50,511 bases of DNA from an uncultured Clostridia bacterium (GTDB taxonomy: Bacteria > Bacillota > Clostridia > TANB77 > CAG-508). The notes under the pieces were generated by a model, which ran no database searches, had not been told where the DNA came from, and was given only the letters and a program-made list of their open reading frames with translations. The position numbers and the translations under genes are program-made. Numbering within the stretch: position 1 is the stretch's first letter; every line of letters starts with the position of its first letter. Location of the stretch: positions 1 through 50,511 of the forward strand of contig CANPZY010000010.1 in assembly GCA_947588945.1 (NCBI GenBank). Direction: 5' to 3'. This document shows, piece by piece, positions 1 through 50,511 of this stretch.

Positions 1-114
1 AATATTTAATTTTTTTAAACCGCTTTTTTAGGGGTTTTATTTGTTATGTGGAATTTCCTATATTATTTTTCAAACTTTTTAACTCCTTAATATTATTCAA
101 CTAAAGTATAACAA

Positions 115-147
115 AAAAGCAGGTGATTGTAAATATTCACTTGCTTT
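115..147. terminator. Probable intrinsic terminator
   Basis: AAAGCAGGTGA / TCACTTGCTTT hairpin (one G-T wobble) just past the stop of 195..845. Confidence 0.55.
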
Positions 148-194
148 GTATAAATTGTAATTTTTCGATTACTTCTTTTAATCAGTACAATTTT

Positions 195-845
195 CTATAA
201 ATCCGTAATATCTTCTATAGAAACCATTTTTACAATACCATTTTTATCAAACCAAATATTTAATCGATAATATTTGGTTTGATAACACTTTCCCCAAAAC
301 CATTCTTCAAATATTGTTCCTGCACTATATTCATAAATAGATCCCAAATTTGGTTGAATATCACCAGAATCCTCACTCGGTTCTCCTAATAATTCAACAA
401 CTTCCTCTTTTGATAATCCAATAAGAGTTTTATTATTAACGATTTCATTTATTTTTATATATTTTTCATCCATCGTTTCACTTTTATAATTAATTAGCAT
501 TATACATACACAAACTGAAATAATAACCAATAATATTATTTTAAATGTTTTACTTATTGAGGTTGTTTTTATTATCCATCTTATAACAACTATAACCAAA
601 ACAACTTGCCCTATATATATCAATAATTGTAAAAATCCCCCTAACATAAGAGCATTTTCAAAATCACTTTGAACCTGCCAAATCCTTATTATAAATAAAA
701 CAAACAAAATTATGATACTTAATATAATTTTACTTTTTTTACTGATTGATTGTGCTTTCGCTACTTTTATTATAGCAAATACTGCTAATGCTAATGGAAA
801 TATCTTTTCTATCAATACTAAGATTAACCCACTAAAAACTCTCAT
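195..845 (-). CDS. Hypothetical multi-TM membrane protein with C-terminal BamE/SmpA-like segment
   Basis: ORF; hydrophobic N-terminal half; C-terminal 'GLSKEEVVELLGEPSE...YRLNIWFDKNGIV' resembles SmpA/BamE-type repeats. Confidence 0.6.
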   Translation of the reverse strand: MRVFSGLILVLIEKIFPLALAVFAIIKVAKAQSISKKSKIILSIIILFVLFIIRIWQVQSDFENALMLGGFLQLLIYIGQVVLVIVVIRWIIKTTSISKTFKIILLVIISVCVCIMLINYKSETMDEKYIKINEIVNNKTLIGLSKEEVVELLGEPSEDSGDIQPNLGSIYEYSAGTIFEEWFWGKCYQTKYYRLNIWFDKNGIVKMVSIEDITDL

Positions 846-966
846 TTCTACCTTCTCTACAACTTACTATTTATCTAACTCACATAAATTCTAATTTGTC
901 AAACTATTTAAGAATATCTCAATTATTTTTATATTTATACTTCTAAATCAATTAAAAAATCCCTTA

Positions 967-1640
967 TTAACTATTTAATACTTCATTAAATTTATCACAT
1001 AAATTATTTATATAATCAAATTTCAATAAATCGTTTTTCCAATTTTGATTTATACTATCTTGTCCATAATATATTCCTGCTAATCCTCCAAACAAGCTCC
1101 TATTGTATCTGTGTCATTTCCTAAATTTATTGCTTTAATTATTGCTTGATTATATGTTTTTGTATTTAATAATACCCATAAGGTTGCCTCTAAAGTATAA
1201 ACAACATATCCTGTTGAATTTATTTCTTCTAATTTATACTTTTGAATATCGTTATTTAATATTCTTTCATATCTCCTTATTGTGTCTTCGAAAAAATAAT
1301 CTTTAAATTTTATTTTTTTTACAAAATTATATGCTTGATTTAAGTTTTTACATTTAAGCAATTGAATTGCATATAACACATAAATAAAGCAACCCATAAT
1401 ACTTATCTCGTGCCTATGTGTTATGGATGAAACATATTTTACGACTTCATATATTTCCTGCTCTTTCATTTTTTTTGCATAGCAGAAATATGCCAAAGGA
1501 AGTATCCTCATCATTGATCCATTACCATTATCCATTTCTGATTTTCCTCCACAGCTTTCTGCTTTTTCTTGATTTTTCTCAAATCTCATAATAGCCATTA
1601 AACAAGTTCTTCCTATATCAAAAACTTGCTTACCTAAATT
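967..1640 (-). pseudogene. Remnant of ADP-ribosylglycohydrolase (5'-truncated and frameshifted)
   Basis: ORF 1080..1598 has NGNGSMMRILPLA and GNDTDTIGA motifs; it ends prematurely, but the next frame continues GGLAGIYYGQDSINQNWKNDLLKFDYINNLCDKFNEVLNS* to 967; N-terminal half absent. Confidence 0.7.
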
Positions 1641-1642
1641 TA

Positions 1643-2668
1643 TTACTTCGTTGTTATATATAATTTTTTATTTGAATAATCATAAACTGTTTCACAATTT
1701 AATTTTCTAAATATATTATCTGCATTTTCTTCTGTATATATAACATCGTCATTGTTTTTTCCATTGTTTGATCCCTTCACTATTTTAAATTCTTTACCAT
1801 TATATTTTATTTTTTTTATTTCTTGTGAAAACATACCTTTTTTTAATATTTCAACCTCATCTAATTGATTTAAAAATCTAGGTATATTTAATATGTGATA
1901 TGTTTTATCCTCTGAATTATATATTACTATTACTGTTGTTTCTTTTCCATTAATTATTAACTCTAAATATTCAGGTTTCCATATTTCATTTATCTCTTTT
2001 TGACCTATCTTTTGTAATTCTTCTTTTTTATTATTAACATATAAAGTTTGTATATAATCATATCTAACGGATTTTATTTCTTCATCTAAACTTTTATCTG
2101 TATCACAGTGCACACTGATTAAAGAAATCATGTCTTTTACATCTAAAAAAATAGGTTCATCCATTTTATTATTTTGAGAATATAAATACTTTGCTAATTT
2201 ATATGCTTTTTCAGTTTTTTCTTCTATTTCATCATAATCATTAAGTTCAATAGATAATGTATACTGTAAAAATTCGACGCCCTCAGAAGTAAAGGTATCT
2301 TCGTCTATATTTACACCTTCTAATAATGTTTTATCTTCACAACGTTCTATATAATATTTTGTTCTTTGTGCTGAGTAATCATTATCATTTCTATATTTGG
2401 TTGTATTTAGCATCTTAAACTTTATGTCTTTATTATTTTTTGGTGATACAATATATAAGCCTCTTGATTTAGCATCTTTAGCTCCAAAATCTTCTACAAT
2501 TTCAAATTCTTCTCCATATATTTCTTTTAAGCTTTTTAAAACATTATTAGGTGCTAATACTGAAAATAGAGCATAAATAATAACAAATGCAAAAATTACT
2601 ACTGCAAGACCCAAGCAAATACATGCAATTAATACAGATTTTATTCCAAAATTAACAAATTTATTCAT
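1643..2668 (-). CDS. Hypothetical membrane-anchored protein
   Basis: ORF with single N-terminal TM. Confidence 0.6.
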   Translation of the reverse strand: MNKFVNFGIKSVLIACICLGLAVVIFAFVIIYALFSVLAPNNVLKSLKEIYGEEFEIVEDFGAKDAKSRGLYIVSPKNNKDIKFKMLNTTKYRNDNDYSAQRTKYYIERCEDKTLLEGVNIDEDTFTSEGVEFLQYTLSIELNDYDEIEEKTEKAYKLAKYLYSQNNKMDEPIFLDVKDMISLISVHCDTDKSLDEEIKSVRYDYIQTLYVNNKKEELQKIGQKEINEIWKPEYLELIINGKETTVIVIYNSEDKTYHILNIPRFLNQLDEVEILKKGMFSQEIKKIKYNGKEFKIVKGSNNGKNNDDVIYTEENADNIFRKLNCETVYDYSNKKLYITTK

Positions 2669-2688
2669 TACATATTCCTAATCTAATT

Positions 2689-3345
2689 TTATTTTTTTAG
2701 GTTATATTGTCCAATATCAGGCTCTTGAAAAATTGAATTATCAACATTTCCAAATTCATATTCTCTTATAGTAGTTTGTTCATCTAATATAGTTTTTCTT
2801 ACTAATCCAGTTTCTTTATCTATATCATATTCAGTTTTATTTTCTCCTAATAAATTATAAGGAGACAAAAAATTATTTATACTATAACATTCATAATCAT
2901 TTACTTTTGTCGTTGTAATTCTTGCAGTAACACTATATAATATTGTCTGCCATAAATTATCTGTTTGTAAAATTATCATTGTGTTTTTTCCAAGGATTTC
3001 TTTTGATTTACCTAATTCTGCTATTTTCTCATCAATTGTTTCAGCAAACATATCTATTCTACTTCCTGTATTATAATAAGATACTTTTACTTTTTCCTCA
3101 TTTACTATTTTTTCTATTATCAATAGTTCTTTTTCACCTTTTTTATATTGATTGATAATCATTGTTGTATTGTCACTAAGCTTTGTAGTTTCTTTTATGT
3201 GATAATTATTAATACTAGAATATTCTTCTGCTTTCTTTTGTAAATTACATATAATTATCGTATTTCTTATAGTATGAACCATTAGCAAAATTAACAATAC
3301 TAATAATATAATTCCAATAATTTTTAAGATTTTTCCTTTTTTCAT
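2689..3345 (-). CDS. Hypothetical membrane-anchored protein
   Basis: ORF with N-terminal TM. Confidence 0.6.
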   Translation of the reverse strand: MKKGKILKIIGIILLVLLILLMVHTIRNTIIICNLQKKAEEYSSINNYHIKETTKLSDNTTMIINQYKKGEKELLIIEKIVNEEKVKVSYYNTGSRIDMFAETIDEKIAELGKSKEILGKNTMIILQTDNLWQTILYSVTARITTTKVNDYECYSINNFLSPYNLLGENKTEYDIDKETGLVRKTILDEQTTIREYEFGNVDNSIFQEPDIGQYNLKK

Positions 3346-3472
3346 AATACATACTCCTTTTCTTCTGTGATATATTTTTATTTTTTAATTAATAATACTA
3401 TTAAGCTTTAAATTTTTATTTATTCTATTATACCATCATTATTTTGTCAATTCTTCCTGAATACTTACAAGT

Positions 3473-5338
3473 TTATTCTTCCTGAACATTTACAAGTTTA
3501 TTATTTACTCTTAACACCCTTAATGCATTTATAACAGAAATTATTGTAACTCCCACATCTGCAAATACTGCCTCCCACATTGTAGAAATTCCAAATGCGC
3601 TTAAAATTAATACAAGTATTTTTACAAAAATAGCAAATATTATATTTTCTTTAACTATTCTCATTGTTTTTTTAGATAATTGAATTGCATCTACTATTTT
3701 TGATGGCTCATCTGTCATAATTACAACATCTGCTGATTCTATTGCTGCATCTGATCCTAATGCACCCATCGCTATACCTATATCAGAAATAGCTAAAACT
3801 GGCGCATCATTTATTCCATCTCCTGCAAATAAAAGTTTACCTTTTTCGCTCTTTTCTTTTAATAGATTTTCTATCTTTTTTACCTTACCATCTGGCAATA
3901 ATTCTGCATAAACAGTATCTATACCTAATTTTTTTGCAACACTTTCGCCAACTTTTTTCTTATCTCCGGTTAGCATTACTATCTTTTTTATATTGTTCTT
4001 TTTTAAATATGCTATTGCCTTTACTGAATCTTCTTTTATCTTATCTGCTATTACTATATTTCCAACATATTTTCCATCTATTGCTACATATAAAACTGTT
4101 CCTACATCATCACATTTTGTATATTCAATTTGTCTTTCATTCATTAGTTTTTCATTTCCGACTAATACATTCTGTTTTCCAATTTTTGTAGCAATACCAA
4201 GTCCAGATAGTTCCTCTGTTTCTATAATTTGTTTTTCATCTATATTCTTGCCATATGCTTTTTTTACAGATAAAGCAATAGGATGATTTGAATAATTTTC
4301 ACTATATGCTGTAACTTTTAATAGTTCTTCTTCACTTATATCTATCGCATTAATTTTCTGTACTTCAAAAACACCATGAGTCAATGTTCCAGTTTTATCA
4401 AATACTACTATTTCAGTATTAGCTAATTGTTCTAAATAGTTACTTCCTTTTATTAAAATTCCCATCATAGATGCTCCACCTATTCCTCCAAAAAAACTTA
4501 ATGGAATAGAAATAACTAATGCACAAGGACATGATACAACTAAAAATGTTAATGCTCTATATAACCAACTTGAAAATGTTGCATCTTTTATTATAATTGG
4601 TGGTATTGTTGCAAGAAATACTGCAATAATTACAACTATTGGAGTATAATACTTTGCAAATTTCGTAATAAAATTTTCTGACTTTGCTTTTTTACTACTT
4701 GCATTTTCAACTAAATCTAGTATTTTACTTACTGTTGATTCTCCATATTCTTTTGTTACTTTAACTTTTATAACTCCAGTTAAATTTATACATCCACTTA
4801 ATACTTCTGAATTTTCTAATACATCTTTTGGTAAAGTTTCTCCTGTTAATGCTTTTGTATCTAAACTCGAACTACCTTCTATTATGCATCCATCTAAAGG
4901 AACTTTTTCTCCTGGTTTTATTACTATTATCTCTCCTATTTTTACTTCATTTGGATTAACTTTTTCTATTTTTCCATCTCTTACTACATTTGCAAAATCT
5001 GGTCTTATATCCATTAAATCTGAAATAGATTTTTTTGATTTGTCTACTGCATAATCTTGAAATAGTTCTCCTATTTGATAAAATAACATAACTGCAACTG
5101 CTTCTGGAAACTCACCAATTCCAAAAGCTCCAATTGTTGCAACAGTCATTAAAAAGTTCTCATCAAAAATTTTTCCTTTCGCCATATTTTTTATAGCTTT
5201 TATTATTATTTCTAAGCCAACAATTATATAAGATACAATATAAATTGTATTATTTATCAATTCATTGTTAAAATTAATTGTTATTGCCATTATAAATAAT
5301 ACAAGTGATATTATAATTTTCATCCCATCTTTTTTCAT
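3473..5338 (-). CDS. cadA: Heavy-metal-translocating P1B-type ATPase (Cd/Zn/Co type)
   Basis: SCPCALVISIPLSFFGG, DKTGTLTHG, GDGINDAPVLA motifs; no N-terminal HMA domain. Confidence 0.93.
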   Translation of the reverse strand: MKKDGMKIIISLVLFIMAITINFNNELINNTIYIVSYIIVGLEIIIKAIKNMAKGKIFDENFLMTVATIGAFGIGEFPEAVAVMLFYQIGELFQDYAVDKSKKSISDLMDIRPDFANVVRDGKIEKVNPNEVKIGEIIVIKPGEKVPLDGCIIEGSSSLDTKALTGETLPKDVLENSEVLSGCINLTGVIKVKVTKEYGESTVSKILDLVENASSKKAKSENFITKFAKYYTPIVVIIAVFLATIPPIIIKDATFSSWLYRALTFLVVSCPCALVISIPLSFFGGIGGASMMGILIKGSNYLEQLANTEIVVFDKTGTLTHGVFEVQKINAIDISEEELLKVTAYSENYSNHPIALSVKKAYGKNIDEKQIIETEELSGLGIATKIGKQNVLVGNEKLMNERQIEYTKCDDVGTVLYVAIDGKYVGNIVIADKIKEDSVKAIAYLKKNNIKKIVMLTGDKKKVGESVAKKLGIDTVYAELLPDGKVKKIENLLKEKSEKGKLLFAGDGINDAPVLAISDIGIAMGALGSDAAIESADVVIMTDEPSKIVDAIQLSKKTMRIVKENIIFAIFVKILVLILSAFGISTMWEAVFADVGVTIISVINALRVLRVNNKLVNVQEE

Positions 5339-5403
5339 TTTTCTTGCCTCCCAAGCTTTATATTTCTTTTGTTTAACCTAATATTTTTTCGTACTTTATT
5401 TCT

Positions 5404-5766
5404 CTATTTTTTATGTTCTATATGTTCAATACCAATTTCAAATACTTCTTTTACATGATCATCATCCAACATATAAAAAACTTCTTTTCCCGATTTTCTA
5501 CATTTAACAATCCCACTTCTTCTTAAAGTCCCTAGCTGATGTGATATAGAAGATTTGCTCATTCCTAAAACATTTGCAATATCACATACACACATCTCAT
5601 TTTGATCTAATGCAAATAAAATTTTTGCTCTAGTTGTATCTCCTATAATTTTAAAAAATTCTGCTAATTTATTAAATATATCTCCATCTAGCATATTTTT
5701 AGTTGTTTTATTAACTACATCTTGATGGATTACATTACAATCACATATAAATTCATTTTTAGACAT
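5404..5766 (-). CDS. cadC: ArsR/SmtB-family metal-responsive repressor (CadC-like)
   Basis: N-terminal CDC motif, FKIIGDTTRAKILFAL, MCVCDIANVLGMSKSSISHQLGTLRRSGIV. Confidence 0.9.
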   Translation of the reverse strand: MSKNEFICDCNVIHQDVVNKTTKNMLDGDIFNKLAEFFKIIGDTTRAKILFALDQNEMCVCDIANVLGMSKSSISHQLGTLRRSGIVKCRKSGKEVFYMLDDDHVKEVFEIGIEHIEHKK

Positions 5767-5783
5767 TCAAAACCTCCTTATAA

Positions 5784-5833
5784 TTGAATAAATACTCAAC
5801 TATATTGTATTATATGTGAATGAATACTCAACT
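5784..5833. promoter_or_regulatory. Duplicated CadC-like operator upstream of cadC-cadA
   Basis: TTGAATAAATACTCAACT (5784-5801) and GTGAATGAATACTCAACT (5816-5833) directly upstream of the ArsR gene. Confidence 0.6.
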
Positions 5834-5921
5834 GTCAATATTTTTTATAAAAATTAATATAAACTTTTTACCCATATTAATTTTACACTTACAAATTGCA
5901 TTTACTTTTTCATTTGAAAAA

Positions 5922-5960
5922 AAATAAAAACATATTAAATTTCTTAATATGTTTTTATTT
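5922..5960. terminator. Intrinsic (bidirectional-type) terminator
   Basis: AAATAAAAACATATTAA-ATTTC-TTAATATGTTTTTATTT, 17-bp perfect stem. Confidence 0.75.
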
Positions 5961-5964
5961 AATA

Positions 5965-6177
5965 TTATCTTTCTTTTTCTTCCTCTATATCGTGTAAACT
6001 TTTAATTGCTTCTTCTTTTTGCGTGGATACTATTTTCTTTTCTAACGAAAATGCTTCATGGACATTTCCACTATCAAAATTATATGTTTCTGGATTTGTT
6101 ATATCAATTCCTTGATATAGTTTCATATTTCTCAAATTTTTTATGAAATCATTCATAACTTCTTCAGATTCTTTCAT
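5965..6177 (-). CDS. Small hypothetical protein (70 aa)
   Basis: ORF between terminator and 6212..7396. Confidence 0.5.
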   Translation of the reverse strand: MKESEEVMNDFIKNLRNMKLYQGIDITNPETYNFDSGNVHEAFSLEKKIVSTQKEEAIKSLHDIEEEKER

Positions 6178-6211
6178 TTAAAAAACTCCCTTTTTAGTTA
6201 TATGCGTGCTT

Positions 6212-7396
6212 TCAAATTCCAGCACTAATAAAACCATTATAATCTTCTTCCATTATTCCAAGTATAGCATTAATATATTGTTCAATATTTGTTAAAGAAA
6301 AACATAAATATATCTTTTTATCTTTGTCTACTATATATCTGTTACCTATAGATTTATCACTAGGTATTAAATACACGTTATCATTTATTTTTACTTTTAT
6401 TCCTGTATCATATTCTTTACTTATATCATAATCTTCTAGCCAATCTGTTTTATATATTTTTGAATATTTTAGAATTGTTGTAATTTTTTCAACACTTACT
6501 TTATCTGTTAATTCTATTTGTTTATCAGGAGATATTATACTTATTTTATCCGCAGTAAACATCTGCTTTTTTAATTCGAGGTCATTCTTAAACGTGTTTT
6601 CTATAAATGTATTAAAGTTGCTTAATCCATAAGCTTCTGATAAAGTTTCACCATCATGCATCCAGCCCTTATCACTTCCATTGTATAGCCATAATTTAAT
6701 ATCATTGTTAAAATCAATTTCATAATCTGGATTTACAATATTAGGTTCATAATTTATTTGTTTAGTATAAACATTCTTACATTGATTAATAATATATTCT
6801 ATTGCAGTTTTTTCATTTATTTCTATACTGTTTTTTTTCAAAATAGTATCATTTTCACCTTTTTCAGTCATTGTAATATTTATTTTATCTGTTTTAAATT
6901 TACTTACTTCTTTTGTTAGTTTTTCATCAACTATTTGTACTACCTTTTCTAAAATTTCAGGATTTATTTTTGTTAAATAACTTTTACTCTCATTATTCAT
7001 CATAACATATCCGTCATCATCATAATAATCAAAAGCAAAACTGACATTATTTCCTAAATGTACTTTATATTGCCCCATAATTAGTAAGCCTATTTGACCA
7101 GAGTAATTATTAAGTTTTTTATTTGAAATATCATCATGTAACATTTTAATAAAATCTTTATCTGCTACATCTATATCAAAACCTTCACTTCCAACTTCCC
7201 AACTATATGTATAAGTAATCTTTATATTTTCTTGATTTTCAATTTCTACAGATTCTTTTGGTGTAAAAATTTTATATATAATATATTCTCTAACTTCTTG
7301 TCCAAAATCAGTAAACATTATTATACCAATAATTATCACTAACATTAAAAGAATAATTATTCCTGCAATTTTCCATGCTTTTTTCATACATACCAC
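6212..7396 (-). CDS. Hypothetical membrane-anchored protein
   Basis: ORF, N-terminal TM. Confidence 0.6.
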   Translation of the reverse strand: MVCMKKAWKIAGIIILLMLVIIIGIIMFTDFGQEVREYIIYKIFTPKESVEIENQENIKITYTYSWEVGSEGFDIDVADKDFIKMLHDDISNKKLNNYSGQIGLLIMGQYKVHLGNNVSFAFDYYDDDGYVMMNNESKSYLTKINPEILEKVVQIVDEKLTKEVSKFKTDKINITMTEKGENDTILKKNSIEINEKTAIEYIINQCKNVYTKQINYEPNIVNPDYEIDFNNDIKLWLYNGSDKGWMHDGETLSEAYGLSNFNTFIENTFKNDLELKKQMFTADKISIISPDKQIELTDKVSVEKITTILKYSKIYKTDWLEDYDISKEYDTGIKVKINDNVYLIPSDKSIGNRYIVDKDKKIYLCFSLTNIEQYINAILGIMEEDYNGFISAGI

Positions 7397-7463
7397 CTTT
7401 ACTATTTAAACTTATTTATATCCTTATTTTTGCCTTTCTTTATCATTATACTAAACTATATAA

Positions 7464-9035
7464 TTATTGAAATTTTGTTATATCATTAATTTTACCAGCA
7501 AAATATGGAGTATCTTTATTTTCTTCTTTTAAAAATATTGCAAAAGTATTGTCTATAGAAAATTCTCTAATTTCATTTTCTAAAATTTCTGATTTTTCTA
7601 CACTCATACCTGCTTCGCTTTTTATTTTTCCACCTGTTTTATCTAGTTCAAATTCTATAGTTTGAATAGCCTTAGTTATTTGATAATTTTCTCCATTTGA
7701 AAGCGGAAATACCTTGTTTTCTATTTCAGTGAATTCATTTTTTTCTTTTACTTTTAGGTATGGTATTTTTAGTCTTTCACTCTTTTTTATATTTTTATTA
7801 CCATTATAATTTTTCTGTTTATTTGAAATATTCTTATATATTTCATTAAAAGTTTTTCCAACTGGATTTTTACATAAAATTATTTCATCTTCTTTTTCTG
7901 TTGTTAATTTTATAGCAAAATCATCTTTTGAGTTATAATAAAGTACTTCAATTTGTTTTTTTAAATCATCTGCATTTTCTTTTATTCCAAAATATTTTGT
8001 ATTTTCATAGTTACCAAATTTTTCAGAATCCAGTTCATCAAATACTTTTTCAAACTTAAACTCTTTTTTTAGCATTGCATATAAAAACAAACTATCACCT
8101 TTTACATTCCAATTAAAGTCATCTAGAATATCACTTGTTTCATTAAATTTTTCTTTTATAGCTTTTTCAATTTCTTGTTTTAATTCCATTGATGGAACTC
8201 CTGCTTTTTTATAATAATATTTATCTGAAATATCAGAAGCTTTAAATGTTTCTTTATTTAAGTTTTCTGCAACCTTTAATTGTGGATTAAAAACTATATC
8301 TTGTTTTACAAAATCATCTTTTAAATCATTCCATATTAATTGAAATGTACCACACCAAATTGTATCATCTTTTATTTCATCATCTAATGATAATGTTGTT
8401 GTAATTCCAGTTTGAGAAATAACTACAGAATTTTCATAATCATTTATTATTTCTGCATTTTTCATATAACTTATAAGCATAATTTCAACTTGTTTTCCAT
8501 CAACTGGACTTTGAAGATATATAGAAATACTGTCTCCATTGTCCTCAGTTGTTAATTTTGTAAATCTAAAATTTTCATATTTTCTATTAGATTCAGATGA
8601 CCACTTATCTCTAGTTGAATCAAGGCAAACTCTAAAACTATTGCTTCCTTCAAAATTAACATCTTTAATTACCATGTCCCCTTCTACTGTAAAACCTACA
8701 AATCTTGCAAAATCAGGTACATTATTATTTACATTTTCTAAAAATCTATCAAGTTCATTTTTATTATAAACTTTATTTCCATTAGTTGATACTATACAAT
8801 TATCATTAGCCGCTTGTTCTATAGTATAGTCTTTTGGTAAATCTTCTATCTTTTTCATATACTCAACTTCTGTAAACTCGCTATTATTTGATTGATTTCC
8901 ATTATTAAATAGTTCGTCTTTTAAATTATTATCTATCTCCTCTTTTGATAAATTAATGTTAATTATTGATATTGTTGTTATTATTAAAATTGCAATTGTA
9001 AGTAACACTAAAAGAATTTTTACAATATTTTTCAT
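7464..9035 (-). CDS. Hypothetical membrane-anchored extracytoplasmic protein, adjacent to sigma factor
   Basis: ORF with N-terminal TM, directly downstream of the sigma-factor gene. Confidence 0.6.
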   Translation of the reverse strand: MKNIVKILLVLLTIAILIITTISIININLSKEEIDNNLKDELFNNGNQSNNSEFTEVEYMKKIEDLPKDYTIEQAANDNCIVSTNGNKVYNKNELDRFLENVNNNVPDFARFVGFTVEGDMVIKDVNFEGSNSFRVCLDSTRDKWSSESNRKYENFRFTKLTTEDNGDSISIYLQSPVDGKQVEIMLISYMKNAEIINDYENSVVISQTGITTTLSLDDEIKDDTIWCGTFQLIWNDLKDDFVKQDIVFNPQLKVAENLNKETFKASDISDKYYYKKAGVPSMELKQEIEKAIKEKFNETSDILDDFNWNVKGDSLFLYAMLKKEFKFEKVFDELDSEKFGNYENTKYFGIKENADDLKKQIEVLYYNSKDDFAIKLTTEKEDEIILCKNPVGKTFNEIYKNISNKQKNYNGNKNIKKSERLKIPYLKVKEKNEFTEIENKVFPLSNGENYQITKAIQTIEFELDKTGGKIKSEAGMSVEKSEILENEIREFSIDNTFAIFLKEENKDTPYFAGKINDITKFQ

Positions 9036-9096
9036 TTTCTTTTGCTCCTTTGTTTATATTTTAATTAAAAATGGTTATATCTAAAACCTATTTCTA

Positions 9097-10008
9097 CTAT
9101 TTAGACGTTTTTTTATTTCCTTTTAGTTGGTATTTCATAAAAATAATTGCAAATATTATAGTGACTATTAAAAATATTCCTGATATACCTAAAAAACTAA
9201 TGCCTAGATAATTTATCGAAAAACCACTTGAAACACTCACAATTACATTATCTTGTACAATAACATTTTCATAAGTGATAAGTTCATTAGTATTCTCACT
9301 TTTAATTTCATTTACCTCTGAACTTGTTGTATCTTGTTGTATATTTTTAAGTGCTTCTGATGTAGATTCTGATGTTTCACCTTCCTCTTGCTCTTGTTCT
9401 ATTATATTAGCTGATTTTCTTGGAACGCTCTTGATTAATGCTCTTAATCCAATTACAAATGTAACTATAAACATTCCTAAGTTACTCAATAATATTTTAA
9501 TTGTATTTAATGCTTTATAATATCTCCATTTTACAGTTCCAGTAGATTCATTTAACAATTTGCTAATTTCATTAAAAGAAAAATTTCCTAATATTTTTAA
9601 AGTTACGATTTGTTTTTCTTTTTCATTTAACTTACTTAATAATCTATTAAATTCATCTATATCAACAATATCATTTAATTCATTATTGTCATTTTCTATC
9701 TCGTAAATATCTTCTAATTCAATTACATTATTTTTTTTTCGTAAGAATGATATTGTTTCATTTTTAGTTAATGTATATAACCAATTTGCTTCTTTTTTAG
9801 TTGGAAATTTTTCTTTATTAAGTTCATAAATTTTTGTAAAAACTATTTGAACAATATCTTCTGAATCTGCACTATTCTTTATAATAGAGAATGCAATTCC
9901 ATATACTAATCTATTATATTTTTTATATAAATTTTCAAAAGCTTTTTCTTTGTTATTCTTAAAATCACTAAATAATTGCTTTAGTTCCTTTTCATTTATT
10001 TTTATCAA
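9097..10008 (-). CDS. Sigma-70 family (ECF-like) factor with C-terminal membrane segments
   Basis: Region 2-like N-terminus (FENLYKKYNRLVYGIAFSIIKN...DIVQIVFTKIY) and region 4 (LNEKEKQIVTLKILGNFSFNEISKLLNESTGTVKWRYYKAL), then two hydrophobic stretches. Confidence 0.85.
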   Translation of the reverse strand: MIKINEKELKQLFSDFKNNKEKAFENLYKKYNRLVYGIAFSIIKNSADSEDIVQIVFTKIYELNKEKFPTKKEANWLYTLTKNETISFLRKKNNVIELEDIYEIENDNNELNDIVDIDEFNRLLSKLNEKEKQIVTLKILGNFSFNEISKLLNESTGTVKWRYYKALNTIKILLSNLGMFIVTFVIGLRALIKSVPRKSANIIEQEQEEGETSESTSEALKNIQQDTTSSEVNEIKSENTNELITYENVIVQDNVIVSVSSGFSINYLGISFLGISGIFLIVTIIFAIIFMKYQLKGNKKTSK

Positions 10009-10080
10009 AGTTATTAATTCCTTTCGTAAAATTATTCATTAATAATTCTTTTTAGTTATATCATAAATATATATAAAAAT

Positions 10081-10110
10081 AAAGATTAGATTTTTTTATT
10101 CTAACCTTTA
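10081..10110 (-). terminator. Intrinsic terminator of dGTPase gene
   Basis: Minus strand AAAGGTTAGA-ATAAAAAAA-TCTAATCTTT followed by TATTTTTAT. Confidence 0.6.
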
Positions 10111-10144
10111 TCTCATTTTTTAAAAGACATTTTAATTTTCTTTT

Positions 10145-11326
10145 TTAAAAACTTATTATCTTATTATACATATCTATTGCATAATTATCTGTCATGCCAG
10201 ATATGTAATATATAATTGCCTGGTAAAAATCCTGTTCTTTCTCTATATTGAAAATAACTTTATTTTCACAACCATTATATCTATCATGATTCCAATATAA
10301 TTTTAACCATTTTTCAAAATCTTTTATAATCTCTGGATACTTTTTAGTAGTATTTTCTTTTTCTATATAGTATTTTTTAAGTGTATTATATATAGTGGTA
10401 ATTACAATTTCAAAATATGTTGTAGAATTTTGTAATCTTTCATCTTTATAAATATATTTATAATTGAAATCCTTTAATTTTTTTATAAACTCAAAAGATT
10501 TATCAGAAAATCTTAATCCATCTTTCTCATTGCTATTTTCACATAAATCATAAATTAAGTTACTAATTATAATACCATTGTTTATAGAATCTTCTTCACT
10601 TAAATTCATTGTATCTCGCAACTCTTTTAAATTTCTATCTAAAATTCCTGTCGTAATAGCATCTTGTATATCTCTACCTAAATATGCTATTTTATCTGCA
10701 ATTTTTACTACACACCCTTCCCAAGTATATGGATTATATTGGTTTGGATAATTATAATCATCTAAATCAATATATTCATCTCTTGGTTTTAGGCTATTTT
10801 CATCAATTTCACCACAATGTGAAATAATACCATCTCTTACACCATAAGTAAGATTAAGATTTTGTAATTTTTGTTTGTTATCTTCTAGTAAAATAATCTT
10901 ATCCACCATTTCTAATCCGTTTTTTTCATGCCAAAATGTTTTTCCTATATCTTTTTTTGATATCTCAGATAATATTCTTTCGCCTTGATGTCCAAAAGGA
11001 CTATGCCCAATATCATGACTCATAGCAATAGCTTTTGTAAGTTTTGTATTTAAACCTAAATATTCTGCTATTGTATTGCTAATTGATTCAACTAAAATTA
11101 CATGTTCAATTCTGGTACAAACATGGTCATTTGTTGGTGAAAAGAATACTTGTGTTTTATGCTTCATTCTTCTAAAAGCTAAACTATGTATTATTCTCGT
11201 ATAATCTCTTTCAAATTCAGAACGAAGATCATTACCTCTTGAATATAACTCATTTTCTCTTTTAATAATATTATCCCATTTAGAATTTTCTGGTATTGCA
11301 GATTGATTTTTTAAACTATTTTTCAT
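10145..11326 (-). CDS. dgt: Deoxyguanosinetriphosphate triphosphohydrolase-like HD protein
   Basis: RSEFERDYTRIIHSLAFRRMKHKTQVF, THEV-like RIEHV, SHDIGHSPFGHQGE. Confidence 0.9.
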   Translation of the reverse strand: MKNSLKNQSAIPENSKWDNIIKRENELYSRGNDLRSEFERDYTRIIHSLAFRRMKHKTQVFFSPTNDHVCTRIEHVILVESISNTIAEYLGLNTKLTKAIAMSHDIGHSPFGHQGERILSEISKKDIGKTFWHEKNGLEMVDKIILLEDNKQKLQNLNLTYGVRDGIISHCGEIDENSLKPRDEYIDLDDYNYPNQYNPYTWEGCVVKIADKIAYLGRDIQDAITTGILDRNLKELRDTMNLSEEDSINNGIIISNLIYDLCENSNEKDGLRFSDKSFEFIKKLKDFNYKYIYKDERLQNSTTYFEIVITTIYNTLKKYYIEKENTTKKYPEIIKDFEKWLKLYWNHDRYNGCENKVIFNIEKEQDFYQAIIYYISGMTDNYAIDMYNKIISF

Positions 11327-11361
11327 AACTCTAACTCCCTCTTAAATCTATTAATTTAAAT

Positions 11362-12573
11362 TTATTTTATTATAAATTCTTCACCATCTTCTAATATAAC
11401 AGCTTTATTAGTTAATTCCTTAATTTTTTCTTTATCTTCTGTATGTATCGGAATCACATACTCAGGATTAGTAATTTCAATAACTTCTTTAATTGCCTCT
11501 GGTGTAGCATGTCCACTAGTATGTAAATAAATATAATGTTTTGGCACAAATGCTTGAATTCTTTTATAATCTTCATTTTTTCCCTTTAGATATCCTAACC
11601 ATTGAGAGTATATAAAAGCATGGTCATTAAACATTTTTAAAAATTGTTCAAAATTTGGATTTGCTCTAACTAACATTACAAAACCATATTTTTTCATTTT
11701 TTCTAACATATTGGGTGCGTAGCGATAGACTTTGGTGTCTTTTATGTTATCGGCATCATTAAATTTATATAAATTACTTCTAGAAATCTTTGTAATATAC
11801 TCTAAAATATCACATTGATAGTCATCACAAATAAACATTTTTTTATTCTCTAATGTTGCTTTGTGAATAGCTGCAATTCTGTCAATATTGGTACTACTAC
11901 ATAATACAAAATTATATTTATTTTCTTTAAATATTTCTTCTGCCCTCTTTTGTAATTCAAACTCAGTTAATACATCTATATTCTCTCTTGTTAAAGTTGT
12001 TCCCTCACAGATTAAGCAATCTACTTTTCCTACATATTTTCTTATTGCTTTTAAAACAGCTTTTCCTCTTTGACCATGAGTTCTAAAATCTCCTGTATGT
12101 AAAATTTTCTTTCCATCAGCTTCAATCAAAAACATATAACTGTCAAATGCTGAGTGATCAACAGCAATCGGAGTAACTTTTATATCATCTATTACAATTC
12201 TATCTTTAATAGTAAAAGTCTTAAAACTAGCTATTTTTTCTAAATCCTTCTTCTCCACTAAGTTTGCTTTACTTAGTCTAGTCTGAACCATATTATAAAT
12301 TTCCTTTGAAATTTCTCCAACATAAATTGGGATTTCTGGTAAAATTTTATTATATAAACCTATATGATCTCCATGATAATGTGTAATAAAAACTGCTTTA
12401 TAATTAGCCTCTCCTTTTGTAAGTCCTTCCAATTCAATTTCAGGTTTTACTTTTCCATCAGAATCAGGTAAATTTGCACCTATATCAATAATTATTTTTG
12501 TTCCTTTTTCTGATTCTATTTCAGTAATGCACCCTCCTATTTGATTTGTTCCTCTATTAATCTTAACTTTCAC
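11362..12573 (-). CDS. Metallo-beta-lactamase fold hydrolase, RNase J-like
   Basis: THYHGDHIG, HTGDFRTHG, TSGHATPEAIKEV motifs. Confidence 0.85.
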   Translation of the reverse strand: MKVKINRGTNQIGGCITEIESEKGTKIIIDIGANLPDSDGKVKPEIELEGLTKGEANYKAVFITHYHGDHIGLYNKILPEIPIYVGEISKEIYNMVQTRLSKANLVEKKDLEKIASFKTFTIKDRIVIDDIKVTPIAVDHSAFDSYMFLIEADGKKILHTGDFRTHGQRGKAVLKAIRKYVGKVDCLICEGTTLTRENIDVLTEFELQKRAEEIFKENKYNFVLCSSTNIDRIAAIHKATLENKKMFICDDYQCDILEYITKISRSNLYKFNDADNIKDTKVYRYAPNMLEKMKKYGFVMLVRANPNFEQFLKMFNDHAFIYSQWLGYLKGKNEDYKRIQAFVPKHYIYLHTSGHATPEAIKEVIEITNPEYVIPIHTEDKEKIKELTNKAVILEDGEEFIIK

Positions 12574-12742
12574 AATTCATTTCCCCCATCATTTATATAA
12601 TATATTATAACATATAAATAATCAACTATATTGGCCACCTAATGTATTTAATTATTAAAAATCCTACAACAATTGTATATTAGTTGATATTTTAATTTTT
12701 ATGATGTATAATTTCTATACATTATTCATTTAGGAGGAACAA

Positions 12743-13312
12743 ATGTTATTAGCATTAGCTGGTGTAACTGGTGTAGGAAAGTCTTTTTTTAAAGATAAAA
12801 TTGTAGAAAAACTTGGATTTGAAAAAATTAAGATAATAACTACTCGTCAAATTCGTACTGGAGAAAAAAATAATGAAGACAAAATCTTTGTAACTCCAGA
12901 AGAATTAGATAATTTAAAAAAAGAGAAAAAAATTGCTTATGATTTTAATATGCTTGGAAATATTTATGCTTATACATATGAAGAACTTTTTTCAGAAAAA
13001 AATACTGTTTTTGAACTTCATTACAATACAATATATGATTTTAAAAAGATATGTCCTAACTTATGTGCAATTTATATAATGCCTCAAAATCTTGAAGATG
13101 CAAAAAATAATACTAGAGCAAGACACTTATCTCCTGAAGTCGAGAAAAAAAGATTACAAGAAATTGATGAACACTACAACAAAATTACATCAGATAAAAA
13201 TTTGATAAATATGTTTGATTATGTTGTATATAACAATTTTGATAAAGAATCTGAAGATAGTCTTATAGATTTAGTAAAAAAAATCTTAATTAATAAAAAT
13301 AATTGTAGCTAA
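12743..13312 (+). CDS. Guanylate kinase-like P-loop protein
   Basis: AGVTGVGKSFFKDKIVEKLGFEKIKIITTRQIRTGE; SD GGAGGA upstream. Confidence 0.7.
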   Translation: MLLALAGVTGVGKSFFKDKIVEKLGFEKIKIITTRQIRTGEKNNEDKIFVTPEELDNLKKEKKIAYDFNMLGNIYAYTYEELFSEKNTVFELHYNTIYDFKKICPNLCAIYIMPQNLEDAKNNTRARHLSPEVEKKRLQEIDEHYNKITSDKNLINMFDYVVYNNFDKESEDSLIDLVKKILINKNNCS

Positions 13313-13361
13313 AATAATCTTAGTTGTTAAAATTAATTATGAAGGGAATTTAATTTTTTAT

Positions 13362-14189
13362 ATGAAAACCTACTTTTCACTAGATGAAAATTTTGAAAAA
13401 ATAATTAGAAATACATTAAAAAATGATATAACTAATATAAAACCAATATCTACTGGATGGACTAATATTGTTTTTGAGGTAGAAACTGATAAAGGAAATT
13501 ATTTCTTTAGATTTCCTAGAGATGACTTTTGGTCAAGAACAATCGTAAAAGATTATGAATTTTCTCAATTTATTTATGGTAAGACAGATTTTAATACTGT
13601 AAAATTAAACCTTTATTTTGACAATTCTAGACCTTTCAGTGTTCATAAAAAGATTGAAGGGGATGTTTTAGCTGACAAAATGGATAATTTAAGCCAATCT
13701 GATATTGCAAATATTTCAAGTGATATAGCTAAATTTATGTATCAACTTCATAATGTTCCATTTAATAAAAATGAAATTTTTAAAACAAATAATATTGGAT
13801 TAAATCTTGTTGACTTTTTAGATGAATTATTAAATTATCATGTTGACCCACAAGATAAACAATTTTGGAATTATCCTATTTTTTCACAAAAACCTAAGAA
13901 TTGCCTAGTACATGGTGACCTTAATTCTAGTAATGTTCTATTAGATGAAAATAATAAAGTCACTGCAATAATTGATTTAGGCTTTGCAGGTTTTGGAAAT
14001 AAATATAATGATATTGCCCGTATTATTGGAAGGTGCCCTAATTCCTTTAAAAATGACATTATTAATAGTTATGAAATGCTTTCTCATAATAATTTAGATT
14101 ATAATGAACTGGATACAGAAATAGATATATGGAAAAATATTGATAATTCATATATTAACTATATGAGAAAAATAGGAATTTACAAATAA
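13362..14189 (+). CDS. Aminoglycoside phosphotransferase-family kinase
   Basis: LVHGDLNSSNVLLDENNKVTAIIDLGFAGFG (APH catalytic loop). Confidence 0.8.
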   Translation: MKTYFSLDENFEKIIRNTLKNDITNIKPISTGWTNIVFEVETDKGNYFFRFPRDDFWSRTIVKDYEFSQFIYGKTDFNTVKLNLYFDNSRPFSVHKKIEGDVLADKMDNLSQSDIANISSDIAKFMYQLHNVPFNKNEIFKTNNIGLNLVDFLDELLNYHVDPQDKQFWNYPIFSQKPKNCLVHGDLNSSNVLLDENNKVTAIIDLGFAGFGNKYNDIARIIGRCPNSFKNDIINSYEMLSHNNLDYNELDTEIDIWKNIDNSYINYMRKIGIYK

Positions 14190-14233
14190 TAAGGAGAAAC
14201 CACCAAATGCAAACAGCATTTATTTATTCTTTG

Positions 14234-15421
14234 CTATTTTTCCACTACTTCCCCCTTCTTATTTATTATGAAATTTCTATAGAATAATATATTTATAACT
14301 ATATATTGTTCTATCATTGAACATATTTGTCCTATTGCAGTGCAAAATGGAGTTTTTAAGAATGACATCACCACTCTTATTCCAGATGATGCAAGCTTAT
14401 TTGATGTTACTTTACTCTCAAATTTATCTGCTAACTGTAAATAACAGATTTTTAATTCATAAAGTGGCTCTACTAAAAAGTTTACTATTTCTACACTTAA
14501 ATACATTAAAGTTATAATAAAATTTAATTTATAATATCTATATAAAATTGCTATCATTAAGAAAGTTGTAAATAATAAAATTTCTAGTAGCTTATAAGCA
14601 TTTCTTCTGTGTTCCTTATAATTAAATTTTCCTTTACTTATATCAATCTTTGCAACTGTTCTAATTGCAGATAGAGAATCCCATTGAGTATCAGTTACTA
14701 GTGCTACAAAATTCAAAGCAACTATATATTCTTCTCCAAATTCTAAAGCATTACTAAATCCAAATAAATATGTCATGAAAAAGAATGTATTTTGTACTAT
14801 AGAAACTGATTCATACTTTATATTTTTTAATAAATTAATTTTAAATTTAAATTTTCTATATTCTTTTATTGTTACTATTAAAGTATATATAAAGATTACA
14901 AATAATGTTATTGCTACAATTATTGCTTTATTTTTTATAAGCAAAGATAATCCTATCAATACACCAAAATTTAATACATTAAGAGTTAGCATATATTTAT
15001 TTGCTATTTTTTCTTTTCCCTCAAAATATAGTTTTTCCATTACAAAAGAAAAGATTAATTGTATATATAACTGTATTACTGAATAAACTGCAAATTCTTT
15101 ATATAAGCTATAATCCATATTCATAAATTCTATATAACTTCTTATATTTATTGCAATAGATATAAATACAATAAATCCTATAATTATTCCTAATGTCATT
15201 CCAGACAATACTGCATCTTCATTTTTATCTTTTTCTTTGCTGATATTAGCTCCAGTAGCAAAAACAGATCTAAAAATTGCCCAAATAAACTGTATTGGAT
15301 ATGTGAGTGTAAAAACATTTGCTAGGTTATTGTCTAATATCACCCCAAGCATAATCCAAGATAGTATAGGCATAAATGAAAAAATTGCTTGATTAAAACT
15401 TATTCTTAATAGTCGCTTCAT
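14234..15421 (-). CDS. Polytopic membrane protein, MATE/polysaccharide-exporter-like
   Basis: About 10 hydrophobic segments; NQAIFSFMPILSWIMLGVILD N-terminus. Confidence 0.55.
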   Translation of the reverse strand: MKRLLRISFNQAIFSFMPILSWIMLGVILDNNLANVFTLTYPIQFIWAIFRSVFATGANISKEKDKNEDAVLSGMTLGIIIGFIVFISIAINIRSYIEFMNMDYSLYKEFAVYSVIQLYIQLIFSFVMEKLYFEGKEKIANKYMLTLNVLNFGVLIGLSLLIKNKAIIVAITLFVIFIYTLIVTIKEYRKFKFKINLLKNIKYESVSIVQNTFFFMTYLFGFSNALEFGEEYIVALNFVALVTDTQWDSLSAIRTVAKIDISKGKFNYKEHRRNAYKLLEILLFTTFLMIAILYRYYKLNFIITLMYLSVEIVNFLVEPLYELKICYLQLADKFESKVTSNKLASSGIRVVMSFLKTPFCTAIGQICSMIEQYIVINILFYRNFIINKKGEVVEK

Positions 15422-15535
15422 CTATTATTATCCTTTTTTATTTTAAAAAAATTGTACTATAGATTAAAAAATATTTCAACTTAAATTTTAAAGTATTACA
15501 ATTTCTAACGGTTTCATTATATTATATAGGACATT

Positions 15536-16165
15536 TTATTTAAACTTTTTTTCAAATATAAATGCTATTTCTCTATTAACTTTGCCTGATTTACCATATT
15601 CTTTATTTTCAATAATGGTCTGATAAACTTTTTTACACCCAGCACTTTCATATACTCCATAATTAGACGATTCATCAGTTAAAATTTGAAGATTTTTCAT
15701 ATTGTCTTTTTTAGCTAAATCAAACACATCTAACAATAATTTTTTACCTATGCCTCTACCTCTATATGATTTATCTAAAATCAAAATTGACAATTCTCCA
15801 TCAAAATAATCTCTCATATTTTCAGGAACATAATCATAGTTCTTTGAATATTCCATTAAAGCATTAACATCTTTTATTTCTTTACTTTTATATAATTGTT
15901 TTTTAATAAAAGTATAAAATTTTTTCTTTAATATATGTTTTTTTGATTTCCATTTTGAATAACCCGCTAGCCCCAGCAATTTACCATTTTCTCTATAATA
16001 AACAAATTGCTCTGTTTCTTCTAATATTTCTAGTAGATAAATCCATGCACATAATCTTCGACTAGCACCACTTTCAATTTCGCCTAAATCCCACTCATTT
16101 TCTAATAATTCAACGGCTCTTACCATATCATTAACTTTCATTTTATCACCTATGACATCAATCAA
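15536..16165 (-). CDS. GNAT-family N-acetyltransferase
   Basis: LILDKSYRGRGIGKKLLLDVFDLAKKDNMKNLQILTDESS...YESAGCKKVYQ; start likely at the internal Met (MKVNDMVRA). Confidence 0.8.
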   Translation of the reverse strand: MIDVIGDKMKVNDMVRAVELLENEWDLGEIESGASRRLCAWIYLLEILEETEQFVYYRENGKLLGLAGYSKWKSKKHILKKKFYTFIKKQLYKSKEIKDVNALMEYSKNYDYVPENMRDYFDGELSILILDKSYRGRGIGKKLLLDVFDLAKKDNMKNLQILTDESSNYGVYESAGCKKVYQTIIENKEYGKSGKVNREIAFIFEKKFK

Positions 16166-16205
16166 TGTTAAACATTTACATATAATATTTTTTATTTACT
16201 AGAAT

Positions 16206-16234
16206 ATAATATCAATAAACTATGGAGAATTCAA
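16206..16234 (-). promoter_or_regulatory. SigA-type promoter for GNAT gene
   Basis: Minus strand TTGAAT-N17-TATTAT. Confidence 0.55.
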
Positions 16235-16335
16235 TATTTTAACTACATTAATTTTATTTTAGTGAACTACTAAATATTATAAGTATTTGTAATATATATA
16301 ATATTAATTTTTTAAATAAAATTTAAAAGAGTTGT

Positions 16336-16364
16336 AAAAAATTAGAGCTATGTTTCCATAGCTC
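16336..16364 (-). terminator. Intrinsic terminator of the structured RNA
   Basis: GAGCTATG-GAAA-CATAGCTC followed by TAATTTTTT on minus strand. Confidence 0.8.
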
Positions 16365-16472
16365 CTTTAAAATCTTGGTTATTTGGCAGGTGTGCCAAAT
16401 CCTGCATCTCTTTTGACCTATTAGGTGTGTGGATGGCACTATTGTCCACTTCAAATAACCTATTTATATTGT
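16336..16472 (-). ncRNA. Candidate autonomous structured RNA, family not recognised
   Basis: Promoter TAGACA-N17-TATAAT; closing stem GGTTATTTG/CAAATAACC (16377-16385/16452-16460); internal hairpins 16386-16405, 16416-16426, 16429-16449; complementary loops GTGCCA/TGGCAC; terminator hairpin 16345-16364 with U-tract. Confidence 0.7.
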
Positions 16473-16478
16473 ACTTTT

Positions 16479-16507
16479 ATTATACAACTTTTATTCATTT
16501 TTGTCTA
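16479..16507 (-). promoter_or_regulatory. SigA-type promoter driving the structured RNA
   Basis: Minus strand TAGACA (16507-16502), 17-nt spacer, TATAAT (16484-16479). Confidence 0.7.
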
Positions 16508-16520
16508 GTCTTTTTTCGCC

Positions 16521-16904
16521 TTATTTTTCCAAATAATCTTCCCGTCTATTTCTTATAGTTTGATTCCAAGTCCTTTTATTTAGTTTCATTAATGTTATTA
16601 TTGAATTTTTATTATGATCGTCATCTTGTCCTAATGCTAGTTTTATAACAACTCTGCCATTCTTTTCTATATCATTAATTTCTTTTAAATATATCATTGT
16701 ATCTTCGTGTCTATTGTCTTCTACTATATAATCTGGATTTTCAATTATACTTTTTATATATGGTTTTAATTGCTTATATTCCTCTTCATGGAATAATAGT
16801 ATGTGTTCATACAGTCGTTCATCTGTTAAAACAACTTCTTCAGTTATTAACTTATCTTTGTATATGCCTAATTTTTCTTTATCTAAATTTGTTATATATT
16901 GCAA
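16521..16904 (-). CDS. PBECR-like (phage Barnase-EndoU-ColicinE5/D-RelE-like) nuclease domain protein
   Basis: EHILLFHEEEYKQLKPYIKSIIENPDYIVEDNRHEDTMIYLKEI...TLMKLNKRTWNQTIRNRREDYLEK pattern. Confidence 0.6.
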   Translation of the reverse strand: MQYITNLDKEKLGIYKDKLITEEVVLTDERLYEHILLFHEEEYKQLKPYIKSIIENPDYIVEDNRHEDTMIYLKEINDIEKNGRVVIKLALGQDDDHNKNSIITLMKLNKRTWNQTIRNRREDYLEK

Positions 16905-16922
16905 TTTATTACCTTCTTCCGT

Positions 16923-16955
16923 TTTGAACTGTCATGGATTTCTTGACAGTTCAAA
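16923..16955. repeat. 12-bp perfect inverted repeat
   Basis: TTTGAACTGTCA-N9-TGACAGTTCAAA between the mini-ORF and the PBECR gene. Confidence 0.9.
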
Positions 16956-17013
16956 TTTTTGTTAATCCATCATCTGTTTGATATATTATAATATCTCCAT
17001 TTTTATTATCCAT
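16951..17013 (-). pseudogene. 20-codon remnant resembling the N-terminus of RhuM
   Basis: SD GGAGTG then MDNKNGDIIIYQTDDGLTKI*, similar to the RhuM start 'xxEIIIYQTEDGxTKIDV'; stop lies inside an inverted repeat. Confidence 0.55.
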
Positions 17014-17131
17014 AATAAATCACTCCTTTCTATATTGCGAACATTTGTGTTGTATTGTATCATATATATAAATAAAATTCAATCATTTTAAAAAAAATTA
17101 GTTATAATTTTCAATATTTTTTGTAACTAAA

Positions 17132-17166
17132 AAAGAAGTGTATCTATTTTTTTGATACACTTCTTT
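17132..17166 (-). terminator. secA intrinsic terminator
   Basis: AAAGAAGTGTATC/GATACACTTCTTT 13-bp stem. Confidence 0.8.
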
Positions 17167-17179
17167 AAAAACGTTAAAT

Positions 17180-19924
17180 TTAAGCATTCTTTCCATGACA
17201 ATTTTTATATTTTAAACCTGAACCACATGGACATGGATCATTTCTACCAACTTTAGGTTCTTCATTAACTACTGTCTTGCTTGTATCACCTTTTTTAGCT
17301 GGTTTTCCATCAACTAATTCAATAGCATCTTTTTCTTGAAGCTTAGCATCTGTAATTTTTGCTGTTTCTTTTCTAGATTGACCTTCATCCCTCTTTGTAA
17401 CATGCATTAGAAGTCTTACTACGTCAAATTTAATATCTAGAATCATTTGATCAAACATTACAGAACCTTCTTCTCTGTATACAACGATTGGATCTTTTTG
17501 ACCATATGCACGAAGTCCAACACCACGTTTTAATTCGTCCATATTGTCAATGTGTTCCATCCATTTTTGATCAACTATCTTAAGCAATACAACTCTTTCA
17601 AGTTCTCTTAATGAATCTCCAAATCTTTCGCTCTTATCTTCATATATAGCAAGTGCTTTTTCTTTAAGTTCATCTAATACATCTACTTCAGTATATTTAT
17701 CCTTCTTTAATGTATCTAAAGAAGTGATTCCAAATATATTTGAAACTTCTTGCATTAATCCTTCTGCATCACTTGATTCAGCATTTATATAAACTGGAAC
17801 AATTTCTTCTGCAACTGATTTTATCATTGCAATTACGCTATCTTTTAGATTTTCACCATCTAATACTTCTCTTCTTTGAGAATATATAGTTTCTCTTTGT
17901 CTATTCATAACATCATCATATTGCAAAACATTTTTTCTGATACTAAAGTTTCTTCCTTCAACTTTCTTTTGAGCATTTTCAACTGCTTTAGAAATCATTT
18001 TTACTTGAATTGGCATATCTTCTGAAACACCAAGAGAATTGTATAATTTTGTGATTGTATTTCCACCAAATATTTTCATTAAATCATCATCTAGTGAAAT
18101 ATAAAATCTTGATTCACCTATATCTCCTTGACGTCCAGAACGTCCTCTTAATTGGTTATCAATACGTCTTGATTCATGTCTTTCTGTACCAATTATCTTT
18201 AATCCACCTGCATCAATTACCTTTTGTTTTTCGTCTTCTATACCTTTTTCATACTTCTTAACTAATTTTCTAAATTCTTCTCTTCTTGCAATTATATCTT
18301 TGTCATCAGTTTCATTAAATGCAGTTGCTTCTTCTATTTCTTCATAAGTATATTTGTCTCTCATTTCTTGTTTTGCTAAATATTCACTGTTACCACCTAA
18401 AACAATATCAGTACCACGACCAGCCATATTTGTTGCAATTGTAACTGCTTTATATTTTCCAGCTTGAGCAATGATTTCAGCTTCTTTTTCATGGAACTTA
18501 GCATTTAATACTTGATGAGGAATTTTTTCTTTGCTAAGCATTTTGCTTAATTTTTCTGATTTATCAATTGATACTGTACCAACTAAAACTGGTTGACCTT
18601 TTTTATAGCTTTCTTTTATATCTTCTATAACTGCTCTGAATTTACCGTCTTCATTTTTGTAAATAATATCTGGATGATCAGCTCTAATCATTGGCTTGTT
18701 TGTAGGTATTTCTATAACATCTAATCTATAGATTTCTTGGAATTCTTCTTCCTCTGTCATAGCTGTACCTGTCATTCCAGATAATTTGTCATACATTCTA
18801 AAGTAGTTTTGGAATGTAATATTTGCTAATGTTTTTGATTCATCTGCTACTTTAACATGCTCTTTTGCTTCTATTGCTTGATGAAGTCCATTGTTATATC
18901 TTCTTCCATACATAATACGTCCTGTAAATTCATCAACAATTAAAACTTCTCCATCTTTTACAATGTAGTCAACATCTTTTTTCATTATTCCATGAGCACG
19001 CAAAGCTTGGTTAACTGCGTGAACTAATTCAGAATTGTCTATATCATTGAAATTATCTAAACCAAATTCCTTTTCAGCTTTTGCTATACCTTTTTGTGTA
19101 AGTGATGCTGATTTTGCTTTTAAATCAATAATGTAATCATATTTTTCATTATCTTCTTCTTGATTTAAGTCTTTTACATCTTCTTCTATCAATGTTTTTG
19201 GTTGTAATTTTGCTACAAATCTATCTGCTTTTTTATAAATATCAGAGGCTTGATTTGCACGTCCAGAAATAATAAGTGGTGTTCTTGCTTCATCAATTAA
19301 AATACTATCAATTTCATCTACGATTGCATAATTTAGTTCTCTTTGAACTAATTGATTTTTGTATACAACCATATTATCTCTTAGGTAGTCAAAACCAAAT
19401 TCATTATTTGTTCCATAAGTAATATCGCAATTATATGCTTTTTGTTTTTCATCTGGTTTCATTCCACTGATAACAAGTCCAACTGTAAGTCCTAAGAATG
19501 AATAAACTTTTCCCATCCATTCACTATCTCTTTTTGCTAGGTAATCATTAACAGTTATAATATGTACACCTTTTTCAGTTAAAGCATTTAAATAAGCTGG
19601 AAGTGTTGCAACTAATGTTTTTCCTTCACCAGTTTTCATTTCGGCAATTCTACCTTGATGAAGAATGATTCCACCTATTAATTGAACATCAAAATGTCTA
19701 AGTCCAACTACTCTTTTAGATGCTTCTCTAACAACTGCGAATGCTTCTGGAAGTATATCATCTAATGTTTTACCTTGTTTTAATTGCTCTTTGAAATAAT
19801 CTGTTTTAGCTCTTAATTCTTCATCTGATAATTTTTGAATTTCAGTTTCTAAAGAATTAATTTTATTAACTATTGGCATTACTCTTTTTACTTCTTTTTG
19901 ACTGTATGACTTAAATAATTTCAT
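17180..19924 (-). CDS. secA: Preprotein translocase subunit SecA
   Basis: [40 protein letters not shown]-terminal [17 protein letters not shown]. Confidence 0.99.
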
Positions 19925-20072
19925 TTAATTTCCTCTTTTCTGTGTTATTTTAAATTGTTTATATTTATACAAAAATTTTATGTTTTTTTTAATTTTTGTA
20001 TAATTAAAAATATACTTCTTTAATATATCATTTTTTTAGTATTATTGCAATCTTTTTTTTATATTTTTTTTA

Positions 20073-20186
20073 TTTACTTTGTAGAATTAAATTTACTTTT
20101 TCACTTGACCTTTACTTTATAAAATTAGATTTACTTTTATACTTAACATTAACTTGCAAAATCACATATAACTTTTTACTTAATAT
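20073..20186. repeat. Three degenerate 38-nt tandem repeats
   Basis: TTTACTTTGTAGAATTAAATTTACTTTTTCACTTGACC / TTTACTTTATAAAATTAGATTTACTTTTATACTTAACA / TTAACTTGCAAAATCACATATAACTTTTTACTTAATAT; first two share 31/38 positions. Confidence 0.6.
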
Positions 20187-20201
20187 TATTTAAATATAAT
20201 T

Positions 20202-20332
20202 ATAGTGAAAAAATATTATAATTTTGCAGTGGTGCGTAGCGCCCAAGCACGAAGTGCGCGAATGGAGCGAAAGTGATGAAATCACTTTCTAGCGACAACA
20301 AACCATAAGAAATTATAATATTTTCTCACTAT
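20202..20332 (+). repeat. Dispersed structured intergenic element, copy 1
   Basis: Outer arms 20202-20224/20310-20332 (22/23 paired); P2 TGGT/ACCA; hairpin GCAC-GAA-GTGC; core GCGAATGGAGC; inner hairpin GAAAGTGAT-GAA-ATCACTTTC; TAGCGACAACAA. Confidence 0.9.
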
Positions 20333-20360
20333 TAAACTATTAACACATATAATACAAAAA

Positions 20361-21101
20361 TTATTTTAAAATATTTTTCAAAGCTACATCAATTTCAATT
20401 TTGGCAAACGGATTACAATTAAAATAAACATTCTTATCATTAAGCTTATCATTTACGTCCATTTGATTAACTTTTTCTTTCGTAAGGATTAAGGCTATAT
20501 TTCCACCGTCATATTTGTTAGTATCATTTATAAAATCATCTATTGATTTATTTTTATGAATATCAAGACCTATACATTCTTGATTGCAATAATCATTTAT
20601 TGTATCAGTAAGAGATGATAATTCTTCTGAATCAGTGTAAAGTTCAATATTTAATAATGATACATACCTTACTTTTATCTTTAATTCTTCTTTTAAGTAA
20701 AAAAACTTAGTTTTATCATCTATTACTATAATATCATCTGCATTATAGTTTATAAATTCCCTTGGAGTCATATAGTTTCTTATTTGTGGTGCCTTATTAT
20801 TTAAACTAAAAATTTTTACTATTGCAGAATTTAATGTAAACATTGTATCTTGCACATTTATGCATAAAGAGATATTTTGAGAAATAGCTTGCATGCAAAG
20901 TATTATGGTAATATATGGATTACCATTTGTTACAACTAAAGAAGTCTTATCTAAAAAAGCAGATTTAAATTCTCTAAATCTATTTAATATATCTAAAGCT
21001 TTATTAAAACTAAATTTAAAATCAGAATTATCTATTTTGCATGCTTCTTCTAGTTGTTCTCTATTAATTTTAAAAGCCTGTATTATATCGTTTAAATTCA
21101 T
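20361..21101 (-). CDS. Hypothetical protein, possibly divergent aldehyde-dehydrogenase-fold
   Basis: ORF; 'TSLVVTNGNPYITIILCMQAI...NVYFNCNPFAKIEIDV' weakly resembles ALDH/ProA-fold segments. Confidence 0.35.
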   Translation of the reverse strand: MNLNDIIQAFKINREQLEEACKIDNSDFKFSFNKALDILNRFREFKSAFLDKTSLVVTNGNPYITIILCMQAISQNISLCINVQDTMFTLNSAIVKIFSLNNKAPQIRNYMTPREFINYNADDIIVIDDKTKFFYLKEELKIKVRYVSLLNIELYTDSEELSSLTDTINDYCNQECIGLDIHKNKSIDDFINDTNKYDGGNIALILTKEKVNQMDVNDKLNDKNVYFNCNPFAKIEIDVALKNILK

Positions 21102-21147
21102 GTTACTATTTCCCTTCTCTTTATTATTTATTTTAACATATCAAAAA

Positions 21148-24100
21148 TTAAATTTCATGTTCGTTTTCATCTGTTACTATAATTTCTTCATATTTTCCTG
21201 CCGGTGTAATATTGCTTAAACAATCTATTCTTTTCTTTTCATTAACAGGATTTCTCATTCCTATTTTTCTTTTTAAATTTTTTATAAAATTATCTGTATG
21301 TAGACATTTCTCAACTCCATCTACATGCATTCTTTTCATTTCAGTTATAAAATTCCAATTAAAATAATTTTCACCTATTCTATTAGTTTCAAGTAAATTT
21401 TTTAAAACTGCCTCATATAAAGATATATCACTTTTAGCAGTAAGTTGTTCTTTAATTTTGTCTGATAAAATATATAAAGCATGTTCTCCTGATTTATTTT
21501 CAATTGAGTTTGATGAAGTTTTATAAACTTCTTCTACAACAACATTATCTCCTAAATTTACAACATAAGTTCCAGAAGCAATGGTGTGTTCATAATTAGG
21601 TCTAATCTCTTTAAAAAGTGAAAATAAATTTCCTAATGTTGATATTCTTGCTCTTGTGGTATTATTATTTCCATTATATATATTATTTATTGCATTTCCT
21701 TCTGAATTTCTATTATTTTTAGATTTTCTATTATTTACTTTTTCATTTTTTTCATTTATTGCATCATCTAAAAATTTAAGCAACTCATTTGATCTTATTT
21801 CAGCAATTTTGTCTGTTTCCCCTTCTTTAGTCTTATATACACTTGCTAATAAATTAATCCTTTGACTGTTATTAAGCTCTGGTAAAATATTCTCAAGTCT
21901 ACGATATTTTGTTCCTGATTCTTCAGTATCTCTAAATAAATATTCTTCATCTTCTGATTTTAAGCTACCTTCTTTTATAAGTTTTATAAGTAAACTGTCT
22001 TTTATATAATTTGAATCTAGATTCTTAAACTCAATTAATCCTAGCTTGTATAAATCAATTATGTCTTCTTCTCTTGCATTATTTTCACCAATAGCTCTAA
22101 ATAATTTTGCTTGTAATTCACTAGGAATTACTTTATCGCTTTCTTTTTCACCTATTCCAGCAATTTGTAAATATGCTTTGCTATATTTAATAAATTTATC
22201 TCTAATTTCTTTTTTCTTTATAGTTGCAAATTTTTTAGTATAATTTAAAAGCTCTGTTTCATTCAAAACATCATTTATATCTATTCCTTCAGAATATTCT
22301 TTGAAATCTTTTAAAGTAATTTTATTATCTATATACAATTCAAAAATTTCTCTATTTGATAAGGTTCCATCTTGATTTAATTTTATTAAATCTCCAACTT
22401 TATTTTTTATATCTAAATTTTGCATGCAAAACTTCTTATCTTCTCTTTTTATCAAGTTTTTTTCATATAAACCTTTTACAATATTATCGTCAAATTCACT
22501 TACTGTTTGTATTGAAATAAGACCATCAACATATAATCTTTCTAATACTTTTGGTTCGAAAGCCAATAATTCTAACTCATTTAATAAATCGTTTTCCATT
22601 CTAGAATCTTTTATATAGCCAAAATAATTATATAATTTTCTTTGAAATTCATATTCTTCTAATGCACTTCTGTTATCATCTGTATTTATAAAACTATCAA
22701 CTAATTTATCTATATTAAATAATTCTTTAATTTTACCTTTTCCAAATAAGTTCTCAATTTTTTCTATATTATCACTTTGTATAATTTTTGCTTTTATGAA
22801 ATCATCATCAATATCTCCGTTTTTTATTAAAGTAGTTAAATTATTTAAAGCATTATTTTTATATTTGCCATCAAATAAATATTGATTCATTGAAGCCTCT
22901 AAATAAATACTTTTTAAGTTTGAATCTAATATATCATATATTGATTTATCTGTTAAAGATATTGAAAATAATATTTCTGGTGAATTTATCAAACTTAAAT
23001 ATGTGTTAAACTCATTATTATTTTCATCATATTCTATGTTTACAGATTTATTTTTTTGATTAATTTTATCTATTAATGCTCTAATTGCATAAATTCTTGT
23101 ATCTTCATTATTATTTTTTTCAAATTCAATCATTTCTTGATAATTAATACAGTTAATCTTATATAATGCATAATAATATCTAGATTTCTTATTTGAATCA
23201 AGATTATTAGCAAGTTCTAAAGCAGAATCTTTTGATAATAATGAAATATAATCTGCATCAAAATACCTGTTTTCATTTATACTTATAATACACTTTACAT
23301 AGTCCTCAAATATTTCTTTACACTCTTCATTAAATGCTTCTTTTGAAAACTTTGTTACCTCTTCTTCGTCATTTAAGTTCTTTGAATATATTAACATATT
23401 TATATCTCTAGTTTCTATGAATTCTTGAACTGCTTGTATCATTTCTTTTAATCTTTTCAAAAAATTTACATCGATTAAGCATTTATCACTAACATCTTGA
23501 GAATTATATTGTGTAAGCATTTCTAAATTGTATAAATATTCATATACAGTATATATATATAATTTACTTTCATCTAATCCTTCTTTTATCTCATCAATAC
23601 TTAAATATTTATATAATTCATTTCTTACCTTTTCATTAAAATCAACTCTATCTGTAAGGCTTTTTTCAATCTCATCTAAACTTTTAATATTTCTTCTTTC
23701 ACCAGTTATATCTAAAACAGCATTTCCTAAAACAGTTGATTTTATTAATTGTGGTATAGAAGAATCTTTCTCTTGGTCTTTAAATAACTCTTCTAAGTAA
23801 TTAATATTAATAGCATTAACCATATCTGGAAAATATTTTTCTAATTTTAATTTAGTACAATTAAATCTTTTTCCATAAACATAATCAGAAGGTGAAACTG
23901 CAATAATATTAAATCTCTTTTTTGGATTAGATTCAACATCAAATAAAACTACATCAGAATCTTTAGGTATATATTTTTTAGCAAAACCTAAAAATTGGTT
24001 ATGTATTTTTTTAGCTATTTCCCTTATATATGCATCTTTTGATTCTCTATAATAACCGTCAAACATATATACACCAAAAAGAATGAATTTTTCTATATTT

Positions 24101-24279
24101 ATTACATCTAAGTTTTTTTCAATAAATTCCAACATTGGAGTATTATCATTACCTTTAAAAATTAATTTCTTATCTGGATCTAATAAAGAATATTCAATCA
24201 TATCTTCAGTATAAATTCTTTGTGTTAAATCACTGGATTTTAAAAATTCCATAATTTCTTTTCCCTGTTCTTTATTCAT
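21148..24279 (-). CDS. Large protein of unknown function (1043 aa)
   Basis: Single long ORF with SD; no recognisable motifs. Confidence 0.7.
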   Translation of the reverse strand: MNKEQGKEIMEFLKSSDLTQRIYTEDMIEYSLLDPDKKLIFKGNDNTPMLEFIEKNLDVINIEKFILFGVYMFDGYYRESKDAYIREIAKKIHNQFLGFAKKYIPKDSDVVLFDVESNPKKRFNIIAVSPSDYVYGKRFNCTKLKLEKYFPDMVNAININYLEELFKDQEKDSSIPQLIKSTVLGNAVLDITGERRNIKSLDEIEKSLTDRVDFNEKVRNELYKYLSIDEIKEGLDESKLYIYTVYEYLYNLEMLTQYNSQDVSDKCLIDVNFLKRLKEMIQAVQEFIETRDINMLIYSKNLNDEEEVTKFSKEAFNEECKEIFEDYVKCIISINENRYFDADYISLLSKDSALELANNLDSNKKSRYYYALYKINCINYQEMIEFEKNNNEDTRIYAIRALIDKINQKNKSVNIEYDENNNEFNTYLSLINSPEILFSISLTDKSIYDILDSNLKSIYLEASMNQYLFDGKYKNNALNNLTTLIKNGDIDDDFIKAKIIQSDNIEKIENLFGKGKIKELFNIDKLVDSFINTDDNRSALEEYEFQRKLYNYFGYIKDSRMENDLLNELELLAFEPKVLERLYVDGLISIQTVSEFDDNIVKGLYEKNLIKREDKKFCMQNLDIKNKVGDLIKLNQDGTLSNREIFELYIDNKITLKDFKEYSEGIDINDVLNETELLNYTKKFATIKKKEIRDKFIKYSKAYLQIAGIGEKESDKVIPSELQAKLFRAIGENNAREEDIIDLYKLGLIEFKNLDSNYIKDSLLIKLIKEGSLKSEDEEYLFRDTEESGTKYRRLENILPELNNSQRINLLASVYKTKEGETDKIAEIRSNELLKFLDDAINEKNEKVNNRKSKNNRNSEGNAINNIYNGNNNTTRARISTLGNLFSLFKEIRPNYEHTIASGTYVVNLGDNVVVEEVYKTSSNSIENKSGEHALYILSDKIKEQLTAKSDISLYEAVLKNLLETNRIGENYFNWNFITEMKRMHVDGVEKCLHTDNFIKNLKRKIGMRNPVNEKKRIDCLSNITPAGKYEEIIVTDENEHEI

Positions 24280-24375
24280 AAAAAACTCCTTTTATTTTTA
24301 TAAAAATCAAACACTTATATTATACCACAATATTATGTAAATTTCAAGTAAAGAAATCTAATACTATCACATAAT

Positions 24376-24408
24376 AAAAATCCCCGGTTAAACTTAACCA
24401 GAGATTTT
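24376..24408 (-). terminator. Intrinsic terminator downstream of prepilin-like gene
   Basis: Minus strand AAAATCTCTGGTTAA...TTAACCGGGGATTTTTATT. Confidence 0.65.
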
Positions 24409-24555
24409 CATATTTTTGTTTAATATCATAAGAAATTTAAAGTTTACATAAACTTTACGATACTCTCATTTATAAAATCGAAAATTCGCCTTACATATCT
24501 GAGTGTGGCTTAATAAGACTCCCTGCCTCATTTGCAAATAAATTATCTCCAATCA

Positions 24556-25698
24556 CTACCTCGTCACGTCGTACACGTCTACAGCTTCATCCCTCTTCAC
24601 TATCTCGACCCCATCTTCCAAACAAACCACCGGACGAACGCATACACCTAAGTCATTATACTTTTCAACTACAATTCTTCCATCATATTCAACACCCATC
24701 AAACAGTCAGATCCTTGAAGATCTTGAGCGGAAGGCGACGCCAACCAATAACCAGCACAATTCTCGTAATCCAATGTATGTGGGAAAAATGTTTTGTACT
24801 TACCTAGATTACTTTTATCAGGCGGTTCACTACTATCACCGTTTACATCCAATGAATCATATGATTTTCCATTATATTTAACTTTGTATCCATTTCCACT
24901 TGTTTGTGATTCAGCTTCAAGTGCCACAAAGCCATATTCATTCCCTTCAATTGCTTTCGTCCATGCCGCACACCACATTTCTAATGTTGGTCCTCCTATT
25001 ACGAAATCTATATATTGTCGTTTTTCTTCACTCGCTGCTTCTCTTATCCCTTTCCACTTATCTGTATTTAGTAAGTGTGATACTGCTATTGAATTATCGT
25101 TAGTTTTATTGCTATTTAAGTCATATCTATTATGCATTACCAAGTCTAAATCAGGTAAGTTTTCTTCTAAAAATGTCTTAGGTTCACTCCAATTTACATT
25201 ATATTTATTTTCATAACTTTGTTCGAATCCATTATCTTTTAATGATCCACTATCTCCTATTATATTCCAAGTTTCTAATTTACTTGCTGGCACATAGTCT
25301 GCTGCTATTAAAAATATTCTACCTTCATTTACATAAAATATTTCCCAGTCATCTACTATATGGTTATCATTTGTATCTAATCCTATATCTACATACTTTC
25401 CTTGAAATTCTTTTAGATTTTTTGCTACGTCACTACTTCCTATTCCACTTGATGGTGGGTCTGGTGGAGTTTCTCCATTTACTATTTTATCTATCTCTTT
25501 TTCTACTTCTCCTAATTTCTCTGTCTCATCTGCTTCTGCTCTTTTATAATTTTCTCCCGCTATCTTTGCTCTTTGAAACAATCCATTTTGACTTAATGCT
25601 GTTGATAGTGTTACTCCTGCTAAAATTAACAATATTATGATTGTTACTACTAGCGCTATTAATGTGATTCCTTTTTCCTTATAATTTACTTTTCTCAT
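24556..25698 (-). CDS. Prepilin-type N-terminus with C-terminal C-type-lectin/FGE-like fold domain
   Basis: KEKGITLIALVVTIIILLILAGVTL prepilin motif; C-terminal CAGYWLASPSAQ...DLGVCVRPVVCLEDG. Confidence 0.75.
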   Translation of the reverse strand: MRKVNYKEKGITLIALVVTIIILLILAGVTLSTALSQNGLFQRAKIAGENYKRAEADETEKLGEVEKEIDKIVNGETPPDPPSSGIGSSDVAKNLKEFQGKYVDIGLDTNDNHIVDDWEIFYVNEGRIFLIAADYVPASKLETWNIIGDSGSLKDNGFEQSYENKYNVNWSEPKTFLEENLPDLDLVMHNRYDLNSNKTNDNSIAVSHLLNTDKWKGIREAASEEKRQYIDFVIGGPTLEMWCAAWTKAIEGNEYGFVALEAESQTSGNGYKVKYNGKSYDSLDVNGDSSEPPDKSNLGKYKTFFPHTLDYENCAGYWLASPSAQDLQGSDCLMGVEYDGRIVVEKYNDLGVCVRPVVCLEDGVEIVKRDEAVDVYDVTR

Positions 25699-25847
25699 CT
25701 TTCGCTTTTCTCCTTCTTTTTTTATTATTTGCTTTTTTTATATTTATTATTTATATTAATTTTATTATTTTTAAAGTATTAAGTCAATACTTTATAATAC
25801 TTTACTTCTATATGTTTTATTAAGTAAAAAGATTAATAAAAAAATAC

Positions 25848-25890
25848 AAACTCTTGCAATTCATTTATTTCAATGATTTTGCAAGAGTTT
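25848..25890 (-). terminator. Orphan intrinsic terminator in a 570-bp intergenic gap
   Basis: AAACTCTTGCAA/TTGCAAGAGTTT 12-bp stem followed on minus by GTATTTTTTTATT. Confidence 0.65.
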
Positions 25891-26272
25891 ATACTTAACT
25901 TTCTTTACAATTTTGTAATAATTTTTATATTTATTTTACTTCTATAAATGACTCTATTTTGCTATATTTTATATATATTTATTTTTTATTAATCTTTTTA
26001 ATTAATAATATTTTATCTCTTTTTAGTTTGCTTTTTCATATCAAAATTTTCATCATCATAAATCATTCACATTCAAATTCGTTCTCTTTTCCTTTATTAG
26101 ACAGAATTATTTTCTATATTATCTATTAGTATGACTTGAGTTATATTTATTATAATATAAAATTAAAAATTTCCAATAATAAATGTATTTGTTCTTTATA
26201 TAAATATATTATATTTTTTGAATAATGTACAAACTATTTTAATACATTAATATAATAGAAAGTGAGGACAAT

Positions 26273-26797
26273 ATGTTTAAATTAAAAATAAATGGAAATA
26301 AATTTTTAAGATTAACATTAATAATATCTGTAATTTTAGTTGTAATTTTAATTATTTATACAGTATATTCAATTATAAATGATGCAAAGAATGAAGGAAA
26401 AATAAATGAAAATAATGAAATATTAGTTACTGAAATTGCAAGTAATGAATATACAAATTTTTTAAAAAACTGCCATGAAAATATTGATGACTACATTAAT
26501 ATGAATGTTAAAATAACTGGATATATTTATAGACTTCCTACTTTCAATGATAATCAATTTGTTTTAGCAAGAACAATGATTTTAGATTCAAATAACACAG
26601 CTGTTGTAGTTGGAATTTTATCACAATGTGAATCTGCAAGTAACTATAAAGATGGAGAATGGGTAACAATCACCGGAACTATCACTGAAGGTTATTACAA
26701 TGGTACAATGCCAATAGTAAATATAACTGATATTTTTAAATGTGATACTCCTGAAGAAGAATATGTATATCCACCTTCTACTAATCAAGTTATATAA
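26273..26797 (+). CDS. Membrane-anchored OB-fold (tRNA_anti-like) protein
   Basis: N-terminal TM; VKITGYIYRLP...WVTITGTITEGYYNGTMPIVNITDI. Confidence 0.6.
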   Translation: MFKLKINGNKFLRLTLIISVILVVILIIYTVYSIINDAKNEGKINENNEILVTEIASNEYTNFLKNCHENIDDYINMNVKITGYIYRLPTFNDNQFVLARTMILDSNNTAVVVGILSQCESASNYKDGEWVTITGTITEGYYNGTMPIVNITDIFKCDTPEEEYVYPPSTNQVI

Positions 26798-26814
26798 AAT
26801 TTTTAAATTAATAT

Positions 26815-27912
26815 TTAACCTTCTCTATCAAAAATACTTCTTAATACTCCTTTATCTATTAAAGGAGTATATATTTCTTTCAAAACTATTAATAAAATTG
26901 GTCCTACTATTAATCCAAAAAAACCTATTATTTTATATCCAGTATACATTGAAGCCAAAGTAAAAACAGGATGTATACCAATATGTTTACTTACTAATTT
27001 AGGTTCTAAAATATTTCTTACAATGCCCATAATAGCCCACAAAATTATAATTGCTATACCAAGTTTTATATTTCCATTAATTGTTGTAAATATTGCCCAA
27101 GGTGCCATAACAGCTCCTGAACCCAATATTGGTAAAGCATCAACAAAAGCTATTCCAAGGCTAATTAAAAGTGGAAAGCCAACATCTAATCCAATTATTT
27201 TATATATAGTTAAGCCTATTAAAGATATAATAAATGATATAAATACAAGTGTAATCTCTGCTCTTAAATAATTTCCCAATTTTTTTGTAATAGTTTTTAC
27301 ATACTTAAAAATCTTTTTTGTCCAAACATCAGGCAAATGATGTTCCATCTGGTCAATCATATAAATCTTATCTGTACACATAAAATATAATGAAATAATA
27401 ACAAAAAAAATGGACATTATTAAATTTGGAATTTTTAAAATCCAATCTCTAATATTAATTAGTAGATTAACTATCCAATTTGTAATATTTAATGTTATTT
27501 CACTTTGTGTATTTTGAAAAGCCTCGACAAAATCTTTTGGAAGCTTCTCAATCAATGTGCTATTATTAGTTATTTTTTGAATCAAATTTTGAACTTTTTC
27601 TATATATATGCTTGAATTAGAGAGCAAATTATTAGCTTCATTAAATAAATTTACCACTCCCCAACCAATAAAACCAACTAAAATTGCTATAGAAATAAAC
27701 AAAACAATAATAGAGCTTAATCGTCTTGTCCACTTAAATTTTCTCATAAGAAATTTGATTATAGGTTCAAACAAAAGTGCTAACACGAAAGAAATTAGAA
27801 ATGGTATATAAAAAACAGATAACTTAAATATTATAACTAGAAGTAGTAATGTAAGCGCAAGACTGATTATACGCTTTATTACTTTGCTCCAATAATTCAT
27901 ATCTGTAACCAT
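26815..27912 (-). CDS. AI-2E family transporter / YtvI-like permease
   Basis: FALLFEPIIKFLMRKFKWTRRLSSIIV...LPILGSGAVMAPWAIF. Confidence 0.85.
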   Translation of the reverse strand: MVTDMNYWSKVIKRIISLALTLLLLVIIFKLSVFYIPFLISFVLALLFEPIIKFLMRKFKWTRRLSSIIVLFISIAILVGFIGWGVVNLFNEANNLLSNSSIYIEKVQNLIQKITNNSTLIEKLPKDFVEAFQNTQSEITLNITNWIVNLLINIRDWILKIPNLIMSIFFVIISLYFMCTDKIYMIDQMEHHLPDVWTKKIFKYVKTITKKLGNYLRAEITLVFISFIISLIGLTIYKIIGLDVGFPLLISLGIAFVDALPILGSGAVMAPWAIFTTINGNIKLGIAIIILWAIMGIVRNILEPKLVSKHIGIHPVFTLASMYTGYKIIGFFGLIVGPILLIVLKEIYTPLIDKGVLRSIFDREG

Positions 27913-27979
27913 TATATTCTCCTTTAGTGTTAGCTATTTATATTTTATGTAGAAAATATTTTTTTATTCATTAATATAT

Positions 27980-28101
27980 AAAAATAAATTATAATAAATT
28001 TTTGTATCTTGTTGTCGCTAGAAATTTGCAAGCAAATTTCGCTCCATTCGCGCTTCGCTTGAGCGCTACGCGATACTTCAAATTTATTATAATTTATTTT
28101 T
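27980..28101 (-). repeat. Dispersed structured intergenic element, copy 2
   Basis: Outer arms 27980-28001/28080-28101 (22/22); P2 GTATC/GATAC; GC-GAA-GC (28052-28058); core GCGAATGGAGC; inner hairpin 28021-28040. Confidence 0.9.
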
Positions 28102-28121
28102 TATAATTTTTAATTATTAAA

Positions 28122-29403
28122 TTAATATTTTCTAATATAAATATCTTTTTGTGTATATTTGTCTGGATTCAATCCTACTTTCCCATTCATATACATTGAA
28201 AGAAGAAATGTTACAATAATTAAAATTAATCCTACAATCAATGTAGAATAATCAACAGTGCACATAGTTAATATTAATGATCCAATAGAAGTAATCATTA
28301 TTTTAAAAGCATTGTCTGAAATTGCCTTAGCTGAATAAATGCAAATTAAAATTTTATTATCTGTAAAACTATTTAAATATTTTTTAGTTAATATTTGCGA
28401 GATTCCATCCATAGTTCCCATTAATAATATAAAAATTATTATCATTATTATTTTTGACCAAAATGGAATTTTTAGTATTGCAATTATTCCACATAATATT
28501 AATGAAATTGAAAATACTGCTATGATATTTGTAATTGATTTATTTTTAAATCTTTTATTAAAATTCAATGCTCTTTGTGAAAAAATTGCTTTTGAAATTT
28601 CATATGATGCAAAAATAAAACCAATTTGAATTGATGATGCACCTATATATTGTAATAATGATAATTGATATGTTGATACTAAAGCTATTATTCCCCAAAT
28701 CACACCACTTGCTAAAAGAAGAGCTCTTAATCTTTTTGAATTGACAGTAAATTTGTATCCTTTTTTTAAATCGTTTACATAGTCTTTAAGCTGAACTTTT
28801 TCTTTTTTATTTTGCTCAATATCTCCAAAATTAAATGATAATAATGTAGCAATTATAGTGCATATTAAACATAAAAATATTGGAATATAGTGATTTGCAT
28901 TATAAAGTATACCCGATAAAACAGTAGATATTGAAGCTAGCAAATAATATCTTGAATATCCACTTTTATCTATTTTTGTAAATATTTCCCCTGATTTTTC
29001 CGTATCAGGAATCGATAAACTTAAAAGATTTGATTCTGCTAAATTTTTGAATGCAAAAGCTATTGCTGAAATAGTCTGATGAATTAATAATCCAAAAAAT
29101 GATTTTAGTAATAGTATAGCTATAATTGAAAATATATTTATAATATTTCCAAGAACTAAAGTATTCCTTCTTCCAATCTTACTTATAATTATACTAGTTG
29201 GAAATTGCATTAATATTGTAAATAGCGCAAAAAATGAAGATGAAAGCATAATACCGAGCTGATGTTATGCCTTTTACTTCACTTAAAAACATTACTTTTA
29301 TTCCATAAAAGAATAATAAATCGTACCCAAACATTAAGTATAAAGGATATAATTTCATATTATTCTTTGAAATTTCTCTTATTTCATCTTCTGTTAATTT
29401 CAT
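28122..29403 (-). pseudogene. MFS transporter split by an apparent frameshift near 29250-29262
   Basis: ORF 29194..29403 (N-terminus ...KVMFLSEVKGITSA) and ORF 28122..29249 (MLSSSFFALFTILMQFPTSIIISKIGRRNTLVLGNI) together form one MFS protein in two frames. Confidence 0.75.
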
Positions 29404-29445
29404 CAGTTTTCTCCTTTAGCTTTATATATTTCAATTAAAATATAA

Positions 29446-30381
29446 TTATTGATTTTCTTCTGGATAAGGCGAATTAAAATAACTTCTCATATAATTAGTT
29501 TCTGGAATCACGTTATAATTTGTAGGAATCATTCTTTGATTATAATTTTGATATGGTCTAGGTCTTGGTGGCCTTGGTCTATTCCAATTTCCAAATAACT
29601 TATTTAGTAATAGTATTCTAATTAAATCTCTAAGTGTTGGATTTTTTGTATTTCTATATCTTGTTGCTACTTCTACAGTTTTTTCATTTTTATTTCTATC
29701 GATATTCGTTGATACTGTTTTACTTGATTCAAATTTATTAATATTTGTAGAAGGGGCTATTTTACTATTATTCGCCTTTGAAATAATATTATTATTTGTT
29801 TTTGAAACTACGTTATTATTTGAGTTTCTTACAACAGTATTAGTACTTGATACATTAATATTAGTACCTTTATTGTTAGTAACTACATTAGAGTTTTTAT
29901 CTGTAACATTATTAGAATCTACATTTTGAGTTTCATTATTTTCCAACTCATCATAAATTTCTAATGTTAATAAATCTATAACCCCATTATTGACTTTTTT
30001 TATTTTTCTTTCATCTAAAACTCTATCAATAATAGGTGTAACCTTCTTATAAACTTCTGGATACATTTCCATAAAATCTTCTTCAAGTTCTATATCATTT
30101 TCATAATATTGGATATTATTTGCTTCCATAAAATTGTTTGCATCAAATTTATGAATATTGTCATAATTTATTGTTCCAAATGGATTATAGCTTTCATTGT
30201 TATAATTATATGGTTGAATTACTCCTCTATTAAAATTCTGAACTACAGTATCTTCATAATAATTACTTGGCATTGCATTAACAAACCTTGCACTGTATGG
30301 ATCCTCGTATGTAGGTCTAAAATTCTGTGGAACATAATATTCATTATTATCTATATCTCTTGAAAAATTATTCTCATACAT
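29446..30381 (-). CDS. Asn-rich protein with Pro/Arg-rich C-terminus, possibly spore coat/surface-associated
   Basis: ORF; true start is probably MYENN at 30381 because upstream MQEVNI codons form the SD region. Confidence 0.5.
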   Translation of the reverse strand: MYENNFSRDIDNNEYYVPQNFRPTYEDPYSARFVNAMPSNYYEDTVVQNFNRGVIQPYNYNNESYNPFGTINYDNIHKFDANNFMEANNIQYYENDIELEEDFMEMYPEVYKKVTPIIDRVLDERKIKKVNNGVIDLLTLEIYDELENNETQNVDSNNVTDKNSNVVTNNKGTNINVSSTNTVVRNSNNNVVSKTNNNIISKANNSKIAPSTNINKFESSKTVSTNIDRNKNEKTVEVATRYRNTKNPTLRDLIRILLLNKLFGNWNRPRPPRPRPYQNYNQRMIPTNYNVIPETNYMRSYFNSPYPEENQ

Positions 30382-30392
30382 AATATTTACCT

Positions 30393-30412
30393 CCTGCATA
30401 ATATTATGCAGG
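30393..30412. promoter_or_regulatory. 20-nt perfect palindrome overlapping the SD of 29446..30381
   Basis: CCTGCATAATATTATGCAGG; on minus strand it abuts AGG of the AGGAGG SD. Confidence 0.7.
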
Positions 30413-30445
30413 AAATATTATTTTTGCTACATAATTTTAAATATC

Positions 30446-31126
30446 TTATTGAAGTAATCCTTTATCTTTAATTATTTTAATAGCTTTTTTAGCTGATTCC
30501 TCTGCAGAATTGCAATCAGTTAAATCTAATTCTATAGTTACATTTGAATGTTTATTAAAATTAGATTTCTCATGAAGTAAATCTCTTTGTTCAATTGCCT
30601 TTCTTATTTCTTCTTTTGAATATTTTCCATCATACTGCTTATATCTTCTTTCTACTCTTTTTTCAATAGAAGCAGTTATAAATAAATGTAAATCCACACT
30701 TGGATACATATTCAATATATCTCTACCTGAAAATATTACATTAAATTTTTCTTTATACATGTCAATAATATTTTTTGCAAATGAAAATAATGCTGTATTA
30801 TCTGATTTACTTGCCATTTGAGATACTCCTAGAGAATTCTCAAAACTTTCAATTTCTTCATCACTTATCTTTTTACCATCTATGTATATATGAGTAATAT
30901 TTTCCTCAATTTTAAAATCAACCTTTAGTTTATTCATAAGTTCAAATGGATTTAAATTTGTTTTACTTAAATCTATTTTATTTTTAGCTATTGCTAAAAC
31001 AATCCCTCTATAAATATATCCAGCATCTAGATAAACGCAATTAGGAATTAATTTTATAAGTTCCTTACACATAGAAGTTTTGCCAGACGACACTTGCCCT
31101 TCAACACCAATTACCTTATTATTCAT
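30446..31126 (-). CDS. Cytidylate kinase-like family protein
   Basis: GVEGQVSSGKTSMCKELI, YRGIVLAIA, FSGRDILNMYPSVDLHLFITASIEKRVERR. Confidence 0.75.
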   Translation of the reverse strand: MNNKVIGVEGQVSSGKTSMCKELIKLIPNCVYLDAGYIYRGIVLAIAKNKIDLSKTNLNPFELMNKLKVDFKIEENITHIYIDGKKISDEEIESFENSLGVSQMASKSDNTALFSFAKNIIDMYKEKFNVIFSGRDILNMYPSVDLHLFITASIEKRVERRYKQYDGKYSKEEIRKAIEQRDLLHEKSNFNKHSNVTIELDLTDCNSAEESAKKAIKIIKDKGLLQ

Positions 31127-31373
31127 AACTATTTTGTTGCTTTAAGCGTTACATTATTCCTATCTTTTATATTGATTCTAGAATTATACTATATAACGCT
31201 TTTAGCATTATGTTCTCCTTTTTAAATTTACTTTATAATTATATAACAAATAAAATTTAAAAACAATGTATAAAATAAAATTAAATCTTATATTGTTTTT
31301 CTCTTACAAATTTTATTTACTTTAATCTAATTGTTTTTACTTAATATATTATTCTTTGAAATCAATGAAAATG

Positions 31374-31402
31374 TTGAATTTATTAATATTTTGTAGTATA
31401 AT
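31374..31402 (+). promoter_or_regulatory. SigA-type promoter of hppA
   Basis: TTGAAT-N17-TATAAT. Confidence 0.6.
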
Positions 31403-31514
31403 TATATTGTATTTTTTTGTATAAAAAAATAGTTGATAAAAGAAAGGAGGCTTATACTTTTTAATTTGTAACCCGTAAACCAAGTCTAAACAACATTTTT
31501 ATGGAGGTCAAGTA

Positions 31515-33662
31515 ATGCAGAATACGTATCTTTGTATCATCATCAGTATTGCCTTTGTAGGTATCGCATTTGCTCTTTTTAATTATTTTAAAGTAGATGC
31601 AGTAAGCAAAGGTACAGAAGAAATGCGGAAAATCGCTCGAGCAATTCGTATCGGTGCCGATACTTTTCTTTTGAGCGAATATAAGGTACTTATTAAGGTA
31701 GTAATATTACTTACAATTTTACTAAGTATATTAATATCTTGGCAAGCTGCCCTATCATTTTTAATTGGTACTATAATGAGTGGATTAGCCGGTATGTTTG
31801 GTATGCGAACATCTACAAAGGCAAATGTTCGAGTTACTAATACAGCAAGAGAAACCAAAGACATTGGAGCTACACTTCGTGTTGCATTAATGGGTGGCTC
31901 TGTTATGGGATTATCAGTGAGTAGTTTTGCACTTTTAGGAGCAGTATTTGTTGTATTTCTATTCTGTGATATTCAACATTTATCATCAGTCACAAACTGG
32001 TGTGGACTCAGCTTTATACCGTTTTCTATGTGCTTTACATCATACTCATTAGGTTGCTCAACCATCGCTATTTTTAATCGTATAGGTGGTGGTATCTATA
32101 CTAAAGCAGCTGATATGGGAGCTGACCTCGTAGGAAAAACTGAGATTAACATCCCAGAAGATGACCCACGAAATCCCGGTGTAATCGCTGACTGCGTCGG
32201 TGACAATGTTGGTGACACAGCTGGTCTTGGTTCAGACTTGCTAGAAAGTTATGTAGGAGCCTTTATCAGCGCAACTGTAATTTCCATATATCTGTTTACA
32301 AGCTATTCAGCTAAGGGATTTAATTTTTCCATTGAATTGCTTAGTCAGATGTATATGTATCCGCTAATCTTTTCTGCTGCTGGATTAGTTGCTTGTATCA
32401 TAGCTCTTATATATGCTTTTTCAAAGAAGAATGGATCTAATCCACATGTTGAACTTAATAATGCTACTTGGCTCTCAGCAGGATTGACTGCATTTATAAA
32501 TCTTATTATCACTTACTTTATGTTTAGTGGAAAAGATTTTGGTGATCTTCCATTTAATATTGGTTGGATTTCTCCATATATATCAGCCTGCTTAGGTATC
32601 ATAAGTGGAATTATAATCGGTATGATTGCTGAATATTATACCAGCGATGAATATAAGCCCACTCAAATGGTAGCCAAAAGTTCAAAAGAAGGTACAGCTC
32701 TTAACATTGTTAATGGTTTATCAGTTGGTATGGAGTCAACAATGCTCTCATTGATTGTTCTCGGCCTGGCATTACTTATTGCACATTATTGTGCTGGAAT
32801 ATATGGCGTAGCAATGGCAGCTGTTGGAATGTTATCCTTTGTAAGTATGACTGTATCAGTTGATACCTATGGCCCTATCAGTGATAATGCTGGCGGAATT
32901 GCTGAGATGGCAAAACTCAGTAAAGATGTTCGAGATATTACGGATAAACTTGATTCTGTTGGAAATACTACAGCTGCAATTGGTAAAGGTTTCGCAATTG
33001 GCTCTGCCGCATTCGCAGCAGTTTCACTTATGATATCTTATCTGTACAGCTTTACTCCAATTGAATCAGAAGCAACAATGGATATGATGAATCCACAGAT
33101 TTTGGCTGGTGTGCTTATCGGTGCAGCTCTTCCATACTTTTTCTCTGGAAAACTTATAAAGTCTGTCGGAAAGTCTGCTGAAAAAATGGTAGATGAAATA
33201 AGAAGGCAATTCCGAGAAATTGAAGGTCTTATAGATGGAAAGGTTGATCCCGATTATAAAAAGTGCATTGAAATAGCAACTGATGGCGCATTAAAAGAAA
33301 TGAAGGCTCCTGCTATAATTGCAATATTTGTTCCTATAGCTTCCGGTTTTATATTTGGACCCAATTTCGTTGCCGGAATACTTATTGGTTCAACAATATC
33401 AGCCATAATGCTTGCAATATTTTGTGGTAATGCAGGCGGTGCGTGGGATAATGCAAAAAAGCACATTGAGTCTTTAGGTTTAAAGGGTTCGGACGTGCAT
33501 CGTGCAGCTGTTGTCGGAGATACCGTCGGAGATCCATTAAAAGATACCGTTGGTCCGTCTCTTGATATTTTAATAAAAATCATGAGTACAGTCTCTATTA
33601 TAGCAGTTGCAATCTTTTCAAAGTATAATCTTTTAGGTTTCATATCAACATTATTCAAGTAA
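31515..33662 (+). CDS. hppA: Membrane-bound cation-pumping pyrophosphatase, K+-dependent-type signature
   Basis: [35 protein letters not shown] motif; [10 protein letters not shown] (Ala variant); SD GGAGG. Confidence 0.95.
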   Translation: [715 protein letters not shown]

Positions 33663-33696
33663 AACTTTTTAACTTATATTCTTAGTTAGAAAGTAA

Positions 33697-33740
33697 AAAA
33701 ACAAAAATTCCAGGGACTTTTCTCTGGAATTTTTGTTTTT
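33697..33740. terminator. Intrinsic terminator after hppA
   Basis: AAAACAAAAATTCCAG/CTGGAATTTTTGTTTT stem. Confidence 0.8.
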
Positions 33741-33742
33741 AA

Positions 33743-33790
33743 ATTATATTTTATTTTTATTATATTTTATTTTTATTATATTTTATTTTT
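33743..33790. repeat. Three perfect 16-bp tandem repeats
   Basis: (ATTATATTTTATTTTT)x3. Confidence 0.9.
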
Positions 33791-33867
33791 ATTTATCTTT
33801 TTATTTTCATGTATAAAATTTTTATTATTGGAAACAATTTTATTATAACGATAGGAGGTGCTTTAAT

Positions 33868-33969
33868 ATGTCAAAAGATTCAAAAAAATCAAACAATCAA
33901 AATAACAATCAATCAAATAATAATCAAAATCAAAACAATAACAAAAATAATCAATCAAACAATAAATAA
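33868..33969 (+). CDS. 33-aa Asn/Gln/Ser/Lys-rich small protein (absent from the ORF track)
   Basis: SD AGGAGGTG then ATG; MSKDSKKSNNQNNNQSNNNQNQNNNKNNQSNNK*; terminator follows. Confidence 0.65.
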   Translation: MSKDSKKSNNQNNNQSNNNQNQNNNKNNQSNNK

Positions 33970-33995
33970 TTATAGCTATAAGTTTATGTATAAGA

Positions 33996-34030
33996 AAAAA
34001 TCTCCTATTTTTATAATATAGGAGATTTTT
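33996..34030. terminator. Bidirectional intrinsic terminator
   Basis: AAAAATCTCCTAT/ATAGGAGATTTTT stem between convergent genes. Confidence 0.8.
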
Positions 34031-34033
34031 TAA

Positions 34034-35857
34034 TTAGTCTTTTTGTTCTCTTCTAGCTTCTCTTTCTCTAACTTTAGAATCTAAGATTTTCTTTCTTAAT
34101 CTAATATTTTCAGGAGTAACTTCAACAAGTTCATCATCATTAATAAATTCAATAGATTGCTCTAAAGACATATTTAATGGTGGAACTAAACGAAGCGCAT
34201 CATCTGAACCAGATGCTCTTGTATTTGTTAAGTGTTTTTCCTTACATACATTAACAGAAATATCTTCATTTCTAGGATTAATTCCAACAATCATTCCCTC
34301 ATAAACTTGAACTCCAGGTCCAATTAAAAGTTCTCCTCTAAGTTGCGCATTATATAGCCCATAAGTTATTGATGTTCCAGCTTCAAAAGCAACTATAACA
34401 CCTTTTGTTCTTGATTGAATTTCACCTTTATATGGAGCATATTCTTTAAATACGCTATCCATTCTTCCTTCACCTCTTGTATCAGTTAGGAATTCAGTTC
34501 TATATCCAATTAATCCTCTTGCTGGAATTTCAAATTCAATTTTTGTATGACCAGTTTCAGCTGGTTCCATATTTTTCATTTCAGCCTTTCTTTTTCCAAG
34601 CTTTTCAATTACTGTTCCAACACAATCATCTGGTATATTAACGCTTAATGTTTCTATAGGTTCACATTTTACACCATCAATATCTTTAAAAATAACTTTA
34701 GGGCGAGAAACTAAAAGTTCAAAACCTTCTCTTCTCATTGTTTCAATAAGTACTGATAAATGTAATTCTCCACGTCCGCAAACTTCAAAACTATCTGCTT
34801 TATCAGTTTCTTTAACTCTTAATGACACATTTCTTTCAAGTTCTTTAAATAGTCTATCACGAATATGTCTTGATGTAACAAATTTTCCTTCTTTTCCAGC
34901 TAAAGGTCCATCATTTACACTAAAAGTCATTGAAACTGTTGGTTCATCTATATTAACAAAATCAATTTTTTCAGGATTATTTAAATCACAGACTGTTTCA
35001 CCAATATTAATATCAGGAATTCCTGCAAATTCAATAATATCTCCTGCTTTTACTTCTTCTGCTTCTACTCTTTTTAAACCTTCATAAGTAAATAATTTTG
35101 CTATCTTTCCTTGAGCTATTGTACCATTTTCTTTGCAAATACTTACGGTTTGTCCTACTTTAATAATTCCTCTTTCAACTCTTCCAGAAGCTAATCTTCC
35201 TAAATAATCATCATAACCAATATTTGATACTAACATCTGCATTGGCCCATCAATTTCACATTTTGGTGGATCGATTTTATTAATAATTGTATCAAAAATG
35301 CAAGTTACATTATCACTTTCATCTTCTAACTTCATCTTAGCAATTCCATTTTTTGCAGAAGCGTATATAACTGGGAAATCTAATTGTTCATCATTTGCAC
35401 CTAAGTCAATAAATAATTCTAAAACAGAATCAACTGCTTTTAGTGGATTTGCACCAGGTCTGTCAATTTTATTAATTATAACTATTGGCTGTAAATTAAG
35501 CTCTAATGATTTTTTTAAAACCTCTCTTGTTTGAGGCATTGGTCCATCAAAAGCATCAACAACTAATAAAACTCCATCAACAGTTTTTAAAACACGCTCA
35601 ACTTCTCCTTCAAAATCGGCATGTCCAGGAGTATCAACTATATTTATTTTTATATCATTATACATAACTGATGTATTTTTAGATAAAATTGTAATACCTC
35701 TTTCTCTCTCTAAATCATTTGAATCCATTACTCTTTCAGCAACTTGCTCATTTTCTCTAAAAACATGGCTTTGATGTAAAAGTGCATCAACTAATGTAGT
35801 TTTTCCATGATCTACGTGTGCAATTATTGCAACATTTCTAATCTTTTCGTTATTCAT
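34034..35857 (-). CDS. typA: Translational GTPase TypA/BipA
   Basis: [54 protein letters not shown]. Confidence 0.98.
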
Positions 35858-35891
35858 TATTTTATCCCTCTTTATTATTTATTTTTACATA

Positions 35892-36009
35892 AAATACAAA
35901 TACAATAGTTTGAAGTAGCGCGCAACGATTAAGCGAAGCGCGAATGGAGCAATTAATACGAAGTATTAATTAGCGACAGCAAGCTACAAAAACTATTGTA
36001 TTTGTATTT
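35892..36009 (+). repeat. Dispersed structured intergenic element, copy 3
   Basis: Outer arms 35892-35911/35990-36009 (20/20); P2 GTAGC/GCTAC; GC-GAA-GC; core GCGAATGGAGC; inner hairpin AATTAATAC-GAA-GTATTAATT; AGCGACAGCAA. Confidence 0.9.
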
Positions 36010-36024
36010 GTATTATTATAATTT

Positions 36025-37095
36025 TTATTTGCTATCTATACTACTATACTCACTACTTGTGCCTTCTAGTTCTTTTATTGATAATTCAATTTTTTTCTTT
36101 TCTTGGTCTATATTAATAATTTTAGCATTAACTTCTTGACCAATTTGCAATTTTTCTTCAGGTTTAGAAATCCTTTGTTCGCAAATTTGTGAGATATGTA
36201 TTAATCCATCAATTCCTTCATCAATCTCTGCAAAAGCTCCAAATGGCATAAATTTCTTTATTGTAACTTTTACAATATCTCCAACATTATGGTTTACTTT
36301 ACTCCATGGATCTTCACCTTTTCCATCATAAGATAATTTGAATCTCTTATTTTCTTTATCTAGCTCTTTTATTTTTACTTTAATTTTTTGTCCCTGTGAT
36401 AAAATGTCTTGTACTTTTGCATCTCTATTCCATGAAATTTCTGAAATATGTAAAAGACCTTGAACACCGTTTATATCTATAAAAGCACCATAAGAACTTA
36501 TACTAGAAACAATTCCTTCATATTCTTTACCTACTTCAGCTGAATTCCAAAATTCATCTTCTCTTTTCTTTCTTTCCTCATCCACAACAATCTTTGCAGA
36601 TCCAACTACTTTATGTTCTTTTATATTACATTCAATTACTTTAAAACGAATTCTATCTTTTTGGCCACAAGAAAGAGAATTTGGTATAAATATTCTAATA
36701 CCATATTTATTAACAATAAGTCCTTTTTCTACAACTTCTGAAACTTTTTCTTCAAAAATTTCTCCATTATTAACCTTATCTTCAAATTGTTTTCTCAATT
36801 CTTCTGATTTTAACTTTTTACATGATAATAGTACATTACCCTGTCCATCATTTAATTTAAGAACTTCAACTTTTATTTTATCACCAGCTTTAAGTTCTTT
36901 TTTGGGATCAGCATTCTCATCATAAGAATATTCTGATTTTGGAACAATTCCATCTGCTTTGTAATTTAGGTCTACAAATATCTCTCCCTCATTACTGATA
37001 TCGATTACTGTTCCTTCTGTAATTTTTTCTAGTTTTTTATTCATTTGCATTGAATTATTTAATAATTCCTCAAATGAAACATTTTCTTCGTTCAT
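36025..37095 (-). CDS. rpsA: S1 RNA-binding domain protein / 30S ribosomal protein S1 homologue
   Basis: Repeated S1 domains (EYEGIVSSISSYGAFIDINGVQGLLHISEISW...VKVTIKKFMPFGAFAEIDEGIDGLIHISQI); downstream of cmk-plsC. Confidence 0.9.
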   Translation of the reverse strand: MNEENVSFEELLNNSMQMNKKLEKITEGTVIDISNEGEIFVDLNYKADGIVPKSEYSYDENADPKKELKAGDKIKVEVLKLNDGQGNVLLSCKKLKSEELRKQFEDKVNNGEIFEEKVSEVVEKGLIVNKYGIRIFIPNSLSCGQKDRIRFKVIECNIKEHKVVGSAKIVVDEERKKREDEFWNSAEVGKEYEGIVSSISSYGAFIDINGVQGLLHISEISWNRDAKVQDILSQGQKIKVKIKELDKENKRFKLSYDGKGEDPWSKVNHNVGDIVKVTIKKFMPFGAFAEIDEGIDGLIHISQICEQRISKPEEKLQIGQEVNAKIINIDQEKKKIELSIKELEGTSSEYSSIDSK

Positions 37096-37272
37096 ATTTA
37101 ATTCCTTCTATATTTTTTTAGATAATTAACATTATCTTTTTTATTGATATTATAATTTATATTAATTCATTATTAATTGTTTTTATACATTGATTTTGCA
37201 TATAATAAATTACTTATTTTTATAATAAAATTAAATTTTTATAATATCTAACTTTAAGATTATATAATATTT

Positions 37273-38619
37273 TTAAATTTTTGTCAACATAACTATTTGA
37301 TTCATAACATATTCGCTTGCTTCTTCAATCCAATCATTGTCTTCATTTTCAAATTCAGCAATGTCAATAGGTTTACCATAGTTAATTTTTAATTTTGAAA
37401 ATAATTTAAATGTACTATTAATTCCTGCTGGAACTATTTTTACCTTTGCTTTTGATGCAAGGAAAACTGCACCATTTTTTACTTTTACATTTTTTTCTAA
37501 ACCTTTTCTAGTACCTTCTGGAAAAATTCCTAATATTTCTTTATTTTTTAATGCTTTAAGACATATTTTTATAGATGCTAAATCATTTTTTTCTCTTTTT
37601 ATAGGGATTATATTAAATACACGTCCTAAATAAGCTAAAGGCCTAAATCTAAATAAATCTGATTTTGCAATAAATCTAATATACTTTTTATTTAAAAGTA
37701 CAATAGCGGCTGCATCTAAGTAATTTACATGATTTGCACATATAATATATCCTTCATCTAATTCTAAATTTTCTTTTCCTGTTATTTCTATTCTATAAAA
37801 AATGCGATATAAGGATGAAAGTACAAACTTTATAACAGCTCTTGACATTCTTTTCCATAATGTCTCAGGTGTAGTAATATAAGCACTTTCTATGCTTTTA
37901 CATTGTTTTTTTTTAGTTTTTATTATTTTATATAGCTCATTTTCAACTTCCTCAATCGAAAGATTACTTGTATCAAAATAAATTGCATCTTCTGCTTGTC
38001 TTAATGGTCCAATTTTAGAAGTTTTATCATTATTATCTCTAAATATTATATTTTCTCTTACTTCTTCTTCAGTAGATTCTATACCTTTTTCTAAATTTTG
38101 TTTTAGTCTTCTTTTTACTCTTTCTTCTACTGATGCATCTAAATATATTTTTACATCTGCATTAGGAAATACATTTGTACCAATATCTCTACCTTCTAAA
38201 ATTACATCTTTATTTTCTGACATTTTTCTTTGAAGATTAACCATTGCTTTTCTAACTTCTATTATATGAGATACTTGCGATACAGCATTATTTACCTCAT
38301 CTTCTCTAATTACATGTGTAACATCTTCTCCATCTAAAAAAATTTTATCCTTAGTAAATTCTATATCTATATTTTTAAGTATTTCCTCTATTTTATTTCT
38401 AACTTCTTCTATTTCTTTACTATCTGTATTTTTTGTATCAGTATTTTCTTCTAAAATTTTATAATTTACTTTTTCTTTTATGAATTTTAATGTTACGCAT
38501 CTATATGTTGCTCCTGTGTCTAAATACATTAATTTTAATTTTTTTGCTAAGTAACTTGTTATCGTTCCCTTTCCAGCACCTGATGGTCCATCTATTGCTA
38601 CAATAAAAGGCATAATCAA
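37273..38619 (-). CDS. Bifunctional cytidylate kinase / lysophosphatidate acyltransferase fusion
   Basis: AIDGPSGAGKGTITSYLAKKL...EGRDIGTNVFPNADVKIYLDAS plus C-terminal CANHVNYLDAAA, FPEGTRKG. Confidence 0.95.
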   Translation of the reverse strand: MIMPFIVAIDGPSGAGKGTITSYLAKKLKLMYLDTGATYRCVTLKFIKEKVNYKILEENTDTKNTDSKEIEEVRNKIEEILKNIDIEFTKDKIFLDGEDVTHVIREDEVNNAVSQVSHIIEVRKAMVNLQRKMSENKDVILEGRDIGTNVFPNADVKIYLDASVEERVKRRLKQNLEKGIESTEEEVRENIIFRDNNDKTSKIGPLRQAEDAIYFDTSNLSIEEVENELYKIIKTKKKQCKSIESAYITTPETLWKRMSRAVIKFVLSSLYRIFYRIEITGKENLELDEGYIICANHVNYLDAAAIVLLNKKYIRFIAKSDLFRFRPLAYLGRVFNIIPIKREKNDLASIKICLKALKNKEILGIFPEGTRKGLEKNVKVKNGAVFLASKAKVKIVPAGINSTFKLFSKLKINYGKPIDIAEFENEDNDWIEEASEYVMNQIVMLTKI

Positions 38620-38710
38620 TCTCCTCTCAAAACTTATAACATTTATTATAACTATAATTCTTATGGTAATTATAATATTAACTCTACTATAAATGTTTAG
38701 TTTAATATTT

Positions 38711-39559
38711 TTAAAAATTTATATCAAATATTTTAGGTAAAGTAAGTTTCTTTGCTATAATTCTTATACTTTTGACGTTCATACTCGTTAGTCTTTCAAT
38801 TTCTTTTATACATTTTTCTTTAAAATCGCTTAAAGCTGATAATATATTAATTCCATATTTAACTTCTGCTTCAATATATATAGTTGGTCCCTCTTCCGAA
38901 TTATTTACTCTTACTCTTAAAATCTCAGTTATAGCTTCATTTTTTTCCGCAAGATAATCAACTATTTGTCTAAATACTGTATCTGATATTGTAAAGTTTC
39001 CAATATAGTTAAATGTTGGTCTTATTATTGATTTTTCAGATATGTATGGTTTGTTTCCAAAGCCATTAGTTTTAAATATTTGAAGTGGATCTAAAAGATA
39101 TCCTGAAAAATCTTTTTTTATTTCAAAAGTTGGAACTGGAATTACATGTTTTCCTTCTGTAGTCCTAATTCTTTTAGCACTATTGATTTCTTCTTCTGTT
39201 GCAACTTCTGTTATATATATTGTTTTAATTATTGGTGGAAGGTCTAAATTTTTTGCAATTTCTTCAACCATACTATCAGAAGTTCCTAAAATTAAAATTG
39301 ATCTTGGCTTATGTTTTTTTATTGCTCTCTGCATTTCTTTCTTTTGGCTATTATCTATAAATAGCGCTCTTTTTACTGTTTCAATTTTCGTAGGCGCCTT
39401 CTTAGCAGAATTGCCCGCAACAATTTCATTATCTTCTACTAAAATTCCATCATCAATTATATAATCTATGTTAAATTTACTTGCAACCATCTGAGCTCTG
39501 TAACTTTTTCCTGTTCCAGATGGTCCAACAAAAGCATATACTTTTATATCTTCAAACAT
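38711..39559 (-). CDS. P-loop ATPase with C-terminal Asp23-like domain
   Basis: FVGPSGTGKSYRAQMVA; C-terminal ISDTVFRQIVDYLAEKNEAITEILRVRV...IYIEAEVKYGINILSAL. Confidence 0.65.
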   Translation of the reverse strand: MFEDIKVYAFVGPSGTGKSYRAQMVASKFNIDYIIDDGILVEDNEIVAGNSAKKAPTKIETVKRALFIDNSQKKEMQRAIKKHKPRSILILGTSDSMVEEIAKNLDLPPIIKTIYITEVATEEEINSAKRIRTTEGKHVIPVPTFEIKKDFSGYLLDPLQIFKTNGFGNKPYISEKSIIRPTFNYIGNFTISDTVFRQIVDYLAEKNEAITEILRVRVNNSEEGPTIYIEAEVKYGINILSALSDFKEKCIKEIERLTSMNVKSIRIIAKKLTLPKIFDINF

Positions 39560-39568
39560 TTTTAACTC

Positions 39569-41194
39569 CTAATTCTTTTCTATTAAGGCAATTTCATAAT
39601 TAAATTTTCTATAATTTGTTTCAAAATGTTGTGATTTTATAAGTTCAGAGTTTTCCAAATTATTAATTATTTCATTACCTAAATTATCATTATTAGAGAT
39701 TGCCCATATTCTTCCCTTATAATCTTCTAAAACACTTAAATCTTTAATGGTAATTCCAAAAGTTTTATACGCTTCTTCAATGTCATGCCAATTCATTACA
39801 TTTAAGAAATATACATTTTCAGGATTAATATTCAATCCTGTTATAATATGAAAACCATTTAAATCATTACTTACAATATATATGTCGTCTTCCATTTTAT
39901 TTTCAATTACATAATTGTAAGGTGCAATATTCGACTTATCATAATTTTCGTTTATTAAATTAATATTTGCAATTAAAGAAATTGTTAATGTTATTGTTGA
40001 AATTAGAAAAACTGTTCTTCCTTTTTCTCTTGATAACAATATACATATAATAAAAATAAATAATCCTGTTATAGTTAATAAATATCTTGCATAAAAAATT
40101 GAGCGAATAATTGAAAATGCTAATACAACTAAGATAACTAATATATATATCAATAATGCAAGTTTTGCTGGTTTTATTTCATCTCTATTCCAATTCTTTT
40201 TGAAAGAATAGATTAGATATATAAAAAACAATATAGTAAATAATAATGCTATTGGTCTATAAACATGTATTGTTTCATCTAAATTTCCAGTAAATTGAAA
40301 CTCTACAATTTTAGGTATATTAGGAGCTCCAATCCAAAATCCCTCTGCTACATGTTTTATTTGTTTTATTAATGCATAAAACCAAGGTATATATGCAATA
40401 ATCTGTATTACTGCTGATATAAACCATCTTTTAAGATTTTTTAAATATCTATTATTTTTTACTTCCTTATTTTTATATGATTTTATAGAAAAATATATTA
40501 ATAGAAGTAAATTTATTATAAAAGATGCTATTAATCCGTAGTAATGCGTATATGCTGATGCTAAGCTAAAGCAAGCAAATAATATCCAATTTTTATTTTT
40601 AACTTCTCTATATTTCAATATTCTATATGCATAGATTGCAGTTAGTGTAACGAAAAGCATTTCCCAAGTGTACATTCTTAATTCTGATGCATAAACTACA
40701 GAAGTTGGCCAAAAAATTGAGAAAAATGAAAATAATACTCCAATTTTTTCGCCAAAATCTTTTTTTATATGAGTATATCCTAAAATAGACATTATAATTA
40801 CTGGAATTGCAGAACAAATTCTCATTCCAATTATACTTCCATTAGTCAATAAACTTACAACTTTTATAATATAATAATAAAGTACTGGATGAACATCATG
40901 AGCAATCAAATTCAATATTTCTAAAAAAGGCTTTCTTGATATTGATATAGTATAGCTTTCATCAAACCATAAATTTGTATGAAAACATGGTAAAATAATA
41001 AAAATTGCTCCTAATATAACTAATATAATATGTAATAAACCTAAATTTTTATTTACTATATTAATTAAAGAATTATTTTTTTTATTGTAGTCTAATTCAT
41101 TATTTAACGATGATCTTTTATAATTATTTGTATTTTTCACACTATTAATTACATTACTTCTATTTGATTTTTCTTTATTGTCTTTCTCTTGCAT
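39569..41194 (-). CDS. GT-C/ArnT-like membrane glycosyltransferase
   Basis: LWFDESYTISISRKPFLEILNLIAHDVHPVLYYYIIKV and multiple TMs. Confidence 0.8.
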   Translation of the reverse strand: MQEKDNKEKSNRSNVINSVKNTNNYKRSSLNNELDYNKKNNSLINIVNKNLGLLHIILVILGAIFIILPCFHTNLWFDESYTISISRKPFLEILNLIAHDVHPVLYYYIIKVVSLLTNGSIIGMRICSAIPVIIMSILGYTHIKKDFGEKIGVLFSFFSIFWPTSVVYASELRMYTWEMLFVTLTAIYAYRILKYREVKNKNWILFACFSLASAYTHYYGLIASFIINLLLLIYFSIKSYKNKEVKNNRYLKNLKRWFISAVIQIIAYIPWFYALIKQIKHVAEGFWIGAPNIPKIVEFQFTGNLDETIHVYRPIALLFTILFFIYLIYSFKKNWNRDEIKPAKLALLIYILVILVVLAFSIIRSIFYARYLLTITGLFIFIICILLSREKGRTVFLISTITLTISLIANINLINENYDKSNIAPYNYVIENKMEDDIYIVSNDLNGFHIITGLNINPENVYFLNVMNWHDIEEAYKTFGITIKDLSVLEDYKGRIWAISNNDNLGNEIINNLENSELIKSQHFETNYRKFNYEIALIEKN

Positions 41195-41211
41195 TTAAAA
41201 TTATCTCCTTT

Positions 41212-42456
41212 TTAAACATCCTTTGTATCTTCTATTTTTACATCCCTGTTATGTTCTATCTTATCCCAAGTCGTATCTCTTTTAAATAAACATTTAAAAT
41301 TGATTACAAGCCATGAACCTAAAAATACTGGATACATTATAAGACCCTTCCACATTTTTAATATCGGCTTTTTATCTATTATCATAATTGCTATTGCTGT
41401 AAAAATTGGTATTATAAATGTAGGAATTACATATCTTAAAATATTCATTATAAATGCTGTGGTAGTCATTTGCTGACCTAAATATACTACTGCATTAGAT
41501 AAAAGTAATAATATAGTAATTACAAACATTGGCGCTGTTCCAACTATATATAATAGACCATCAAAATTCATTAAAGTCTTCTTTTCTATTGCTGATTTTG
41601 CTAGATCCTTAGTATATTCTTGAAGACATTGTAAATGACCTATTGTCCATCTTGACCTTTGAGACCAAGATGGTTTAAATTTTACAGGTTGTTCATCATA
41701 AACTATTGCATCTGTTGCCCAGCCTAATTTGTTTCCTTGTATAATTCTCTTTAATGAAAATTCTATATCTTCAGTTAAAGTGTTAGTATTCCAACCTGTA
41801 TTTTTTATACAATCAAATTTTACCATAAATCCTGTACCATTTATTAATGGAGAAAGACCTGCATTATATCTTGCTAAATGATAAAATCTGTTCATTGTCC
41901 AATAAAATATTGCATAACCAGCTGAAATCCAGCTATCTGTTGGGTTTTTAATATCTCTATATCCTTGTACTACATCTTCTCCTTGACAAAGATGACTATT
42001 CATTGCTTTTAAAAAGTTTTCATCAACTATATTATCTGCATCAAAAACGCAAAAAGCATCATAGTCCATCTTTTTATCTTCTAATATTTTATTTAAAAAA
42101 AGTTGCAAAGCAAAACCTTTTGTTTGTTTTGCTTTATCTTTTTCTTTTCTAACAAATACTTTTGCTCCTTGTTCTTTTGCAATTTTTTCAGTATCGTCAG
42201 TACAATTATCTGCAATTACATAAATATCATATAGGTCTTTTGGATAATTTTGATTATTTAAACTTTCTAAAAGATTTTTGATTACGCTTTCTTCATTATG
42301 AGCTGGAATTATTGCTACAAATTTATGCTTTTTATCAATCACTTTTGGCTTATCTTTTAGTTTTATAAATGAACACATACTTATTACTAATTGATAAAGC
42401 CAATATATTGTTATTATCCAAACTAGTGCTTGTTGTATGTAATATAAATATTGCAA
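41212..42456 (-). CDS. Family 2 glycosyltransferase, membrane
   Basis: FVAIIPAHNEESVIKNLLESL, VFDADNIVD, QRSRWTIGHLQ. Confidence 0.92.
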   Translation of the reverse strand: MQYLYYIQQALVWIITIYWLYQLVISMCSFIKLKDKPKVIDKKHKFVAIIPAHNEESVIKNLLESLNNQNYPKDLYDIYVIADNCTDDTEKIAKEQGAKVFVRKEKDKAKQTKGFALQLFLNKILEDKKMDYDAFCVFDADNIVDENFLKAMNSHLCQGEDVVQGYRDIKNPTDSWISAGYAIFYWTMNRFYHLARYNAGLSPLINGTGFMVKFDCIKNTGWNTNTLTEDIEFSLKRIIQGNKLGWATDAIVYDEQPVKFKPSWSQRSRWTIGHLQCLQEYTKDLAKSAIEKKTLMNFDGLLYIVGTAPMFVITILLLLSNAVVYLGQQMTTTAFIMNILRYVIPTFIIPIFTAIAIMIIDKKPILKMWKGLIMYPVFLGSWLVINFKCLFKRDTTWDKIEHNRDVKIEDTKDV

Positions 42457-42459
42457 TTT

Positions 42460-44565
42460 TTAGCCCCTTTCTAAATCCTTCATATTAAGATTTATTCTTC
42501 CTTGATTATCTATATCACTAACTTTTACTGTTACTTCATCACCTATTGCTAAAACATCTTCTACTTTTTCTACTCTTTTGTTTGATATTTTTGATACATG
42601 TAGTAAACCTTCTTTTCCACCGCCTAAGTCTATAAATGCACCAAAGTTTGTAATTCTTGCAACTATTCCGTTATATATTTCTCCTACTTCAATATCTCTT
42701 GTAATAGCTTCAATAGCTTTCAATGCCTTTTCTGCATTACTTATATCTTCTGCATAAATAAATACATGTCCATCTTCTTCTATATCAATTTTTACATTAT
42801 TTTGTTCTATTATTTTGTTAATAGTTTTTCCACCAGAACCAATAACATCTTTTATCTTTTCTACTGGAATTAATGTTTGTATAATCTTTGGAGCATATTT
42901 AGAAACATCACTTCTTGGAGCTGGTATTGCTTTTAATATAACTTCATCTATAATATGAGCTCTCGCCTTTTGAGTTCTTTCAAATGCTTTTTCAATAATG
43001 TCATATGTTAAACCATCTATTTTTATATCAACTTGTATTGCTGTAATACCATCTTTAGTACCACCAACTTTAAAGTCCATATCTCCGAAAAAATCTTCTA
43101 TGTCTTGAATATCTGTTAAAACAATATAATTTTCTGGGTCATCTGGATTTGTAATTAATCCTGTTGAAATTCCTGCAACTGGCTTCTTAATAGGAACACC
43201 TGCATCCATTAATGCTAATGTGCTTCCGCAGATACTTGCTTGTGATGTAGAACCATTAGATTCTAAAACTTCTGATACAACTCTAATTGTATAAGGGAAT
43301 TCATCTTCACAAGGAATCATTGGCGCTAATGCTCTTTCTGCTAAAGCTCCATGTCCAATTTCTCTTCTTCCTGGTCCTTTTGATGGTCTTGCTTCACCAA
43401 CACTATATGATGGGAAATTGTATTGATGCATATATCTTTTTGATGTTTCACTATCTAATCCATCTAACTCTTGTTCATCTTTTTTAGTTCCAAGTGTTGC
43501 TATAGATAATACTTTAGTTTGTCCTCTTGAGAAAAGTCCACTTCCATGTACTCTTGGAAGAAGACCCACTTCTGCATATAAAGGTCTTATTTCATCTATA
43601 GTTCTTCCATCTGGTCTTTTTCCTTCTGTTAAAATCATTTTTCTTACACAAGCTTTTTCTAGGTCATGAACTGATGTTGCTATGTCAAAAGCATGCTCTT
43701 CTTCAGCATCTTCTCCATACATTTCTATTGCAAGTTCTTTTATTTTTTCTGCTACTTTATCAACATCATCATTTCTTACTTCCTTGTCCGTATTTTGAAC
43801 TGCATCATACATTTCGCTTTCAAATTTTTCTGTAACTGCTTGATAAAATTCTGGTGTAATTGAGAATGATTGATATTCAAATTTTTCTTTTCCTATTTCA
43901 GCTTTTATAGAAGAAATAAATTTACACATATTTATTATTTCTTTATGAGCTTCTTTTATTGCTTCTAACATTATTTCATTTGGTATTTCATCTGCTCCTG
44001 CTTCTATCATTGTTATTTTTGTTTCAGTTCCTGCAACAGTAAGAGTTAATCTGCTTTTCTTACTCTGTTCTTCAGTTGGATTTATTATTATTTTGTCATC
44101 AACATATCCAACTTGTACTGCAGCTGTTGGACCTGCCCAAGGAATATCTGAAATTGAAAGTGCTGCAGATGTTCCGATATTGGCACATACTTCTGGACTA
44201 TAATCTTGATCCATTGAAAGTACCGTATTTGTAATACATACATCATTTCTAAAATCATGTGGGAAAAGTGGTCTTATAGGTCTATCAATAGCTCTTGACA
44301 CTAATATTGCCTTATCTGCTGGCTTTCCTTCTCTCCTATTAAAACTTCCTGGTATTCTTCCAACTGCATAAAGTTTTTCTTCATAATCAACTGATAATGG
44401 AAAGAAATCAACTCCTTCCTTTGGTTCTTTTGAAGCAGTAACATTTGTCATTACTACTGTATCTCCATATCTAACTGTTACACTTCCATTTGCTTGATTT
44501 GCAAATTTTCCTGTTTCGATTGTTAATTTTCTTCCTGCTAATTCTGTTTCATAAGTCTTAAACAT
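42460..44565 (-). CDS. pnp: Polynucleotide phosphorylase
   Basis: MFKTYETELAGRKLTIETGKFANQANGSVTVRYGDT, KH and S1 domains; SD AAGGAGG places the start at 44565, not 44637. Confidence 0.98.
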   Translation of the reverse strand: MFKTYETELAGRKLTIETGKFANQANGSVTVRYGDTVVMTNVTASKEPKEGVDFFPLSVDYEEKLYAVGRIPGSFNRREGKPADKAILVSRAIDRPIRPLFPHDFRNDVCITNTVLSMDQDYSPEVCANIGTSAALSISDIPWAGPTAAVQVGYVDDKIIINPTEEQSKKSRLTLTVAGTETKITMIEAGADEIPNEIMLEAIKEAHKEIINMCKFISSIKAEIGKEKFEYQSFSITPEFYQAVTEKFESEMYDAVQNTDKEVRNDDVDKVAEKIKELAIEMYGEDAEEEHAFDIATSVHDLEKACVRKMILTEGKRPDGRTIDEIRPLYAEVGLLPRVHGSGLFSRGQTKVLSIATLGTKKDEQELDGLDSETSKRYMHQYNFPSYSVGEARPSKGPGRREIGHGALAERALAPMIPCEDEFPYTIRVVSEVLESNGSTSQASICGSTLALMDAGVPIKKPVAGISTGLITNPDDPENYIVLTDIQDIEDFFGDMDFKVGGTKDGITAIQVDIKIDGLTYDIIEKAFERTQKARAHIIDEVILKAIPAPRSDVSKYAPKIIQTLIPVEKIKDVIGSGGKTINKIIEQNNVKIDIEEDGHVFIYAEDISNAEKALKAIEAITRDIEVGEIYNGIVARITNFGAFIDLGGGKEGLLHVSKISNKRVEKVEDVLAIGDEVTVKVSDIDNQGRINLNMKDLERG

Positions 44566-44583
44566 ATTTTTTTCCTCCTTTTT

Positions 44584-44729
44584 GTAACTGATTAGCCTGT
44601 AACCTCTATGATATGGATATATTAATATTATTATCATATTAAGCTTAGGCTGATGTGGATATTTAATAAGTAAATATTTATACTTAATTAATATTCATAT
44701 CATACAAGCTACTGGTCATAATCAATTAC
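44584..44729 (-). promoter_or_regulatory. Long imperfect hairpin in pnp 5' leader
   Basis: Arms 44584-44629 and 44684-44729 are mutually complementary over about 45 nt, with G-U wobbles on the minus-strand RNA. Confidence 0.75.
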
Positions 44730-44788
44730 TTTTTATTTATTATAATTAAAAAATTATACTTGTCTATTTTTTGCTTACTTATGGTTAA

Positions 44789-44831
44789 AAAGCGAACACA
44801 TTAGATATTAAAATTTAATATGTCCGCTTAT
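44789..44831 (-). terminator. Probable rpsO terminator
   Basis: Minus strand AAGCGGACA...TGTTCGCTTTTT hairpin with inner AT palindrome. Confidence 0.65.
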
Positions 44832-44839
44832 AATCTAAA

Positions 44840-45106
44840 TTATTTTCTTAATCCAAGTTTTGCAACTATGTCTCTGTATCTTTGAATATCTTTTCTTGAT
44901 AGATAGTTTAATAAATTCTTTCTGTTTCCAACCATCTTGTATAATCCTCTTCTTGAATGATTATCATTTGGATTATCTTTCAAATGCTCTGTTAATTCTG
45001 TTATTCTTTCTGTAAGAAGAGCTATTTGAACTTCTGGTGAACCAGTATCCTTTTCATCTCTTCTATAAGTTTTGATTATTTCTTCTTTTCTTTCCTTTGT
45101 CATCAT
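44840..45106 (-). CDS. rpsO: 30S ribosomal protein S15
   Basis: [24 protein letters not shown]...[20 protein letters not shown]. Confidence 0.98.
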
Positions 45107-45269
45107 AATTTTTACACCTCCTTGATTTTATTATTCCTTTAGCTGAGTCTTAGTGGTGTATTTATCCTAAGACTAAGAAAAAGGTATTCTGTATTATATT
45201 ACCATATATTAAAATAAAAATCAAGATATAGCAAATTAAAAATATATATGAATTTAATAAATTTATATT

Positions 45270-45394
45270 TATAACGAAAAATAAAATAGTTTGCAGTTGT
45301 GCGCAGCGACCAAGCGAAGCGCGAATGGAGCGAAAGTGGCTAGCCACTTTCTAGCGACAGCAAACAACAAAAACTATTTCTATTTTTCATTATA
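45270..45394 (+). repeat. Dispersed structured intergenic element, copy 4
   Basis: Outer arms 45270-45292/45371-45394 (22/23 plus one bulge); P2 GTTGT/ACAAC; GC-GAA-GC; core GCGAATGGAGC; inner perfect palindrome GAAAGTGGCTAGCCACTTTC; TAGCGACAGCAA. Confidence 0.9.
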
Positions 45395-45425
45395 TAATTA
45401 TATATTCTTATATTTTTTATAAATT

Positions 45426-45740
45426 TTAATTATTAATTTTAAATATATCTGAAAAGTTTATATTAATATTTTCATATAATATAATCTTTTTCTTCTCATA
45501 ATTAATTTCCTGTACATTACCTACTATTTCTTTATATTGTTTGTTTTTATAATATGTTATTTCTACTGCATCGTCTTTTTCTAGTTCATTTATTTTATTG
45601 CAAATTTCTTCTATTTGTTCATCTGAAAGTTCCTTTTTTTCAACATATTCTATTTCTTTTTCTCTTATTGCATCTGAAAAACCATTTAAAGCATCAAAAG
45701 GCAAAAATTGTCTTGCTCTATCATTTCTACTAATATCCAT
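45426..45740 (-). CDS. YolD-like protein
   Basis: RARQFLPFDALNGFSDAIREKE; overlaps the end of the Y-family polymerase gene. Confidence 0.85.
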   Translation of the reverse strand: MDISRNDRARQFLPFDALNGFSDAIREKEIEYVEKKELSDEQIEEICNKINELEKDDAVEITYYKNKQYKEIVGNVQEINYEKKKIILYENININFSDIFKINN

Positions 45741-46986
45741 TATGCCCTCCTATTAGCTTATTTCTTATCATTGTTGTAGCACCTTCTTGCAAATCAATTC
45801 CTCTTATTATTGAATTTTTTCCCATTTTATATTTTATTTCAATGATTGATTTTTCTAACTTTCGCTCTTTAATATTTTTATCTATATCATCAAATAAGTT
45901 TATTTGTTCTGATGTATGTTCTTGTAGTCTTTCAAAAGCTATTCCTATTCTTCTTATAGGAATATTTTTATAAGTAATTTCTTCATAAATTTTCTTAAAT
46001 TCATAAGCAAGTTTAGTATATAAATTAGTATAATTATGCAGTTTTTTACTACATCCAGATGGTTTTGAAAAATCATTTGAATAACCTATATATAATTTTA
46101 TTGTATCTGTTTCTAAATTTTGTTCAATTAATTGCTGTGATAATAATTCAACCATTTCCACCATAACTAGTTCTGCTTTTTCATAATCATAATCTGTAAA
46201 TAATATTTGACTAGTTGATATAGATTTTGTTTTTGGTTTATATGCTTTTATGTCTGCTATAGTACAATTTTCAATCCCATTAGCATGGTCAATTAGAAAC
46301 CTAGCATTTACACCAAATTCATTAAATAGTATTTTAGGGTTAGTATGTGCAATATCATACATATCATATATACCTTTTCTATTTAGTCTTTTTTCGATTC
46401 CACTTCCTACTTGCCAAAAGTCTTTTAAAGGTTTGTGATGCCATAGCTCTTTTTTATATTTTTCTACATCTAAATATCCAATATTTCTTGGAGAATGCTT
46501 TGATATTATATCTAATGCTATTTTAGCCAAATAAAGATTAGTACCTATTCCACATGTTGCAGTTATTCCATAAGTATTGTAGATATCTCTCATTATCATT
46601 TCTGCTATCTCTACTGGACTTTTCTTATATAACTTTAAGTATCTTGTAATATCTAAAAAAGCTTCATCAATAGAGTAAACTTGTATATCATCTTTTGAAA
46701 TGTATTTTAAATAAATTTCATAAATATTTGCAGAATAATCAATATATTTTTGCATTCTTGGTATGGCAATTATATATTTTATATTATTTGGTATTTCATA
46801 AATCCTACATCTATTTTTTACTCCTAACATTTTCATTGCAGGAGTCACAGCTAAACAAATTGCTCCTTTTCCTCGTGCTGGATCTGCCACAACTAGATTA
46901 GTATTAAATGGATCTAATTTTCTTTCAACACATTCAACAGATGCATAAAATGTTTTTAAGTCTATTGCTAAATATATATTATTCAT
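45730..46986 (-). CDS. Y-family DNA polymerase (UmuC/DinB-like)
   Basis: YLAIDLKTFYASVECVERKLDPF, YSIDEAFLDITRY, CGIGTNLYLAKIALDI. Confidence 0.93.
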   Translation of the reverse strand: MNNIYLAIDLKTFYASVECVERKLDPFNTNLVVADPARGKGAICLAVTPAMKMLGVKNRCRIYEIPNNIKYIIAIPRMQKYIDYSANIYEIYLKYISKDDIQVYSIDEAFLDITRYLKLYKKSPVEIAEMIMRDIYNTYGITATCGIGTNLYLAKIALDIISKHSPRNIGYLDVEKYKKELWHHKPLKDFWQVGSGIEKRLNRKGIYDMYDIAHTNPKILFNEFGVNARFLIDHANGIENCTIADIKAYKPKTKSISTSQILFTDYDYEKAELVMVEMVELLSQQLIEQNLETDTIKLYIGYSNDFSKPSGCSKKLHNYTNLYTKLAYEFKKIYEEITYKNIPIRRIGIAFERLQEHTSEQINLFDDIDKNIKERKLEKSIIEIKYKMGKNSIIRGIDLQEGATTMIRNKLIGGHNGY

Positions 46987-47003
46987 CTTACTTACTCCTT
47001 TAC

Positions 47004-47061
47004 AAACTTTTGTTTATATTTGAATTATACCATTTCAATTTCAATTTGTAAACATCTGTTT
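47004..47061 (-). promoter_or_regulatory. Promoter with two candidate LexA-like boxes upstream of polY-yolD
   Basis: Minus strand TTTACA-N17-TATAAT (47052-47047, 47029-47024) with AAAC-N4-GTTT at 47050-47061 and 47004-47015. Confidence 0.45.
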
Positions 47062-47085
47062 GAAGGAAATTTTTGTAAAAATTAA

Positions 47086-48003
47086 TTATAATTTATTTAT
47101 ATATTTATTTTTAGTTGCAAATGAAGAATGTACATATGTATTTAATGTTACTGTAACATTCGCATGTCCTAAAATCTCGCTAAGAGATTTAACATCCATA
47201 CCAACATTTATACATTTAGTAGCAAATGTATGTCTTAAAGTATGATATTTTTTATATTTAACTTTAGCTACTTTTAGTAATTTTGTATAAGTATATCTAA
47301 AAGCAATAGGTTCCACCCATTTATTTCTATCCCCCGATAATATAAAAGCATCACTAGGATATAATTTAGAATAATTTTTTAAAATAACATATAAATTATT
47401 ATTAAGTGGAATTTTTCTCATAGAATGTTGAGTTTTTGGAGTAGTATATATTACTTTAGTATTATTCTTACTTACATATACTCTTTGTAATGTATGTGTT
47501 ACATTTAATACTCTATCCTCAAAATTAATGTCATTCCATTTTAATGCACATACTTCACCTATTCTTAAACCAGTATACATACTTATAACTATTCCTATTG
47601 TCTTAATATTATTTGACTTTAGACATTTTTTCTCTATTCTTCTTTTTTCTTTTTCAGAAAATATCGTAATTTCTTTTTTATATATTGTCGGCAAAGAAAT
47701 CAAGCTTAATTTATAGTTTATGTCGTATTTTAATTCCGCATATTTTAATATGCATTTTAATACTACAACAGTGTCTTTTGTTGTTTTATTAGATAATCTT
47801 TCTAACAACGTATCAACATATTCATTAAAATTAAAATCCACCAATTCTTCTAGTGTTTTATTGCCTATTACTTTTGCAAACTTATTATTAATTATATATT
47901 TGTAACTAAGATATGTTGATTCTTTTGCTTTAGTTTTTTTGAATTGTAACCATTCTTCAGATAATTGATTAAAAGTAATATCTTTTTTATTCATATTAAA
48001 CAT
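47086..48003 (-). CDS. Tyrosine recombinase / phage-type integrase
   Basis: TGLRIGEVCALKW, HTLRHTFATKCI, LGHANVTVTLNTYVH catalytic motifs intact. Confidence 0.92.
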   Translation of the reverse strand: MFNMNKKDITFNQLSEEWLQFKKTKAKESTYLSYKYIINNKFAKVIGNKTLEELVDFNFNEYVDTLLERLSNKTTKDTVVVLKCILKYAELKYDINYKLSLISLPTIYKKEITIFSEKEKRRIEKKCLKSNNIKTIGIVISMYTGLRIGEVCALKWNDINFEDRVLNVTHTLQRVYVSKNNTKVIYTTPKTQHSMRKIPLNNNLYVILKNYSKLYPSDAFILSGDRNKWVEPIAFRYTYTKLLKVAKVKYKKYHTLRHTFATKCINVGMDVKSLSEILGHANVTVTLNTYVHSSFATKNKYINKL

Positions 48004-48143
48004 CCTTTTTTTGCATTTTATTATATATATTATTAAAAAAAAAGCAAATGTTTTTGGAAATTTTTATGAAAAAATCTTTAATTTCAACGTTTTTTAGTTT
48101 TATTTTAACGATATATAGTAATTTTTCATTTATGTAAACATTC

Positions 48144-48173
48144 TTTTGCAAACTTTTTCAAAAGTTTGCAAAA
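48144..48173. promoter_or_regulatory. Perfect 14-bp-arm palindrome upstream of integrase
   Basis: TTTTGCAAACTTTT-TC-AAAAGTTTGCAAAA, no U-tract in either direction. Confidence 0.7.
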
Positions 48174-48211
48174 ATTATAAAGTAATATTTATATTATAAA
48201 AAACAAAAAAA

Positions 48212-48255
48212 TATATCTAATAGAAAAATATTTATTATATTTCCTATTAGATATA
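48212..48255 (-). terminator. tex intrinsic terminator
   Basis: ATATCTAATAG...CTATTAGATAT with TTTTTTT on minus strand. Confidence 0.75.
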
Positions 48256-48280
48256 CTTTACATTTTTTAATATAAAAATA

Positions 48281-50440
48281 CTATTCTTTTACATCTTTCA
48301 TTGATAATTTTACCTTTTGTTTTTCAAAATCAATTCCAATTACTTTAACCTTTACAATATCTCCTATTGATACAATATCACTTGGTTTGCGTACAAATTT
48401 ATCACTCATTTCTGATATATGTACTAATCCATCATGCTTAACTCCAACATCTACAAAAGCACCAAAATCAGTAATATTTCTAACAGTTCCGGTAAGAATC
48501 ATTCCATCTTTTAAATCTTCAAATTTAAGTACATCACTTCTTAATATAGGTTTTGGCATATCTTCTCTAGGATCTCTTCCTGGTTTGCAAAGTTCTGAAA
48601 TTATATCTTTTAACGTCATTTCTCCTACATCTAAATCTTTAGCAGTTTTTTCAATGTTTATTGCAACTAATTTATTTTTCAATTCCTTTAACTTATCTTT
48701 ATCTAAAATATCTTCTTTTTTATATCCTATGCTAGATAATAATTTTTCTGCAACATTATAACTTTCTGGATGTACTGCAGTTATTTCTAATGGATTTTTT
48801 CCATCAGGAATTCTTACAAATCCAGCACATTGCTCATATGCATTTTTTCCTAATTTAGGGACTTTTAATAATTCTTTTCTTTCTTTGAACTTACCATTTT
48901 CATCTCTATATTTTACAATATTTTTAGCTATTCCTGAATTAATTCCAGAAACATAAGATAATAAAGATGATGTTGCGGTATTTAAGTCAACTCCTACTTC
49001 ATTAACAGCATCTTCTACAACTCCAGATAAACTTTCTGATAATTGTTTTTGATTTACATCATGTTGATACTGTCCAATACCAATTGCTTTTGGATCAATC
49101 TTAACAAACTCAGCAAGTGGATCTTGCAATCTTCTAGCAATTGAAATTGCTCCTCTTAATGAAACATTTAAATCTGGATACTCCTCTGTTGCAAGTTTTG
49201 ATGCAGAATAAACTGATGCTCCTGCCTCACTTACTATTGTATAATAAACATCAATTCCTGTTTTTTCTTTTAATTCTTTAATTGTATTTGATACAAATAA
49301 CTCGGATTCTCTAGATGCTGTTCCGTTTCCTATTGCAATCATATTAATATTGTCTTTTGTTATTAATCTTATTAGTTCTTTTTTAGATCCTTCAATATCA
49401 TTTTGAGGTTCTGTTGGATATACAACACCTGTATCTAAAACTTTTCCTGTTTCATCTATAACTGCAAGTTTGCAACCAGTTCTATATGCAGGATCAAATC
49501 CAAGCACAGTTAATCCTTTTAATGGTGCACCTAATAAAAGTTGCTTTGCATTTTTTCCAAAAACTGCAATTGCTTGTTTATCCGCTTTTTCTGTCAAATC
49601 AGAATGTATTTCTCTATCGATAGATGGCTCTATTAATCGAGTCCAGCTGTCCTCTATTGCTTCTTTTATTAAATCTACTCTTTCTCCTTGTGTTTTAATT
49701 ATTTTCTCCGAAATAATTTTTATTATTTTATCAACATTTTTATTAATTTTTACTTTTAAAAAACCCTCTTTTTCGCCCCTATTTATTGCTAAAATTCTAT
49801 GGCTTGGAATGGTTGATATTTTCTCACTAAATTCATAATACATTTCATAAGGAGATTTCTCATCCTTTGTTGCTGTTGTTTCAATTGTTCCTTCTCTATA
49901 ATATAAAGATTTTATTTTCTTTCTAAAATATGGATCATCAGAAATTATTTCTGCAATAATATCTTTTGCTCCTTGTATTGCTTCTTCTTCATTCTTAACT
50001 TCATCTGTAATAAATTCTTTTGCTAATTCCAAAACACTTTTCTTATCAGTTTGTTCTAAAATATTTTGAGCTAATGGTTCTAAACCTTTTTGCTTTGCTA
50101 CTGATGCTCTAGTTTTCTTTTTTTGTTTATAAGGTCTATATATATCTTCTACTTCTGCTAAAGTAAGGGCTTTTTCTAATTCTAATGCTAATTTATCTGT
50201 CCATTTACCTTGATTTTCTATTGATGTTTTTACTTCTTGTTTTCGTTGTTCAAGATTTCTTAGATATGTAAGTCTTTCGCTTAAATTTCTTAAAACCTCA
50301 TCACTTAAATTTCCTGTTACTTCTTTTCTATATCTAGCTATAAAAGGAATAGTATTCCCTTCATCTATTAGATTTATTGTTTTTTCTACTTGAGATTGCT
50401 TAACTTGCAATTCATCTGCAATTATATTTGCTATATTCAT
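48281..50440 (-). CDS. tex: Tex-family transcription accessory protein
   Basis: VEDIYRPYKQKKKTRA, DPAYRTGCKLAVID, C-terminal S1 domain; start probably MNIANIIADEL at 50440. Confidence 0.96.
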   Translation of the reverse strand: MNIANIIADELQVKQSQVEKTINLIDEGNTIPFIARYRKEVTGNLSDEVLRNLSERLTYLRNLEQRKQEVKTSIENQGKWTDKLALELEKALTLAEVEDIYRPYKQKKKTRASVAKQKGLEPLAQNILEQTDKKSVLELAKEFITDEVKNEEEAIQGAKDIIAEIISDDPYFRKKIKSLYYREGTIETTATKDEKSPYEMYYEFSEKISTIPSHRILAINRGEKEGFLKVKINKNVDKIIKIISEKIIKTQGERVDLIKEAIEDSWTRLIEPSIDREIHSDLTEKADKQAIAVFGKNAKQLLLGAPLKGLTVLGFDPAYRTGCKLAVIDETGKVLDTGVVYPTEPQNDIEGSKKELIRLITKDNINMIAIGNGTASRESELFVSNTIKELKEKTGIDVYYTIVSEAGASVYSASKLATEEYPDLNVSLRGAISIARRLQDPLAEFVKIDPKAIGIGQYQHDVNQKQLSESLSGVVEDAVNEVGVDLNTATSSLLSYVSGINSGIAKNIVKYRDENGKFKERKELLKVPKLGKNAYEQCAGFVRIPDGKNPLEITAVHPESYNVAEKLLSSIGYKKEDILDKDKLKELKNKLVAINIEKTAKDLDVGEMTLKDIISELCKPGRDPREDMPKPILRSDVLKFEDLKDGMILTGTVRNITDFGAFVDVGVKHDGLVHISEMSDKFVRKPSDIVSIGDIVKVKVIGIDFEKQKVKLSMKDVKE

Positions 50441-50511
50441 AAAAAATTCCATTCCTTTCTTGCTTCGCTCGAAGGCACACATAGAAATGAAAACCTTGAG
50501 TTCGAAGCATA

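Follow-up and report, generated by a model that had tools for sequence, protein, structure and literature searches.

The window, that is, the whole stretch of 50,511 nucleotides analysed here from an uncultured Clostridia bacterium, carries on its minus strand a gene for a small nuclease of the PBECR2/PBECR3 family and, behind the 3' end of this gene, a short RNA unit followed by a GNAT gene (Table 1). The minus-strand promoter, the closed multi-hairpin RNA, the 6-bp kissing loop and the terminator that a preliminary description of the region had proposed were all found in the sequence. That description had looked downstream, at the GNAT gene, and had overlooked the key neighbour of the RNA, which is the PBECR nuclease gene upstream.

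Table 1. Features of the nuclease gene and the adjoining RNA unit; positions are those of the window.
Feature	Position	Strand	Remarks
PBECR2/PBECR3-family nuclease gene, 127 aa, TTG start, predicted toxin	16521..16904	(-)	Pfam PF18810, PF18812
Probable ribosome-binding site GAAGAAGG	16912..16919	(-)	7 nt ahead of the TTG start; from sequence
-35 box TAGACA	16502..16507	(-)	Sigma-70 match 11/12 jointly with the -10 box
-10 box TATAAT	16479..16484	(-)	17 nt from the -35 box; stops 19 nt before the motif
Skipping-rope RNA core (RF02924), predicted RNA antitoxin	16377..16460	(-)	Rfam match 16459-16378
GUGCCA, kissing-loop strand 1, loop of hairpin 1	16434..16439	(-)	Complementary to 16397-16392
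GAGAUG stretch, mostly unpaired, 5' of hairpin 3	16405..16410	(-)	Nearly invariant (alignment A2)
UGGCAC, kissing-loop strand 2, loop of hairpin 3	16392..16397	(-)	Perfect complement of GUGCCA
Intrinsic terminator, 9-bp stem, GAAA loop and U-tract	16335..16365	(-)	Sole terminator-like site in 2 kb

The promoter of the RNA (16507-16479), with its 11/12 match, was the best of the region, and the distance of 19 nt between its -10 box and the motif is the most frequent one in the family. The closing helix GGTTATTTG/CAAATAACC and the hairpins GTGGA/TCCAC, ACCT/AGGT and GCAGG/CCTGC were present in both the MFE and the centroid structures. The 151-nt unit folded with -37.1 kcal/mol and surpassed every shuffled sequence (-22.7 ± 3.2; z -4.6), much of this value being supplied by the terminator, as the 84-nt core folded alone gave z -1.9. 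The GAGAUG stretch is a candidate site of protein contact. For the GNAT gene, a promoter of its own (TTGAAT-N17-TATTAT) had been proposed; this site is a 9/12 match and stands at chance level (20 such sites found there vs. 16.2 expected), whereas the separation of the RNA and the GNAT gene into two transcription units is supported by the terminator, which stands before the putative GNAT promoter. A role of the RNA as riboswitch or leader for the GNAT gene was ruled out, given the intervening terminator and the lack of a recurring downstream neighbour. The motif was also ruled out as a coding region, any one frame being open across it in at most 66 of 176 copies.

Positions 16459-16378 were assigned by cmscan to the Rfam family RF02924, skipping-rope, with 69.3 bits (gathering threshold 36.7; E = 9.6e-15) and over the full model (positions 1-80 of 80). 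The preliminary description had placed the RNA in no known family and had itself made its novelty depend on the absence of an Rfam match, so that the claim of novelty is refuted and an RNA family hitherto unknown is ruled out. Skipping-rope was reportedly discovered in a 2017 paper by Weinberg and colleagues; in the searchable literature, to which that discovery paper does not belong, no function was found for it. The Rfam description line of RF02924 gives an sRNA and names neither a PBECR partner nor a function. The window RNA and RF02924 are alike in the full-length match, the helices and the kind of pseudoknot, this last comparison being based on a figure legend of the Rfam 14 paper and not on exact pk_1 positions. 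Since that paper illustrates a covariation-supported pseudoknot with skipping-rope (PMC7779021), the kissing loop itself is very probably already known. The RNA and its pseudoknot are therefore not new; the PBECR partner is the new result, and it may have been published earlier.

The protein encoded upstream matched the Pfam families PF18810 (E = 1.9e-9) and PF18812 (E = 2.4e-7), and consists of the PBECR domain only, without an N-terminal MuF domain. PBECR2 and PBECR3 were defined in phages as predicted RNases by Iyer et al. (2017; PMC5512222), whose account of these domains describes a His and a Thr/Ser as active-site residues. Conserved H34, H39, P57 and T104 are all found in the window protein; across relatives, H34 was present in 84 of 86 sequences and T/S104 in all 86, and our own assignment, made from the sequences, takes H34 rather than H39 as the probable active-site His. 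An AlphaFold model (pLDDT 88.7) found its best structural matches among viral proteins, namely MuF C-terminal domains and the minor capsid protein of a phage. When the BECR fold was sought with this model among PDB structures, no significant match was obtained; the predicted RNase activity hence rests on Pfam, on Iyer et al. (2017) and on residue conservation, from which the protein is predicted to be a small metal-independent RNase. No model of PADLOC or NCBIfam matched the PBECR protein, and the families ToxN, CptN and TenpN were absent from its Pfam and PADLOC matches, which comprised only PBECR2/3. In the gap between secA and the PBECR gene (16923-17013, minus strand), a well-started reading frame of 20 codons, MDNKNGDIIIYQTDDGLTKI, runs up to an inverted repeat, TTTGAACTGTCA...TGACAGTTCAAA; together they look like a truncated gene plus a hairpin.

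The linkage between RNA and nuclease gene was assessed mainly by comparing PF18810 matches with RF02924 RNAs in 293 genomes of the order, with a limit of 1 kb. PF18810 matches numbered 69 and occurred in 51 of these genomes; skipping-rope RNAs numbered 127, spread over 83. Of the 69 matches, 65 lay within 1 kb of an RNA, in every case with the RNA at the 3' side of the gene. Among the linked pairs, 64 were on the same strand, and 64 were separated by at most 160 nt from the matched domain, the other by 795 nt. At the genome level, 50 genomes had both elements, 33 the RNA only, one PBECR only and 209 neither (Fisher P = 8e-33). The four unlinked genes comprised one whose RNA had been missed by the fast filter (L219, 43.8 bits), a pseudogene and two genes cut off by the end of a contig. 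Across the wider phylum, linkage was seen for 12 of 15 matches; the best of the unlinked ones (genome G653) had an RNA that the search had missed (40.5 bits), and the remaining two were weak (E = 0.001 and 3.4e-5). The linkage of skipping-rope RNA to PBECR is as such close to certain. No other recurring neighbour of the RNA was found in 1.5-kb flanks. Two contigs each held two nearby PBECR-RNA modules with different RNA subtypes (L219:1-2400 and L134:872-2916).

Independent collections gave the same arrangement. Loci in named genomes were obtained by scanning with a PBECR alignment, and the RNA was sought with a separately built covariance model; it was present 3' of the gene and in the same orientation at 74 of 77 loci, and of the three failures two lay at contig ends and one was a toxin truncated N-terminally. 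In IMG/VR, the RNA had this placement at all 26 PBECR loci, with gaps of 43-73 nt in 25 and of 2.3 kb in one, across an apparent insertion; over named genomes and viral contigs the median gap from the matched segment was about 55 nt. No viral contig was matched when the query was the window protein alone or L161; a mixed alignment recovered the viral-contig loci. The scan alignment was built from RNA-linked genes and carries that bias, of which the PF18810 test is free. The pair was also found on plasmids of Bacillus (one thuringiensis plasmid included), Brevibacillus, Priestia, Clostridium, Fusobacterium and Treponema, and in Streptococcus suis phages. On the B. subtilis plasmid pTA1060 the RNA lies tail-to-tail with the PBECR gene; just past these two, the same plasmid has a Bacillus-plasmid RNA (RF01691; L344:3544-3599).

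The structure of the RNA was examined in relatives, from which the loop pairs were extracted by a position-based parse. Complementarity of the two loops was 11.98 with their own partners vs. 8.78 ± 0.23 with swapped partners (z 14; 103 distinct loop pairs), and the loop letters changed together, as in CGUGGC/GCCACG, CGUCCG/CGGACG and UGUGUCA/UGAUACA. In an alignment of 35 sequences, both-sided changes occurred in 23 of 28 pairs, including five of the six pairs of the kissing helix, and covariation was 0.413 compared to 0.153 after shuffling, slid controls not exceeding 0.135. These patterns indicated a structure that is under selection. Among PBECR-paired RNAs, a promoter matching at least 9 of 12 positions preceded 97%, with the -10 box mostly 17-19 nt ahead of the motif, and a terminator followed 76 of 90. 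The view that the RNA is a separate sRNA unit, equipped with a promoter, a terminator and a kissing loop, is accordingly supported, these features being kept in relatives.

Toxin and RNA differed clearly in how often each was found alone. Among 172 RNA instances, the toxin lay directly upstream in 90 and tail-to-tail in 11, and no PBECR was found near 69, of which seven had short flanks; the reverse, an intact stand-alone toxin without RNA, was practically never seen. The toxin-free RNAs retained the hairpins and the kissing loop. In genome G006 a copy of the RNA showing identity over 82 bases is fused to the opening codons of a PBECR gene that has otherwise been deleted (L005), and at L006 a remnant of the PBECR 3' end has apparently been left. 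At L039 and L042 the motif comes immediately after the stop codon of secA, having lost its own promoter and kept the terminator; judged from this position, the RNA has turned into a secA 3'-UTR. Fewer of the toxin-free RNAs had a promoter of the above strength (56% vs. 97%), so some of them may be decaying. The RNA was also present, and PBECR2 absent, in the Enterocloster phage CB457P2 and the satellite phage Javan99. In CB457P2, a phage of about 100 kb, it occupies L347:2994-3073, and a similar match was obtained in CB473P1-3; this copy could be a phage-borne antidote, comparable to the pseudo-ToxI of phage PhiTE. In the Streptococcus satellite phage Javan99, an SpF41 sRNA (RF02435; L346:1849-2071) stands right before the RNA. 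PBECR3 domains within giant polyvalent proteins had no skipping-rope RNA nearby, which limits the linkage rule to stand-alone and MuF-fused copies. One such protein, of 2704 aa, is encoded on contig C22 of the window's own genome (L351:4384-12495) and combines PBECR3 with an ADP-ribosyltransferase domain and LPD38, the RNA being absent alongside.

This distribution bears on two explanations that give the RNA another role. If the RNA were a substrate, cofactor or guide of PBECR rather than its inhibitor, and the nuclease cut it or carried it to a target, a stable pair with the RNA downstream would be expected, as in the layout of TnpB and its reRNA, where the orphan motif RAGATH-18 is described as having proved to be the partner. 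However, a needed cofactor would not persist alone, and 69 of the 172 RNAs as well as PBECR2-free phages keep the RNA without nuclease; moreover, no segment of the RNA varies in the manner of a guide, the core being conserved and changing mainly by compensatory substitution. We therefore regard this role as very improbable. Alternatively, an independent trans-acting sRNA or 3'-UTR element could hitch-hike beside PBECR on mobile elements, in line with the Rfam entry as an sRNA of unknown function, with the occurrence of the RNA alone and with those copies that now are secA 3'-UTRs. Near-complete presence beside stand-alone PBECR across phyla, always 3', in phages, plasmids and chromosomes, together with flanks in which nothing else recurs, makes such hitch-hiking very improbable.

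A third explanation concerns the mode of action. In an antisense arrangement resembling type I systems, in which the toxin gene is likewise accompanied by a small RNA with a separate promoter, the RNA would base-pair with the PBECR mRNA and block its translation, and at the 11 tail-to-tail loci the two transcripts could indeed overlap. In most loci, however, the RNA lies downstream on the same strand, so that antisense overlap is missing, and what is conserved is a closed structure whose loops are occupied by the kissing loop. Cognate duplex energies at the toxin start were no better than non-cognate ones (Wilcoxon P = 0.76; mean rank 0.47), and we consider antisense action very improbable. 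Distances among the RNAs correlated with those among the toxins (rho 0.76), a relationship of which adjacency alone would give a part. A protein-binding RNA antitoxin is favoured because the RNA has its own promoter, because its divergence correlates with that of the toxin and because no cognate pairing was found at the toxin start.

With high probability, PBECR toxins have their RNA antitoxin in skipping-rope, a single-copy RNA with a kissing loop that would act in a way similar to antitoxins of type III. The gene at 16904-16521 would encode the small predicted metal-independent RNase, and the RNA, transcribed from its own promoter at the 3' end of the toxin gene and stopped by its own terminator, would fold into a compact closed form locked by the kissing loop, bind the nuclease and keep it inactive. 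Upon loss of the module, or when transcription is shut off, for instance by an infecting phage, the RNA would decay first and the RNase would be freed. The outcome would be addiction to the plasmid or prophage and warfare between elements, whereas with MuF-fused versions the RNA would give immunity to the producing cell. Proteins adjoining the RNA in the S. suis phages are annotated as SpbA or 'spbA protein'. The title of Lereclus and Arantes (1992) states that the spbA locus ensures segregational stability of the Bacillus thuringiensis plasmid pHT1030; such stabilisation would be expected of an addiction module, the putative link of this locus to PBECR2 being one of annotation name.

The viral loci place the pair among phage head genes. 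One viral contig (L232) carries, one after another, terminase, portal, MuF, PBECR2, RNA, scaffold and major head protein, and on another (L231) PBECR2 is fused to MuF; with only these two phages as the reference for comparison, head genes were recognised at no fewer than 16 of 30 viral loci. The PBECR of L311/L312 shares 61% identity with that of the window, whose module therefore probably derived from phages of this kind. MuF polymorphic toxins (PMC5576092) and PBECR domains (PMC5512222) involve the same toxin domain at the same site of the phage head cluster. Behind MuF toxins, Jamet et al. expect an immunity protein (PMC5576092); here, that position is occupied by the RNA. In the passages of the two papers considered here, a protein immunity gene is expected or mRNA or CRISPR RNA is treated as the target, and no RNA partner is mentioned.

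The antitoxin role would account for the patchy, multi-copy distribution of the skipping-rope family. If it is true, an RNA family for which the literature searched gave no function would acquire one, the predicted phage RNases, a widespread class, would receive the antidote they have lacked, and RNA antitoxins would gain a further class in which the toxin family is new and the RNA is a single unit with a kissing loop. A broader proposal, for and against which the chances seem to us evenly balanced, is that skipping-rope RNAs are immunity factors for PBECR toxins as an entire class, whether these are borne by phages, plasmids or chromosomes and with the MuF-fused ones that phage heads may inject among them, and that the toxin-free copies of hosts (some in secA 3'-UTRs) and of phages such as CB457P2 act as stand-alone antidotes and counter-antidotes in an RNA arms race.

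The known ToxIN, CptIN and TenpIN systems are defined by their toxin family, by a tandem-repeat RNA upstream of the toxin and by a terminator between the two. As in these type III systems, an RNase toxin gene, here a predicted one, stands beside a small, structured, pseudoknotted RNA, the two genes being adjacent. In contrast, the toxin here belongs to the PBECR family and is not ToxN-like, and instead of tandem repeats upstream there is a single RNA downstream, with its own promoter and terminator. The PBECR-skipping-rope pair thus lies outside ToxIN, CptIN and TenpIN on three counts: the family of the toxin, the order of the genes and the number of RNA copies. A conserved RNA motif beside a phage-borne toxin gene is likewise found in AbiF-RCd22 (abiF-motif RNA) of a Clostridioides difficile prophage, although its toxin belongs to the Abi_2/Cas13-related family and its RNA has another fold (PMC12373285). 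The inhibition proposed here is modelled on both precedents, with ToxI holding ToxN, and RCd22 holding AbiF, inactive.
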